A program made the position numbers and the translations under genes. The notes beneath the pieces are model-generated. The model was given only the letters and a program-made list of their open reading frames with translations. It was not told the origin of the DNA and made no database searches. Shown here in pieces: positions 1-54,098 of a DNA stretch of 54,098 nucleotides (the stretch's first letter is position 1; each line of letters begins with the position of its first letter). Source of the stretch: Armatimonadota bacterium (lineage in GTDB: Bacteria > Armatimonadota > UBA5829 > DTJY01); contig JAGONM010000025.1 of NCBI GenBank assembly GCA_017993055.1, forward strand, positions 1 to 54,098, given 5' to 3'.

Positions 1-126
1 GGAGACAACGTCTCGCTGGAGGGAACGCTGATCCAGCCGATCGCGATGGAAGAGGGGCTGCGGTTTGCGATCCGAGAGGGCGGCCACACCGTGGGAGCGG
101 GAGTCGTCTCCGCGGTTATCGAGTAG
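1..126 (+). CDS. tuf: Elongation factor Tu, C-terminal end (partial)
   Basis: Only the last 41 codons are present, open at the left edge and ending in TAG. The peptide runs from [19 protein letters not shown] through [15 protein letters not shown], the highly conserved end of EF-Tu domain III, which contacts aminoacyl-tRNA. EF-Tu delivers aminoacyl-tRNA to the ribosome as a GTP complex. It lies 23 nt upstream of rpsJ, the usual str-S10 junction, so a canonical rpsL-rpsG-fusA block probably lies just left of the window (inference). Confidence 0.95.
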
Positions 127-149
127 GTTTAGTACCGGAGGATCGTTCT

Positions 150-458
150 ATGCGTAAGGAAAAGGTCAGGATTCGGCTGAAGGCGTTTGACCATCGGATT
201 CTGGATCAGTCGGCGGAGCGGATCGTAGAGACGGCCCGCAGGACGGGTGCGCGTATCTCCGGCCCGGTGCTCTTGCCGACTGAGAAGGACATCTTTTGTG
301 TGAACAGGGCACCGAACATTGACAAGGAGTCCATGGAGCACTTCGAGATGCGGACGCACAAACGGCTCATAGACATACTCGAGCCGGGTCCCAAGACCAT
401 CGACGCATTGATGCGGCTGGATCTGCCGAGTGGCGTAGACATCGAGATCAAGCTCTAG
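150..458 (+). CDS. rpsJ: 30S ribosomal protein S10
   Basis: 102 residues, the usual S10 length. Begins [15 protein letters not shown] and contains [18 protein letters not shown] and the RTHKRLIDI segment typical of S10. S10 sits in the 30S head and, in bacteria with NusB, also joins the transcription antitermination complex. The ATG has a GGAGG-type site about 8 nt upstream. First gene of the S10 operon portion, directly after tuf. Confidence 0.97.
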
Positions 459-552
459 TTGCGGGAGTGATGCGCTTACGGTAGGCACGGCGGCTGTAAT
501 GTCGAGGCAGCCGTGGGTGACCGCTCCCGTGGAAGTAAGAAGGGATACGAAC

Positions 553-1170
553 ATGGTCAGTTCCATAGTCGGCAAGAAGGTCGGAATGACCCAGGTCTTC
601 AGCGAGGACGGGAGTGTTGTACCCGTGACCGTCATTGAAGCCGGCCCAGCTGTAGTCACGCAGATACGCACAGAGCAGACTGACGGTTACACAGCCGTGC
701 AGGTCGGCTTTGGTGATATCGCTGAAAAGCGCCTGACGAAGCCCGCCGCCGGACACCTGAAAAAGGCAGGCGTCGCACCGAAGCGTTATCTGCGGGAGTT
801 CCGCGTGGAAGACGCCGGCGATATGGCGCTCGGCCAGGAGTACAAGGTGGATATCTTCGGCGCCGGAGACAAGGTCAGCGTGACCGGTGTGTCTAAGGGC
901 AAAGGGTTCGCCGGTGCCGTAAAGAGATGGCACTTCCACGGTGCGGACATGACTCACGGCTCGATGATCCACCGCAAGCCGCAGTCCGGCGGTGCAACCG
1001 ATGCAGCTCGCACCTTCAAGGGCGTCAAGCGGCCCGGCCGAATGGGTGGAGAGACCGTTACGACCCGTGGCCTGACGGTGGTGCGCGCGGACGCCGAGAA
1101 GAACCTGCTCCTGATCAAGGGTGCCGTTCCCGGCGCAAACGGGGGTTTGGTCATAGTCGCCAAGATGTAG
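553..1170 (+). CDS. rplC: 50S ribosomal protein L3
   Basis: 205 residues from the chosen ATG, matching the family. The protein begins MVSSIVGKKVGMTQVF, the standard L3 N-terminus. An in-frame ATG 54 nt upstream would add a non-conserved extension and is rejected. The central loop with KGKGFAGAVKRWHF and GSMIHRKPQSGG reaches towards the peptidyl transferase centre in L3. Follows rpsJ as in the classical S10 order. The 94 nt gap after rpsJ holds nothing I can identify. Confidence 0.96.
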   Translation: MVSSIVGKKVGMTQVFSEDGSVVPVTVIEAGPAVVTQIRTEQTDGYTAVQVGFGDIAEKRLTKPAAGHLKKAGVAPKRYLREFRVEDAGDMALGQEYKVDIFGAGDKVSVTGVSKGKGFAGAVKRWHFHGADMTHGSMIHRKPQSGGATDAARTFKGVKRPGRMGGETVTTRGLTVVRADAEKNLLLIKGAVPGANGGLVIVAKM

Positions 1171-1244
1171 CGATCCCGGCGGCGCACTGTGGGAAGCCGC
1201 AGGCGACCCGCCGGTTCGGAGTGTAGTGAGACGGAGGACAAGTC

Positions 1245-1871
1245 ATGCCCAGAGTGGACATAGTAGACTCTGAGGGGACCAAGGTAGGGCAAACGAATCT
1301 GAAGCCGCAGCTTTTCGGGATTGAGGTCAACGTGCCTGTGATGCATCAGGCCGTCGTTGCTCATCTCGCTAAGTGTCGGCAGGGCACGCACGATACCTTG
1401 ACACGTGCGGAGGTTGCCGGTGGTGGAGCAAAACCGTATCGCCAGAAGGGGACCGGCCGCGCCAGGCAGGGCAGCATTCGCGCCCCGCACTACCGGCATG
1501 GCGGCGTTGTCTTCGGCCCGCATCCGAGAAGCCATGACGTTGACCTCCCTAAGAAGATGCGGAGACTCGCGCTGAGGTCGGCGTTCTCATCGAAGGCTGC
1601 GGACAAGGCCATCATAGTCCTGGACCAGTTGACGCTCGAGAGCATCAGCACGAGGAAGTGCGCCGAGATTCTCACGAAGATCGGCGCGAACGGGAAGACC
1701 CTGCTCGTGCTCAGCGATCCGGACCAGACACTGATCAAGTCGCTCAGGAACATACCTTGGGTGCAGGTGCGAATAGCGCCGTCGGTTTCGTCCTACGATC
1801 TCCTCAACGCGGATCAGGTGGTCGTGACCAAGGCCGCTCTGGACACGATCCAGGAGGTTCATGCGAAATGA
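1245..1871 (+). CDS. rplD: 50S ribosomal protein L4
   Basis: 208 residues, normal length. The extended loop near residues 45-95 with GGGAKPYRQKGTGRARQGS and GGVVFGPHPR is the L4 signature; this loop lines the peptide exit tunnel. In E. coli L4 also autoregulates the S10 operon; no leader for that can be judged here because the operon start is outside the window. GGAGG lies 8 nt before the ATG. Its stop overlaps the start of rplW (ATGA), so the two are translationally coupled. Confidence 0.96.
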   Translation: MPRVDIVDSEGTKVGQTNLKPQLFGIEVNVPVMHQAVVAHLAKCRQGTHDTLTRAEVAGGGAKPYRQKGTGRARQGSIRAPHYRHGGVVFGPHPRSHDVDLPKKMRRLALRSAFSSKAADKAIIVLDQLTLESISTRKCAEILTKIGANGKTLLVLSDPDQTLIKSLRNIPWVQVRIAPSVSSYDLLNADQVVVTKAALDTIQEVHAK

Positions 1872-2158
1872 AGAGCCCTTACGAGATCATCGAGAAGCCT
1901 CTGGTAACGGAAAAGAGCGTTGACTCGGCTGCAGCAGGCAAATACACTTTTCGCGTCAGCAAGGACGCAAACAAGGTTGAGATCGCTCACGCAGTAGAAG
2001 CGATCTTCAGCGTGAAGGTTGACAAGGTCAACACTGTCACGGTTCGAGGGAAGACTAGGAGAGTCGGTCGTCATCCGGAGGGTAGAAAGCCCGACTGGAA
2101 GAAGGCGATCGTCACACTGAAGTCCGGACAGACCCTCGACATTTTCGAAGGGATGTGA
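1868..2158 (+). CDS. rplW: 50S ribosomal protein L23
   Basis: 96 residues, normal for L23. Begins [17 protein letters not shown] and contains [21 protein letters not shown], the family core. L23 sits at the exit of the peptide tunnel and is the docking site for trigger factor and SRP; the trigger factor gene is also in this window at 44.1 kb. The start is fixed by the ATGA overlap with rplD; a much longer open frame upstream runs out of frame inside rplD and is not used. Confidence 0.95.
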
Positions 2159-2163
2159 CACTA

Positions 2164-2988
2164 GTGGCAATCAAGAAGTTCAAACCGACATCACCGGGTA
2201 GAAGATACGCCACGGTTTCGTCCTTTGAGGAGCTAACGGCCAGCGAACCGGAGAAGTCGCTAACGAGACCGCTGAAGAAGACCGGCGGTCGTAACAACAG
2301 CGGGCGCGTGACCTGCCGCCACAAAGGCGGGGGACACAAGCGTCTGTACAGGATCATAGACTTCAAACGGGATAAGGTGGACATACCGGCCAAGGTGGCC
2401 ACCATAGAATACGATCCCAACCGGTCGGCCAGGATCGCGCTGCTGAACTATGCGGACGGCGAGAAGAGGTATATCCTCGCGCCGCTGGGTCTGCAGGTAG
2501 GCGATGATGTTATCTCCGGCGAAGCCGCGGACATCAAACCCGGGAACGTGCTGCCGATGAACAACATTCCGGTCGGTACGATCATTCACAACATCGAGTT
2601 GAGGCCCGGCAAGGGCGGTCAACTCGTGCGAAGCGCCGGCGCCGGAGCACAGCTCATGGCGAAGGAGGGCAAGTACTGTCTCGTGAGACTGCCGTCCTCC
2701 GAGATGCGGCTCGTTTTGCAGACCAATCGCGCGACCATAGGCCAGGTCGGCAATGTCGAGCACGAGAACATCGCGCTAGGCAAGGCCGGGAGATCTCGCC
2801 ACCTCGGGATTCGCCCGACGGTACGCGGGGTTGTCATGAACCCGAGGGACCATCCCCACGGCGGTGGTGAGGGCAAGTCGCCTGTAGGTCGAAAGAGCCC
2901 GATGACCCCTTGGGGCAAGATCGCTCAGGGCCGGAAGACGAGGCGCAACAAGACGACTGACAAGTTCATCGTCAAGAGAAGGAAGTAG
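2164..2988 (+). CDS. rplB: 50S ribosomal protein L2
   Basis: 274 residues from the GTG at 2164, which gives the standard N-terminus [19 protein letters not shown] three codons earlier overlaps the rplW stop but is too close to the AAGGGA site. Contains the conserved C-terminal block [18 protein letters not shown] (around residue 220-240), with the histidine region known to be needed for peptidyl transfer in L2. It is the largest, most conserved primary 23S rRNA binder. Standard position between rplW and rpsS. Confidence 0.96.
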
Positions 2989-2999
2989 GACGTAACCAA

Positions 3000-3284
3000 G
3001 TGGCTAGATCACTGAAAAAAGGACCCTACGCTGAAGCCAAGTTGCTGAAGAAGATCGAGGATATGAACGCGAAGGGCGAGAAGCGGATCATCAAATCCTG
3101 GTCTCGCCGATCCACGATCTTCCCGATGATGATCGGGCACACCATCGCGATACACGATGGAAGGAAACACGTGCCTATCTTCATCACGGAGAACATGGTC
3201 GGGCACAAGCTCGGTGAGTTTGCGGCGACGAGGACGTTCAGAGGACATAGTGGGCATACGGAGAGGTCAACCTCTCTGAGGTAG
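3000..3284 (+). CDS. rpsS: 30S ribosomal protein S19
   Basis: 94 residues, normal length. GTG start. [19 protein letters not shown] and [23 protein letters not shown] are diagnostic for S19, which forms a complex with S13 in the 30S head and contacts the A-site. Lies 11 nt after rplB. The 71 nt gap to rplV holds no recognised feature beyond the rplV ribosome binding site. Confidence 0.96.
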
Positions 3285-3355
3285 GCCGCGCTCGGGTCTT
3301 GTGATAGGCCCGACGACTACCGTAACTGCCTGCCGTTGCAGGTTTGGAGGACGCA

Positions 3356-3883
3356 ATGGATGCTAAGGCAATCGGTCGTTACCTGAGGGTGCCGCCGAGG
3401 AAAGCACGATTGGTGTTGGACACAGTACGCGGGAAGAGCGCGCAGGATGCGCTCGCCACGCTGAAGTTCATACCGAACCGGGCCGCCCGGTACATCGAGA
3501 GGCTTGTTGAGTCGGCTGTCGCAAACGCGGTGAACAACTACAGCATGGATCGCGACGTACTTCGGCTGTCCGGCGCATACGTAGACCAGGGGCCCACGCT
3601 GAAGCGCATTCAGCCGCGGGCGATGGGTCGCGCGTACCGCATCGTGAAGAGGACAAGCCACATTACGGTGCTCGTATCCGAGGATGAGGCTCTCAGGAAA
3701 GAGGTCGCCGCGACCAAGGCCAAGACCAAGGCGAAGGGTCGAAAGCCGGCGCGGGCAAAGACCGAGCCTGCCGCTCCCAAGGCCGCCGCTCCAAAGCGCG
3801 TGCCGAAGGAGAAGAAGGCGGAGAAGAAGACCGAGGCTTCGGCGGCTCAGGGAGAAACGACTCCCGATGCGGTGGAAGAGTAA
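3356..3883 (+). CDS. rplV: 50S ribosomal protein L22 with Lys/Ala-rich C-terminal tail
   Basis: 175 residues; typical bacterial L22 is about 110-120. The first ~113 residues are ordinary L22 (GRYLRVPPRKARLVLDTVRG, ending in RTSHITVLVSE); the rest is a low-complexity tail rich in Lys, Ala, Pro and Glu. L22 lines the exit tunnel with its beta-hairpin, while its termini lie on the solvent side, so the tail probably projects from the ribosome surface (inference). ATG at 3356 is chosen because GGAGG ends 5 nt upstream. Confidence 0.94.
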   Translation: MDAKAIGRYLRVPPRKARLVLDTVRGKSAQDALATLKFIPNRAARYIERLVESAVANAVNNYSMDRDVLRLSGAYVDQGPTLKRIQPRAMGRAYRIVKRTSHITVLVSEDEALRKEVAATKAKTKAKGRKPARAKTEPAAPKAAAPKRVPKEKKAEKKTEASAAQGETTPDAVEE

Positions 3884-3895
3884 AGGGGAGATATT

Positions 3896-4696
3896 ATGGG
3901 TCAGAAGATTCATCCCATAGGTTTTCGGATCGGTGTTATCAGAGAATGGGACAGCAAGTGGTACGCCGATAAGGGTTTCGCGGACGCTCTGGTGGAAGAC
4001 TTCAAACTGCGGAAGTTCATCAAGAAGACGCTGTTTGCCGCCGCCATCTCCAGGATAGAGATAGAGCGCGCCGCAAACCGCGTGAAGCTGACCCTGCACA
4101 CCGCGCGCCCCGGCATTATCATAGGGCGAGGCGGCAAGGGTGTCGACGACCTGAGGGCCATTCTTGAGAAGATGACCGGCAAGCAGGTGCATGTCAACGT
4201 GCAGGAGGTCCGCCGGCCCGAGGTTGACGGCCAGCTCGTCGCCGAGAATATCGCCGGGCAGATAGAGAAGCGGATCGCGTTCCGAAGAGCGATGCGCCAG
4301 TCAATCCAGCGGACGATGCGTATGGGCGCCAAGGGAATCAAGATTCAGTGTTCGGGAAGACTCGGCGGAGCGGAGATCGCCCGCCGTGAGTCCGACAAGC
4401 AGGGCAAGATTCCGCTGCATACGCTGCGCGCAGACATAGATTATGGATTCGCCGAGGCGGCAACCACCTACGGCAACATCGGCATCAAGGTGTGGATCTA
4501 TCGGGGCGATGTGCTGCCCGGTGAGAAGCGCGATCTTCTCACTCCCAGTGTCCCTGAGGGCCCGCCGATGCCGCCGCGCTACCCGAGAGGTGAGCGCCGC
4601 GGTGGTGGCGGTGGTGGCATGCGCGGCGGTTCCGGGAGAGGTCGTGGCGGCGGCAGAAGGGGCGGGTCACAGGGCCAGACGGAGGGTGGTAGCTAG
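3896..4696 (+). CDS. rpsC: 30S ribosomal protein S3 with Gly/Arg-rich tail
   Basis: 266 residues; [20 protein letters not shown] and a KH domain with [18 protein letters not shown] (GxxG-type loop) identify S3. The core ends near residue 215 in the conserved [13 protein letters not shown]. After it comes a tail of about 50 residues dominated by Gly and Arg, resembling RGG-type RNA-binding tails. S3 lies at the mRNA entry and helps helicase activity. Starts 12 nt after rplV. Confidence 0.95.
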
Positions 4697-4698
4697 AC

Positions 4699-5139
4699 AT
4701 GTTGATGCCCAAGAAGGTCAAGCATCGCAAGATGCATCGAGGCTCGCGCGCCGGCAAGGCGAAGGGCGGGACGAACATAGATTTTGGCGAGTTCGGTCTG
4801 CAGGCGCTCGAATCCTGCTGGCTCACCAGCAATCAGATAGAGGCCGCCAGAGTTGCCATGACGAGACACGTCAAGAGAGGCGGCCAGATATGGATCCGCG
4901 TCTTTCCGGACAAGTCAGTAACGAAGAAGCCGGCCGAAACCAGAATGGGATCCGGCAAGGGCGCTCCCGAAGTCTGGGTTGCGGTCATCAAGCCGGGCCG
5001 CGTTCTCTTCGAAATGGCGGGAGTAAACGAGGAACTGGCCAAGGAAGCCATGAGGCTTGCGTCTCACAAGTTGCCGATTGCAACCAAGTTCGTTACGAAG
5101 AAGGATCTGGGTGAGGTTCATGAAAGTAGCTCAGCATAG
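4699..5139 (+). CDS. rplP: 50S ribosomal protein L16
   Basis: 146 residues. [20 protein letters not shown] is the usual L16 start; [23 protein letters not shown] and [18 protein letters not shown] follow. L16 contacts the A-site tRNA elbow. Start is 2 nt after the rpsC stop. Its 3' end overlaps rpmC by 20 nt, indicating translational coupling. Confidence 0.96.
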
Positions 5140-5338
5140 AGAACAGCTTCGCCACTCTTCCGCGACCGATCTCGAGCGACTGCTCCAGGACGAAAGGAAG
5201 AGCCTGTTCATGGCCCGTCGGCAGTCGGCGATGAAGCAGTTGGAGAACCCAAAGCGAATCTCCGAACTACGAAAGAACATCGCGAGGATATTGACCATCC
5301 TTCGGGAGAAAGAACTCGAAGCGGCGAAAGGACGATGA
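5120..5338 (+). CDS. rpmC: 50S ribosomal protein L29
   Basis: 72 residues, small helical L29. The pattern [21 protein letters not shown] and [21 protein letters not shown] matches the two-helix fold. L29 sits beside L23 at the tunnel exit. The ATG lies inside rplP (20 nt overlap) with GAGG 3-7 nt upstream; an upstream in-frame extension would overlap rplP much more and lacks family support. Confidence 0.93.
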
Positions 5339-5343
5339 TAACC

Positions 5344-5604
5344 ATGGATGAAGTCAGAGGCAGACGCAAGGTCCGAAGCGGACGAGTCATAAGTGATAAG
5401 ATGGATATGACCGTCGTCGTCGCTATTGAGTCACGGATTCGCCATCCGCTCTACGGTCGGATCATGAGGCGCACCAAGAAGTTCAAGGCGCACAACGAGT
5501 CCAACCAGGCCGCGCTCGGCGATCTAGTGGAGATCATGGAGACGAGGCCTATCAGCCGCGAGAAGCGGTGGAGAGTCGTTCGTGTCGTAGAGAAAGCCAA
5601 GTAG
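5344..5604 (+). CDS. rpsQ: 30S ribosomal protein S17
   Basis: 86 residues (89 if the ATG at 5335 is used). [21 protein letters not shown] is the S17 OB-fold start, with [19 protein letters not shown] following. I prefer ATG 5344 because the AAAGGA site (5327-5332) is 11 nt away, against 2 nt for the ATG at 5335, which overlaps the rpmC stop as ATGA. Either start leaves the conserved region intact. Confidence 0.93.
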
Positions 5605-5644
5605 TGGCCGCGCCTCTGTGCCGGTCTTAGAGGAGTAACGAGCA

Positions 5645-6013
5645 ATGATACAGCCCTATACACGTGTGAAAGCAGCCGACAACTCGGGCGCCAGAGAGAT
5701 CATGTGCATCAGAGTGCTCAAGGGTTCGAACAACCAGTTCGCCGACGTCGGCGATACGATCGTGGGAACCGTGAAGTCGGCGACGCCTGGGGCGGGAGTC
5801 AAAAAGGGCGAGGTCATCAGGGCAGTCGTGGTCCGCACCAAGAAGCCGCTTCGCCGGTCGGACGGCTCTACTCTGCGATTCGACGACAATGCGGCTGTAG
5901 TCATCAACCAGGCCGGAGAGCCCCGTGGCACTCGGATATTCGGGCCGGTAGCCAGGGAACTTCGTGAGAAGAACTTCATGAAGATCATTTCGCTGGCGCC
6001 CGAGGTACTTTAG
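5645..6013 (+). CDS. rplN: 50S ribosomal protein L14
   Basis: 122 residues, exactly the family length. [20 protein letters not shown] and the C-terminal [20 protein letters not shown] are diagnostic. L14 forms an intersubunit bridge and is the target of the silencing factor RsfS in other bacteria. GAGG site upstream; first gene of the spc block. Confidence 0.97.
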
Positions 6014-6027
6014 GCGAGGCAACTGAG

Positions 6028-6369
6028 ATGAAGACAAGGATCAGAAAAGGCGACCAGGTCAAGGTGTTGGCCGGCAAGGACAAAGGAAGCAAGGGCAAGG
6101 TCATCCAGACGCTTCCCGAGAAGGGACAGGTCATCATAGACGGCATCAACATGGTGACCAGGCATCAGAAGCCGAGGCAGAGTTCGAAGACCAGGGCTAC
6201 CCCGCAGACCCAGACCGGTCGCATCACCAAGCCGGCGCCGATGCCGATCGGTAAGGTCATGCTCATATGCCCGCGTTGCGGCGAGGCTTCCCGCGTCGGC
6301 AGTGAGCGCGTCGAGGGAAAGCATACCCGCGTGTGCAAGCGCTGCAAAGAATATGTGGATGAGATCTGA
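6028..6369 (+). CDS. rplX: 50S ribosomal protein L24 (zinc-ribbon form)
   Basis: 113 residues. N-terminal KOW motif (RIRKGDQVKVLAGKDKGSKG) initiates 50S assembly by binding 23S rRNA. The C-terminal part carries two CxxC pairs (CPRC and CKRC, about residues 77-108), a ribbon found in many bacterial L24. It lies 14 nt after rplN in the standard order. Confidence 0.95.
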   Translation: MKTRIRKGDQVKVLAGKDKGSKGKVIQTLPEKGQVIIDGINMVTRHQKPRQSSKTRATPQTQTGRITKPAPMPIGKVMLICPRCGEASRVGSERVEGKHTRVCKRCKEYVDEI

Positions 6370-6382
6370 GGGGGCTTGAGAA

Positions 6383-6925
6383 GTGGCACGACTCAAAGAC
6401 AGATACAAGAACGAAATCGTCCCTGCGCTCGTGAAGCAGTTCAACTACACTAGCGTCATGCAGGCGCCGAGGGTGCAAAGCGTCGTCATCAATATGGGCG
6501 TCGGTCAGGCGGTTCAGGACCCGAAGCTGCTGGACGGAGCGGTGCGCGACCTTACGCTGATTGCCGGGCAGAAGCCCGTCATCACCAGGGCGAAGAAGTC
6601 AATCGCGAACTTCAAGATTCGCGAGGGCATGCGCATTGGCACGAAGGTCACCCTGCGCGGTTCCCGCATGTACGAGTTCCTCGACAAGCTGGTCAACGTC
6701 ACGCTGCCGAGAGTCCGCGACTTTGGCGGGGTGAACCCGGACTCGTTTGACGGTCGGGGGAACTTCGCGATGGGACTCAAGGAACAACTCATCTTTCCGG
6801 AGATTGACTACGATAGCGTTGACAAAGTGCGGGGCATGGATGTCATCATCACGACGACGGCCCGGACGGACGAGGAGGCTCGCGCTCTGCTCAAGGCGAT
6901 TGGCATGCCTTTCAGAGAGCGATAG
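6383..6925 (+). CDS. rplE: 50S ribosomal protein L5
   Basis: 180 residues with a GTG start. [32 protein letters not shown] and [16 protein letters not shown] are L5 signatures. L5 binds 5S rRNA with L18 and contacts the P-site tRNA. Normally rpsN/rpsZ follows directly; here an EF-G-like gene starts 12 nt later and separates the two. Confidence 0.96.
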
Positions 6926-6937
6926 AAGGAGCACGAC

Positions 6938-9019
6938 GTGAAGGCATACACGGCTGAATCCATCAGGAATATTGCGCTCGCCGGGCACGGCGGATGTGGC
7001 AAGACCTCCCTCACGGAGGCCCTTCTGTTTGATGCCGGTGCCGTTGACCGGTTGGGCAAGGTGGATGATGGGTCAACTGCTTCGGACTATGACCAGGACG
7101 AGATCAAGCGCAAGATCAGTATCAACGCTTCTCTCGCGCCGTGCGAGTGGAAGAACTCCAAGATCAATTTGATAGACACTCCCGGGTACGCCGACTTCGT
7201 CGGCGACGTGAAGGGCGCGATGAGGATTGTTGAGAGCGCACTTATCGTCGTCTGCGCGGTTTCCGGTGTGGAGGTCGGCACCGAGACGGCTTGGGATTTC
7301 GCAAATGAATGCGGAATCACAAGGGCCTTCTTCGTCAACAAGATGGAACGGGAGAACGCTGATTTCTTCGCGGTCGCCGATGCTATGAAGGTGCGGTTCG
7401 GCAACCGAGTCGTCCCGGTCTGGCTGCCGATCGGCTCGCAGGACAGCTTCAAGGGCTATGTGGATCTGGTTTCCATGAAGGCGGTGACCGGTGCCGGCAA
7501 GCAGGCTGTTGCAGGTGAGATCCCCGCCGATATGGCCGACACCGTGCAGCGATGCCGCGAGGGGCTGATCGAGGCCGCGGCTGAGAATGACGACGATCTG
7601 CTCAACAAGTATCTCGAGGGTGAGACGCTCTCGAACGAGGAGATCGCGCGCGGTCTGATGCTCGGCGTCAAGGCGGGTAAGGTCGTTCCGGTGTTCTGCG
7701 GTTCGGCTGCAAAGAACATTGGGGCTTCGGGTGTGATGGATATGATAGTGGAGAACTTCCCTTCACCGGCTGACATGCCTGCGGCCAAGGGGACCAACCC
7801 GCAGTCCGGCGCCGAGGAAGAGCGGAAACCGGCCGATTCCGAGCCGTACTCGTCGCTCGTCTTCAAGACACTGGCGGACCCGTATGTCGGCAAGTTGACG
7901 TACTTCAGGGTCTACTCCGGAGTGCTCAAGTCCGATTCGCACGTGTTTAATTCGACGAAGGGATCCGAGGAGCGTGTCGGACAGGTCTACTTCCTGCGAG
8001 GCAAGAACCAGGAAGCCACGCCGGAGGTCCACGCCGGCGACATCGCGGCAGTCGCGAAGCTGGCGGAGACGTCTACCGGCGACACTCTGTGCGACAAGGC
8101 CAGGCCGATCAAGTATGTACCGATAGAGTTTCCCGCGCCGATCTACTCGGTGGCGATCTTCGCCAAGACCAAGACGGATGAGGACAAGCTCGGTCCCGGT
8201 CTCGCCAAGCTTGCTGACGAGGATCCGACGTTCCATTACCGCCGAGAGGTCGAGACTTCGGAGACGCTCGTCTCGGGTATGGGCGAGACGCACGTGGACA
8301 TTATCGTAGATCGCCTGAAGAGGAAGTTCGGAGTCGAAGTCGAGACTGCCCTGCCCAGGATTCCCTATCGAGAAACCATTACGATGGGTGCGAAGGCCCA
8401 GGGCAAGCACAAGAAACAGACGGGCGGCCGGGGCCAGTATGGCGACGCGTGGGTCGAGTTGCAGCCGCGCGAAAAGGGTGAGGGCTTCGAGTTTGTTGAT
8501 CAGGTTGTCGGCGGCTCCATACCCCGCCAGTACATACCTGCAGTCGAGAAGGGCATTCGCGAGGCAATGGATCGAGGCTTCCTGGCGGGCTATCCGGTTG
8601 TAGACGTGCGAGCGATCGTCTATGACGGCTCGTTTCACACGGTGGACTCCTCGGAAATGGCGTTCAAGATGGCGGGTATCCTGGCCTTCCAGGCGGCGGC
8701 GGAGAAATGCGGCCCGGTCCTACTCGAGCCGATCGTCAACGTCGAAGTCATCGTGCCCGAGGAGTTCATGGGCGACATCATCGGAGACCTGAACGGCAAG
8801 CGGGGTCGCATCTTGGGCATGGAGCAGATCGGCGGCGGGAAGCAGCGTATCCGAGGCACCGTTCCGCAGTCCGAGATGCAGAGATACGCCATAGATTTGC
8901 GCTCCATCGCGAGGGGACGCGGCACATTCAAGATAGAGCCGTCGCACTACGAGCAGGTGCCGGCGCATCAGGCACAGCAGATAATCGAGCAACGCAAGAA
9001 GGAAAAGGCTGAGGAATAG
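6938..9019 (+). CDS. EF-G-like translational GTPase (second-type EF-G paralogue)
   Basis: 693 residues; full-length EF-G architecture. G1 is GHGGCGKTS (16-24), G3 is DTPGYADF, G4 reads NKMERE, so the usual NKxD aspartate is Glu. The switch I region is [11 protein letters not shown] instead of the RGITI block of canonical EF-G, which marks the second EF-G subfamily (EF-G II / FusA2-like). Domains II-V follow, including [15 protein letters not shown] and [15 protein letters not shown]. Classical EF-G drives translocation; paralogues of this type have weak or specialised activity in other bacteria, so the precise role here is open. GTG start with GAAGGAG 7 nt upstream. Its location inside the spc operon is unusual; a canonical fusA is expected upstream of tuf, outside the window. 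Confidence 0.88.
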
Positions 9020-9039
9020 CAGCAAGGAGACGAGTTCAC

Positions 9040-9225
9040 TTGGCGAAACAGGCACTCATCGAGAAATGCAAGCGGACGCCGAAGTTCAAGGTTCGTAGGT
9101 ACAACCGGTGCAGACTCTGCGGCCGGCCGCGCGGTTTCATCCGGAAGTTCGGCATCTGCAGGATTTGTTTCAGGGAACTGGCGCACCAGGGACTCATCCC
9201 CGGCGTGACCAAATCGAGCTGGTAG
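9040..9225 (+). CDS. rpsZ: 30S ribosomal protein S14, zinc type
   Basis: 61 residues, the short zinc-binding (C+) S14. Two CxxC pairs (C24/C27 in CRLC and C40/C43 in CRIC) form the zinc site; [18 protein letters not shown] is the family core. TTG start with AAGGAG about 9 nt upstream. Only the zinc form is seen in this window. Confidence 0.95.
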
Positions 9226-9383
9226 GTCCCTGTCGCCGGTTGGTAGTGTCGAAACATCGGCTACTGAACCGGTAGAACATGGGACGCCGACGGCCGATGT
9301 TCGGCGTGTCGGAAGAGCGAACCGGGCATGGACGCGCGAATCATCGCCGCGGACCTGGTGCCCAGGCGCATGGAGGAAGATAC

Positions 9384-9782
9384 ATGGCAGTCACAGACCC
9401 GATTGCGGATCTCTTGACCAGAATCCGCAATGCGAACTCCGCGGGCCACGACTATGTGGAAGTGCCCGCGTCCCGGCTCATCTCGGAGATCGTCACGATA
9501 CTCCAGTCGGAAGGGTTCATCAAGAGCCACGAGCTGGTGAAGGATAAGTCGCAGAACAGGATTAGGATCGCCCTGAAGTACGGCCCGCGCAAGGAGAAGG
9601 TCATAACGAACCTGAAGCGCGTCAGCAAGCCCGGGCTCCGTGTCTACTCGAAGAAGGGGGACCTTCCGCGAGTGTTGGGCGGCCTTGGAATCGCCATCAT
9701 AAGCACATCCCGGGGTGTCATTACCGACCGCGAGGCCCGAAAGCTGCGGGTCGGCGGCGAGGTTCTCTGTTATGTTTGGTAG
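9384..9782 (+). CDS. rpsH: 30S ribosomal protein S8
   Basis: 132 residues from ATG 9384 ([17 protein letters not shown]), the standard S8 start; GGAGG is 7 nt upstream. C-terminal [22 protein letters not shown] is the conserved rRNA-binding segment. S8 is a primary 16S binder and in E. coli is the spc operon autoregulator. The 158 nt before it hold a 9-bp inverted repeat (9252-9260 with 9292-9300) that could form a stem, though I cannot tie it to S8 binding. Confidence 0.95.
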
Positions 9783-9794
9783 GAGGGTTTAGCT

Positions 9795-10349
9795 ATGTCG
9801 AGAATAGGCCAGATGCCGATTCCTATTCCCGGCGGAGTTGACGTGCAGATCGGTGAGGGTGAACTCACCATCAAGGGACCGAAGGGCACCCTGACCAAGA
9901 GCTTCCATCCCGACATGATCGTGAAGATCGAGGATGGTCAGGTTCTCGTCCAGCGCCCGTCGGAAGAGAAGATGCACAGGTCGCTCCACGGGTTGACCAG
10001 AACCATAATCGCAAATATGGTGGAGGGAGTCACCAAGGGTTACGAGAAGGTGCTCGAAGTTCACGGGGTGGGCTACCGCGCGCAGATGAACGGTGCGAGC
10101 CTGAATCTACAGGTGGGCTACTCTCATCCGGTTGATGTCACGCCAAGACCCGGTATCGAGTTCGAGGTGGGCCAGGAGACGAATACCAGGCTGCCGCTCG
10201 TCAAGGTTCGCGGCATTGACAAACAGGTCGTCGGCCAGCAGGCCGCCGAAATCAGAGCGATACGCAAGCCCGAGCCCTATAAGGGCAAAGGCATCAGATA
10301 CTCGACCGAGGTCGTTCGCCGCAAGGCGGGTAAGAGCGGCAAGGTCTAG
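9795..10349 (+). CDS. rplF: 50S ribosomal protein L6
   Basis: 184 residues, family length. [17 protein letters not shown] opens the first L6 repeat; the C-terminal [20 protein letters not shown] is the strongest L6 signature. L6 binds helix 97 and the sarcin-ricin region near the factor site. 12 nt after rpsH with AGGAGG. Confidence 0.96.
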
Positions 10350-10369
10350 TCGGGGGAGGCTCAGAATCC

Positions 10370-10729
10370 ATGGCAAATCGAAAGGAATTGCGCCAGGCCA
10401 GACACTCTCGTGTCCGCAAGAAGGTTTCGGGTACTCCCGATAGACCCCGCCTGAACGTCTATCGCAGCCTGAACAACATCTATGCTCAAATCGTGAACGA
10501 TGAGGACGGCAGAACCGTCGTGTCCGCCTCGACGCTCGATCCCGAAGTCAAGGGACAGATCAAGAGCGGCGGCAACGTCGAGGCAGCCAAGGCTGTCGGC
10601 GAACTGGTGGCGAAGCGTGCCCAGGAGAAGGGCATCAAGCAGGTCGTCTTCGACCGCGGTGGGTACATCTTCCACGGCAGAGTGAAGACGCTCGCCGAAG
10701 CCGCCCGATCCGGCGGTCTCGAGTTCTAG
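10370..10729 (+). CDS. rplR: 50S ribosomal protein L18
   Basis: 119 residues. Arg/Lys-rich N-terminus, then [20 protein letters not shown] and C-terminal [21 protein letters not shown], typical of L18, which brings 5S rRNA to the 50S with L5. GGGAGG upstream; 20 nt after rplF. Confidence 0.96.
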
Positions 10730-10739
10730 GAGGATTTCT

Positions 10740-11336
10740 ATGCCGAAGATCAAAGCAGACATGCTCGACCTCGAAGAGCGCGTCATCCGCACAAACAAGG
10801 TGCAGAAGACCCACAAGGGTGGACGTACCCTCAGTTGGAGCGTTCTCTCCGTCGTCGGGGATCACAACGGACACGTCGGCATCGGCCTGGGCAAGGCGCG
10901 GAGTGTGCCGGACGCCGTGCGAAAAAGCATGGAAGATGCGAAGAAGAACCTCGTAGAGGTCCCCTTCGTCGGTTCGAGCATTCCCCATCAGGTTCAGGGA
11001 AAGGCCGGTTCGTCCCTCGTGCTGATGAAGCCCGCCTCTCCGGGAACCGGAGTCGTAGCTGGTGGATCGGTCAGGGCTATACTCGAGGTTGCGGGTGTCC
11101 GTGACGTGCTCGGCAAGTCACTCGGCTCCCCGAATGCCATCAACACGGCCCATGCGACCATGGACGGGCTCCGACAGCTGAAGAGGGCCGAGGAGGTCGC
11201 TCGGATGAGAGGGAAGACCATCGAGGAGCTTCTTCCCAGGGGCGTGCTGAGGACGATGGCCCAGACTGCTGAGGCCCCTGCAGTTGAGGAAGAGGAGTCG
11301 GTCGTCGAAGTTGCGGAGGGCGGAGAGAATGCTTAA
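10740..11336 (+). CDS. rpsE: 30S ribosomal protein S5
   Basis: 198 residues. Contains the S5 N-terminal dsRBD-like domain ([20 protein letters not shown]) and C-terminal domain ([19 protein letters not shown]). S5 contributes to decoding fidelity and the mRNA entry site. The last ~25 residues form an acidic tail rich in Glu, Ala and Val. Overlaps rpmD by 8 nt. Confidence 0.96.
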
Positions 11337-11505
11337 GATCACCCTGCGAAAGAGCCCGATCGGATATGAGAAGACCCAGAAGCTGACCGTCAAGGCGCTC
11401 GGGCTGGGCAAGCTCAACTCGTCCACCATCAAGCCGGACAACCCGCAGATACGCGGAATGATCCGTAAGATCACGCACATGTTGGAAGTCGAACAGGTAG
11501 ACTGA
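11329..11505 (+). CDS. rpmD: 50S ribosomal protein L30
   Basis: 58 residues, the normal small bacterial L30. [20 protein letters not shown] and [20 protein letters not shown] match the family. Start lies 8 nt inside rpsE with GGAGAG upstream, so translation is coupled. An in-frame extension into rpsE is rejected because its translation has no family similarity. Confidence 0.94.
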
Positions 11506-11564
11506 TATCCTATTGGGTCGGCAGTCAGACCCGCGACCCAGTCCAGCTATCCAGGAGGCAGATT

Positions 11565-11999
11565 TTGAAACTCAGTGAACTCAGACCCGCGGAGGGATCG
11601 GTACGAGAGCGAAAGCGAGTGGGGCGAGGCATAGGGTCGGGGCGCGGCAAGACCGCGACCAAGGGCCACAAGGGCCAGAAGGCCAGGACGAAGGTACGCG
11701 TCGGATTCGAGGGCGGCCAGACTCCTCTGCATCGCCGGGTTCCGCACACCCGTGGGTTCAACAACATATTCAGGAAGGAATACGCCGTTGTGAATCTCGA
11801 TGTCTTGGCGAAGATCGAAGACGAGGTCATAACCCCCGATCTTCTCGTCAAGAAGGGCGTCGTCAAGTCACTCAAGTGCGGTCTGCGAGTTCTCGGCCGC
11901 GGCGACATCGGCCGCGCCGTTACCGTGCGAGCGCATCATTTCAGCAAGAGCGCCGAGGAGAAGATCAAGGCGCAGGGTGGCACTACGGAGGTACTGTAA
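11565..11999 (+). CDS. rplO: 50S ribosomal protein L15
   Basis: 144 residues, family length. [20 protein letters not shown] and [18 protein letters not shown] are typical of the extended L15 N-terminus that threads into 23S rRNA. TTG start with CCAGGAGGC 8 nt upstream. It is followed 3 nt later by secY. Confidence 0.95.
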
Positions 12000-12002
12000 A
12001 GC

Positions 12003-13283
12003 ATGCTGGCATCACTGATCGCAGCCTTCAAGCTTCCCGACCTTAGAAAGCGAATTCTGTTCGTATTCGCGATGTTCGCCGTCTTCGTTCTAGGTCTGCA
12101 CATTCCGGTGCCGGGAATCAACAGAGAGGCCATGGCGAAGCTGTTCGAGCAGGGCGGCGTTCTCGGAATGCTCGATGTGTTCTCGGGCGGGGCTCTGAAG
12201 AAGTATACGATCTTCGCTATGGGGATCGCTCCGTACATCAACGCTTCGATTATCATGCAGCTCCTGACGATCGCCATCCCGAGCCTTGAGGCTCTGGCCA
12301 AGGAAGGCGAGCATGGGCGGAAGAAGATTTCCCAGTACACAAGGTACCTGACCGGTGTATTGGCCGCCTTCCAGGCGACAGGGATGAACAAGATGCTGAT
12401 GGGCATGGGCATCCTGGATGTCAACCCGATGACGTTCATCCAGATCGTGGTGACCCTTACAGCGGGAACGGCCTTCCTGATGTGGGTTGGCGAGCAGATC
12501 ACCGACAGAGGCATCGGCAATGGCGTTTCGATGATCATCTTTGCCGGCATCGTTGCCAGCCTGCCGCCTCAGCTGTGGAACACCCTGGACGCGATGCGCG
12601 GCGGTGCATATGCCCCCGTGCGGGTCGCCGGTATGGGACTTCTGTTTCTCGCGACTGTCGTGGGCATCGTCATCATCCAGCAGGCGCAGAGAAAGATTCC
12701 GATCCAGCATGTGAAGCGTGTTGTCGGCCAGAAGGTCTACGGTGGGTCGTCTTCGTTCCTGCCGCTCAGGGTCAACTCCGCCGGAGTCATCCCTATCATA
12801 TTCGCTATCTCTCTGCAGTTGCTGCCGCAGACGCTGGCGACGTTCTTCCAGGGGACGACCGGTTTCAGTCTGTTCATCCAGCAGTTTGCCAAGTGGTCCA
12901 ACCCCGGAGACAACATATTTGCTGCGCTGCTGTATGCCGGTCTGATCATATTCTTCACGTATTTCTACACGGCCGTAACGTTCAATGTGAGCGACGTCGC
13001 GGACAATCTGAAGAAGTACGGCAGTTTCATTCCGGGCATCAGACCGGGCAAGCCGACCCTGGAGTTCCTTGACAGGGTCATGTCGAGAATCACCCTCGCC
13101 GGCGCGGTGTTCCTCGCCGTTATCGCCCTGATGCAGTACTGGTCGCCCCACATCACTGGGATTCAGACCTTCTACCTGGTCGGTGGCACTTCACTGTTGA
13201 TCGTCGTCGGCGTTGCGCTGGAGACGATGCAGGCTATCGAGTCTCATCTGCTGATGAGGCACTACGAAGGATTCATCAAGTAG
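12003..13283 (+). CDS. secY: Protein translocase subunit SecY
   Basis: 426 residues with about ten hydrophobic segments, the SecY topology. FVLGLHIPVPGINREAM near the N-terminus, FAMGIAPYINASIIMQLL (plug/TM2 region), KIPIQHVKR and LRVNSAGVIPIIFA are family signatures. SecY forms the membrane channel for Sec-dependent export and would handle the many secreted proteins of this window. It sits 3 nt after rplO and 2 nt before adk, as in the classical spc operon. Confidence 0.97.
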   Translation: MLASLIAAFKLPDLRKRILFVFAMFAVFVLGLHIPVPGINREAMAKLFEQGGVLGMLDVFSGGALKKYTIFAMGIAPYINASIIMQLLTIAIPSLEALAKEGEHGRKKISQYTRYLTGVLAAFQATGMNKMLMGMGILDVNPMTFIQIVVTLTAGTAFLMWVGEQITDRGIGNGVSMIIFAGIVASLPPQLWNTLDAMRGGAYAPVRVAGMGLLFLATVVGIVIIQQAQRKIPIQHVKRVVGQKVYGGSSSFLPLRVNSAGVIPIIFAISLQLLPQTLATFFQGTTGFSLFIQQFAKWSNPGDNIFAALLYAGLIIFFTYFYTAVTFNVSDVADNLKKYGSFIPGIRPGKPTLEFLDRVMSRITLAGAVFLAVIALMQYWSPHITGIQTFYLVGGTSLLIVVGVALETMQAIESHLLMRHYEGFIK

Positions 13284-13285
13284 CA

Positions 13286-13918
13286 ATGAAGCTGATACTG
13301 CTGGGCCCTCCGGGGGCGGGCAAGGGCACCCAGGCCGCTCTCATCGCAAAGGAATACGGTATAGCGCACATTTCCACCGGGGACATGTTGCGGGCGGCGG
13401 TCAAGCAGGGCACCGAACTCGGAGTTCGGGCAAAGTCATATATGGACGCAGGCGAACTCGTGCCGGACGATGTCGTGATCGGTATCGTGGCGGAGAGGCT
13501 CGGCCTGCCGGAGTACGCCAAGGGGTATATGCTCGACGGCTTCCCGCGCACAGTCGCGCAGGCGGAGGCTCTGGACGTGGCCCTCTCCTACAGTGGTGGG
13601 CGGCTTGACCGGGTGATCAGTTTCGAAGTGCCTGATGACGAGGTGATCCGGAGGCTCGGCGGCAGACGAGTGTGTGAGCGCTGCGGAGCGACCTTCGGTG
13701 CGGTGGACGGCGACGAGTGCGGTCTCTGCGGGGGTCGTCTGATCACGAGAGATGACGATCAGCCCGAGGCTATAGCGCGCAGGCTTCAGGTCTACCGCGC
13801 ACAGACAGAACCTTTGATAGACTACTACGATCGAGCCGGGATACTTGCGGCGATCCCCGCGACGGGCACCGTCGAAGAGATATTCGATCTGGTCCAGGCG
13901 GAACTCGCGAGACGCTGA
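13286..13918 (+). CDS. adk: Adenylate kinase
   Basis: 210 residues. P-loop GPPGAGKGTQ at 7-16, STGDMLR AMP-binding segment, DGFPRTVAQAE, and a LID with CxRC / CGLC pairs (around residues 131-153), so this is the zinc-binding LID form. Interconverts ATP+AMP and 2 ADP in the cytoplasm. Two nt after secY, the usual spc-operon neighbour. Confidence 0.96.
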   Translation: MKLILLGPPGAGKGTQAALIAKEYGIAHISTGDMLRAAVKQGTELGVRAKSYMDAGELVPDDVVIGIVAERLGLPEYAKGYMLDGFPRTVAQAEALDVALSYSGGRLDRVISFEVPDDEVIRRLGGRRVCERCGATFGAVDGDECGLCGGRLITRDDDQPEAIARRLQVYRAQTEPLIDYYDRAGILAAIPATGTVEEIFDLVQAELARR

Positions 13919-13958
13919 TAGGCGATGCTGGTTCGGCCCGGAAGCTGGTTGTCCGAAT

Positions 13959-14726
13959 ATGATCATTATCAAGTCGAGCGCCGAGATCGAGAAAATGCGC
14001 GTTGCCGGTCGAATAGTGGCTGCAGCTCTCTCGATGCTCGCAGAGTCTGTTGTTCCGGGCAAGACGACCACCGGCGATCTCGACGATCTGGCTGAGGACT
14101 TCTTGCGGATCAGAGGCGCCGTCCCTTCGTTCAAGGGATATCGCGGGTATCCCAAGGCGCTGTGCGTAGCCGTGAATGAAGAGGTCGTGCACGGCATTCC
14201 GGGCCGCCGCGTACTGAATGAAGGCGATATAGTGGGAGTGGATCTCGGCGCTATCGTTGATGGTTATCACGGAGACGCCGCGATCACGGTCCCGGTGGGT
14301 GAGGTATCCGCCGAGGCGTCCAGGCTGTTGGAGGTCGCACGAGAATCGCTCTTTCAGGGGATAGACCAGGCTCGTGCGGGCAACAGGCTGACCGATATAT
14401 CGTACGCGATTCAGCATCATGCCGAGACGCGCGGATACTCCGTCGTGCGGGATCTGGTAGGTCATGGTATCGGCCTGGACCTTCACGAGGAGCCACAGGT
14501 GCCGAACTTCGGAAAGCCGGGGCGGGGGCCTTTGCTCGAGAGCGGCATGACACTCGCGATAGAGCCGATGGTGAACGTGGGCGGCCATCAGGTAGAGGGT
14601 CTCTCGGATCGGTGGACGATCGTAACCCGAGACCGGAGGTTGTCCGCTCACTTTGAGCACACGGTTCATGTCACGGAATCCGATCCGGACATACTCACCC
14701 TCTCGGATGGGTGGTTGCCGTCGTGA
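13959..14726 (+). CDS. map: Methionine aminopeptidase, type I
   Basis: 255 residues from ATG 13959 (MIIIKSSAEIEKMRVAGRIV). The five metal ligands of the pita-bread fold are visible in context: D in GVDLGAIVDGYHGDAA, H in VGHGIGLDLHEEP, and E in AIEPMV and FEHTVHV. Also ALCVAVNEEVVHGIP. Removes initiator Met from nascent chains. An in-frame extension into adk is rejected. The ribosome site is weak (GGAAG, 13 nt away). Confidence 0.95.
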   Translation: MIIIKSSAEIEKMRVAGRIVAAALSMLAESVVPGKTTTGDLDDLAEDFLRIRGAVPSFKGYRGYPKALCVAVNEEVVHGIPGRRVLNEGDIVGVDLGAIVDGYHGDAAITVPVGEVSAEASRLLEVARESLFQGIDQARAGNRLTDISYAIQHHAETRGYSVVRDLVGHGIGLDLHEEPQVPNFGKPGRGPLLESGMTLAIEPMVNVGGHQVEGLSDRWTIVTRDRRLSAHFEHTVHVTESDPDILTLSDGWLPS

Positions 14727-14733
14727 GAGGGGC

Positions 14734-14762
14734 TTGCATGATAGGCCGATATCGGCTATAAT
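14734..14762 (+). promoter_or_regulatory. Sigma70-type promoter with palindromic spacer before rpmJ
   Basis: TTGCAT (14734-14739), 17-nt spacer, perfect TATAAT (14757-14762). The spacer contains a perfect 12-bp palindrome GCCGATATCGGC (14745-14756) abutting the -10 box, a classical place for an operator. It would start a sub-operon rpmJ-rpsMKD-rpoA-rplQ and beyond. The -35 matches only three consensus bases. Confidence 0.6.
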
Positions 14763-14838
14763 CAACATTTGTCGCGGCAGATGCCGAGCCGCCTGATGTC
14801 GGGCGAGAGGCCGTCGCGTTGATTCTGGAGGCAGTGAA

Positions 14839-14952
14839 GTGAAAGTAAGAGCATCGGTCAAGAAGATCTGTGATAAGTGCAAGATAGTCCGGCGCGAACG
14901 CGTAGTTCGGGTCATTTGCGACAAACCTAAGCACAAGCAGCGACAGGGCTGA
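14839..14952 (+). CDS. rpmJ: 50S ribosomal protein L36
   Basis: 37 residues, [20 protein letters not shown], ending in KPKHKQRQG. The zinc site CxxC...C...H (C11, C14, C27, H32) is complete. GTG start with GGAGG about 8 nt upstream. In most bacteria infA lies between map and rpmJ; here the 112 nt in between carry only the promoter and leader. Confidence 0.95.
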
Positions 14953-14967
14953 ACGGAGGTAATACCC

Positions 14968-15339
14968 TTGGCTAGAATTGCGGGAGTCGATCTCCCTCGT
15001 GACAAGAACATCGAAACGGCACTGACGTATATCTTCGGGATAGGCCTCACCAGCAGCAGGAAGATACTGGCTGAGATTGGGGTCGCCCCGTCAACGCATG
15101 TGCGCGATCTCACGGAGTCGGAGATCAGCAAGATCAGGGAGACGATAGACCGCGACTATCGCGTTGAAGGTGATCTGAAACGGCAGGTGTCGTTGAACAT
15201 TCGCCGCCTGATGGAGATCGGATCGTATCGTGGGCTGCGACATCGCCGTGGCCTGCCTGTTCGAGGCCAGCGCACGAGCACAAACGCTCGTACCAGAAAA
15301 GGCCCGAGACGGACCGTCGGCGTCCGAAGAAAGAAGTAA
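14968..15339 (+). CDS. rpsM: 30S ribosomal protein S13
   Basis: 123 residues, TTG start ([20 protein letters not shown]), CGGAGG site. Helix-two-turn-helix [11 protein letters not shown] and the C-terminal block [19 protein letters not shown] are S13 signatures; the tail contacts P-site tRNA. First gene of the alpha block after rpmJ. Confidence 0.97.
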
Positions 15340-15351
15340 GGAGGCCTGCGA

Positions 15352-15744
15352 TTGGCTAAGAAAGTATCGGCTAGAGGCAAGCAGAAAGAGAAGAAGAACA
15401 TCGCGCAGGGCATCGCCCACATCAAATCTACCTTCAATAACACCGTTATCTCTATAGCGGATGTGAAGGGCGAAGTCATCTCTTGGGCCAGCGCGGGCAC
15501 CGTAGGTTTCAAGGGGTCCAGGAAGGGCACTCCGTTCGCGGCGCAGTTGGCAGCCGAGTCGGCGGCGCGCAAGGCGATGGAACATGGGCTCAAGCGGGTG
15601 GACGTCTTCGTGAAGGGGCCCGGCTCCGGTCGCGAGACAGCCATCAGGTCGCTCCAGGCCGTAGGGCTTGATGTCAGCACCATCAAGGATGTCACGCCGA
15701 TCCCGCACAACGGATGCAGGCCGCCGAAGAGACGCAGAGTATAA
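15352..15744 (+). CDS. rpsK: 30S ribosomal protein S11
   Basis: 130 residues. [39 protein letters not shown] and C-terminal [18 protein letters not shown] identify S11, which lies in the platform near the E-site mRNA. TTG start with AAGGAGG upstream, 12 nt after rpsM. Confidence 0.97.
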
Positions 15745-15765
15745 GAGCTCAGGAGATAGAGGACA

Positions 15766-16395
15766 ATGGTAGCAACAGCAGAATCCGTATGCAGGCTCTG
15801 CCGCCGAGAGGGCGCGAAGCTCTTCTTGAAGGGCGATCGCTGTTATACGAGAAAGTGCGCCTTCGAGCGGAGGCCTTACGCGCCGGGTCAGCACGGTCAG
15901 GCCATCAGGAGGAAGGTGAAAGAATACGGCGTGCAGCTTCGAGAGAAGCAGAAACTGCGCCGCATATACGGCGTCACTGAAGGCCAGTTCCGAGGCTACA
16001 TGCGCGAGGCCATGCGGCAGGTAGGCATCACCGGCGAGGTTCTGCTGCAACTGCTTGAGCTTCGGCTGGACAACGCGGTCTACCGCCTCGGTTTCGCCTC
16101 GTCGCGCAGGCAGGCCCGCGAACTGGTCAGCCACGCGCACTTCACGGTAAACGGCCGCAAGGTGAACACCGCTTCGTATATGCTGAAGCCCGGTGACGTC
16201 GTCGAGGTCAAGGAGGCTAGCAGAGGCATTCAGCCGGTCGTGCAGTCTCTGGAATCATCGTCGGGTGCGCGGACTCCGGAGTGGATGGAATCGAACGCGG
16301 AAGCCAGGCGAGGCGCCATCATCCGGGTTCCGACCCGTCAGGAGATTGACACCGACGTTCACGAGACCCTGATCGTGGAGTTCTATTCGAGATAG
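15766..16395 (+). CDS. rpsD: 30S ribosomal protein S4 (zinc-finger form)
   Basis: 209 residues. N-terminal cysteines C9, C12, C26 and C31 form the zinc finger of the C+ type; RRPYAPGQHGQ and the S4 RNA-binding domain (LELRLDNAVYRLGFASSR, then FTVNGRKVN) follow. Primary 16S binder and a translational regulator of the alpha operon in E. coli. AGGAGATA site upstream. Confidence 0.96.
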   Translation: MVATAESVCRLCRREGAKLFLKGDRCYTRKCAFERRPYAPGQHGQAIRRKVKEYGVQLREKQKLRRIYGVTEGQFRGYMREAMRQVGITGEVLLQLLELRLDNAVYRLGFASSRRQARELVSHAHFTVNGRKVNTASYMLKPGDVVEVKEASRGIQPVVQSLESSSGARTPEWMESNAEARRGAIIRVPTRQEIDTDVHETLIVEFYSR

Positions 16396-16522
16396 CGGTG
16401 GATACTCACGCAGACCGTCAGCCGCAGGACCAACATGCGTGTCCCGCGGCTCTTCGGTCGTTAGAGTTGCGAACCGGAAGAGTAGATGTTAGTCCCAGTT
16501 GCTGGGGATTGGAGAAGATATC

Positions 16523-17575
16523 ATGGAACAGATCGTGCCTCGGATTGAGATGCTGCAGCAAAAGGATAACTACGGCAAGTTCGACATGGAGCCGCTCGAC
16601 AGAGGGTTCGGCGTCACTCTCGGAAACGCCCTGCGCCGGGTGCTGCTCTCCTCGATAACCGGGGCTGCCATCACATCCGTCAAGATTGACGGCGTGTTGC
16701 ACGAGTTTTCCACCATACCCGGGGTCAAAGAGGACACAACGGAACTCATTCTGAATTTGAAAGATATCCATGTGAGGGTGGAGCGTGACGGATCGGCGAA
16801 GGAGCCGAAGACGATCTGGATTGATCTCAAAGGCGCGGGCGAGGTGACCGGCGCCGACATCCGCACTCCGGCCGGAGTCGAGGTGGTCAATCCCGAGGCA
16901 TATATTGCCACTATCAGCGACGAGAAGGCATCCCTCTCAATGGAGATGACTGTCGAACTCGGCAAGGGGTACGTGCTGCCCGAGAAGCAGGAGAAGGTGA
17001 AGCCCACGATCGGTGTTATACCGGTCGGCGCAGCCTTCACGCCCGTGACCAGGGCCAACTTCATCGTCGAGCCGACCCGTGTCGGCCATAGGTCGGACTA
17101 CGATCGGCTGGTGCTCGAGATCTGGACCAACGGCACAATCCTCCCGATCGAGGCCCTCGGAGAGGCCTCGAGGATTCTCGACAGGCAGGTGCGGCTGTTC
17201 ATGGACTTCGCCGGAGGTGGGGTCGGAGACGCATTCGACGGCGACGATATCTACGGTGATGATTCCGAGATGAGAGCCCCGGAAGCCCGGATCGAGGAAC
17301 TCGATTTCTCGGTGCGCACCTACAACTGTCTGAAGAAGGCCAATGTCCTTACAATCGGTGAACTCGTGCAGATCAGCGAACCCGAACTGATGGGCATAAG
17401 AAACTTCGGACGAAAGTCGCTGAACGAGGTCAAGGAGAAACTGGAGCAGATGGGTCTGAGCCTCAGGAGCGGTGGGGACGAACAAGCATTGGCGCAGGAG
17501 ACCGTCGCCGCAGAGGTGGTCGAGGCGGACTCCGGAACTGACGAAGTTCCCGCAGAGGCCGGCTCCTCCGCTTAA
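16523..17575 (+). CDS. rpoA: DNA-directed RNA polymerase subunit alpha
   Basis: 350 residues from ATG 16523. The N-terminal dimerisation domain (MEPLDRGFGVTLGNALRRVL, then GVKEDTTELILNLK) and the alpha-CTD with helix-hairpin-helix (LKKANVLTIGELVQISEPEL, RNFGRKSLNEVKEKL; residues ~255-320) are complete. A Glu/Ala-rich tail of about 30 residues follows. An upstream in-frame start is rejected because GGAG lies 9 nt before ATG 16523. Confidence 0.96.
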   Translation: MEQIVPRIEMLQQKDNYGKFDMEPLDRGFGVTLGNALRRVLLSSITGAAITSVKIDGVLHEFSTIPGVKEDTTELILNLKDIHVRVERDGSAKEPKTIWIDLKGAGEVTGADIRTPAGVEVVNPEAYIATISDEKASLSMEMTVELGKGYVLPEKQEKVKPTIGVIPVGAAFTPVTRANFIVEPTRVGHRSDYDRLVLEIWTNGTILPIEALGEASRILDRQVRLFMDFAGGGVGDAFDGDDIYGDDSEMRAPEARIEELDFSVRTYNCLKKANVLTIGELVQISEPELMGIRNFGRKSLNEVKEKLEQMGLSLRSGGDEQALAQETVAAEVVEADSGTDEVPAEAGSSA

Positions 17576-17602
17576 AGATACTGCAGGAAAGGGATTGTAA
17601 TC

Positions 17603-17959
17603 ATGCGACACAGAGTTGCGGGACGAAAATTCGGGTTGCCGAGCGGTCAGCGGAGAGCGCTGCTCAAGGGATTGGTGCGCGCCCTAATCGAGCGGGGCGA
17701 GATTCGCACCACTGAGACCAGGGCCAAAGACGTCCGCGCAGTCGCCGAGAAAGTCATAACCGTTGCCAAGACCAACGACTTGCACTCTCGAAGGCTCGCC
17801 CGCCGCGTGCTGAACGATGAGGGCCTGGTGAAGGTCCTGTTCGATACCGTCGCCCCCAAGTTCTCGGGCAAACCGGGCGGATACACCCGCATCACGAAGA
17901 TCGGCTTCCGGAGGGGTGACGCCGCGCCGATGGTCAAGCTGGAGCTTGCTGCCGACTGA
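17603..17959 (+). CDS. rplQ: 50S ribosomal protein L17
   Basis: 118 residues. MRHRVAGRKFGLPSGQRRAL and GEIRTTETRAKDVRAVAEK are L17 hallmarks, ending with RRGDAAPMVKLEL. Follows rpoA by 27 nt as in the classical alpha operon; truA starts 12 nt later. Confidence 0.97.
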   Translation: MRHRVAGRKFGLPSGQRRALLKGLVRALIERGEIRTTETRAKDVRAVAEKVITVAKTNDLHSRRLARRVLNDEGLVKVLFDTVAPKFSGKPGGYTRITKIGFRRGDAAPMVKLELAAD

Positions 17960-17971
17960 TCCGAGGCGTAG

Positions 17972-18706
17972 GTGCGCAACGTCAAGGCAACGATTGAGTA
18001 CGACGGAACGGGTTTTTTCGGGTTTCAGAAGCAGTCGTCCGTGCGCACGGTTCAGGGCGAGCTGGAGTACGCTGCAGCGTCCGTCTTCGGCGAGCGAGTT
18101 TCAGTCATCGGAGCGGGCAGGACGGACGCCGGTGTGCATGCAGTCGGGCAGGTGGTCAGTTTCAAGGTGCCGGGACCGATCCCGACGGCCAACTTGGTTT
18201 GTGTGCTGAATGACCGGATGCCTGCGGATTTGTGCATAAGGCGCTGTGTCGAAGTAGATGAGAGTTTCCATGCCAGGCGCTCGGCGCTGTCCCGGACCTA
18301 CGTGTACACCGTTCTGAGCCGGGAGGAACCGGCCGCGATTCTTGGGCGGTACGCGTGGCAGGTCTCCAAGCCGCTCGACGTGGATCTGATGCAGGAAGCG
18401 GCGCAGGCGTTAGTCGGAACGAGGGATTTCGCTTCATTCGGTATGCCCATGCGTATCGGAGAAAGCACTGTCAGGCGCGTAATAGGTGTCGGGGCGCTGC
18501 GACAAGGGGACGCGATTCGGTTTGTGATCAAGGCCAATGCATTCCTGCGGGGCATGGCAAGAGCGATCGTTGGCGCTCTTGTCGAGGTTGGGCAGGGCAA
18601 ACGGCGAATCGAGAGTCTTCCGGCGATGATCGAAGCATGCGACAGGCGGGCGGCGGGAGTGATCGCTCCCCCGCAAGGGCTCTGTCTCACCAAGGTGGAA
18701 TACTGA
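17972..18706 (+). CDS. truA: tRNA pseudouridine(38-40) synthase
   Basis: 244 residues, GTG start. The catalytic aspartate lies in GAGRTDAGVHAVGQV (about residue 51), with N-terminal IEYDGTGFFGFQKQ and C-terminal FLRGMARAIVGALVEVGQG. Converts U38-U40 of the anticodon arm to pseudouridine. Encoded between rplQ and rplM, a common Gram-positive arrangement; GAGG site just before the GTG. Confidence 0.95.
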   Translation: MRNVKATIEYDGTGFFGFQKQSSVRTVQGELEYAAASVFGERVSVIGAGRTDAGVHAVGQVVSFKVPGPIPTANLVCVLNDRMPADLCIRRCVEVDESFHARRSALSRTYVYTVLSREEPAAILGRYAWQVSKPLDVDLMQEAAQALVGTRDFASFGMPMRIGESTVRRVIGVGALRQGDAIRFVIKANAFLRGMARAIVGALVEVGQGKRRIESLPAMIEACDRRAAGVIAPPQGLCLTKVEY

Positions 18707-18720
18707 GGAGATAAGGCAAT

Positions 18721-19164
18721 ATGAGGACCTACACGGCAAAGCCGAATGAAATCGAGAGAAAGTGGTACGTGGTAGACGCTGAGGGCAAGCCTCTGGGTCG
18801 TCTCGCCTCGCAGGTGGCCAAAATTCTGCGCGGTAAGCACAAACCGATCTTTACCCCTCACGTTGACACCGGCGACCACGTCATCATCATAAACGCGGAC
18901 AAGGTGAAGCTGACCGGGCGCGGCAAGCCTGAGGCGAAGATTTACCGGCACACCCAGTACCCGGGTGGCATTCGCAGCACGACGTACGGCAAGATGCTGG
19001 AGGACAAGCCCGAAGGCCTGATCACGCGCGTCGTCAAGGGCATGCTCCCGCACAACTCGCTCGGCGCAAGCATGCTGAAAAAGTTGAAGGTCTACAGGGG
19101 CGCTGAGCATCCCCATGCGGCCCAGCAGCCCGAAGTGCTTGAGATCTTGGAGGACAAATCGTAG
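18721..19164 (+). CDS. rplM: 50S ribosomal protein L13
   Basis: 147 residues. [38 protein letters not shown] and [20 protein letters not shown] are diagnostic. Its stop codon shares one base with the GTG of rpsI (TAGTG), so the pair is coupled as in nearly all bacteria. AGGAGAT site upstream. Confidence 0.97.
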
Positions 19165-19559
19165 TGGCAAACGAAGCTAGATACTACGCTACGGGTCACA
19201 GGAAGAACGCCACGGCGAAGGTGTGGCTCACGCCCGGCACGGGAACTATCACCATCAACGGTCGGACCGCAGGCGATTATCTCGGCCGCCGGACGCTTGA
19301 GATGCTGATTGTGCAGCCTCTGGACGCCGTCGAGGCCGGCGGACGGTTCGACATCCGTGCCGACGTGCTGGGCGGAGGTATCTCCGGTCAGGCTGGGGCC
19401 ATTCGCCACGGCATCTCCAAAGCTCTGCTCGAGGCGGATCCCGAGTTCCGGAAGGTGCTTCGCCGCCAGGGTTTCCTGACGAGAGATCCGAGAGTGAAGG
19501 AGCGCAAGAAATACGGTCTCAAGAGGGCCCGCCGCGCGTTCCAGTTCTCGAAGCGCTAA
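19164..19559 (+). CDS. rpsI: 30S ribosomal protein S9
   Basis: 131 residues, GTG start. [20 protein letters not shown] and the C-terminal [17 protein letters not shown], whose last Arg contacts P-site tRNA, are S9 signatures. Last gene of the superoperon; a strong GC hairpin follows 12 nt downstream. Confidence 0.97.
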
Positions 19560-19571
19560 CAGCGCATATCC

Positions 19572-19599
19572 CGGGCCGGTTTCACCTGAGGCCGGCCCG
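19572..19599 (+). terminator. GC hairpin ending the ribosomal superoperon
   Basis: CGGGCCGG (19572-19579) pairs with CCGGCCCG (19592-19599) across a 12-nt loop. No T-tract follows, so it may terminate weakly or act as an mRNA 3' stabiliser. Confidence 0.5.
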
Positions 19600-19692
19600 A
19601 GTGGAACACAGTGAGGGGTCTTCGTCGTCCATACAAATACATTCGGCCTGCCATTTTCCCCGGCGGCGCCGCATTTCCGGTGGATCACGCAA

Positions 19693-19727
19693 ATCGGCGA
19701 GCTGCATTCCTGCGGCATCCAGCCGAT
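19693..19727 (+). other. Stem-loop in the leader of the NlpC/P60 gene
   Basis: ATCGGC (19693-19698) pairs with GCCGAT (19722-19727), with an inner GCTGC/GCGGC pairing. It lies about 85 nt before the downstream start, in a 210-nt stretch with no gene and no promoter I can recognise. NlpC/P60 genes are often under riboswitches in other bacteria, but no known consensus is evident. Confidence 0.25.
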
Positions 19728-19811
19728 AATGACTGAAGGGAGCGCGTTTGTATGGTTAGCGCTTGCTGATTCGGGGAATGATCACTTGGCAGGCGTGTTT
19801 GGGGGCAACTT

Positions 19812-20648
19812 ATGACGAGAAGTTCCATACTGCACGGAGCGATTGCGCTGGTCTTTATTCTCACCTGCGCCGCTGGCGTTGGTGCCGCGCCGGAGCGGAC
19901 GCTCAACGTCACGCTCGACCCGCCGGCCGCCTCACAGGACGACATGCGCCTGAAGCATGAGACTACCGGCGCAACGAAGGCTGGCTCGGGGAAACTGGCG
20001 GCGTCTCAGCAGTACCAGGCTCAGACTCAGACGAAGTCCTCCGGCCCCCAGAAGCCGATCGGGCGAGTTGGAGTGATCACAGCCTCCAAGGCGGATATCA
20101 AGTCCGCGCCCGGTTCGAGATCCTCCACCTACTACACATGCCCGAAGGACGCCTACATTGCCGTCATCGGCGAGAACCGCGACTGGTACGGCGTGCTGAT
20201 GTCGAACGGCAGCACGGGCTGGATCGCGAAGAAATGCGTCAGTCTTCTCGATTACCAGGTCGTGGGCAGCCAGACGCAGGCCAACACCGCGGGTGGTGCG
20301 ATCATTGACACCGCGATGAAGTACGTCGGCATCCCCTACGTCTGGGGTGGTTACTCTCTCAGCGGGCTGGACTGTTCGGGCTTTGTAAAGGCCGTCTTTG
20401 CGAGCCACGGCATCAACTTGCCGAGAGTGTCGCGCGATCAGGCTAACGTCGGCGCCGCAGTGCCCTTTGACCAGCTTCAGGCGGGCGATCGGTTGTACTT
20501 CGCCTGTAAGGGTTCGGTGGTGGACCACACCGGTATCTATATGGGCAACGGCATGTTCATCCATGCGTCCGGTTCGCGGGGCGGAGTCGGGGTGGACGAT
20601 CTTGTAAACTCGCGTTATGCGGCCTGGCTCGTCGCCGCACGCAGATGA
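19812..20648 (+). CDS. Secreted SH3-domain NlpC/P60 peptidoglycan endopeptidase
   Basis: 278 residues. Signal peptide at 1-25 (MTRSSILHGAIALVFILTCA), a linker, a bacterial SH3 domain at ~75-150 (VITASKADIKSAPGS, GSTGWIAKKCVSLL) and an NlpC/P60 domain from ~160. Catalytic Cys188 is in LDCSGF, with His239 (DHTGIYMGNG) and His251 (FIHAS) completing the triad. The family cleaves D-Glu to diamino-acid bonds in stem peptides, so this is probably a cell-wall remodelling hydrolase. It is monocistronic: terminator just downstream, long leader upstream. An out-of-frame ORF overlapping the leader is rejected. Confidence 0.9.
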   Translation: MTRSSILHGAIALVFILTCAAGVGAAPERTLNVTLDPPAASQDDMRLKHETTGATKAGSGKLAASQQYQAQTQTKSSGPQKPIGRVGVITASKADIKSAPGSRSSTYYTCPKDAYIAVIGENRDWYGVLMSNGSTGWIAKKCVSLLDYQVVGSQTQANTAGGAIIDTAMKYVGIPYVWGGYSLSGLDCSGFVKAVFASHGINLPRVSRDQANVGAAVPFDQLQAGDRLYFACKGSVVDHTGIYMGNGMFIHASGSRGGVGVDDLVNSRYAAWLVAARR

Positions 20649-20685
20649 CAGACCGCGCTCGGACGCGCATTTGACTGGTTTTTCC

Positions 20686-20713
20686 GGGCCGGAGCATTCT
20701 GCTCCGGCCCTTT
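20686..20713 (+). terminator. Rho-independent terminator after the NlpC/P60 gene
   Basis: Perfect 11-bp stem GGGCCGGAGCA (20686-20696) / TGCTCCGGCCC (20700-20710), TTC loop, then TTTGTGTTT. It separates the hydrolase from the arg promoter that begins 5 nt later. Confidence 0.9.
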
Positions 20714-20717
20714 GTGT

Positions 20718-20746
20718 TTGCCAAACGGATACCCGTGTGCTATCAT
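20718..20746 (+). promoter_or_regulatory. Sigma70-type promoter of argJ
   Basis: TTGCCA (20718-20723), 17-nt spacer, TATCAT (20741-20746); each hexamer matches 5 of 6 consensus bases. The start site near 20753 leaves a 13-nt leader before the argJ ATG and excludes upstream in-frame starts. No clear ARG box (ArgR operator) is visible around it. Confidence 0.75.
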
Positions 20747-20765
20747 TCTGGCTTGGGAGATCCCG

Positions 20766-21971
20766 ATGAGTTTCAGACAGACAGAGGGCTCGGTGACTGC
20801 TCCTAAGGGGTTTCTTGCCGCAGGGGTCCGAGCCGGCATAAAGGAACAGGGTGACGATCTCGCGCTGATCGTGTCGGAGCATCCGGCTTCCGCCGCCGGG
20901 GTGTTCACGACTAACCTGATGAAGGCCGCGCCGGTGCTGCTTGACCAGGCGCGCCTGCCGAGGGCAACCGCGCGCGCAATCATCGCGAACAGCGGCAATG
21001 CGAACGCCTGTACCGGGGATGGCGGCCGCACGGATGCTCTGCGGATGGCCAGGGAGACGGCTAGTCTTCTCGAAGTGCCTGAGGAGGACGTCTTGGTCTG
21101 TTCGACGGGCATCATCGGGCGGCGGCTGCCGATGGATTCCATCCTCGCGGGCCTGGCATCCGCGAAAGAGGCCCTGAGCGACACAGGAGGGGAATCGGCC
21201 GCCCGGGCGATCATGACGACCGATTCGAAGCCGAAGACCGCGTGCGTGGAGTTGGATCTTCCCGGCGGAATCGTGCGAATCGCGGGAATGGCCAAGGGGG
21301 CCGGCATGATCTGCCCGAACATGGCGACCATGCTCGCGTTTGTCACCACGGACGCTGCTCTGTCGCCCGATATACTGCAGGGATGTCTGTCCGAATCCGT
21401 GGAGAAGTCATTTAACTGCCTGACCGTTGACGGCGACGGGAGTACGAATGACAGTGTGATCATCCTGGCAAATGGCGCCGCCGGATATCCTCCGCTCGGC
21501 GCTGGGAGTGCCGAACTAAAGAAGTTCCAGGATGCTCTCGATGTGGTTACTGTGTGTCTCGCGAAGCAGATCGCTCTCGATGGCGAGGGCGCGACGAAGC
21601 TGATCGAGGTCAGGGTTGAGGGTGCGCGATCCTTTCAAGACGCCCGTCAGGTGGCGATGGCGGTTGCCAACTCACCTCTTGTCAAGACCGCCGTGTTCGG
21701 CAGTGACCCGAACTGGGGCAGGGTGCTTGCGGCCGCCGGACGCGCCGGGGTTGATTTCGATCCCTCCGAGATGCGGCTGAACTTCGGTCCGATCATGCTG
21801 GTCGAGGATGGAGAGCCGGTCGACTTCCCGGAGGCGCAGGCGCACGACTATCTGCGTGGCCGGGAGATTCTTGTGACTCTGCGAATCGGCAGTGGGCCTG
21901 GCGAGGCGACGGTCTTCACCTGCGATTTCTCGTACGACTATATCCGCATCAACGCGGAATACCATACGTAA
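20766..21971 (+). CDS. argJ: Bifunctional glutamate N-acetyltransferase / amino-acid acetyltransferase
   Basis: 401 residues. KGAGMICPNMATMLAF holds the autocleavage site; Thr188 would become the N-terminal nucleophile of the beta chain. Further signatures: IANSGNANACTGDGG, LTVDGDGSTNDSVIILANG and GSDPNWGRVLAAAGRAG. ArgJ moves acetyl from N-acetylornithine to glutamate (and in bifunctional forms makes N-acetylglutamate from acetyl-CoA), so the cluster runs the cyclic arginine pathway. Start ATG 20766 follows GGGAG and fits the promoter. First gene of argJ-argB. Confidence 0.95.
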   Translation: MSFRQTEGSVTAPKGFLAAGVRAGIKEQGDDLALIVSEHPASAAGVFTTNLMKAAPVLLDQARLPRATARAIIANSGNANACTGDGGRTDALRMARETASLLEVPEEDVLVCSTGIIGRRLPMDSILAGLASAKEALSDTGGESAARAIMTTDSKPKTACVELDLPGGIVRIAGMAKGAGMICPNMATMLAFVTTDAALSPDILQGCLSESVEKSFNCLTVDGDGSTNDSVIILANGAAGYPPLGAGSAELKKFQDALDVVTVCLAKQIALDGEGATKLIEVRVEGARSFQDARQVAMAVANSPLVKTAVFGSDPNWGRVLAAAGRAGVDFDPSEMRLNFGPIMLVEDGEPVDFPEAQAHDYLRGREILVTLRIGSGPGEATVFTCDFSYDYIRINAEYHT

Positions 21972-22079
21972 GACGGAGCACGGAAACACGGACGCAGAGG
22001 GAGATCACGGAGACGGCTTCACTGGAGACGCAGTGTCCTCCTTCGGTTCCCGTGCTTCCGCATCCTCCGGGAGGCTGCA
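21972..22079 (+). repeat. Intergenic imperfect inverted repeat (copy A), argJ-argB
   Basis: The left half carries CACGGAAACACGGA and GATCACGGAGAC, the right half TTCCCGTGCTTCCGCATCC, so most of the 108-nt gap can fold on itself. The design resembles copy B before the solute-binding lipoprotein at 53 kb: both start shortly after a stop codon and both end in the next gene's GGGAG ribosome site. Probably a dispersed non-autonomous repeat. Confidence 0.5.
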
Positions 22080-22952
22080 ATGGAAAAGGCCATCGAGCAG
22101 GCCGAGATTCTCGTTCAGGCGCTGCCGTACATCCAGCGGTATTCGGGGCAGACGATAGTCATCAAGTATGGCGGCAATGCGATGGTCAACCCCGAGTTGA
22201 AGGAAGCTGTCATGCGCGACATCGTGCTCATGCACTGCGTCGGTATGAGGCCAGTGCTGGTTCACGGTGGTGGCCCGGAGATCAGCGAGATGATGAGGAA
22301 AATGGGCAAGGAGTCCTCATTCGTCGGCGGTTTGCGCGTTACGGATGCCGAGACGATGGAAATCGTCGAGATGGTGCTCGCCGGGAAGACCAACAAAGGC
22401 ATCGTCGCGCTGATCAACCGGCAGGGTGGCAAGGCAGTCGGCCTGAGCGGTAAGGATGCCGACCTGTTTGTCGCAGAGAAGGTTATCTCAGAAGAAGGTG
22501 ACCTTGGGTTCGTCGGCGACGTAGTCGAGATGAATACCGGCATCGTTCAGACTCTGATCCGAGAGGCGTACATACCCGTCATATCGTCGGTCGCGGTAGG
22601 TCGGGACGGTGAGTCCTACAATATCAACGCTGACCACGTTGCCGGCACGCTTGCGGCGGCGCTAAGTGCCTCGAAGCTGATCATGCTTACCGATGTGCGC
22701 GGCATCTATCGGGATTTCCAGGACAAGTCCAGCCTGATCTCGTCGCTGACGCCTGACGAAGCGCGCGGCCTTATCGCATCGGGTGTAGTAGACTCGGGGA
22801 TGATACCCAAGGTCGAGGCATGTGTTACCGCGTTGGCGGGCGGCGTCGAGCGTGCGCACGTCATTGACGGCACGCTGCCTCATGCTCTCCTGATGGAGGT
22901 CTTTACGGACAGAGGTATCGGCACTATGGTAGCTGCTGAGGTTGACATTTGA
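22080..22952 (+). CDS. argB: Acetylglutamate kinase
   Basis: 290 residues. Amino-acid-kinase fold: IVIKYGGNAM (phosphate-binding Lys), PVLVHGGGPEIS, GLSGKDADL, then YNINADHVAGTLAAAL (substrate/ATP loop) and MIPKVEACVTAL. Phosphorylates N-acetylglutamate, the committed and usually arginine-inhibited step of the cyclic pathway. The N-terminal helix of ~20 residues is the region that mediates hexamers and Arg feedback in sensitive NAGKs, so feedback inhibition is plausible (inference). GGGAGG upstream. Confidence 0.96.
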   Translation: MEKAIEQAEILVQALPYIQRYSGQTIVIKYGGNAMVNPELKEAVMRDIVLMHCVGMRPVLVHGGGPEISEMMRKMGKESSFVGGLRVTDAETMEIVEMVLAGKTNKGIVALINRQGGKAVGLSGKDADLFVAEKVISEEGDLGFVGDVVEMNTGIVQTLIREAYIPVISSVAVGRDGESYNINADHVAGTLAAALSASKLIMLTDVRGIYRDFQDKSSLISSLTPDEARGLIASGVVDSGMIPKVEACVTALAGGVERAHVIDGTLPHALLMEVFTDRGIGTMVAAEVDI

Positions 22953-22970
22953 CTGCAACATCTGTAGAAT
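22942..22970 (+). promoter_or_regulatory. Strong sigma70-type promoter at the 3' end of argB
   Basis: Perfect TTGACA (22942-22947), 17-nt spacer, TAGAAT (22965-22970). The -35 box lies within the last codons of argB. A transcript would start near 22977 and meet a terminator at 23055-23082, giving about 105 nt unless it reads through into argD. Confidence 0.75.
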
Positions 22971-22985
22971 AGAGCCATAATCGGG

Positions 22986-23051
22986 ATGTCAGAGCGGATG
23001 GACATGAAAAAGCCGATCTGCATGACAACAGAATACGGCGATTCGGCGTAA
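22986..23051 (+). CDS. Possible 21-codon leader peptide between argB and argD
   Basis: ATG 22986 to TAA 23051 encodes 21 residues (starts MSERMDMKKP, ends TEYGDSA). Shorter in-frame starts exist at 22998 and 23004; only the last has a purine-rich GGATGG upstream. The ORF ends 4 nt before a terminator hairpin and lies on a transcript from the TTGACA promoter, the layout of an attenuator leader. Against this: just one Arg codon, no homology I recognise, and a poor ribosome site. It could instead be a small RNA. Confidence 0.3.
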   Translation: MSERMDMKKPICMTTEYGDSA

Positions 23052-23054
23052 CAC

Positions 23055-23082
23055 AAGGCAGAAGCACGACTCTGCCTTTTTT
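23055..23082 (+). terminator. Rho-independent terminator or attenuator before argD
   Basis: AAGGCAGA (23055-23062) / TCTGCCTT (23071-23078), 8-nt loop, run of six T. It lies upstream, not downstream, of argD, which starts 54 nt later, so argD-to-argH expression from the upstream promoter requires read-through or regulation here. Confidence 0.8.
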
Positions 23083-23135
23083 CGTTTCTGTGCTTCGCCG
23101 ACAGGCGATAGCATGGCAGGAGAGGACCAACAGCG

Positions 23136-24344
23136 GTGAAACCCGGACTCGACATAGATACCCGTTCGGTGATCCGAATGAGCGACGACTACCTGATGAA
23201 CACGATCGCGCGCCAGCCCGTCGTCTTCGTCCGCGGGCAGGGCATGAGGGTTTGGGACGCCGACGGTATGGAGTACCTCGACTTCCTCGCTGGGATCGCC
23301 GTCTGCGGGTTGGGTCACTCGCATCCCGCGCTGGTCGATGCCATCTGCAAGCAGGCCGCCGCGCTCATGCACGTCTCGAACCTCTATCACGTCCCGCAGG
23401 GTCCGGCGCTGGCGAAGAAGCTTGTCGAGTTGTCCGGCATGGGCAGGGCTTTCCTCTGCAACAGCGGGGCTGAGGCGAACGAGGCTGCCATCAAGTTGGC
23501 GCGCAAGTGGTCGAAAGAGAACCGTGGCCCGGAGAAGTTCGAGATCATCACGACCGAGGGCTCGTTCCACGGTCGAACCCTGACAACCGTCACCGCGACG
23601 GGACAGCCGAAGTATCATCAAGGCTTTGAGCCGCTCGTTCCCGGGTTCAGGTATGTGCCGTACAACGACGTCGCCGCCTTGGAGTCCGCGATCGGGGAGA
23701 ACACCTGCGCCGTCATGCTCGAGCCGATACAGGGCGAGAGCGGAGTTCATCCGGCGTCGCAGGAGTACATGCAGGCGATCAGACGCATCTGCGATGCTCG
23801 GGGTCTTCTGCTAATCCTGGATGAAATCCAGACTGGACTTGGGAGGACCGGCAAGTGGTTCGGCTTCGAGCACTACGGCATCAAGCCCGACATCATAAGC
23901 CTGGCGAAGACCCTGGGTGGTGGGTTCCCGATAGGCGCATGTCTCGCAACCGGCGAGGTTGCCACCGGCTTCCGCCCGGGGAACCACTCGTCCACCTTCG
24001 GTGGCAATCCTCTCGCGTGCGCTGCCGGCTTGGCCGCTGTGCAGGCCATCGAGGACGAGGGACTCGTAGAGAACTCGGCGGAGGTCGGCGCATACTTCCG
24101 CGATGCGCTCATGCGTCTAAGAGATAAGAGGGACGATATAGGGGAGATAAGGGGCATTGGCCTGATGCTTGCGATGGAGATGAACCGCGGCGACGCCCCG
24201 GAGATCGCGGCACAGTGTCTGCGGGATGGACTCATCGTCAATGCGATCGGCCGTAGTATCATCCGGTTCCTGCCGCCGCTGATCGCGACCAAGTCCGATG
24301 TTGACTCCGCCCTTCGCACTATGAGCGGGGTCTTGGATAAGTAG
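23136..24344 (+). CDS. argD: Acetylornithine aminotransferase
   Basis: 402 residues. Class III PLP aminotransferase: CNSGAEANEAAIKLARKW, GSFHGRTLTTV, LDEIQTGLGRTGKWF (cofactor Asp) and SLAKTLGGGFPIGA with PLP-lysine K258. Converts N-acetylglutamate semialdehyde to N-acetylornithine; relatives also act on succinyldiaminopimelate. GTG start after GGAGAGG; ATG 23181 is a possible later start. Heads the argD-Clp_N-Clp_N/argF-argG-argH group. Confidence 0.93.
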   Translation: MKPGLDIDTRSVIRMSDDYLMNTIARQPVVFVRGQGMRVWDADGMEYLDFLAGIAVCGLGHSHPALVDAICKQAAALMHVSNLYHVPQGPALAKKLVELSGMGRAFLCNSGAEANEAAIKLARKWSKENRGPEKFEIITTEGSFHGRTLTTVTATGQPKYHQGFEPLVPGFRYVPYNDVAALESAIGENTCAVMLEPIQGESGVHPASQEYMQAIRRICDARGLLLILDEIQTGLGRTGKWFGFEHYGIKPDIISLAKTLGGGFPIGACLATGEVATGFRPGNHSSTFGGNPLACAAGLAAVQAIEDEGLVENSAEVGAYFRDALMRLRDKRDDIGEIRGIGLMLAMEMNRGDAPEIAAQCLRDGLIVNAIGRSIIRFLPPLIATKSDVDSALRTMSGVLDK

Positions 24345-24380
24345 AAGTTCAGCGATTTCTCTACAGGAGGAAACATCAGC

Positions 24381-24866
24381 ATGTGGAGACAACTCACTCA
24401 GCACGCCAGGAAGGCTATCTTCCTGGCCCAACAGGAAGCCGAGAAGCTTGGCTACAATAGCGTGGGTCCGGAGCACCTGCTCCTCGCGCTCATCCGCGAG
24501 GACGACTGCGTCGCGGCGAGTCTGCTCGAGCGTCTGGGCATTGACCTCGGCACCCTGAAATCCGAGGTCATGAAGATCGTTTCGCGGGGTACGGACCACA
24601 TCGGCGATGACATGCAGTTGACGACGGAAGCGAAGCGAGCGGTGGACCAGGCCTTCAACGAAGGCCGTCGGCTCAACGATGAATGGATCGGCACGGAGCA
24701 TCTGCTTCTTGGTCTGGCCGGAGATACCGGCGGCGTGGCGTCGTCGGTTCTGAATCGGCTCGGCGCTGATCAGCCCGCGATCCTCGATCAGTTGCGCAAT
24801 CTTCAGGCGGGAAGACTGCCGTTTGGTCGGGCGAACGGCAACGAGTCAGCGTATCTGCAGGGCTGA
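24381..24866 (+). CDS. Stand-alone double Clp N-terminal (Clp_N) domain protein
   Basis: 161 residues. Two Clp repeat motifs fill residues 1-145 (AIFLAQQEAEKLGYNSVGPE, then RAVDQAFNEGRRLNDEWIG and TEHLLLGLA); no AAA+ module or Walker motif follows, so this is not an unfoldase. It closely resembles the N-domain of ClpC. By counting, T6/E31 and T81/E106 align with the Thr/Glu pairs that bind phosphoarginine in B. subtilis ClpC (T7/E32, T81/E106). It lies 36 nt after argD with AGGAGG, and a fused paralogue follows. Role unknown: an adaptor, a competitor of ClpC or a ligand sensor are possible. Confidence 0.85.
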   Translation: MWRQLTQHARKAIFLAQQEAEKLGYNSVGPEHLLLALIREDDCVAASLLERLGIDLGTLKSEVMKIVSRGTDHIGDDMQLTTEAKRAVDQAFNEGRRLNDEWIGTEHLLLGLAGDTGGVASSVLNRLGADQPAILDQLRNLQAGRLPFGRANGNESAYLQG

Positions 24867-24888
24867 TCGGAGGGGGCGGACAGACATC

Positions 24889-26289
24889 ATGTGGCAGCGG
24901 TTCACAACGAAGGCACGGGAGGCCGTGTTCTATGCTCAGGAAGAGGCAGGATCGGTCGGATGCGACACGGTTGAACCCGATCACCTGTTGCTCGGCATGC
25001 TGCGTAGAAAGGACTCCTCTGCAGCGCGCATACTCAGTCAACTGGGCGTGAATCTGGAGAAGCTCGGAAATGATGTCAGACGCGGTGTCAAGAGAGGCTG
25101 CGGGAGGACAGGAAGCGACATGCAGCTGTCCGCCGCCTGCAAGCGTGCCATTGATCTGACGTATGAGGAATCCCGTCGGCTGAACTGCGATTATATCGGT
25201 ACCGAGCATCTACTCCTCGGGCTTCTGCGAGATGCCGGACAATCAGCGGCGCTTGCGCTGGTCAAAGCCGGTGCCGATCTCGAGAGAGCGCGACACATTC
25301 TGGTAGGTGGAGAGCATGTGGAAACTGAGACCAAGATGGACGTCAAACTGATGACAGAAGAGATGCGCGGTCGTGACCTGCTCTCCATACGGGATCTCAA
25401 CGTCACCGAAGTCTGGAAGACCTTCGAGGTCGCGAAGGCGCTCAAAAGCCGGTCGCTTCGGTATCAGGCGGACAACCCGGTCCTTCCTGGCAAGACGCTC
25501 GCGATGATATTCGAAAAGCCGTCCCTGCGGACCAGGGTGAGCTTCGAAACAGGGATGACTCAGCTCGGCGGTCACGCGATTTACATCCAGCCGTCCGACA
25601 TTCAGCTCGGCACGCGGGAGAGCATCCCCGATGCGGCTCGAAACCTCGAGCGGATGGTGCAGGGCATCATGGCGCGGGTGTTCTCGCACCAAACGGTCGT
25701 GGACCTGGCTAAGCATGCCGACATACCGGTGATCAACGGCCTCTCCGACCTGGAGCACCCTTGCCAGGCGCTGGCCGATTTTCTTACAATATACGAGAAG
25801 AAGGGCGAGCTAAAGGGTCTCAAGGTGGCGTACATCGGCGATGGCAGCAGCAACACATGTCACAGCCTCATGCTCCTTGCGGCGAAGCTCGGCGCCAACT
25901 TCGCAGTCGGCAGCCCCGAGGGATATGAGCCGGACACGGCGGTTCATCTCTCCGCGAAACGCGATGCGGAGGAGACCGGCGCCGCGATCGTTATCACAAC
26001 TGATCCGGTTGAGTCGGCGAGGGATGCCGACGTGATCTATACCGATGTGTGGACGAGTATGGGGCAGGAGGCGGAACGCGAGGTGCGCCTCTCGATCTTC
26101 CGGCCGTATCAGGTTAACCAGGCGCTCGTTGACTCGGCGAAGGGCGATGTGATAGTCCTGCACTGCCTGCCCGCGCATCGGGGCGAGGAGATCACCGACG
26201 AGGTGATTGACGGGCCGCACTCGGTCGTTTTTGACCAGGCGGAGAACCGCCTCCACGCGCAGAAGGCGGTCATGGCCTTGGTGATGTAG
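24889..26289 (+). CDS. argF: Clp_N domain fused to ornithine carbamoyltransferase
   Basis: 466 residues; ordinary ArgF is ~310. Residues 1-143 are a double Clp_N domain paralogous to the preceding gene; residues ~155-466 are a complete OTCase. Carbamoyl-phosphate motif SLRTR (212-216), EHPCQALADF, NTCHSLML region and HCLPAHRG (425-432) are intact, so catalysis (ornithine + carbamoyl phosphate to citrulline) should be preserved. In the N-domain the second site keeps E106 with S81; the first has D31 for Glu. The junction is in frame without a stop. An in-frame GTG at 25318 preceded by AGGTGGAG (5 nt) could also produce free OTCase. Start ATG 24889 follows GGAGGGGGC. Confidence 0.9.
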   Translation: MWQRFTTKAREAVFYAQEEAGSVGCDTVEPDHLLLGMLRRKDSSAARILSQLGVNLEKLGNDVRRGVKRGCGRTGSDMQLSAACKRAIDLTYEESRRLNCDYIGTEHLLLGLLRDAGQSAALALVKAGADLERARHILVGGEHVETETKMDVKLMTEEMRGRDLLSIRDLNVTEVWKTFEVAKALKSRSLRYQADNPVLPGKTLAMIFEKPSLRTRVSFETGMTQLGGHAIYIQPSDIQLGTRESIPDAARNLERMVQGIMARVFSHQTVVDLAKHADIPVINGLSDLEHPCQALADFLTIYEKKGELKGLKVAYIGDGSSNTCHSLMLLAAKLGANFAVGSPEGYEPDTAVHLSAKRDAEETGAAIVITTDPVESARDADVIYTDVWTSMGQEAEREVRLSIFRPYQVNQALVDSAKGDVIVLHCLPAHRGEEITDEVIDGPHSVVFDQAENRLHAQKAVMALVM

Positions 26290-26305
26290 CGGAGAGGAAA
26301 GAACA

Positions 26306-27496
26306 ATGAAGAAGGTTGTACTCGCATATTCCGGGGGACTCGACACGTCGGTCTGCATACCGATGATGAAGGAGGACTACGGATTCGACCATATCGTCAC
26401 TGTCACGGCGGATGTCGGTCAGCCGCCTGATGACATCAAGCAAGCAGAGGAGCGCGCCGCCGCACTGGGCACTGAGCATTACACCATTGATGCCAGGGCC
26501 GAGTTCGTGACGGACTACTGCTTCCCGTCTGTAAAGGCTAACGGCGACTACCAGGGCTATCCGCTGAGCACGTCTATCGCGCGGCCGCTGATCGCCGTCA
26601 AGAGCGCCCAGATAGCCCGGAAGGTCGGTGCGGACGCCTTCTGCCACGGATGCACCGGCAAGGGCAACGACCAACTCCGGTTCGAGTTCGTGTGGCGCAC
26701 GATGTGCCCCGACCTGCCGATCATAGCCCCGATGCGGGAGCACAACTACACCCGCACCGAGGAGATCGAGTACGCCAGGGAGCACGGCGTTCCGATCGCG
26801 CAGACCGTCGAGAAGATCTGGAGCATCGACGAGAACCTGTGGGGTCGCTCGATCGAGGGTGGACACCTCGAGGAGCCGAACTATACTCCGCCGGAGGAGA
26901 TTTTCACCTGGACGAAGAGCCTTGCGGACAGCCGTGCCGAGCCCGAAGTGGTCGAGTTCACCTTTGACAAGGGCTCGCCGGTGGCTGTCAATGGCAAGGC
27001 CATGGACCCCGTCGGACTCGTCAAGGCAGCTCATGAGATCGCCGGCCGGAACGGGGTGGGGCGCGTGGACGTCATGGAGGACCGGATGCTCGGCCTGAAG
27101 GTCCGGGAGAACTACGAGTGCCCGGCGGCGGTGATCCTCATCATGGCCCACAAGGCGCTGGAGAGCCTCGTCTGCACCAAGGACGAGCGGCAGTTCAAGA
27201 CGATGGTCGACCAGAAGTGGGGCGAGCTTGCCTATGCCGGGCTCTGGTTCGACCCGCTCAAAGAAGACCTCGAAGCGTTCATCAACAGGATCCAGGACCG
27301 CGTGACCGGCACGGTGCGCCTGCAGCTCTTCAAGGGCGGCGCGAAGGTCGAGGGACGAAGCAGCAAGTTCGCGCTCTACTCCGAGGACCTGGCATCGTTC
27401 GATACCAAGACGTTCGACCAGAGCGAGATGACCGGAGCCGTAAAGATTCACGGCCTTCAGTCGCGCATGTACTGGTCGCTGATGAAGAAGGACTGA
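26306..27496 (+). CDS. argG: Argininosuccinate synthase
   Basis: 396 residues. N-type ATP pyrophosphatase motif AYSGGLDTSV (7-16), CHGCTGKGNDQLRFE, SIDENLWGRSIEGG and C-terminal KIHGLQSRMYWS. Condenses citrulline and aspartate using ATP. Lies 16 nt after the argF fusion with GGAGAGGAAAG, 2 nt before argH. Confidence 0.97.
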   Translation: MKKVVLAYSGGLDTSVCIPMMKEDYGFDHIVTVTADVGQPPDDIKQAEERAAALGTEHYTIDARAEFVTDYCFPSVKANGDYQGYPLSTSIARPLIAVKSAQIARKVGADAFCHGCTGKGNDQLRFEFVWRTMCPDLPIIAPMREHNYTRTEEIEYAREHGVPIAQTVEKIWSIDENLWGRSIEGGHLEEPNYTPPEEIFTWTKSLADSRAEPEVVEFTFDKGSPVAVNGKAMDPVGLVKAAHEIAGRNGVGRVDVMEDRMLGLKVRENYECPAAVILIMAHKALESLVCTKDERQFKTMVDQKWGELAYAGLWFDPLKEDLEAFINRIQDRVTGTVRLQLFKGGAKVEGRSSKFALYSEDLASFDTKTFDQSEMTGAVKIHGLQSRMYWSLMKKD

Positions 27497-27498
27497 CA

Positions 27499-28869
27499 AT
27501 GTCGAAGCTCTGGGGCGGTCGGTTCAGCAAGGCCACTTCCAAGGATGTCGATCGGTTCAATGCATCCATCGGGTTCGACTCCCGGCTCTGGGAGTTCGAC
27601 ATCGAGGGGAGCATCGCGCACGCCACCATGCTTGGCGAGTGCGGCATCATCCCCGCCGAGGATGCACATAGCATCGTGAACGGTCTGAAGGCAATCGAGG
27701 TGGATATCCGCGCCGGGAAGGTCGAGTTCGACATCTCGGCCGAGGACATCCACATGAACATCGAGAAACTCCTCCATGAGCGGATCGGTGAAGTCGCCGG
27801 CAAGCTTCATACCGCGCGCAGCAGGAACGATCAGGTAGCTCTCGACCTGCGCATGTACGTCAAGGCTCAGATCAGGGTGCTCGATCGCGCGCTCCAGAAC
27901 GTCCAGAAGACGTTGATAGATGCCGCGGAGAATCATCTCGACGACATCATGCCGGGTTATACGCATCTGCAGCACGCCCAGCCTGTCCCGCTCGCGCACC
28001 ACCTGCTCGCTTACGTGTGGATGTTCGAGCGCGACCGGGGGCGTTTCGAGGACTGCTACACCCGCACGGATGTCATGCCGCTGGGATCGGGTGCCATGGC
28101 CGGGACCTCCTTCCCGCTGAACCGGCATCGGGTGGCCGAGATGCTCGGTTTCAACAAGGTGAGTGAGAACAGCATGGACGCCGTCTCGGCGCGGGACTTC
28201 GCCGTCGAGTTCCTGAGCGCCTGTGCGATCACGTCAATGCATATGTCTCGCTTTGCTGAGGAGCTCGTCATCTGGAACACCCGCGAGTTCGGTTTCGTGG
28301 AACTCGACGATTCGATGGCGACCGGCAGCAGCTTGATGCCTCAGAAGAAGAATCCCGACGTTCCGGAACTGATCCGCGCCAAGACCGGACGGGTCTACGG
28401 CGATCTGATGTCGCTGCTGACTATGCTGAAGGGACTTCCGCTAACGTATAATAAGGACCTTCAGGAGGACAAGGAGGCAATCTTCGACGCGGCGGACACG
28501 GTTTCCGACTGCCTGAAGATGCTCGACCTCGTGATCGGCTCGACTGAGTTCCGTACCCAGCGCATGAAGCAGACCCTTGAGGCTGACTTCTCAAACGCGG
28601 TGGATCTCGCCGACTATCTCGTGCGCAGGGGGGTGCCGTTCCGTTCGGCCCACGAGATCGTGGGCCGACTAGTGGCCTACTGCTTGGAGAGCGGGAGATC
28701 GTTCGAGAACCTGTCGCTGGAGGAACTGAACCGGTTTTCGGATCAGTTCGACAGCACCGATGCCGTCTCATCGGTCGAGAGCAGTGTTGCGGCCAGGGGC
28801 GTCTACGGCTCGACGGGCAGGGAGGAGATTCTGCAGCAGCTCGAGGCGGCAAAGAAGCTGCTGACTTAG
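27499..28869 (+). CDS. argH: Argininosuccinate lyase
   Basis: 456 residues. Fumarase/aspartase superfamily: KLWGGRFSKATSKDVDRFN, HTARSRNDQVALDLR, GYTHLQHAQPVPLAHHLLAY and the signature GSSLMPQKKNPDVPEL (276-291, catalytic Ser278). Splits argininosuccinate into arginine and fumarate, the last step. A longer open frame upstream overlapping argG is rejected; ATG 27499 gives the canonical N-terminus. Last gene of the operon before a strong hairpin. Confidence 0.97.
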   Translation: MSKLWGGRFSKATSKDVDRFNASIGFDSRLWEFDIEGSIAHATMLGECGIIPAEDAHSIVNGLKAIEVDIRAGKVEFDISAEDIHMNIEKLLHERIGEVAGKLHTARSRNDQVALDLRMYVKAQIRVLDRALQNVQKTLIDAAENHLDDIMPGYTHLQHAQPVPLAHHLLAYVWMFERDRGRFEDCYTRTDVMPLGSGAMAGTSFPLNRHRVAEMLGFNKVSENSMDAVSARDFAVEFLSACAITSMHMSRFAEELVIWNTREFGFVELDDSMATGSSLMPQKKNPDVPELIRAKTGRVYGDLMSLLTMLKGLPLTYNKDLQEDKEAIFDAADTVSDCLKMLDLVIGSTEFRTQRMKQTLEADFSNAVDLADYLVRRGVPFRSAHEIVGRLVAYCLESGRSFENLSLEELNRFSDQFDSTDAVSSVESSVAARGVYGSTGREEILQQLEAAKKLLT

Positions 28870-28894
28870 CCTGCCGTCTGGTATACTTAGCAGC

Positions 28895-28930
28895 AACGGC
28901 CCTCGTCCGTCTGGAGGATCGAGGGCCGTT
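28895..28930. terminator. Bidirectional terminator between argH and the convergent protease-like gene
   Basis: Perfect 11-bp stem AACGGCCCTCG (28895-28905) / CGAGGGCCGTT (28920-28930), 14-nt loop. T-rich on the plus side (TTCTTG). Serves argH from the left and the minus-strand gene ending at 28957 from the right. Confidence 0.75.
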
Positions 28931-28956
28931 CTTGCATCAGGTTGGCCGTTGCCGAA

Positions 28957-29736
28957 CTATGGTGCCTGCTTGGCGGCCTCGGCTAGATCCGCGGCCGTCA
29001 CGATGATCTGCGCGGAATTGCTGTACCAGTTGCTTCCGCCGGCTGCGGATGAAAGCTGTCTCATGACCGTCAGCCCTATGAAACTGCCGTCCAGGGCAAA
29101 TATGCTGGAGCCCATGTCGAGTCCCTGATCGGGTACCGCGAAGAACCTCGGCTTCTCGACGATTGTCTCGATGCGGTCGAGCGAAGCCGCCACCGCGCGG
29201 TTGACCGCCACTCCCTGCCTCGAGAGCGCGATCACCGGGTCAAGCAACTCGGGCTTGGATCCCTTCGAAAGGTCAACCGCCAACACGTTAGTGGCCATCT
29301 TGGTCAGGGGCCTTATGAAGGCAAGATCGAGCTCCTTGTCCCTGATCATCACTGCGGCGGGAATCTCCTTGGAGTCGCCCATTCGTATCTTCACCTCAGT
29401 GATCTCGGTGGTGACCTGGTACTTTTCCGCCTCGCCGCCCAGGTAGTCCGCCATGGACTCCTCGGGGCTGATCTCAGAGAGAGGCGTTACCACCAGCCCC
29501 GACGGGTCAATCAGAAGCCCGTTCGCCTCGACCTTGTCCTCCTGCGGGGGTGCCTGCTCGCCCTCGTAGCTCGCGGTCGTTTTCACGACAAGCTGGACTG
29601 TCACGATCGCATCCTGCCACTTGCTCACGATCTGCCTGCCGCTCTGCGCGATCTCATCCGCGGAAACAGGGGCGGCGGCAACTGCAATGATCGCCGCCAA
29701 CAAGACAACTGCCGATACCTTGCCAATCCGTGTCAT
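28957..29736 (-). CDS. Secreted trypsin-like fold protein, probably inactive protease
   Basis: 259 residues with a signal peptide (1-26, ending PVSADE). The order of strands and the segments GLLIDPSGLVVTPLSEI, ELDLAFIRP and DMGSSIFALDGSFIGLTV follow the HtrA/trypsin pattern, but the catalytic His position (expected in VTNxHV) reads VTPLSEI and the GNSGGP loop reads GSSIFA. D137 remains. I read it as a pseudoprotease. It lies 46 nt behind the HtrA-like gene on the same strand with AAGGAGA, so it is likely co-transcribed and might bind the same substrates or the partner protease (inference). Confidence 0.75.
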   Translation of the reverse strand: MTRIGKVSAVVLLAAIIAVAAAPVSADEIAQSGRQIVSKWQDAIVTVQLVVKTTASYEGEQAPPQEDKVEANGLLIDPSGLVVTPLSEISPEESMADYLGGEAEKYQVTTEITEVKIRMGDSKEIPAAVMIRDKELDLAFIRPLTKMATNVLAVDLSKGSKPELLDPVIALSRQGVAVNRAVAASLDRIETIVEKPRFFAVPDQGLDMGSSIFALDGSFIGLTVMRQLSSAAGGSNWYSNSAQIIVTAADLAEAAKQAP

Positions 29737-29782
29737 TACTGCGTCTCCTTTCGAAATGCCGCCACCGGGCGGGGATGTCGAA

Positions 29783-31831
29783 TCAGTCCTGCGGCCATGC
29801 CGGCCGCAGCTCTACGAAGGAGTCCGATATGCCGGACCTCACGCTGAAGATGATGCTCTTGGGCTTCCGCTCGGCAATACCTGCGATCTCCGCCTCGAAT
29901 GCCTTCACGTCCGCCACGGGTTTGCCGTCCACTCCGACGACCAGGCTGCCCACGGACAGCCCGCCCAGGGATGCCCAGCCGCCGCCGGTGACCGAGTCAA
30001 GGATTACGCCGGTCTGGGTCTCCGGCCACTGCTTCGAAACTCTATCGAAGAAGCTGATGTCTCTGACCGTGAGCTCGAGGTCGTCGTTTCGGTACTTTTG
30101 CATCTCACGCACGAGTTGGGGCGAAGTCACGAGTTCCACGGGGATCGTCATCTCAGCGCCGCCCCGGAGGACTCCGAGATCGGCTGTCGTTCCGATGCGG
30201 TACTGACGAACCATGGCCGGGAATACATCGAGGTCCTCCGGCTGGGCGGCGGGAATCGGGGTGCCGTCGAGACTCAAAATGATGTCGCCCACCTTCAGGC
30301 CCGCCTTCTCGGCGGTGCTGTTCGAGTATACTTGAGTTACCCTGACGCCAGTGCGGTCCTTCATGCCCAGCGCCTCGGCGATGTCTCGGGTGAGCACCTG
30401 AGTCGCCGCTGGCAGCCATGCCTTCTTGACTTCGAGGCCGGGGTCTCTCAGGTCCTGCCGACCGACCTTCACCGCAGTCAGGTACTGGTCGGAGCCGCGC
30501 TCAAACGTCACGATAGTCAGGACCGGGGCGTCAGCATTCTCTGTTATCTCCTTAGTAGCGGCGTGGAAGTCCTGCAGATTGGCCACAGGTTTGTCACCGA
30601 TTCTGACGATGATGTCCTGTTCGATGATCGCCGGCTTCGCGTTGCCTGCCGGGCCTCCCGGCCCGACGCTGGAGACGAGCACCCCGCTCTTCCCGGGGCG
30701 CTTCATCTCCTTCGCCTTGAAGAACGTGATGTTGCTGGCACACAGACCCCAATCCTTGAACTCCCTCGGCTTGGCCATTGCGTCCTCACGGTCAACAGGT
30801 GTGACCTTGAGGTGCACGTTCCTTCCGTCACGAAGCACGATCGCCTCGACTTCCTTGTCGGCGGGAAGGGACATCAGAAAGTGGTTGAAGATCGGCACCT
30901 CTTCCTGGAACGCCACGGTGCAGGGTTTGCCGGCGATTCTCAGAAGTATGTCGCCCGCTCTGAACCCGGCCTTCTCGGCAGGAGAACCGTCCACCGTTCC
31001 GCCGATTAGTACACCCTCTTTTCTCTCGGACGATTTCAGGAGAGGTTGTGTCATCAGCCCGAACCAGCTTCTCCTGACCTTGCCATGCTTGATGATCTGA
31101 TCGGCGACTTCCCTCGCCAGGTTGCCGGGGATGGCTCCGCTGAGCCCGAGGTCTACTTCGTTGATGCCCACGATCTCACCCGTCGCGTTGACGAGCGGCC
31201 CGCCGGAGTTCCCGGGGAATATCGCGGCATCATGGGCGATCCAGCGAACGAGCGAGCCGACGCTCTCCCCGTCCAGCACGAGATCAAACCACGAACCGAG
31301 TTGTTCAGGTATGACCAGTTCGGTGTTGCTTACCACTCCCATCGTGACGGACTGAGAGAAAGCCAGGGGGCTTCCCATCGCGAATACCCTGTCTCCAACC
31401 TTGAGGGTGGACGAGTCTCCGAAACTGGCGGCAGTGAATGTCGTCCTCTCCGCTGGTTTCAGCCTGATCACGGCGATGTCCGACAGTGCGTCGGTTCCCA
31501 CGAGTTCGGCGTCAATCTCCGACTTGTCGGCCAGGGTGCAGGTGAGCAGCCTGGCGTCGGCGGCCACATGGTGATTTGTGATAACATGCCCTTGCTTCGA
31601 TATGATTACCCCGCTGCCGACACTCTCGTACTTTATCTCCCGGCCCTGGTCGTAGTCTACAGTGACGACGCTGATCTTTACGAGGGCGGGCTTCACCTTG
31701 GCTACTGCTGTCTCGACCGCCCGCCGAAGCGACGCAGAGTCGTCGGCGACAGCTGCGGGTGTGGGTAGTGTGAGGCACATCAGAACGGCGATTGCCGCGA
31801 GGGGCGACGTCCTGCGAATGGTGATCTGCAT
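29783..31831 (-). CDS. Secreted HtrA/DegP-like serine protease with several PDZ domains
   Basis: 682 residues. Signal peptide 1-29, protease domain ~35-260 with triad H88 (VITNHHVAAD), D118 (LSDIAVIRL) and S209 (FPGNSGGPL). After it come at least three PDZ-like modules: GSPAEKAGFRAGDILLRI, NAKPAIIEQDIIVRIGDKPV, NSTAEKAGLKVGDIILSLDG, and a last degenerate one (GGLSVGSLVVGVDGKPV). Longer than typical HtrA (~450). Acts in envelope quality control, probably periplasmic or extracellular. ATG 31831 is chosen since GGAGG lies 4 nt upstream; an in-frame start 57 nt further out adds a non-signal stretch. Confidence 0.9.
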   Translation of the reverse strand: MQITIRRTSPLAAIAVLMCLTLPTPAAVADDSASLRRAVETAVAKVKPALVKISVVTVDYDQGREIKYESVGSGVIISKQGHVITNHHVAADARLLTCTLADKSEIDAELVGTDALSDIAVIRLKPAERTTFTAASFGDSSTLKVGDRVFAMGSPLAFSQSVTMGVVSNTELVIPEQLGSWFDLVLDGESVGSLVRWIAHDAAIFPGNSGGPLVNATGEIVGINEVDLGLSGAIPGNLAREVADQIIKHGKVRRSWFGLMTQPLLKSSERKEGVLIGGTVDGSPAEKAGFRAGDILLRIAGKPCTVAFQEEVPIFNHFLMSLPADKEVEAIVLRDGRNVHLKVTPVDREDAMAKPREFKDWGLCASNITFFKAKEMKRPGKSGVLVSSVGPGGPAGNAKPAIIEQDIIVRIGDKPVANLQDFHAATKEITENADAPVLTIVTFERGSDQYLTAVKVGRQDLRDPGLEVKKAWLPAATQVLTRDIAEALGMKDRTGVRVTQVYSNSTAEKAGLKVGDIILSLDGTPIPAAQPEDLDVFPAMVRQYRIGTTADLGVLRGGAEMTIPVELVTSPQLVREMQKYRNDDLELTVRDISFFDRVSKQWPETQTGVILDSVTGGGWASLGGLSVGSLVVGVDGKPVADVKAFEAEIAGIAERKPKSIIFSVRSGISDSFVELRPAWPQD

Positions 31832-31949
31832 AGGTCCTCCGGTCGGCGCGGGTCTGTGATGAGCCGGATGCCTGTCCGTCTGGGGCAACCCGGATGCTGA
31901 AGCGGTCGCGAGCAGGGCGCTGGCGACCCTCGCATGCGATCATGTTGCT

Positions 31950-31978
31950 AGAATAGACCTCGGGCTGAAGAAAGTCAA
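31950..31978 (-). promoter_or_regulatory. Candidate promoter of the HtrA-like gene
   Basis: On the minus strand TTGACT (31978-31973), 17-nt spacer, TATTCT (31955-31950). It is about 120 nt upstream of the start codon. -35 matches 5/6, -10 matches 4/6. Confidence 0.5.
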
Positions 31979-32060
31979 GCAGCAAGAGAGGGTCGGATGA
32001 GCAAGGGCTCAGGAGGAATCACGCGAACGGGCGTCGCGCATCGCCCGCTGCGCGGAATAG

Positions 32061-32078
32061 GGCTCGGACCGTCGAGCC
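32061..32078 (-). terminator. Weak hairpin downstream of the STAS gene
   Basis: GGCTCG (32061-32066) / CGAGCC (32073-32078), 6-nt loop, 13 nt after the STAS stop on the minus strand. No real T-tract follows, so termination is uncertain. Confidence 0.3.
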
Positions 32079-32090
32079 GCGCGATGGCTT

Positions 32091-32441
32091 TCAATTCCCG
32101 ATCGCCGCAACTGCTTGCTCGGCCGAGATCACGTCGCCGCAGATTTCCAGGCCCGCAAGTCTGTCCATGTGCAGAATCTCCAGCACCTTCTTGACATTCG
32201 GCCGTTCGACGACCAGTGAGAGGCGCCCTCCCTGGTCCTGAAGTCGGCGGTATACCACAAGGATCGTGTGAATGCCTGTGCTGTCGAGGTAGGTCACGTC
32301 CGAAAGGTCCACGATCACGCCGTCGGGCGATTCGCTCACGGCATGGTCCAGAGCGGCGCGGAACTTCGCGCTGGTCGTGAGGTCAACTTCCCCGGCAACC
32401 TTCACCACGTTCGGCTTGCTCTGCGTTACCACAATCTCCAT
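32091..32441 (-). CDS. STAS-domain anti-sigma factor antagonist (SpoIIAA/RsbV-like)
   Basis: 116 residues. Single STAS domain: KVAGEVDLTTSAKFRAAL, then IVDLSDVTYLDSTGIHT with the phosphorylatable Ser54. When dephosphorylated, such proteins bind an RsbW-type kinase and free its sigma factor; the SpoIIE-type phosphatase at 34.4 kb and the RsbW-like gene at 37.2 kb are obvious candidate partners. GGGGGCC lies 7 nt before ATG. A good promoter with a ~275-nt leader is upstream. Confidence 0.9.
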   Translation of the reverse strand: MEIVVTQSKPNVVKVAGEVDLTTSAKFRAALDHAVSESPDGVIVDLSDVTYLDSTGIHTILVVYRRLQDQGGRLSLVVERPNVKKVLEILHMDRLAGLEICGDVISAEQAVAAIGN

Positions 32442-32974
32442 GTCAATGGCCCCCTGAAATCATCGTGAGAATGGTTTCCCGGCCCTTTGAGGCCGATCGC
32501 TTGTAGGCACGACAAGCGGCAACTGCTGTGGTGCGGCAGTTGCTGTGAATGGCCACATCCTGTACGTGAGACCTCCGTGTCCGACAGATATACAAGCTGC
32601 GCTCGATCAAGAGGTACGGTCATCCGGCGCCAAGGTGGAGGACGGCTTGACCGGTTGCCCGGTCGGCCATATGCCGTGTGCGTCGAATGATCGTGCCTGC
32701 CCGACTACAGCACTACCGCATATTATACCAGCGCTTGCCTGATTAGTCAAGTATTATTGCGAGGTTGCTCGCTTGGATAGTTGTAGGTCTAGGACGGCAC
32801 GAGGCTTGGGATAGGGCTGCCCGCGATACGGGGTGGGGCATTTGCCCGTGCAGCGAAGGAGGACATAACGGTTTCTGCAGAGAATATGGTCGGCGAATGA
32901 GGAAGGTGGGACGGCGGTGCGGTCGCGACTCGACTGTCGTTCCGGTCAGACATCTCGTTAAGGGAGGTAGGGAT
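32442..32974. other. 533-nt divergent intergenic region (STAS / MFS)
   Basis: Contains the minus-strand STAS promoter (32722-32750) and, within its leader, two adjacent hairpins: CTTGT/ACAAG (32501-32517) and an 8-bp stem GCAACTGC/GCAGTTGC (32519-32526 / 32536-32543, 9-nt loop). Short ORFs on both strands here have no ribosome sites or recognisable composition. No clear promoter is seen for the MFS gene on the plus strand. Confidence 0.5.
32722..32750 (-). promoter_or_regulatory. Sigma70-type promoter of the STAS gene
   Basis: On the minus strand TTGACT (32750-32745), 17-nt spacer, perfect TATAAT (32727-32722), in an AT-rich island. Transcription would begin near 32715. Confidence 0.72.
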
Positions 32975-34213
32975 TTGAGTAGAGGCGCTAGTGCTTCCGA
33001 CTCCGCTTACAGCCATCGCGGCGAGTTGTTCACGGCAAGTTGCATGGCTCTCGTGGTCAGCGCGATCGCATTTGGCATCCGTGGCGATACCCTGGGCGAT
33101 TTCATGGCCACATTTCACGCCAAACCGGCAGACATCGGCTGGGCCATCACCGGCGCGTTCTGGGGATTCACGATCGCCATCGCCTTCAGTGGCATCGTCT
33201 GCGACTGGCTGGGCATGAAGTCTCTCCTGGTGTTCGCTTGGATTCTTCATATGGCGGGCATTGCGGGAACTGTTTTCGCGAACAGCATCATGATGCTGGC
33301 GGTTGGCACCCTGCTTATCGGACTCGGAAATGGGTTCATTGAGGGTGCGGTGAATCCGCTGGTCGTCACGCTGTATCCGGACAACAAGACGGCCAAGTTG
33401 AACGCCCTGCACGCGTGGTGGCCCGGAGGGATCGTGATCGGAACGGTCATTGCCTACCTTATGACCCAGGTCAGCGCCCTCAACCACTGGGAGTACAAGA
33501 CGGGCGTCCTGTTCATCCCCACGCTGGTGTACGGCGCAATGTTCATCAAATTGAAACTCCCGCCGACCGAGCGCGTGCAGTCCGGCGTCTCCACCGGGAA
33601 GATGTGGAAGTCGGTGTTCTCGCTGTTCCTGGTATTCTGGGTCTGCATGTGGCTCACGGCATTTACCGAGTTGGGCACCAACCAGTGGATCTCTGAGATG
33701 TTGAAGGAGTCGGGGGTCAAGGTGGGTACTCTTGTTCTCGGCTGGATCAGCTTCGTGATGCTGATCGGCCGGGTATTCGCCGGCCCGGTCGTTCACAAGC
33801 TGAAACCCATCGGCCTCTTGCTCCTCTCATCTGTCATCTCGGTGCTGGGCCTGCTGGCGTTGAGCGTAGCCCAGGGGCCTGCCATGGCGTTTCTGGCTGC
33901 CACGGTCTTCTCCGTCGGCGTATGCTATTACTGGCCGACAATGCTCGGATACACATCGGAGCGCTGGCCTGAAGGCGGCGCGTTGGCCATGGGTCTGATG
34001 GGTGCTGCCGGTATGGCGTCCGCTGGTTTCGCCCAGCCGATATTCGGTTGGCTCTTCGAAGGCCGAGGGACCTCCGGCTGTCTGCAGGCGGTGGCCATCC
34101 TGCCGGCCATTGCGGCCGTCGTCTTCCTGTTCTTCTACCAGGGCCATCGGAAGGAGGGCGGCTATAAGGCCGTCAAGCTGGCTCAGGATAGTCCGGTTGA
34201 ACCCCAAGGCTGA
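32975..34213 (+). CDS. MFS transporter, sugar/fucose-permease-like
   Basis: 412 residues from TTG 32975 (GGGAGG 8 nt upstream); an ORF extending 210 nt upstream adds an Arg/Gly-rich non-membrane stretch and is rejected. About twelve hydrophobic segments. The first helix carries FTASCMALVVSAIAFGIRGD, and the TM2-3 loop has DWLGMKS, the short MFS motif A. GNGFIEGAVNPLVVTLYPDNK and LNALHAWWPGGIVIG resemble the fucose permease / sugar H+ symporter branch (GNGxxE, NxxH). Substrate cannot be fixed from sequence. Followed by a strong hairpin. Confidence 0.82.
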   Translation: MSRGASASDSAYSHRGELFTASCMALVVSAIAFGIRGDTLGDFMATFHAKPADIGWAITGAFWGFTIAIAFSGIVCDWLGMKSLLVFAWILHMAGIAGTVFANSIMMLAVGTLLIGLGNGFIEGAVNPLVVTLYPDNKTAKLNALHAWWPGGIVIGTVIAYLMTQVSALNHWEYKTGVLFIPTLVYGAMFIKLKLPPTERVQSGVSTGKMWKSVFSLFLVFWVCMWLTAFTELGTNQWISEMLKESGVKVGTLVLGWISFVMLIGRVFAGPVVHKLKPIGLLLLSSVISVLGLLALSVAQGPAMAFLAATVFSVGVCYYWPTMLGYTSERWPEGGALAMGLMGAAGMASAGFAQPIFGWLFEGRGTSGCLQAVAILPAIAAVVFLFFYQGHRKEGGYKAVKLAQDSPVEPQG

Positions 34214-34259
34214 GAGGCCGCCTGCGACCGTATCGGCAGGTTCATTTCGTTGACGAATC

Positions 34260-34294
34260 AAATGGGTCCGGCGCGAACCGCGCCGGACCCATTT
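34260..34294 (+). terminator. Terminator hairpin after the MFS gene
   Basis: Perfect 16-bp stem (34260-34275 / 34279-34294) around a 3-nt AAC loop, beginning AAATGGGTCC and ending GGACCCATTT. The T-run is inside the stem's 3' arm; could work from both strands. Confidence 0.8.
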
Positions 34295-34316
34295 GCGTCT
34301 TCACTCTTCTGCTCGC

Positions 34317-34346
34317 TTGCTAAAGTCGGGCATTGTTGGGTATAAC
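34317..34346 (+). promoter_or_regulatory. Candidate promoter of the SpoIIE-type phosphatase gene
   Basis: TTGCTA (34317-34322), 18-nt spacer, TATAAC (34341-34346). A start near 34353 would place the possible TTG initiation at 34333 outside the message, supporting ATG 34414. Confidence 0.45.
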
Positions 34347-34413
34347 TGTAGACGCAGGATGGTTGCAGCGCGGCCTGTGTCTGGACAGTGACAATACGCG
34401 CGGAGTTGCTCTC

Positions 34414-36768
34414 ATGGCCGAAGGACGTCCGAAGTCGAGTCTGAGAAGGAAGCTGCTGGTCATATTGCTGCTGGCCGTGCTCGCGCCTTCCATATTCGTG
34501 TCCACTGCCCTGATTCTGATGAGCATACAGGAACAGCAAGCTGAGGCCCTCTCGGCGCTTGGCGCCCTGGAGGAGACTGTTTCTCAGCAGGCCCTCGATT
34601 TTATAGACGATCTCGACTCGTTCCTGACTGGCGTAGGCCGCGATAGGGTCTTCGGCGAGCGGGACAGGCCCGGGCAGATTCTTGTCATGAACCGGTCTCT
34701 CGCGCGGATGTCGTTCCTGCGCAGCATGAGCGTGTACTATTCGCCCCGAGAAGTGTTTGCTGCCGTCTCAGCCTCGGATCAGGAGTGGGAGCCGCCCCGG
34801 TCCTTGGTTCAGAAAGGCTTCGTCGAAGCCGCAAAGGGCGGCATCTTCGTCAGTAGCGTCCACTACACCCCTGCTAGCGAGGCGCTCGCACTGATCATGT
34901 CTCCCATCGGATCATCGGGAGAAACCCCCGTTGGTGCTGTTGCCTGTGTGGTCAGTCTGCGCTTGCTCCAGGAACTGGCCGATGGATTCGGCTCGCAGCC
35001 CGATAGAAGCGTGCTCATCGTGGACGGCACGTGCCGGGCGGTGGCGTTTTCTCCATCGTATCCGGATATTGCCGTGGGAGACAGCCTGATGCACCTCCCT
35101 CCGGCAAGTCGGCTGATGGGCGATCCGGTTTCTGATGCGGCTGGACACCTGATCTATCGGGATCGTTGGGGAAAGCGTTATCTGGCGGTCTACAGGCGGC
35201 TGCCGGTAGTTGGGTGGGGAGTCATCGTAGAGGAAACCGCGACCCCAGCGATGACACCGCCTTATCGGGCGGTGGCGATGGCTCTCGCATGGATGATTAT
35301 CTCCGTGTTGCTTGTCACGCTGCTCAGCACCTACGTGAGCCGTCGGATCACTCGTCCGCTCAGGCTGCTCCGAGAGGGCGCCGAGTTCATAGGCGCAGGC
35401 AACCTGGGACATCGCGTTGCCATAGAGACGGGCGATGAGCTTCAGGAGCTGGCAGCTTCGTGGAACCACACTGCATCGCGTCTCGAAGCCTCGTATAGGG
35501 AACTCGAGGACGAACATGACAAGGCACTTATCTCTGCCAAAAGGGCCGACATCCTTCTTCGCATATCCCAGGCGCTTGTTGCGACTCTTCGCGTTGACGA
35601 AAGACTCGAGCTGATTGCGGCGAGTTTGGCTGATGTCTGCGGCACCCGCAAGGTGGCGATCTGGCTGATCGAAGATGGACTGGTGAGGCCGACAACCTCC
35701 TACGGGCTGTCTGAGGAGGAGGGCGAAGTTTTCGCGAAGTGGGAGACGCCTCTTGAGGATGCCCTGGATCTGACAAAACACATCGTCGCTACCGGGCAGC
35801 CGCTGGCCATCGGAAACGCTCCCGAGGACGATCTCGTGCCGACCGAGATGGCCGTCAAGTTCAACGTGAGGTCGCTGCTGGCTCTTCCGATGCTCATCGA
35901 GGACGAGGTAATGGGTGTGGCCATCGCATACGAGCCGGGCGCCTCGCGCCCCTTCTCGGACGATCAGGTCTCGATGGCGCAGGCGGTGGCGGTTCAGGCC
36001 GCGGTCGCTGTCCATAACGCGCAAGCCTATGAGCGCGAGCGGCATATCGCCTATACCCTGCAGAGGTCCTTCCTGCCGCAGATCCCCCGCCGAATCGGCG
36101 GGTTTGAGTTCGCCGACCGGTATGAGGCCGCCCTGACCGAGTCTGAGATCGGCGGTGACTTCTACGATCTGATCCGGCTGACCCCTTCGCGCATCGGCTT
36201 CGTCATCGCCGATATCTCTGGCAAGGGATTGAGCGCGGCCGTGCATACCGCCATGATCAAGTATATGCTGCGGGCCTACGCTCTCGACGCCCCGACCCCG
36301 GCGGAGCTGGTGAGGCGTCTAAATCGCGCCGTCTGGGCGGACATCGGCGGGCGGATGTTCGTCACGCTCTTCTACGGAGTACTGGATACCGAGAGCAAGG
36401 AACTGACTTACGTCAACGCCGGACACGAGCTTCCCATGCTTATGGGGGAAGACCGTGGTCTATGCCACCCGCTGGTGACCACCGGCACCGCACTCGGCAT
36501 CGTTGCGGACTACGAGTACGGCGAGGAGACGGCGGGGTTCGAGCCTGGCGACGCGCTTCTCCTCTATACGGACGGTGCCACCGATGTCAGGAATGAGGGG
36601 CGATTCCTTGGAGTGGAAGGACTTCAGACCCTCTTCTGCAACGCCGCGGGGAGGACCGCGCAGGAGATCGTCGATGCGGTGGAAGCAGGCATTCGCGGTC
36701 ATGCCGATGGAGAACTGCACGATGATGTTGCGCTGATGGTCATCAAGTACACACGGTCGGGCGATTGA
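34414..36768 (+). CDS. Membrane sensor SpoIIE/PP2C-family serine phosphatase (sensor-HAMP-GAF-PP2C)
   Basis: 784 residues. TM1 at ~12-37, extracellular sensor region ~40-280 (Cache-like from layout), TM2 ~290-315, HAMP (SRRITRPLRLLREGAEFIGA), GAF ~385-545 (LELIAASLADVCGTRKVAIW, then SLLALPMLIEDEVMGVAIAY) and a PP2C SpoIIE domain. Metal and catalytic motifs are complete: GGDFYD (580-585), ADISGKG, YTDGATDVRNE and HDDVALMVIKY. Likely dephosphorylates a STAS antagonist in response to an outside signal, releasing a sigma factor. ATG chosen from GGAG 10 nt upstream and promoter position. Confidence 0.9.
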   Translation: MAEGRPKSSLRRKLLVILLLAVLAPSIFVSTALILMSIQEQQAEALSALGALEETVSQQALDFIDDLDSFLTGVGRDRVFGERDRPGQILVMNRSLARMSFLRSMSVYYSPREVFAAVSASDQEWEPPRSLVQKGFVEAAKGGIFVSSVHYTPASEALALIMSPIGSSGETPVGAVACVVSLRLLQELADGFGSQPDRSVLIVDGTCRAVAFSPSYPDIAVGDSLMHLPPASRLMGDPVSDAAGHLIYRDRWGKRYLAVYRRLPVVGWGVIVEETATPAMTPPYRAVAMALAWMIISVLLVTLLSTYVSRRITRPLRLLREGAEFIGAGNLGHRVAIETGDELQELAASWNHTASRLEASYRELEDEHDKALISAKRADILLRISQALVATLRVDERLELIAASLADVCGTRKVAIWLIEDGLVRPTTSYGLSEEEGEVFAKWETPLEDALDLTKHIVATGQPLAIGNAPEDDLVPTEMAVKFNVRSLLALPMLIEDEVMGVAIAYEPGASRPFSDDQVSMAQAVAVQAAVAVHNAQAYERERHIAYTLQRSFLPQIPRRIGGFEFADRYEAALTESEIGGDFYDLIRLTPSRIGFVIADISGKGLSAAVHTAMIKYMLRAYALDAPTPAELVRRLNRAVWADIGGRMFVTLFYGVLDTESKELTYVNAGHELPMLMGEDRGLCHPLVTTGTALGIVADYEYGEETAGFEPGDALLLYTDGATDVRNEGRFLGVEGLQTLFCNAAGRTAQEIVDAVEAGIRGHADGELHDDVALMVIKYTRSGD

Positions 36769-37171
36769 CGGCAGTTTGCCGCCCGTCTGCTGCTTCGTTA
36801 GCCAATGCGTCATACCGTATCTTAGCCGCAGACGGATGCGCTAAATATTGTGACCGTTCGGTTAACCCGGATGTCGGAGCCTCGCATCGTGCGCGGGTCG
36901 GCATAACCGGAGATCACTCTCTGACCAGGGATTTGCGGCCGCCAAACTTGTGGCAGAAAAATCATGGTTCAGCCCCCCACATTTCCTTGACAGCCTCCAG
37001 CCTGGGTGATAAAGTCGGTCCTGCGACTGCGAGCCGTCAGACCGTGTGAATCCGAGCGGCTGTTCGGCCCGTCACCACCAAATGCGGCGCCAGCCGTGCT
37101 ATCGGGTCTATTGAGATGTATGTGGCCGTGCAAGACGCGGTTGTGACAGCATCATGGATGAGGGGGGCGCA
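36769..37171. other. 403-nt intergenic region before the RsbW-like gene
   Basis: Shortly after the phosphatase stop, CCGTCTGC (36783-36790) and GCAGACGG (36828-36835) form an 8-bp inverted repeat with a large loop, too loose to call a terminator. A promoter lies at 36987-37015. I see no convincing ORF in the rest. Confidence 0.45.
36987..37015 (+). promoter_or_regulatory. Promoter of the RsbW-like gene
   Basis: Perfect TTGACA (36987-36992), 17-nt spacer, TAAAGT (37010-37015) preceded by TGA (extended -10). Leader of about 150 nt before ATG 37172. Confidence 0.55.
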
Positions 37172-37621
37172 ATGACCACGGAAGTCCGGATCAAGAAGAA
37201 CCGCATCTATCTGCCGCACCTTCGTAAGATCGTATCCAGCTTGGCTGTGGGCTTGGGGATGAGTCGGGATGAGGTTCGCGATGCCGAGGAAGCCGTGCAC
37301 GAGGTCTGCGTCTCGTCAATTCAGGCTGCAGAGGGCGACGGTCAAGGTAGTCTCTGCATCAAGCTCCACACCTGCGACAACTGCATGACCGTGGACATCT
37401 GCGATCCCGCGTGCTGCTTCACGCCACCCGCGAACCGGCAATGGCTGGTCGGTGCCGCGTCGGCAGGCACTTTTCAGAAGCTGAGATTGCTGGCCGACGA
37501 GATCCAGTTCATGCCGGCAGACGATGGAGCTACTGTCCGCCTCACAAAGTATGCCCGGGAAGCCGAAGATCCTGTGTCTGCGTGTTTCAGTCAGTCACCC
37601 ACGAGTACTTTGCAGGTCTGA
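37172..37621 (+). CDS. RsbW-like anti-sigma / GHKL-fold protein with degenerate nucleotide site
   Basis: 149 residues from ATG 37172 (GGGGGGC 6 nt upstream). The helix DEVRDAEEAVHEVCVSSIQA corresponds to the N-box of RsbW/SpoIIAB kinases (typically SExxTNAxxH), but the Mg-ATP Asn is Ser, and the G1 box D-x-G reads DICDPA. Seven cysteines are present (e.g. CDNC, CDPACCF), unusual for the family. It may still bind a sigma factor or the STAS protein without kinase activity. The assignment rests on fold pattern and neighbours only. The 3' end overlaps the convergent CFI-box gene by 31 nt. Confidence 0.6.
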   Translation: MTTEVRIKKNRIYLPHLRKIVSSLAVGLGMSRDEVRDAEEAVHEVCVSSIQAAEGDGQGSLCIKLHTCDNCMTVDICDPACCFTPPANRQWLVGAASAGTFQKLRLLADEIQFMPADDGATVRLTKYAREAEDPVSACFSQSPTSTLQV

Positions 37622-38721
37622 ACGATTGGCAGCAATAGTGAACGGATCACTGCGCGAGCTGCTTTGCTCTCCCTGATGCCGTCGGCTATCGGCGGGCTGA
37701 TCTCATAGTAAGCGTTCACCAGGTCTCTCCCCGCAGGGCTTGTCATCAGGTAGCGGTCCCGGAACTGCCGGAGCGTCAGCACATCCTCTTCCATGTCCGT
37801 ACCGTACGCGGCAGTGGCTATGAAGCACTTCGGAGAGCCGTAGTCTGTCTTGCTGAAGTCCAACTGGGTGATGATCCACCTGTTTCGTTCCCTGGAAAGG
37901 TAGTATACCAGCCTGGTCGTCCTGCGTTTGCCGTCCGGGCCGTCGAAGACATGCTTTGCAGCCGCTCTGGCCTCGTACCCGTCCCTCTCGACCGAAGTGA
38001 AGCGAAACTCCGTCGTGCGGATGCGGCTCAACGACTCCTCCGTGAGCTTATACATCTCACGAGGCGAGACTCTGTGGGAGTAGTCTCCTTGGTAGAAGAT
38101 GTCAATGCTGCGCGCGGGGTCGACGTGCCACATGAGGAACTCCGGTTCGCGTTCCCACCATGTCGCTTCGATGTCAACGAGCGCCTCCTCTAGAGATCCC
38201 GGGACCGGAGACCGGTAGCTGTACTCTCGACGCCAGGCTCGCCTCGGATTGCGCCAGGCGTCGTCAATGATGATCACGCTACCTCTGTTGTAATAGGGGT
38301 AGTAGCTCCAGAACTGGCGGTCGTACGGGTAGAAGAACGGATCGTAATAGTGCTTGCGGTATTCGTATTCGGGATCGCGGCGCTCGTCTCGCCTCTCGAC
38401 CTGCCGAGAGAGACTCGAACTACTGTCTCGTTCGCCTCGCTCCGATGAAGACCGACTGGTGTCCTCCGAGGTCGTGGAATCGCGTTGCTCTGATCGCGAG
38501 TTGCCGACGCTGTTGCCCGACGACGAGCGGCTGTCCTGCGAAGACGAGGGGGGAGAATCCTGCTGTTTCGGAGGCGGCGAACTACGCTGTTCACCGGAGT
38601 CTTGGCTCTGCGACGACGAATCGTCTTTGGTCTTCACGATGCCCTTGGCATCGACCCTCACCACCAGAAAACCGCACGCAAGAAACGCGATCAGCATAAG
38701 CGCAACGTGTCTTGCTCTCAT
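37591..38721 (-). CDS. Secreted Ser/Tyr-rich protein with CFI-box C-terminus
   Basis: 376 residues. Signal peptide 1-25 (MRARHVALMLIAFLACGFLV), Ser/Arg/Gln-rich low-complexity 33-115, aromatic Tyr/Phe/Pro patch 119-147 (HYYDPFFYPY), then a globular region 173-292 shared with the upstream paralogue (EREPEFLMWHVDP, KHVFDGPDGK, ERNRWIITQLDFS). The C-terminal CFIATAAYGTDM (299-310) and FRDRYLMTSPAGRDLV are the CFI-box C-terminal domain seen at the end of many exported proteins, possibly a surface or sorting signal. Function unknown. GAGGTGAT site; lies 74 nt downstream of its paralogue, with a terminator between. Confidence 0.8.
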   Translation of the reverse strand: MRARHVALMLIAFLACGFLVVRVDAKGIVKTKDDSSSQSQDSGEQRSSPPPKQQDSPPSSSQDSRSSSGNSVGNSRSEQRDSTTSEDTSRSSSERGERDSSSSLSRQVERRDERRDPEYEYRKHYYDPFFYPYDRQFWSYYPYYNRGSVIIIDDAWRNPRRAWRREYSYRSPVPGSLEEALVDIEATWWEREPEFLMWHVDPARSIDIFYQGDYSHRVSPREMYKLTEESLSRIRTTEFRFTSVERDGYEARAAAKHVFDGPDGKRRTTRLVYYLSRERNRWIITQLDFSKTDYGSPKCFIATAAYGTDMEEDVLTLRQFRDRYLMTSPAGRDLVNAYYEISPPIADGIRESKAARAVIRSLLLPIVQTCKVLVGD

Positions 38722-38740
38722 CTTCCCATCACCTCGCGCG

Positions 38741-38784
38741 AAAAGAACGAGACCCCGGGGCTCGATATCTGATGCCCCGGGGTC
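38741..38784 (-). terminator. Terminator between the two secreted paralogues
   Basis: On the minus strand, perfect 11-bp stem GACCCCGGGGC / GCCCCGGGGTC (38784-38774 / 38761-38751) and then a T-rich stretch TCGTTCTTTT. Begins 12 nt after the stop of the first paralogue. Confidence 0.75.
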
Positions 38785-38795
38785 CTCGGCCTGGA

Positions 38796-39917
38796 TCAGT
38801 TGGGATACGGCGACGACCCTACGGCCGTGATGTACCAGTCCGAACCGAACCGCTCCAGGGTGTACGAAACGAATACCGTCTTCAGAGCCCCGTAACGGTC
38901 GGTGTACACGTGTTTGCCTTTCGCGATGTGCCGGTCGAGACCCGCCCGGTTCACTTTGTCAAAGTCGAACGAGTAGGTCTTGATGACCGACATCGCGTCG
39001 CGTGTCATATCGTAGTAGTCGGTCGTATCGAGAGAGTACGAATACTCATCCCTGAGGTATACGTCCACTGCGAGATAGCTCTTGACGTGCCGCATGATGA
39101 GCTCCGGCTCGGATCTCTCCCAGGCCCGCTGGATGTCTCTGAGGGCCGCCCATAGGCCCTTCTGTATCGAGTCGGAAAGGTAGTAGTCACTGGACCGGCT
39201 GTAGACGAACACCGGAACCTCCAGCACCATCCTGGCATTGGACAGTCTGGCCGTGAAGAACACGCGGTCGTGGAAAAGGTACGGCGGGAAGTAGTCGTAG
39301 TAGTAGCAATATACGGACGGGTAGCACCGCGTGGGGAAGTAGTCGTAAGAGTAGTATCGGTACCGGAAGGATGGAGTATACACCCCTACGCTCCACCCCC
39401 AGCCATCGGACCGGCCGTAGTATCCTGGACCCGAATCGTGGTATCCTCTCCGATAGTCGTCGTACCGTCGGTTGTCTGTGTCGCGCTTCTCCTGCCGCCC
39501 CCTCCAGAGGTCGCCGATGTCCGCGTAATCCTTGCGATATGTGGGACTCGGAGTTCGCGTGTCTTGCCGGGAAGATACCGAGCGGAGTTGGAACTCCTGG
39601 TCTAGCCTGTTCGTGATCGAACCCGAGGGTGAGCGGGTCTCGATGCGTGTGGCAGGGCTTCGATCCACGGTAGCCGACGAGCGGATGGATGAATCTGACG
39701 ATCGGCTGGATCCGCCCGACGCTCCGCCGGCCGATCCGCCTGAGTCGCTCGATCTGGCAGACGATCTCGATTCATTATCCGAACTCCCGCCGCCGCCGGA
39801 GGACTTGACGGCGCCTTTTGCCCAGGAGGTATCGTCGCAGACAAAGATCATTACGGCAGTCATTGCCATGGCTAGACAAATCGTAAACCCGAGGATAGCT
39901 CGAAGTCTTCCTGTCAT
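38796..39917 (-). CDS. Secreted Ser/Tyr-rich protein, paralogue without CFI-box
   Basis: 373 residues. Signal peptide/anchor 1-34, Ser/Gly/Arg-rich linker 38-103, strongly Tyr-rich stretch 151-213 (RYRYYSYDYF, CYYYDYFPPY), then a domain of ~120 residues at 253-373 that matches the neighbour: DIQRAWERSEPELIMRHVKS, KHVYTDRYGA, VSYTLERFGSDWYITAVGSS. The alpha+beta pattern with W..E.EL..RH suggests an NTF2/SnoaL-like fold, by eye only. It ends without the CFI-box. AAAGGAGTGAC before the ATG. Function unknown; likely envelope or surface located. Confidence 0.75.
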   Translation of the reverse strand: MTGRLRAILGFTICLAMAMTAVMIFVCDDTSWAKGAVKSSGGGGSSDNESRSSARSSDSGGSAGGASGGSSRSSDSSIRSSATVDRSPATRIETRSPSGSITNRLDQEFQLRSVSSRQDTRTPSPTYRKDYADIGDLWRGRQEKRDTDNRRYDDYRRGYHDSGPGYYGRSDGWGWSVGVYTPSFRYRYYSYDYFPTRCYPSVYCYYYDYFPPYLFHDRVFFTARLSNARMVLEVPVFVYSRSSDYYLSDSIQKGLWAALRDIQRAWERSEPELIMRHVKSYLAVDVYLRDEYSYSLDTTDYYDMTRDAMSVIKTYSFDFDKVNRAGLDRHIAKGKHVYTDRYGALKTVFVSYTLERFGSDWYITAVGSSPYPN

Positions 39918-39961
39918 TCTGTGTCACTCCTTTCCAAAACTGCCTCTGTCCGGAGCGCTAT

Positions 39962-40003
39962 TGGCACATCACTACCACTAGTATTAGACGTTCGAATGTG
40001 CCA
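39962..40003. repeat. Spaced inverted repeat upstream of the secreted paralogue
   Basis: TGGCACAT (39962-39969) and ATGTGCCA (39996-40003), perfect 8-bp arms 26 nt apart, between the end of the S1-domain gene and the start of the secreted protein. Could be a dimeric regulator site or a weak hairpin. Confidence 0.4.
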
Positions 40004-40026
40004 CTTTTGTTTCATGGAGTCGGATC

Positions 40027-40509
40027 CTAACGCCTTCGGCTGCCTCGCTTGGATTCCAGGTGTCGCTTGACGTCGAACTGTCGGTCGTTGCTGTCCTTCA
40101 GGAACGCCTTCAGACGGTCCTCGAAAGTGATCGAGTCGGCCGCGGCGGATCGCGGTGCGGTTTCGTGTTCGGGGCCGAGGTTCACGGGATCGGGGATGCG
40201 TTCGACGGGCCTCTGGGGTCGTCTTGAGAGAACGGGCTCGCGGGCCGGCTGCTCGATCTTCTTCGTGGAGAGTTGGTAGCGCCCCCTGCCGTTCCGACTG
40301 AGAACCGTGGCGCGTATCCGGTCGTGCTCCTTGAAATGGTCGTTGATATCACGGACGAAGGTATCGGCCACTTCGGAGATGTGAACAAGGCCGGTATTGC
40401 CGCCCTCTAGTCTAACGATCGCTCCATATTCCGCGAGCTTGACTACAGTCCCGACCACGGTGGAGCCGACCTCGAGGATCGTTTCTACTCTGGATGCTGC
40501 TTCTTGCAT
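40027..40509 (-). CDS. S1 RNA-binding domain protein (GSP13/YabR-like)
   Basis: 160 residues. S1 domain at ~10-82: VGSTVVGTVVKLAEYGAIVR, GGNTGLVHISEVADTFVRD, RIRATVLSRNGRGRYQLSTK. The C-terminal half is a polar Arg/Pro/Glu linker, then FEDRLKAFLKDSNDRQFDVK and a basic end, a layout close to general stress protein 13 and YabR of Firmicutes. Probably binds RNA or the ribosome. Monocistronic from the TTGACA promoter upstream. Confidence 0.85.
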   Translation of the reverse strand: MQEAASRVETILEVGSTVVGTVVKLAEYGAIVRLEGGNTGLVHISEVADTFVRDINDHFKEHDRIRATVLSRNGRGRYQLSTKKIEQPAREPVLSRRPQRPVERIPDPVNLGPEHETAPRSAAADSITFEDRLKAFLKDSNDRQFDVKRHLESKRGSRRR

Positions 40510-40550
40510 GGCATTCGGCGTGGGAACGTGGGGAACACACTGCTGAATCC

Positions 40551-40579
40551 AGTATATGTTGCGGTATGCGGGCTGTCAA
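40551..40579 (-). promoter_or_regulatory. Sigma70-type promoter of the S1-domain gene
   Basis: On the minus strand perfect TTGACA (40579-40574), 17-nt spacer, TATACT (40556-40551). Start about 35 nt before the ATG. Confidence 0.78.
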
Positions 40580-40665
40580 CCAGCATTTTTACCAGTATTG
40601 CGCACGCCGAACAATGGCTTAATTGCACGTTGATCCGACTCCCTCTCGGCAGGGCTCGCGCAAAA

Positions 40666-40674
40666 TGGTATACT
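40666..40674 (+). promoter_or_regulatory. Extended -10 element before the FAD oxidoreductase
   Basis: TGGTATACT, i.e. TGn plus TATACT (40669-40674), with no good -35. A start 7 nt later falls on GTG 40681, which is in frame with the oxidoreductase. Confidence 0.35.
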
Positions 40675-40719
40675 TGCATAGTGAATCCGCTTGATGAATG
40701 CCGGGAGGTGTGCGGCGAG

Positions 40720-42069
40720 TTGAAACCCGATTTTTCCTGTGATGTGCTTGTTGCCGGTGGTGGAGTTGCCGGCGTTGCGGCAGCGGCAAGCGCGGCCAGA
40801 CAGGGTGCGAGGACTCTGCTGGTCGAGAAATATGGCTTCCTTGGAGGCATGGGTACGGCCGGACTGGTTAACCCGTTCATGAGTTCGCGAACGTCAACCG
40901 GCGCTCCGTTGATCGGAGGCTTCTTTGCGGAGATCTGCGACCGGATGAGCAGCCTGGGTGGGCTATTCGGTCGAGCGTTCGACCCCGAGGCGATGAAGTT
41001 CGCCGCACAGGAAATGATCCTGGAGGCGGACGGGGAGCTTCTCCTGCACTCGTGGATCAGCGGTGTACGCAAGACAGGGCCTGCCATCGCGGGTGTGGAG
41101 GCGTTCACGAAGGGCGGACCGCTCGGAATAGACGCCAAGGTTGTCGTGGATGCCACGGGAGACGGCGATGTCTCCGCGATGGCGGGGGCGCCATTTGAGA
41201 TGGGCGGTCCCGCTCACGGGCTGACACAGGCGATGACGCTTATGTTTACGGTCGGCGGAGTCGAGATGCGTAAGTGCCTCGAGTACGCGCTTGCGAATCC
41301 CGACCAGATGCGCTTTCCCAAACCATCCAGCCAGGAAGACGTCGAGCGGCTGCTGGCAACCGCAGCCGGCGTGGCCGGTTTCTACAAAGAGGTTGACGAA
41401 GCTCGCAAGAACGGCGAGTTCCCCCTGCCTCAGGAGATGGTGTTCTTCATCGCGATGCCAGCTCCGGGCCAGGTGGTTGTCAACACGACCCACGTCGGTG
41501 GTGTGAGTGGTACCGATTCGACTGACCTGACAAAGGCGGAGATAGAGTGTCACAGGCAGGCGATGGCCCTGATGACATTCTTCCGGAAGTACGTTCCCGG
41601 ATTCGAGAATTCGTATCTCATACAGACCGCCCCACAGGTCGGCGTCCGCGAGACTCGTCGGATAGTAGGCGAGCATGTCTTCAGTGTGGACGATGTCTCC
41701 CAAGGTCGGAAGTATCCCGATGCGGTGCTGAGGTCGGCCTACGCGGTGGACATTCACTCGCCGGTTGGTAGAGGATACGTTCGGGCCGACGACGGTAAGC
41801 CGGGGATCGGTCCTCCCCATGGGGACTGGTATGAGGTGCCCTACAGATCACTGGTGCCGCTGGAGGTAGAGCAGTTGCTCGTGGCCGGGCGTTGCATATC
41901 CTCTACTCACGAGGGTCAGGCTGCGATGCGCATCATGCCGAACTGTATGGCGCTGGGCCAGGCGGCGGGTGTTGCGGCGGCCCTCTGCGTCGAGCAGCAG
42001 GTCTCCCCTCGGCAGCTCGACGCGGCCCTGCTCAGGAGTGTGCTGCTCGGGCAGGGCGCAATCATATAG
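40720..42069 (+). CDS. FAD-dependent oxidoreductase
   Basis: 449 residues from TTG 40720, chosen for GGGAGG 11 nt upstream; in-frame GTG codons at 40681 and 40708 are alternatives. The dinucleotide-binding motif VAGGGVAGVAAAASAARQG (~9-27) is followed by GARTLLVEKYGFLGGMGTAG, VVDATGDGDVSAMAG and C-terminal FAD segment RIMPNCMALGQAAGVAAAL. This FAD_oxidored family is expanded in several environmental phyla and has no fixed substrate. Cytoplasmic by lack of a signal. Its stop overlaps the convergent YihY gene by 8 nt. Confidence 0.88.
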   Translation: MKPDFSCDVLVAGGGVAGVAAAASAARQGARTLLVEKYGFLGGMGTAGLVNPFMSSRTSTGAPLIGGFFAEICDRMSSLGGLFGRAFDPEAMKFAAQEMILEADGELLLHSWISGVRKTGPAIAGVEAFTKGGPLGIDAKVVVDATGDGDVSAMAGAPFEMGGPAHGLTQAMTLMFTVGGVEMRKCLEYALANPDQMRFPKPSSQEDVERLLATAAGVAGFYKEVDEARKNGEFPLPQEMVFFIAMPAPGQVVVNTTHVGGVSGTDSTDLTKAEIECHRQAMALMTFFRKYVPGFENSYLIQTAPQVGVRETRRIVGEHVFSVDDVSQGRKYPDAVLRSAYAVDIHSPVGRGYVRADDGKPGIGPPHGDWYEVPYRSLVPLEVEQLLVAGRCISSTHEGQAAMRIMPNCMALGQAAGVAAALCVEQQVSPRQLDAALLRSVLLGQGAII

Positions 42070-42919
42070 TCGTCCGGTCCACCATGTGCTGCTCCCGCTT
42101 CCTCACGACCGAGGCGATCTCGGCGCAGAACACAGTGATCATCGAAACGTAGTATATCCACAGAACGGCAATGATCACGCCGGCGATCGAGCCGTACACC
42201 ACGGAGAAGTTCGCGAAGCTCCTGAGGTATACCCCGAAACCCCACTTCGCCAGTTCGAAAAGCAGGCCGGCGGTGACTCCGGCGGCGAGCGGCCCGCGGA
42301 TGCCGGTCTTCGCCGCCGGCAGGAACTTGTATATCAGGAAGAACATCAGCATAGAGGTTGCGATCGGTATCAGGGTTGCGACGAGGTTCCAGAAGGGGTC
42401 GAACTCGACTGACTGCAGTCCGAGTATGGGGGCGTCAAATGTCCTGACGGCGGTTAGGGCCCAAGTCGTTCCGACGGACAGAGCGAACAGCACCCCGGAG
42501 GCCAGTACAAGCGCCAGAGCCCTGAGCCTCAGCGCGAAGTAGTTCAGCCTCCGCTTGAGTCCGAGCGCGATGTTCATCGCATGCTGCAGTATTACGAAAA
42601 TGGAACTGCCGGCCCAGAGCAGTGCAAGAAGGCCGAGGCCGCTGAACAAGTGCGACGATTCCCGGATCGTATCAAGGTTCTGCGTTAGATTCTCCGTACC
42701 TGCGGGGGCGTAGCTCGTGATGAAGCGAAGAACCTGATCATAAGCCTCTTGGGAGCCGAGCACCCTCCCGAAGACGCCGATGGCGAGCAGCAAGAGAGGC
42801 AGCAGTGACAAGAGGCCGAAGAAGGCCATCGCCGCCGCAGCCAGACTGCCCTGGTCGTCCCCGTACTCGTGGAAAACCTCAGACAGGAATCGATAGAGCT
42901 CCGATATTCGGGGCTTCAT
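42062..42919 (-). CDS. YihY/BrkB-family inner membrane protein
   Basis: 285 residues, about six membrane segments. Family motifs: AAAAMAFFGLLSLLPLLLL near the N-terminus, LLALLWAGSSIFVILQHAMN in the middle and VYGSIAGVIIAVLWIYYVSM near the C-terminus, then a basic cytoplasmic tail. Early annotations as RNase BN are wrong for this family; transport or envelope roles are suspected. Start ATG 42919 follows GGAG at a long distance. Confidence 0.88.
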   Translation of the reverse strand: MKPRISELYRFLSEVFHEYGDDQGSLAAAAMAFFGLLSLLPLLLLAIGVFGRVLGSQEAYDQVLRFITSYAPAGTENLTQNLDTIRESSHLFSGLGLLALLWAGSSIFVILQHAMNIALGLKRRLNYFALRLRALALVLASGVLFALSVGTTWALTAVRTFDAPILGLQSVEFDPFWNLVATLIPIATSMLMFFLIYKFLPAAKTGIRGPLAAGVTAGLLFELAKWGFGVYLRSFANFSVVYGSIAGVIIAVLWIYYVSMITVFCAEIASVVRKREQHMVDRTTI

Positions 42920-43051
42920 GCTGATATATGCTCTCTCCGAGACGCGAACTCCTCTTGTTTGGCGGTCCTTCGTGTGCGGGTACTAACCTAATGGCATCCG
43001 GGGAAATCGTCCTCGGCTCTGCTGGCATATTCGCAGAGAGGAGATTCGTAT

Positions 43052-43288
43052 ATGGCCGACAAGGAAGTGAAAGTCTACTCGAACCCCACATGCCCGTGGT
43101 GCAGGAAAGTCAAGGAGTATCTGCAGCAGAAGGGTGTTGCGTATCAGGATTTCAATGTCGCGGAACAGAGAGACAAGCTCCAGGAGATGGTGGACTTGTC
43201 CGGTCAGCGCGGCGTGCCGGTCATCAAGATCGGCGAAGAAGTGATCGTTGGATTCAACCAGCCGAAGATTGACGCAGCGCTTGAGTAG
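43052..43288 (+). CDS. Glutaredoxin-like thiol-disulfide protein
   Basis: 78 residues. Active site CPWC (residues 14-17 in YSNPTCPWCRKVKEYL), cis-Pro in GVPVIKIGEEVIVGF. Resembles NrdH / YruB-type mini-glutaredoxins, which reduce ribonucleotide reductase or other thiols. Stand-alone gene with AGGAG before the ATG; no ribonucleotide reductase gene is near. Confidence 0.92.
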   Translation: MADKEVKVYSNPTCPWCRKVKEYLQQKGVAYQDFNVAEQRDKLQEMVDLSGQRGVPVIKIGEEVIVGFNQPKIDAALE

Positions 43289-43411
43289 GCGTACCTCGAT
43301 GCCGTCCTCGCGAGGGTGGGATTCCATGCAAGCCGTTTTTCAGGGCTTCGATCGAGTCTCGCCCTCTCGTCCTTTTGATTGTGTGAGTACGACCGTCGGA
43401 CTCGCATCCGG

Positions 43412-43440
43412 TTGACACCACGCGAGTGAGATGATAGTAT
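43412..43440 (+). promoter_or_regulatory. Promoter of tRNA-Arg
   Basis: Perfect TTGACA (43412-43417), 17-nt spacer, TAGTAT (43435-43440), 14 nt before the mature 5' end. Confidence 0.65.
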
Positions 43441-43454
43441 TGTACTCGGTACAT

Positions 43455-43530
43455 GCGGCTGTAGCTCAATGGATAGAGCATCAGTCTTCGGAACTGAGGG
43501 TTGGGGGTTCGAGTCCCTCCAGCCGCGCCA
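43455..43530 (+). tRNA. tRNA-Arg (anticodon UCG)
   Basis: 76 nt with complete cloverleaf: acceptor GCGGCTG/CAGCCGC, D-stem GCTC/GAGC, anticodon stem TCAGT/ACTGA with loop CTTCGGA, T-loop TTCGAGT, CCA encoded. Reads CGA/CGG. Confidence 0.95.
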
Positions 43531-43558
43531 TCCGGTGTCGCAGAGTGCGAACCCGGGG

Positions 43559-43587
43559 TTGACAAACCCGGCGGTAGAGTTTATAAT
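43559..43587 (+). promoter_or_regulatory. Consensus promoter of tRNA-Lys
   Basis: Perfect TTGACA (43559-43564), 17-nt spacer, perfect TATAAT (43582-43587). The mature tRNA begins 30 nt after the -10. The best promoter in the window; the following tRNA-Leu and tRNA-Gly may be co-transcribed. Confidence 0.85.
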
Positions 43588-43617
43588 CTGCCTGGCTTGG
43601 GGAGCGAACAAGGTTCT

Positions 43618-43693
<76 letters not shown>

Positions 43694-43759
43694 TCCCTTA
43701 ACATATGGAATCAGCGCCGGCCTATGTCGGCTCTGCGCTCGCCGGCGGAATGGAATCAC

Positions 43760-43843
43760 GGGCGAGTGGTGGAATGGCAGACACGCTAGACTTAGGATCT
43801 AGTGCCGCAAGGCGTAGGAGTTCAACTCTCCTCTCGCCCACCA
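43760..43843 (+). tRNA. tRNA-Leu (anticodon UAG)
   Basis: 84 nt class II tRNA: acceptor GGGCGAG/CTCGCCC, anticodon stem CTAGA/TCTAG with loop CTTAGGA, long variable arm TGCCGCAAGGCGT, T-stem AGGAG/CTCCT, CCA encoded. Reads CUA/CUG. Confidence 0.94.
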
Positions 43844-43885
43844 GGAAGTACGAAGTACCGGGGTACGGAGTACTCATACGGCGCG
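43844..43885 (+). repeat. GTAC-rich intergenic repeat between tRNA-Leu and tRNA-Gly
   Basis: GGAAGTACGAAGTACC then GGGGTACGGAGTACTC: iterated AAGTAC/GGAGTAC units able to form a hairpin through GTACC/GGTAC. Related units recur after tRNA-Gly at 43998. Confidence 0.45.
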
Positions 43886-43916
43886 GATCGGCGGTTTGTC
43901 TTGGCGTTCCGAGCAT

Positions 43917-43991
43917 GCGGGAGTGGTTCAGTGGTAGAACGCCACCTTGCCAAGGTGGATGTCGCGGGTTCGAATCCCGTCTCCCGCTCCA
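43917..43991 (+). tRNA. tRNA-Gly (anticodon GCC)
   Basis: 75 nt: acceptor GCGGGAG/CTCCCGC, anticodon stem CCACC/GGTGG with loop TTGCCAA, T-stem GCGGG/CCCGT, CCA encoded. Confidence 0.95.
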
Positions 43992-43997
43992 TGATCT

Positions 43998-44052
43998 GAA
44001 GTGCAAAGTACAGGGTACGAGGTAGCAGAACCGAGTGCTTTGTACTTTGTGC
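43998..44052 (+). repeat. GTAC-rich inverted repeat after tRNA-Gly
   Basis: AAGTGCAAAGTACAGGGTAC on the left and GTGCTTTGTACTTTGTGCTG on the right form an imperfect stem ending in GTTT. Resembles the 43844 repeat; could also serve as terminator of the tRNA group. The next 75 nt lead to tig without a recognised promoter. Confidence 0.45.
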
Positions 44053-44131
44053 TGTTTATGCCTCGCCTCGCCGCCATGGATATCCCGCGGCGGGGCGTTC
44101 TTGTGAAGGCCAAACCAAGGAGCCGTAGAAG

Positions 44132-45436
44132 ATGCAGGTAACAGTCGAACAGCAAGATCCATGCGAGGTGGAACTCAATATCGAGATTCCGGCCGAGCAG
44201 GTATCTACCGCAAGAGACAAGGTCTACAAGGAGATCGGAGCGCACACCTCGATCCCGGGGTTTCGAAAGGGCAAGGCCCCGAGGGCAATCCTGGAAAAGC
44301 ACCTGTCCGATGAGACGGTGCGCCGTCACTTGCTGGACGAACTGCTCCCGGATGCGTACGCGCAGGCTCTCAAGGACAACGACATTGATCCCTACGCCGA
44401 CCCGGACGTAGACATTGTGCAGTTCGAGGCTGACCAGCCGCTCATCTTCAAGGCGAAGGTCCCTCTTCCTCCGAAAGTCGAGCTTGGCGAATACCGCGGA
44501 ATCCTGGTCGAGCGCTCGACGGTGAACATTACGGACGAGGACATTGACGCCGAACTGAAGCACCTTCGGATGCAGCGCGGCGAGATGAGAGGAGTCGAGG
44601 ACCGGCCGGTTCAGTCGGGCGATGTGGTCGTCATGCAGATGCTGGCCGTTGTCGAAGGAGAGAATCCCGGCAAGCCGAGACGGACCGTGGTCAGCATCGG
44701 ATCGAATCCGCCCGTCTTCGACGATCAGGTTGTCGGCATGAACGCCGAAGAAGAGAAGAGCTTTACGATTGAGTACCCGGCCGATGTTGCGGACGAATCG
44801 CTAGCCGGCAAGAAAGCGGACTACACCGTCACGGTCGAAGCCATTCGCGAGCTCGTTCTTCCCGATCTGGACGACGAGTTCGCGAAGTCCCTCGGAGAGT
44901 ACGATTCGCTCGATGCGCTTAAGAACGGACTTCGCGACAGCCTGACGGACAGAGCCAACGCGCGGGCAGACCAGGAGGTCGAGAGCAGGATCATCGAGGA
45001 AATCGTCTCGAGGTCCCAGGTGAGCTACCCCGAGATCATGGTCAAGGCGCGTGTCGCGCATCACCTCGAACACCTGCGAGAAGACCTCGAGCAACGGGGA
45101 CGAACGCTCAAGCAGTACTTGGAGGGACTGGGTCGCACCGGCGACGAGTTCATGGCCGACCTGACCGAATCCTACTCTCGGCGCGTGGCGATCGGGCTGG
45201 TCCTGGGACAGCTTGCAGAGAATGAGAACCTTGTCGTCACCGAGGAGGAAGTGGAGGCCGAGATCTCCCGACTGGAAGAAGCTTCCAACGCTCCCCGCGA
45301 GGCTGTCGAGGCTTATTTGGAGCCTCGGGGCGGTCGCGACGGGCTTGAGGAAGCGATGCAGGAAAAGAGGATCTCCGACTTTATTCTGTCGGTTTCCACA
45401 ATCAAGAGTGCAGAAAGCGGCGAACAGAGCACATAA
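44132..45436 (+). CDS. tig: Trigger factor (ribosome-associated chaperone)
   Basis: 434 residues. Ribosome-binding signature GFRKGKAPRAIL (~43-54), FKBP-type PPIase domain ~150-245 (VQSGDVVVMQMLAVV, IEYPADVADESLAGKKADYT) and the helical C-terminal cage. It docks on L23 at the tunnel exit and assists nascent chains. AAGGAG upstream; followed by clpP-clpX-lon in the frequent tig-clpPX-lon order. Confidence 0.95.
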   Translation: MQVTVEQQDPCEVELNIEIPAEQVSTARDKVYKEIGAHTSIPGFRKGKAPRAILEKHLSDETVRRHLLDELLPDAYAQALKDNDIDPYADPDVDIVQFEADQPLIFKAKVPLPPKVELGEYRGILVERSTVNITDEDIDAELKHLRMQRGEMRGVEDRPVQSGDVVVMQMLAVVEGENPGKPRRTVVSIGSNPPVFDDQVVGMNAEEEKSFTIEYPADVADESLAGKKADYTVTVEAIRELVLPDLDDEFAKSLGEYDSLDALKNGLRDSLTDRANARADQEVESRIIEEIVSRSQVSYPEIMVKARVAHHLEHLREDLEQRGRTLKQYLEGLGRTGDEFMADLTESYSRRVAIGLVLGQLAENENLVVTEEEVEAEISRLEEASNAPREAVEAYLEPRGGRDGLEEAMQEKRISDFILSVSTIKSAESGEQST

Positions 45437-45463
45437 TATGACTAATGGGGAGACCCATCCGCG

Positions 45464-45492
45464 TTGTCAAAGTGCACTGAGCACCATGTGAT
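45464..45492 (+). promoter_or_regulatory. Candidate promoter of clpP
   Basis: TTGTCA (45464-45469), 17-nt spacer, TGTGAT (45487-45492), between tig and clpP. -35 is 5/6, -10 is 4/6. No CIRCE or CtsR-type heat-shock operator is evident. Confidence 0.4.
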
Positions 45493-45526
45493 GGCCGCTT
45501 CGTATAGAAAAGGAGACAACCAACGC

Positions 45527-46114
45527 ATGGCACTGGTACCTATGGTCGTCGAGCAGTCCGCAAGGGGAGAGCGAGCATATGACATCTACTCTCGCCTGCT
45601 CAAGGAACGCATCATATTCCTGGGCACTACCGTGGACGATGATATAGCAAACCTGATTATCGCTCAGTTGCTCTTCCTCGAGAAGGAAGATCCGGACAAG
45701 GATGTCGAGTTTTACATCAACAGCCCCGGAGGCCTTGTGACAGCGGGCCTCGCCATATACGACACGATGCAGATCATCAAGCCCGACGTTGCGACCATTT
45801 GCGTCGGTCAAGCTGCGAGCATGGGCGCCGTGTTGCTGGCTGGTGGGGCAAAGGGCAAGCGGTGCGCTCTGCCGAATGCCCGCATGATGATCCATCAGGG
45901 CAGCGCGGGCTTCCACGGCACTCCTTCAGACATAGACATCCAGGCTAAGGAAGTGCTCAGATATCGGGCCCTCCTCAACGAGATTCTCTCGAAGCACACC
46001 GGCCAGGCCATCGAAAAGGTCGAGAAGGACACGGACAGGGACTACTTCATGTCCGCCCTCGAAGCTAAGGAATACGGCCTGATTGACGATGTGATCGCGA
46101 GAGACAACAGATAG
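45527..46114 (+). CDS. clpP: ATP-dependent Clp protease proteolytic subunit
   Basis: 195 residues from ATG 45527 ([20 protein letters not shown]), the usual ClpP start with short propeptide; AAGGAG lies 11 nt before. Catalytic Ser98 in [11 protein letters not shown] and His123 in [10 protein letters not shown]; Asp in [10 protein letters not shown]. Forms tetradecameric chambers fed by ClpX (next gene) or ClpC-type unfoldases. An in-frame upstream start inside the intergenic region is rejected. Confidence 0.96.
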
Positions 46115-46143
46115 CCTGAAGCTGACATTGGGGGTACAAGATC

Positions 46144-47409
46144 TTGCCGAGGGTTGGATTCGATCGTAACGACCAGCGCTGTGCTCTGTGCGGCAGAACC
46201 AGGGAACAGGTAAAGAAGCTCATAGTGGGAGTCTACGGCGGCATATGCCTCGACTGCCTCGATCTGTGCAACGATACGATCAAGAGTGAACTGCCCAAGA
46301 CCGGTGATGAGTTCTCACCGCTCGGTTCCGTGCCGAAGCCGAAAGAGATCTACCGCATCCTGAGCCAGTATGTGGTCGGCCAGGAGAAGGCCAAACGCGC
46401 TCTCAGCGTGGCCGTCTATAACCACTTCAAGCGCATCAACTCGCCGTGCCACGAAGTTGAGTTGCAGAAGAGCAACATCATGCTGATCGGCCCGACCGGC
46501 TGCGGCAAGACGCTTCTCGCTCAGACTCTGGCCAAGATTCTGAACGTTCCTTTCGCCATTGCCGACGCAACTTCTCTTACTGAGGCAGGATACGTTGGGG
46601 AGGATGTCGAAAACATCCTCCTGAAGCTTTTGCAGGCGGCGGATACGGGGGAGAGCGTTCAGGCAACGGTCCGCAACGCACAGCGCGGCATCGTCTACAT
46701 TGACGAGATAGACAAGATCGCCCGCAAGGCCGAGAATCCTTCAATCACGAGGGACGTTTCCGGCGAGGGAGTTCAGCAGGCTCTGCTGAAGATTCTTGAG
46801 GGCACGACGGCCAACGTTCCTCCGCAGGGCGGCAGAAAGCATCCACAGCAGGACTACGTGCAGCTTGATACCACGAATGTCCTGTTTATCTGCGGCGGGG
46901 CGTTCGACGGGCTCGAAAGTATTATCGAGCGCAGAGTCGGCACTCAGACGATGGGGTTCCGCGCGAAGGTCGAGAGCAAACTTGAGCGGCAGGTCGGCGA
47001 TCTGCTCTGCGAGGTCATGCCGGAGGACTTGCTGAAGTACGGCTTCATCCCCGAGTTCATCGGAAGGCTTCCCGTGGTCGGAACGCTCGAGGCGCTGGAC
47101 AAGACGGCGCTCATGCGGATACTCGTGGAGCCGAAGAACGCGCTGATCAAGCAGTATCAGAAGTTCTTCGAGTACGATGGGGTCGAACTCGAGGTAACCG
47201 AGGGTGCCCTCGATGCCATCGCGGGCGAGGCGATAAAGCGCAGTATCGGCGCGCGTGCGCTTCGGGCGATCATCGAGGAAGTCATGATGAATATCATGTA
47301 CGAGATTCCCTCGACCCCGGGGATCAAGGGATGCATCATTGACGCCGATGTGATCCTGTGCGGCAAAGAGCCCACGCTCGTCGTGGAGGAGTTCAAGGCG
47401 GCATCCTAG
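46144..47409 (+). CDS. clpX: ATP-dependent Clp protease ATP-binding subunit
   Basis: 421 residues. N-terminal zinc-binding domain ([17 protein letters not shown] ... CLDCLDLC, ~13-43), Walker A GPTGCGKT, Walker [11 protein letters not shown], the pore loop GYVGEDVE and sensor regions; [14 protein letters not shown] at the C-terminus. ClpP-docking loop residues follow MGF (IGF-like, in [10 protein letters not shown]). TTG start, GGGGGT upstream, 29 nt after clpP. Confidence 0.96.
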
Positions 47410-47426
47410 TCACTTGGTTGGTCAAT

Positions 47427-47472
47427 AAGGCCGACGGTGGATGCCAGTCATTGGGATTCCGCCGCCGGCCTT
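47427..47472 (+). terminator. Terminator hairpin after clpX
   Basis: A 15-bp stem with one mismatch: AAGGCCGACGGTGGA (from 47427) against TCCGCCGCCGGCCTT (to 47472), followed by TGTC. It separates clpX from lon. Confidence 0.65.
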
Positions 47473-47589
47473 TGTCATGATGACGGGTCGTTGCTTGGTG
47501 GCCCTGTCCGGACATGTGGCGCTCGAAAAGAGCTGCATAGACCAAGAAAACCAGTTTTCTCGCTTTGATCAGGAAAGGTGACACGATTC

Positions 47590-49998
47590 ATGGCAAAGTC
47601 TCAGACCAAGGCTCACAAGCCAAAGCCTGAACCCGAACCGGAAACCCTCGACGAGCAGTTGATAGACGAACTCCCGGATGAACTCCCGCTTCTGCCGATC
47701 CGGGACGCGGTCTACTTCCCTCAGATGGTGTTCCCGCTGTTCGTTGGCCGCGAGAAGTCTGTCAAGGCCCTCGACGAGGCGATGGCACGCCAGCGTTTCA
47801 TATTGTTGGTGGCCCAGAAACAGGTCGGCACGGACGATCCCGAGCCGGAGGACATATACGGGGTCGGCCTCGTGGCCGAGGTCATGCAGATAATGAAGGT
47901 CCCCGACGGTACGGTGCGGGTGGTTCTTGAGGGAGTCGAGCGCGTCAGGGTCGTCAAGTACGAGGAGACCGAGCCGTTCTTCTTGGTCAAGGTCGAGAGC
48001 ATTCCCTGCATCGAGGAGTCCGGCATAGAGGTCGAGGCTCTGATGAGGAGCGTTGTCACCCAGTTCGAGCAGATCGTGAACATCGGTCGCTCGATCCCGC
48101 CCGAAGCCTTGGTCAACGTCATCAATATCACCGAGGCTGGACGGCTCGCGGATAGCATTACGCCGTATCTGCCGCTGCGCGTCGAGTCGAAGCAGGACAT
48201 CCTTGAGACTATCTCGGCCAAAGAGCGGCTCGAGAAGCTGAGTGTCCTTCTCAAGAAGGAGACGGAGATTCTCGAGATTCAGCGGAGTATTCGTAACCGC
48301 GTCGAGAAGGAGATGGGCGACACCCAGCGCGAGTTCATACTTCGCGAGCAGATGAAGGCGATCCAGCAGGAACTGGGCGAGCGCGACGAGCGCTACGGTG
48401 AGATCGAGGAGTACCGCTCACGCATCGAGCAAGCCGCCATGCCGGAGGAAGTCCAGGAGCGCGCCAACAAGGAACTCGACCGGCTGGAGAAAATGCCCTA
48501 TGCCGCGCCTGAGGGCGTCGTCGTGCGGAACTACCTCGACTGGCTCGTGTCTCTGCCGTGGAACGTCAACACCGAGGACAGCATTGACATAGCCGAGTCC
48601 GCGCGGGTGCTCGATGAGGACCATTACGGACTTGGCAAGCCCAAGGAGCGTATCCTGGAGTTTCTCGCGGTCAAACAGCTCTCGGGGCAGATGAAAGGCC
48701 CGATCCTCTGCTTCGTCGGTCCTCCAGGCGTCGGCAAAACGTCCATCGGCCGCTCGATAGCCAGGTCGCTTGGTCGGAAGTTCATCCGCGTCTCGCTGGG
48801 AGGCATCAGGGACGAGGCTGAGATCAGGGGCCACCGCAGGACCTATATCGGCTCGATGCCCGGTCGCATCATTCAGGGCATCAAGCAGAGCGGCTCGAAC
48901 AATCCCGTGTTCATGCTCGATGAGATAGACAAGGTCGGGGCCGATTTCCGAGGTGATCCCTCGGCGGCATTGCTGGAAGCGCTCGACCCCGAACAGAACA
49001 CGGGGTTCAGTGATCACTATCTGGAAGTCCCGTTCAACCTGTCCGACGTCATGTTCATCACAACGGCGAATCTGCTCGACACGATCCCGCCGCCCCTGAG
49101 AGACCGCATGGAGGTCATTCCGTTCGCCGGGTACATCGAGGACGAGAAACTCAAGATAGCGCAGTTGTTCCTCGTTCCGAAGCAGACGAGGGACCATGGC
49201 CTGAAGCCGAGCCGGATCAAGTTCGACGAGAGCGCGATTCGCCTTGTAATCCGCGAGTACACGCGTGAGGCCGGCGTACGAAACCTCGAGCGCGAGATCG
49301 CTACGATCTGTCGTAAGATCGCTAAACAGGTTGCTGAGGGCAGGAAGAGCCTGACCCGGATCACACCGAGGAAGGTGAAGGAACTGCTCGGCCAGCCCAA
49401 ATACCACTACGGGGCTGCAGAGGAGAAGGACGAGATCGGCGCCGCCACCGGGTTGGTCTATACCGAGTTCGGTGGCGACATCGTGAGCATCGAGGTGGGT
49501 CTGATGCGTGCCGATAAGGGCCAGCTTCTGCTGACCGGCCAACTCGGTGATGTGATGAAGGAGTCTGCGCAGGCCGCGCTGACCTATGTACGATCGAAGG
49601 CGCGCACGCTTAAGATTGATGAGGATTTCACACATAAACTAGACATACATATTCATGTTCCGGCGGGCGCAGTGCCGAAGGATGGCCCGTCCGCGGGTAT
49701 AACCATCGCGACCGCGCTCGCATCGGCGCTCACCAGGCGTCCCGTGAAGCGCGAGGTGGCGATGACCGGAGAAATCACTCTCCGCGGGAAGGTATTACCG
49801 ATCGGCGGGTTGAAAGAGAAAGTGCTTGCCGCTCACAGAGCCGGCATCCGGACGATCATCATGCCCAGAGAGAACCTTAAGGATCTCGAGGAGATTCCCG
49901 ACTACGTCCGCGAGGAACTGGCATTCAAGCCGGTCGAGCATGCCGATGAGGTGCTGAAGATCGCGCTTCACAATGGTTCGGACGGGACGGATCGCTGA
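47590..49998 (+). CDS. lon: ATP-dependent Lon protease
   Basis: 802 residues. N-terminal LAN domain ([20 protein letters not shown]), coiled-coil middle ([16 protein letters not shown]), AAA+ with Walker [10 protein letters not shown] and [10 protein letters not shown], and the protease domain with Ser in [16 protein letters not shown] and Lys in [14 protein letters not shown]. Degrades misfolded and regulatory proteins in the cytoplasm. ATG 47590 chosen over GTG 47578 by spacing to GGAAAGG. N-terminal ~25 residues are a polar Pro/Glu linker. Confidence 0.96.
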
Positions 49999-50029
49999 GA
50001 CGCTGAAGAACTGAAGACGCAGAAAAGCA

Positions 50030-50335
50030 TTGAATGGGAAGAGTAGGGGATACCGACCCTTCAGAGAGGGCGGCGCATGCTGCGAGCCGCCCGGATACGG
50101 TCCTCCGAACGTCGCCCACGAGCTGCCGGGCTGAACTGCAGTAAGCCCGGCCGGGAGAGCCCGTTACCGCCGTTCGAGGTCTGTCCGCCATCTGGGTTCA
50201 TCAAAGTGGACTTTGTGTCCTTCTAGCCGCGATTTCAATCGCCTGGGATACAGGGTGGTCGGCGGGCGAATCAAGGTGGTACCGCGGGAGGCTCCTCTCG
50301 TCCTTGTCGGATGAGGGGGGCTTCGTCTTTATGGA
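50030..50335 (+). promoter_or_regulatory. T-box riboswitch leader of valS, specifier GTC
   Basis: Stem I begins near GGGAAGAGTAGGGG (50037) and continues with CAGAGAGGGCGGC and GAGCTGCCGGGCTGAAC. CCGAAC-GTC-GCC places a Val codon GTC (50111-50113) at the specifier position. The T-box AAGGTGGTACCGCGGG (50273-50288) overlaps the antiterminator, and CTCGTCC/GGATGAG followed by TTCGTCTTT makes the terminator. Uncharged tRNA-Val would bind and allow read-through into valS. Occupies nearly all of the 388-nt gap after lon. Confidence 0.9.
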
Positions 50336-50386
50336 GCGGAGGAGCTTAAGTGCTCCATCACTTCAGTACTCCGCAGGAGAGCACTC

Positions 50387-53041
50387 ATGAATCAATACGA
50401 TACGCTACCGAAAGTGTACGACCCGCAGGCTGTCGAGCCGAAGTGGTATGACTACTGGATCGAAAAGGGCTACTTCCAGGCCGAGGTAGACCCGTCCAAG
50501 CCGATGTACTCGATCACCATCCCGCCGCCCAACATTACCGGCTCGCTGCACATCGGCCACGCGCTATGCTACACGATCCAGGACGTCCTCGGCCGCTGGA
50601 AGAGAATGCAAGGCTTCAACACGCTGATCCTCCCAGGCACCGACCACGCAGGCATCGCGACCCAGAACAAGGTCGAGCAACAGCTTGCAAAGGATGGACT
50701 CACACGCCACGACCTCGGCCGCGAGAGGTTCATCGAGCTTGTCTGGGAGTGGCGCGATCAGTACGGCAGCACGATCCTCAACCAGTTCAAGCGCATGGGC
50801 TACGGCTTCGACTGGGATCGCCTGCGCTTCACTATGGATGAGGGCTACGTGGACGCCGTCCTCGAGGAGTTCGTCCGCTGGTTCGACGCCGGCCTGATCT
50901 ACCGAGGCGTGCGGGTCATCAACTGGTGCCCGAGATGCCAGACCGCCATCTCCGACATCGAGGTGGAGTACGAGGAGGTCGCCGGTCACCTCTGGCACAT
51001 TGACTATCCGCTGGAGGACGGCTCCGGCGTGATCACGGTCGCCACCACGCGCCCCGAGACGATGCTGGGTGACACCGCGATTGCCGTCAACCCCGAGGAT
51101 GACCGCTACGTCGGAATGGTCGGCAAGAACGCAATCCTGCCGATCATGGGCCGGGCGATCTCGATCGTCGCTGATGCGCACGTCGACCCCGAGTTCGGCA
51201 CCGGCGCCGTCAAGGTGACGCCCGCTCACGACCCGAACGACTTCGAGATCGGCATGCGGCACAACCTGCCCAGCGTGATCGTCATCGGCACGGACGGCTC
51301 GATGACCGGGGAGGCCGGACGGTTCGCCGGCATGGACCGCTATGCCGCGCGCGAGGCGATCGTCGATGAACTGCGAGGCAAGGATCTGCTCGTCCGCGAG
51401 GAGGAGTACCTCCACTCCGTCGGGACGTGCGCCCGATGCGACACGACCATCGAGCCGCTTCTCTCCGAGCAGTGGTTCGCCAAGATGAGCGAGATCGCTC
51501 AGCCGGCCATCGATGTAGTGAAGAACGGCGATGTCCGCTTCGTGCCCGAGCGATACGCTGACACCTACACCGCTTGGATGGAGAACATCCGCGACTGGTG
51601 CATCTCCCGCCAGCTCTGGTGGGGCCACCGCATCCCTGTCTGGAAGTGCCTCGACTGCGGCGAGTACACGGCTGCCAAGACCGAGGTCGAGGCGTGCAAG
51701 AAGTGCGGCTCTAAGAACCTCGAGCAGGACCCGGATGTCCTCGACACATGGTTCTCGTCGGCGCTCTGGCCGTTCGCGACCATGGGCTGGCCAAAGGACA
51801 CTCCGGAGTTGGACTACTTCTACCCGACCTCGGTGCTGGTTACAGCTCGCGACATCATCTACCTCTGGGTCTCCCGGATGATCATGACGAGCCTAGACTT
51901 CCGTGAGCAGATCCCGTTCCATGATGTCTATATCTACGCGACGGTGCTCAACGAGGAGGGCCGGCGCATGAGCAAGTCGCTCGGCACCGGGATAGACCCG
52001 CTCGACACCATAGAGAAGTTCGGGGCCGATGCTCTCAGATTCGCGCTGATCCAGCAGACAGGCAAGAATCAGGACATGCGCTTCTCCGAGGGCCGCGTGG
52101 AAGCGATCCGGTACTTCAGCAACAAAATCTGGAATATCTCGCGGTTCGTGCTCCTGAGCCTGGAGGAGACCGGTCACGCGAGCCCCGAAGCTCCATCGGC
52201 AGATAAGCTTACCCTCGAGGACAAGTGGATCATCAGCCGCCTGCAGGGTACTATCGCCGCCGTGAACAGGGGCCTAGGCGACTACGACATGGACGACGCC
52301 GCCCGCGCGCTCTACGAGTTCCTCTGGAACGAGTACGCCGACTGGTACATTGAGATGGCCAAGCCGAGACTCCGCGGTGAGGAGAGCGCTGGCGTGAAGT
52401 GGGTGCTCTGGCACGTCTTGGAGACTTCGATGCGCCTGATGCACCCAATCATGCCGTTCATCACAGAGCAGATCTGGCAGTCGATCCCGCACGAGGGTGA
52501 TAGCATCATGATCGCCGAGTACCCGAAAGCCGATGAGTCGCTCCGGGATGCATCCGCCGAGGCACAAGTCGGCGCCATCATGGAGATCGTCCGTGCCATC
52601 CGCAACCTTCGCGCGGAGAGCGGCATCACGCCGGACAAGAAGGTCGAGTGCATGATCGTCCCTAAGACGGGTGAGGCGAAGGAGTCCGTCGCAAGTGGTC
52701 TTGAGAGCATCAAGATCCTGGCCAAGGTGAGCAGGCTCGGCATCGCCGCCGCGTCGCCCGCCACCGGAGAGGGCAAGTTCATCTCTGCCCACCTGCCGGT
52801 CGCGGACATCTACATTCCACTCGCCGGTCTGGTGGATATCGACAAGGAGATCGCGCGCATTACCAGTGAGATCGCGAGCGTCGAGAAGGATCTCGCTCGA
52901 AGCGCCGGGAAGCTGGCAAACGAGGCATTCATGGCCAAAGCCGCCGCTCCGATCATCGAGAAGGAGCAGCGCATCGCCCGCGAGTCGACCGAAAAGATCG
53001 AGAAGCTCCAGGAGCGGCTCGCGACCCTGCGAGGGGCGTAA
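50387..53041 (+). CDS. valS: Valyl-tRNA synthetase
   Basis: 884 residues. Class Ia: PPPNITGSLHIGHAL (HIGH motif), editing domain CP1 (TTRPETMLGDTAIAVNP), zinc-like Cys pairs (CLDCGEY, CKKCGSK) in the insertion, KMSKS variant RRMSKSLGTG, the anticodon domain, and a C-terminal coiled coil (~815-884, rich in Glu/Lys/Ala heptads). Charges tRNA-Val. Start ATG 50387 with CAGGAGAG. Controlled by the T-box in front. Confidence 0.96.
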   Translation: MNQYDTLPKVYDPQAVEPKWYDYWIEKGYFQAEVDPSKPMYSITIPPPNITGSLHIGHALCYTIQDVLGRWKRMQGFNTLILPGTDHAGIATQNKVEQQLAKDGLTRHDLGRERFIELVWEWRDQYGSTILNQFKRMGYGFDWDRLRFTMDEGYVDAVLEEFVRWFDAGLIYRGVRVINWCPRCQTAISDIEVEYEEVAGHLWHIDYPLEDGSGVITVATTRPETMLGDTAIAVNPEDDRYVGMVGKNAILPIMGRAISIVADAHVDPEFGTGAVKVTPAHDPNDFEIGMRHNLPSVIVIGTDGSMTGEAGRFAGMDRYAAREAIVDELRGKDLLVREEEYLHSVGTCARCDTTIEPLLSEQWFAKMSEIAQPAIDVVKNGDVRFVPERYADTYTAWMENIRDWCISRQLWWGHRIPVWKCLDCGEYTAAKTEVEACKKCGSKNLEQDPDVLDTWFSSALWPFATMGWPKDTPELDYFYPTSVLVTARDIIYLWVSRMIMTSLDFREQIPFHDVYIYATVLNEEGRRMSKSLGTGIDPLDTIEKFGADALRFALIQQTGKNQDMRFSEGRVEAIRYFSNKIWNISRFVLLSLEETGHASPEAPSADKLTLEDKWIISRLQGTIAAVNRGLGDYDMDDAARALYEFLWNEYADWYIEMAKPRLRGEESAGVKWVLWHVLETSMRLMHPIMPFITEQIWQSIPHEGDSIMIAEYPKADESLRDASAEAQVGAIMEIVRAIRNLRAESGITPDKKVECMIVPKTGEAKESVASGLESIKILAKVSRLGIAAASPATGEGKFISAHLPVADIYIPLAGLVDIDKEIARITSEIASVEKDLARSAGKLANEAFMAKAAAPIIEKEQRIARESTEKIEKLQERLATLRGA

Positions 53042-53046
53042 GCCAT

Positions 53047-53145
53047 TCAGAACACGGAAGCACGGAGGGCCGGGGAGAGCACGGATTCCCGATCGAAAGC
53101 CTTCTCCGTGTCCTCCGCTCCTTCCCTACTTCCGCGTTCTCTGGG
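53047..53145 (+). repeat. Intergenic imperfect inverted repeat (copy B), valS-lipoprotein
   Basis: AGAACACGGAAGCACGGAGG on the left and CTTCCGCGTTCTCTGGGAG on the right pair over most of their length, with a central CTCCGTGTCCTCCG that matches the left arm again. Same building blocks as copy A before argB, and likewise supplies the GGGAG ribosome site of the next gene. Confidence 0.5.
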
Positions 53146-53157
53146 AGTGTGTCGGCA

Positions 53158-54098
53158 GTGAAAAGGTTTGGCATCCTGGCACTTATACTGGCGGCGATGT
53201 TCTCCGGTTGCGGGCGGCGGAACGCGGGGCAGGGGACGACCGAGATCGTTTACCTCACCCGCGCGACGCCCGATCAGCTTGAGGTCTGGCGCAAGGCCAC
53301 CAAGAAGTTCATGCTCCTGAACCCCGACGTCAAGGTGCGCTTCGAGAACCTCCCTTACGCCCAGTACTGGGACAAGTTCCAGACTATGACCGCCGCAGGC
53401 GTCGCGCCCGACGTCATCTTCATGGAGTCGAGCCGCTTCCCCAAGTTCGCGGAGAGTGGCTCCATCGAGAACCTCCAGCCCTACATCGAACGTGACGGTG
53501 ACCTCGATCTTCCCGACTTCTACCCCAAGGCGCTCGATTCATACCGCTGGAACGGAGACATCTACGGCCTGCCCAATGACATCGCGATCGGCGTCGTCTT
53601 CTACAACAAAGACCTCTTCGACGAGGCCGGCCTGCCGTATCCAAGGCAGGGATGGACGTGGGCCGACTACCTTGGGGCTGCGAAGGCGCTTACTTTCGAC
53701 TTCGATGAGGACGGGCGCATCGACCAGTTCGGCACGCTGATCGGCGACTGGCGGCACTTCGTCTGGCAGAACGGCGGAGAGATCGTCGATAGCCCGCTCC
53801 GTCCAACTCGAAGCACGATGAACACGCCGGAGGCCATCGAAGCGCTGCAATGGCTCGTCGACCTGCGGTTCAAGCATCACGTCACCACGCGGCCCGGCGA
53901 ACTGGCGGACATGGGCGGCTACGAGATGTTCATGACCGGCAAGGTGGCGATGATGTTCGGCGGGCACTGGGACGTGCCGACGCTCTCGAAGGTGCGGCGC
54001 TTCCGGTGGGACGTCGCCCCGCTTCCGAAGGGGAAGTTCCGGGCGAACAACGCCTACGGGTCGGCGCTCTGCATCCCGTCGAAGAGTCGGCACAAGGA
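53158..54098 (+). CDS. Extracellular solute-binding lipoprotein of a sugar ABC transporter (partial)
   Basis: 313 codons from GTG 53158, cut by the right window edge. Lipoprotein signal with lipobox FSGC (Cys18). Then VYLTRATPDQLEVWRKATKK, FENLPYAQYWDKFQTMTAAG, PDVIFMESSRFPKFAESG and DIYGLPNDIAIGVVFYNKDLF, the pattern of family 1 sugar-binding proteins. Delivers a carbohydrate to a permease pair presumably encoded downstream. GGGAG 12 nt upstream. Confidence 0.9.
   Translation, partial: MKRFGILALILAAMFSGCGRRNAGQGTTEIVYLTRATPDQLEVWRKATKKFMLLNPDVKVRFENLPYAQYWDKFQTMTAAGVAPDVIFMESSRFPKFAESGSIENLQPYIERDGDLDLPDFYPKALDSYRWNGDIYGLPNDIAIGVVFYNKDLFDEAGLPYPRQGWTWADYLGAAKALTFDFDEDGRIDQFGTLIGDWRHFVWQNGGEIVDSPLRPTRSTMNTPEAIEALQWLVDLRFKHHVTTRPGELADMGGYEMFMTGKVAMMFGGHWDVPTLSKVRRFRWDVAPLPKGKFRANNAYGSALCIPSKSRHK

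Follow-up and report, generated by a model that had tools for sequence, protein, structure and literature searches.

The NTF2-like superfamily comprises proteins with many different functions. The described family closest in structure to the two proteins considered here is DUF4783 (PF16022), represented by three Bacteroides structures (PDB ID codes 4ouq, 4q53, and 4orl). DUF3828, DUF4878, and DUF3887 are likewise exported NTF2-like domains without an assigned function, for which a passage in PMC3924330 proposes a role as non-catalytic ligand binders; part of the same paper describes the enzymatic members of the superfamily as mostly intracellular, and the extracellular ones as mostly non-enzymatic. 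Our search of open-licence papers found no literature on the CFI-box, on DUF4783, or on tyrosine-rich, SnoaL, or conserved signature proteins of the Armatimonadota. As regards the cell envelope of this phylum, a section of PMC5629042 argues for a diderm nature of two Armatimonadetes genomes.

The window that we analyzed is a 54,098 nucleotide contig (JAGONM010000025.1) from an Armatimonadota bacterium with a source genome of 3.7 Mb. A first-pass annotation of the window had placed two tandem open reading frames at 37591-39917, and both are located exactly there on the minus strand, with gene B upstream of gene A and a gap of 74 bases from B to A (Table 1). The two proteins had been described as secreted-looking, with a Ser-rich linker, a Tyr-rich patch, and a shared domain of ~120 residues. 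The signal peptides read by eye and the Ser and Tyr contents listed in Table 1 agree with this description, and the aromatic regions contain 31% (A) and 28% (B) of Phe, Trp, and Tyr combined. BLASTP aligns the shared domain over 123 amino acids with 31% identity and an E-value of 1e-16. A profile of the family, A2, matches A and B in the source genome and finds no further copies.

Table 1. Features of the A/B locus and its surroundings; positions are those of the window.
Feature	Position	Strand	Remarks
Convergent gene	37154..37621	+	HATPase_c_2 match below cut-off (22.3 vs 27.4 bits); 31-base overlap between its 3′ end and the 3′ end of A
Gene A (P0001, 376 aa)	37591..38721	-	Signal peptide, Ser-rich linker, short aromatic stretch, NTF2-like domain, CFI-box tail
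A, CFI-box-CTERM domain (NF041770)	37621..37827	-	Residues 299-367; NCBIfam match
A, NTF2-like domain	37852..38193	-	Residues 177-290; profile and structure prediction
A, short aromatic stretch	38194..38370	-	Residues 118-176; 20% Tyr; no match to B-type cassette profile
A, Ser/Arg/Asp low-complexity linker	38371..38646	-	Residues 26-117; 32% Ser; no Tyr in 27-117; from composition
A, signal peptide	38647..38721	-	Residues 1-25, VDA↓K; by eye
11-bp perfect inverted repeat (loop 12), then T-rich stretch, between B and A	38751..38784	-	By eye, resembles a terminator or attenuator
Gene B (P0002, 373 aa)	38796..39917	-	Signal peptide, Ser-rich linker, long aromatic cassette, C-terminal NTF2-like domain
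B, NTF2-like domain	38811..39155	-	Residues 255-369; profile and structure prediction
B, aromatic region	39159..39476	-	Residues 148-253; 20% Tyr; conserved cassette proper at 39162-39401
B, Ser/Gly/Arg low-complexity linker	39477..39818	-	Residues 34-147; 25% Ser; from composition
B, signal peptide	39819..39917	-	Residues 1-33, SWA↓K; by eye
Gene for an S1-domain protein, co-directional with B and upstream of it	40027..40509	-	Homologue upstream of family gene also in G002, G004, G018, G020
Promoter-like site TTGACA-17-TATACT, upstream of S1 gene	40551..40579	-	11 of 12

On the by-eye reading of their N-termini, A and B appear to be exported via Sec-type signal peptides. A crude signal-peptide rule was positive in 61 of 64 open reading frames of the family (two of 66 were excluded as too short upstream), and all three misses begin at the edge of a locus. 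The hydrophobic stretch of A contains FLAC, which by eye is a poor lipobox, and the VDA↓K site looks the better candidate. Judged by its composition, the Ser-rich stretch that follows is presumably a flexible tether. Low-complexity matches to Pfam (DUF2448, Ndc1_Nup, and others) and to NCBIfam (the NF033849 serine-rich protein, NF047584, and others) were all below the family cut-offs, and we attribute them to composition.

AlphaFold2 models of both proteins, built from 10-row alignments, are predicted with high confidence over the shared domain (10-residue means mostly 83-96) and consist of helices on a strongly curved β-sheet, in the order α-α-β-β-α-β-β-β-β. Foldseek returned 440 PDB matches at E ≤0.001 for the model of B, and when 1000 Foldseek-ranked PDB chains were aligned with VIA-align, 924 (A) and 966 (B) had a Z-score of at least 8. 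The top rows for either protein are NTF2-like, ketosteroid-isomerase-like, and designed NTF2-like entries. For A and B alike, the best three structural matches are the DUF4783 structures, with Z-scores of 15.8-15.2 against B (best, 105 residues at 1.8 Å) and 14.4-14.2 against A (best, 108 residues at 2.1 Å); these are followed in both rankings by ketosteroid isomerases, SnoaL2, designed NTF2-like proteins, and others. Based on the rankings obtained with both models, we conclude that the shared domain, as predicted, is NTF2-like, which is what the first-pass annotation had proposed to look for by structure prediction against NTF2/SnoaL folds.

The structural alignments with DUF4783 show an identity of 11-14%, and with E up to 1 as the limit, the DUF4783 profile of Pfam matches neither A nor B. 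The same is true of the other NTF2-like models of Pfam and NCBIfam at this threshold, SnoaL_3, SnoaL_2, and DUF4440 among them, and in Pfam DUF3828, DUF4878, and DUF3887 have no match either; searches of PDB sequences gave nothing significant. Faint matches emerge among 25 relatives carrying the domain, of which nine match DUF4440, seven SnoaL_3 (best E 9.9e-6), and three SnoaL_2, when graded by E up to 1 rather than by family cut-offs. The domain had been called undescribed, and this holds insofar as the existing NTF2-like models of both databases do not recognize it in A or B, but its fold is a known one. Nor did it turn out to be an established family of defined function, since the NTF2-like superfamily has many functions. 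We regard it as a new family of known fold, with an unusual architecture and a striking spread among taxa, and not as a new fold.

Conservation was assessed in 66 unique full-length domains (effective number 50), including one from outside the phylum (G347, see below). Two residues are nearly invariant, namely a Thr where strand 3 begins (A236/B314; 98% weighted, 65 of 66 unweighted) and a His in strand 4 (A257/B336; 94% weighted, 63 of 66 unweighted, the exceptions being two Gln and the G347 row). They are followed by Tyr A214 (90% weighted), by Asp A183 in helix 1 (82%), and by an Asp in helix 3 (82%), where A carries Glu. The strand 4 His is on the same face as small and aromatic residues (A/V, G/A, H, Y/F), and strand alternation, as opposed to coordinates, suggests that it points into the pocket of the fold. 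The motifs by which the domain was first noticed fared unevenly. WxRxEPExxMxHV is exact in B, while in A the position of the Arg differs by one (WWEREPEFLMWHV); across the family, what is conserved of these motifs is chiefly the KHV His, together with the Ile and the aromatic residue of WxIT.

Our tentative reading, which we rate a little below an even chance, is that A and B are exported, envelope-associated, and probably non-enzymatic ligand-binding NTF2-like proteins, in which the linker would be the tether and the cassette the docking part. An exported enzyme that uses the conserved His as an acid/base for isomerization, dehydration, cyclization, or hydrolysis, in the manner of ketosteroid isomerase or SnoaL, seems unlikely to us. 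Scytalone dehydratase is another NTF2-like enzyme that could serve as a model here. The structural matches do include ketosteroid isomerases, SnoaL2, and limonene epoxide hydrolase with Z-scores of 12-14, the His and Thr are kept in 63 and 65 of the 66 domains, and an inward-facing invariant His is to be expected of an enzyme just as much; however, no neighboring gene recurs throughout the phylum, and extracellular NTF2-like proteins are, in the portion of PMC3924330 cited above, mostly non-enzymatic. We likewise consider it improbable that the proteins are an assembly scaffold, in which the domain only dimerizes (compare the association domain of CaMKII) and joins two cassettes so as to hold a partner in the outer membrane or wall: among the best matches is 3gwr, by its title a putative association domain of CaMKII (Z-scores of 13.6 for A and 13.7 for B), but the His, the most constant strand residue, shares the face that should, from strand alternation and not coordinates, look inward.

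In front of the domain lies the aromatic stretch. At least 20% Tyr over 60 residues was found in 33 of 57 called genes of the family versus none of 524 further genes called at these loci with a length of 150 amino acids or more, a comparison in which some contigs are counted twice and gene calls are crude. The aromatic region of B-type proteins takes the form of a patterned cassette of ~80 positions, with invariant Ser, Pro, Tyr, and Tyr columns in 13 rows. A profile of this cassette has 30 matches in 27 of 61 genomes, all 30 of them, as compared by eye, directly before an NTF2-like domain; the profile was trained on 13 of the 30, and the remaining 17 are additional to these. The domain is present in 41 of the 61 genomes, and the 20 that lack it are likewise without a cassette match. 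Fourteen of the 41 have no cassette match, so the cassette is not needed by every member, and A and some other proteins of the family have a shorter aromatic stretch around YPYD instead. At the level of sequence, this co-occurrence shows an association that ties the cassette to the domain. The aromatic part of B is modeled with a pLDDT below 50, so the packing onto the domain that we propose below is no more than a possibility.

The tyrosines had been suggested to mediate cross-linking or adhesion, for which we find no support beyond composition. A surface or matrix protein, in which A and B assemble into a coat by stacking or Tyr cross-linking of their aromatic stretches and the NTF2-like domain serves for dimerization, remains doubtful in our view, given that the B-type stretch is a patterned cassette that was never seen without the domain in 61 genomes and that no oxidase or peroxidase was seen among the few neighbors scanned with Pfam, even if 20% Tyr in both aromatic regions, signal peptides, Ser-rich linkers, and, among the matches listed, a single gene in most genomes would all suit such a protein.

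The C-terminus of A has an additional domain that was absent from the first-pass annotation. It matches NF041770 with 97.5 bits versus a cut-off of 40, and B has no such match; AlphaFold2 confidence over this part of A is 36-54. The CFI box is found in nine of 61 genomes, with one copy per genome. Of five other proteins bearing it, three were read by eye, and these have zinc-ribbon or TPR-like regions and no evident signal peptide. A general tag of secreted proteins was thus rejected as an explanation of the CFI box, given these three apparently non-secreted bearers and the single copy per genome.

A tree of the 66 domains was built from 115 columns without bootstrap, and 32 of its 63 inner branches are open. 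The four A rows of the CFI type make up one clade (SH-aLRT 98), whose nearest grouping is with three proteins from another family (80), and B lies within a group of 53 rows (87); the short-cassette label corresponds to four changes on this tree and not to one clade. A recent tandem duplication giving rise to A and B is disfavored, as the tree sets them across a split (80, 87), and with moderate support from these sequences, A and B look like old subfamilies. Both types are adjacent in four genomes of the window's family (G000, G002, G003, and G004) and not in a fifth (G001). Elsewhere, G037 has two neighboring genes, one of each kind, and G018 a cluster of three. The pair thus seems to be old and the CFI box of A a later acquisition; this very fusion occurs in four of the nine CFI-bearing genomes.

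Fifty loci, 49 of which have a called family gene, were compared for their neighborhoods using a crude gene caller, with some contigs represented twice, and no neighbor is conserved across the phylum. The recurring ones are the S1 gene (five genomes), the HATPase-like gene beside A (four genomes), and a propeller protein (eight loci, directly upstream at seven). In G018, downstream of the family cluster and in the same orientation, lies a gene with a borderline match to the outer-membrane-barrel model OMP_b-brl (28.3 vs 28.7 bits), a point in favor of an envelope setting; this gene has a homologue in G020. The promoter-like site before the S1 gene is one of three in the region versus 1.6 expected. 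The hairpin between B and A has a fold z-score of -2.97, and one of 200 shuffles was equally stable. It is omitted from the terminator scan, as its loop exceeds the limit of the scan, and the chance count of zero for its pattern is not independent, the pattern being derived from that very hairpin. Given the hairpin and the T-rich stretch that follows, the level of A may be lower than that of B.

At a threshold of E 1e-4, the A2 profile matches 193 of 291 Armatimonadota genomes, 146 of the 194 of high quality, and 106 of 156 genera, mostly with one copy per genome among the matches listed. Outside the phylum we count a single match in ~106 genomes, by subtracting the phylum from 194 matches in a set of 397 relatives that is assumed to contain the same 291 genomes. 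The match is in G347, the sole genome of its phylum in the search set, and is a short, secreted-looking, DUF4783-like protein (23.6 bits vs a cut-off of 24.1), which has Arg in the His column of the alignment, or Thr if aligned by hand. That a Tyr-rich neighbor of this protein is a detached cassette was not supported, as the cassette profile finds no match beside it. A scan of contigs with a narrow B-type alignment confirmed nine loci from 39 candidate stretches, five of them in records labeled Armatimonadota, Armatimonadetes, or Chthonomonadia and four in records labeled simply "bacterium", using patterns too narrow to prove absence elsewhere; a search of plasmids gave no match to B. We also considered whether the family follows the presence of an outer membrane. 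This failed, as Omp85 is nearly universal in the phylum (278 of 291 genomes) compared with the family (193 of 291), and the 98 genomes without the family therefore do not owe this to a missing outer membrane. The source genome encodes an Omp85 and, together with the signal peptides, this makes a cell-surface or envelope location of A and B plausible.

If A and B are indeed envelope-associated ligand binders, their parts might work together as follows. The Sec-type signal peptide would send both proteins out of the cytoplasm, and the Ser-rich linker would act as a flexible tether. The pocket of the cone-shaped NTF2-like domain would bind, without catalyzing a reaction, either a small molecule or a ligand derived from the envelope, as may be supposed from the published extracellular NTF2-like domains and the presumably inward His. 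The aromatic cassette of B would cooperate with the domain, either by packing on it or, perhaps, by docking it to the envelope or wall. The CFI-box tail, which A would have gained in this lineage, is probably another interaction module, and A and B could be two receptors, or two subunits, with different partners. The S1 gene, B, and A may form one transcription unit, in which the hairpin between B and A would reduce A relative to B. We give little credence to a bolder version, in which cassette and domain form one phylum-specific envelope module, an old structural or sensory part whose cassette, as β-structure, enters the outer membrane or wall or polymerizes on it and so displays the pocket, and of whose ancient subunits, A and B, most lineages kept one.

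For the Armatimonadota, the family offers a handle on a little-studied phylum, as a family profile would annotate ~190 genomes at once. The unit of cassette and domain is small enough for expression and structure solution and, if A and B are components of the envelope, they would represent a phylum-specific part of a diderm envelope.

One neighbour of the family genes, those encoding the NTF2-like domain common to proteins A and B, encodes a propeller protein (neighbour-gene cluster C3), which lies directly upstream of a family gene, 20-72 bases apart, in seven of the eight C3 loci, and which was identified by Pfam as Reg_prop in the two tested among these eight. In the Armatimonadota genome G018, the shortened third family member carries the domain only in part. 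The CFI-box, the C-terminal domain of A, also occurs in three other proteins of the phylum; none of them shows an evident signal peptide when read by eye, and their sequences contain zinc-ribbon or TPR-like regions. In G347, the sole genome matched outside the phylum, the aromatic part of the Tyr-rich ORF did not match the profile of the cassette, the patterned Tyr-rich region preceding the domain in B-type proteins.

Features located in the window and at the compared loci
Feature	Position	Setting
Propeller protein gene (C3)	L024:5011-7230 and 7 further loci	
Third family member, shortened	L028:2702-3247 (G018)	between two other members
Further CFI-box proteins (three)	L109:2760-3572; L110:2857-5535; L111:2102-4303	same phylum
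Tyr-rich, lipoprotein-like ORF	L108:6033-7475 (G347)	directly before DUF4783-like gene
Perfect 11-bp inverted repeat, then T-rich stretch	window 38751-38784	between genes B and A
HATPase_c_2-like gene	window 37154-37621	convergent with A
SpoIIE-type phosphatase (GAF, HAMP; weak Cache match)	window 34333-36768	near HATPase-like gene

Between B and A, the inverted repeat resembles a terminator or attenuator. The 3′ end of A overlaps that of the HATPase_c_2-like gene by 31 bases (37591-37621); a HATPase_c_2 gene (88.5 bits) is likewise found near family genes in G018. Together with the SpoIIE-type phosphatase, the HATPase-like gene perhaps forms a partner-switching regulatory pair.
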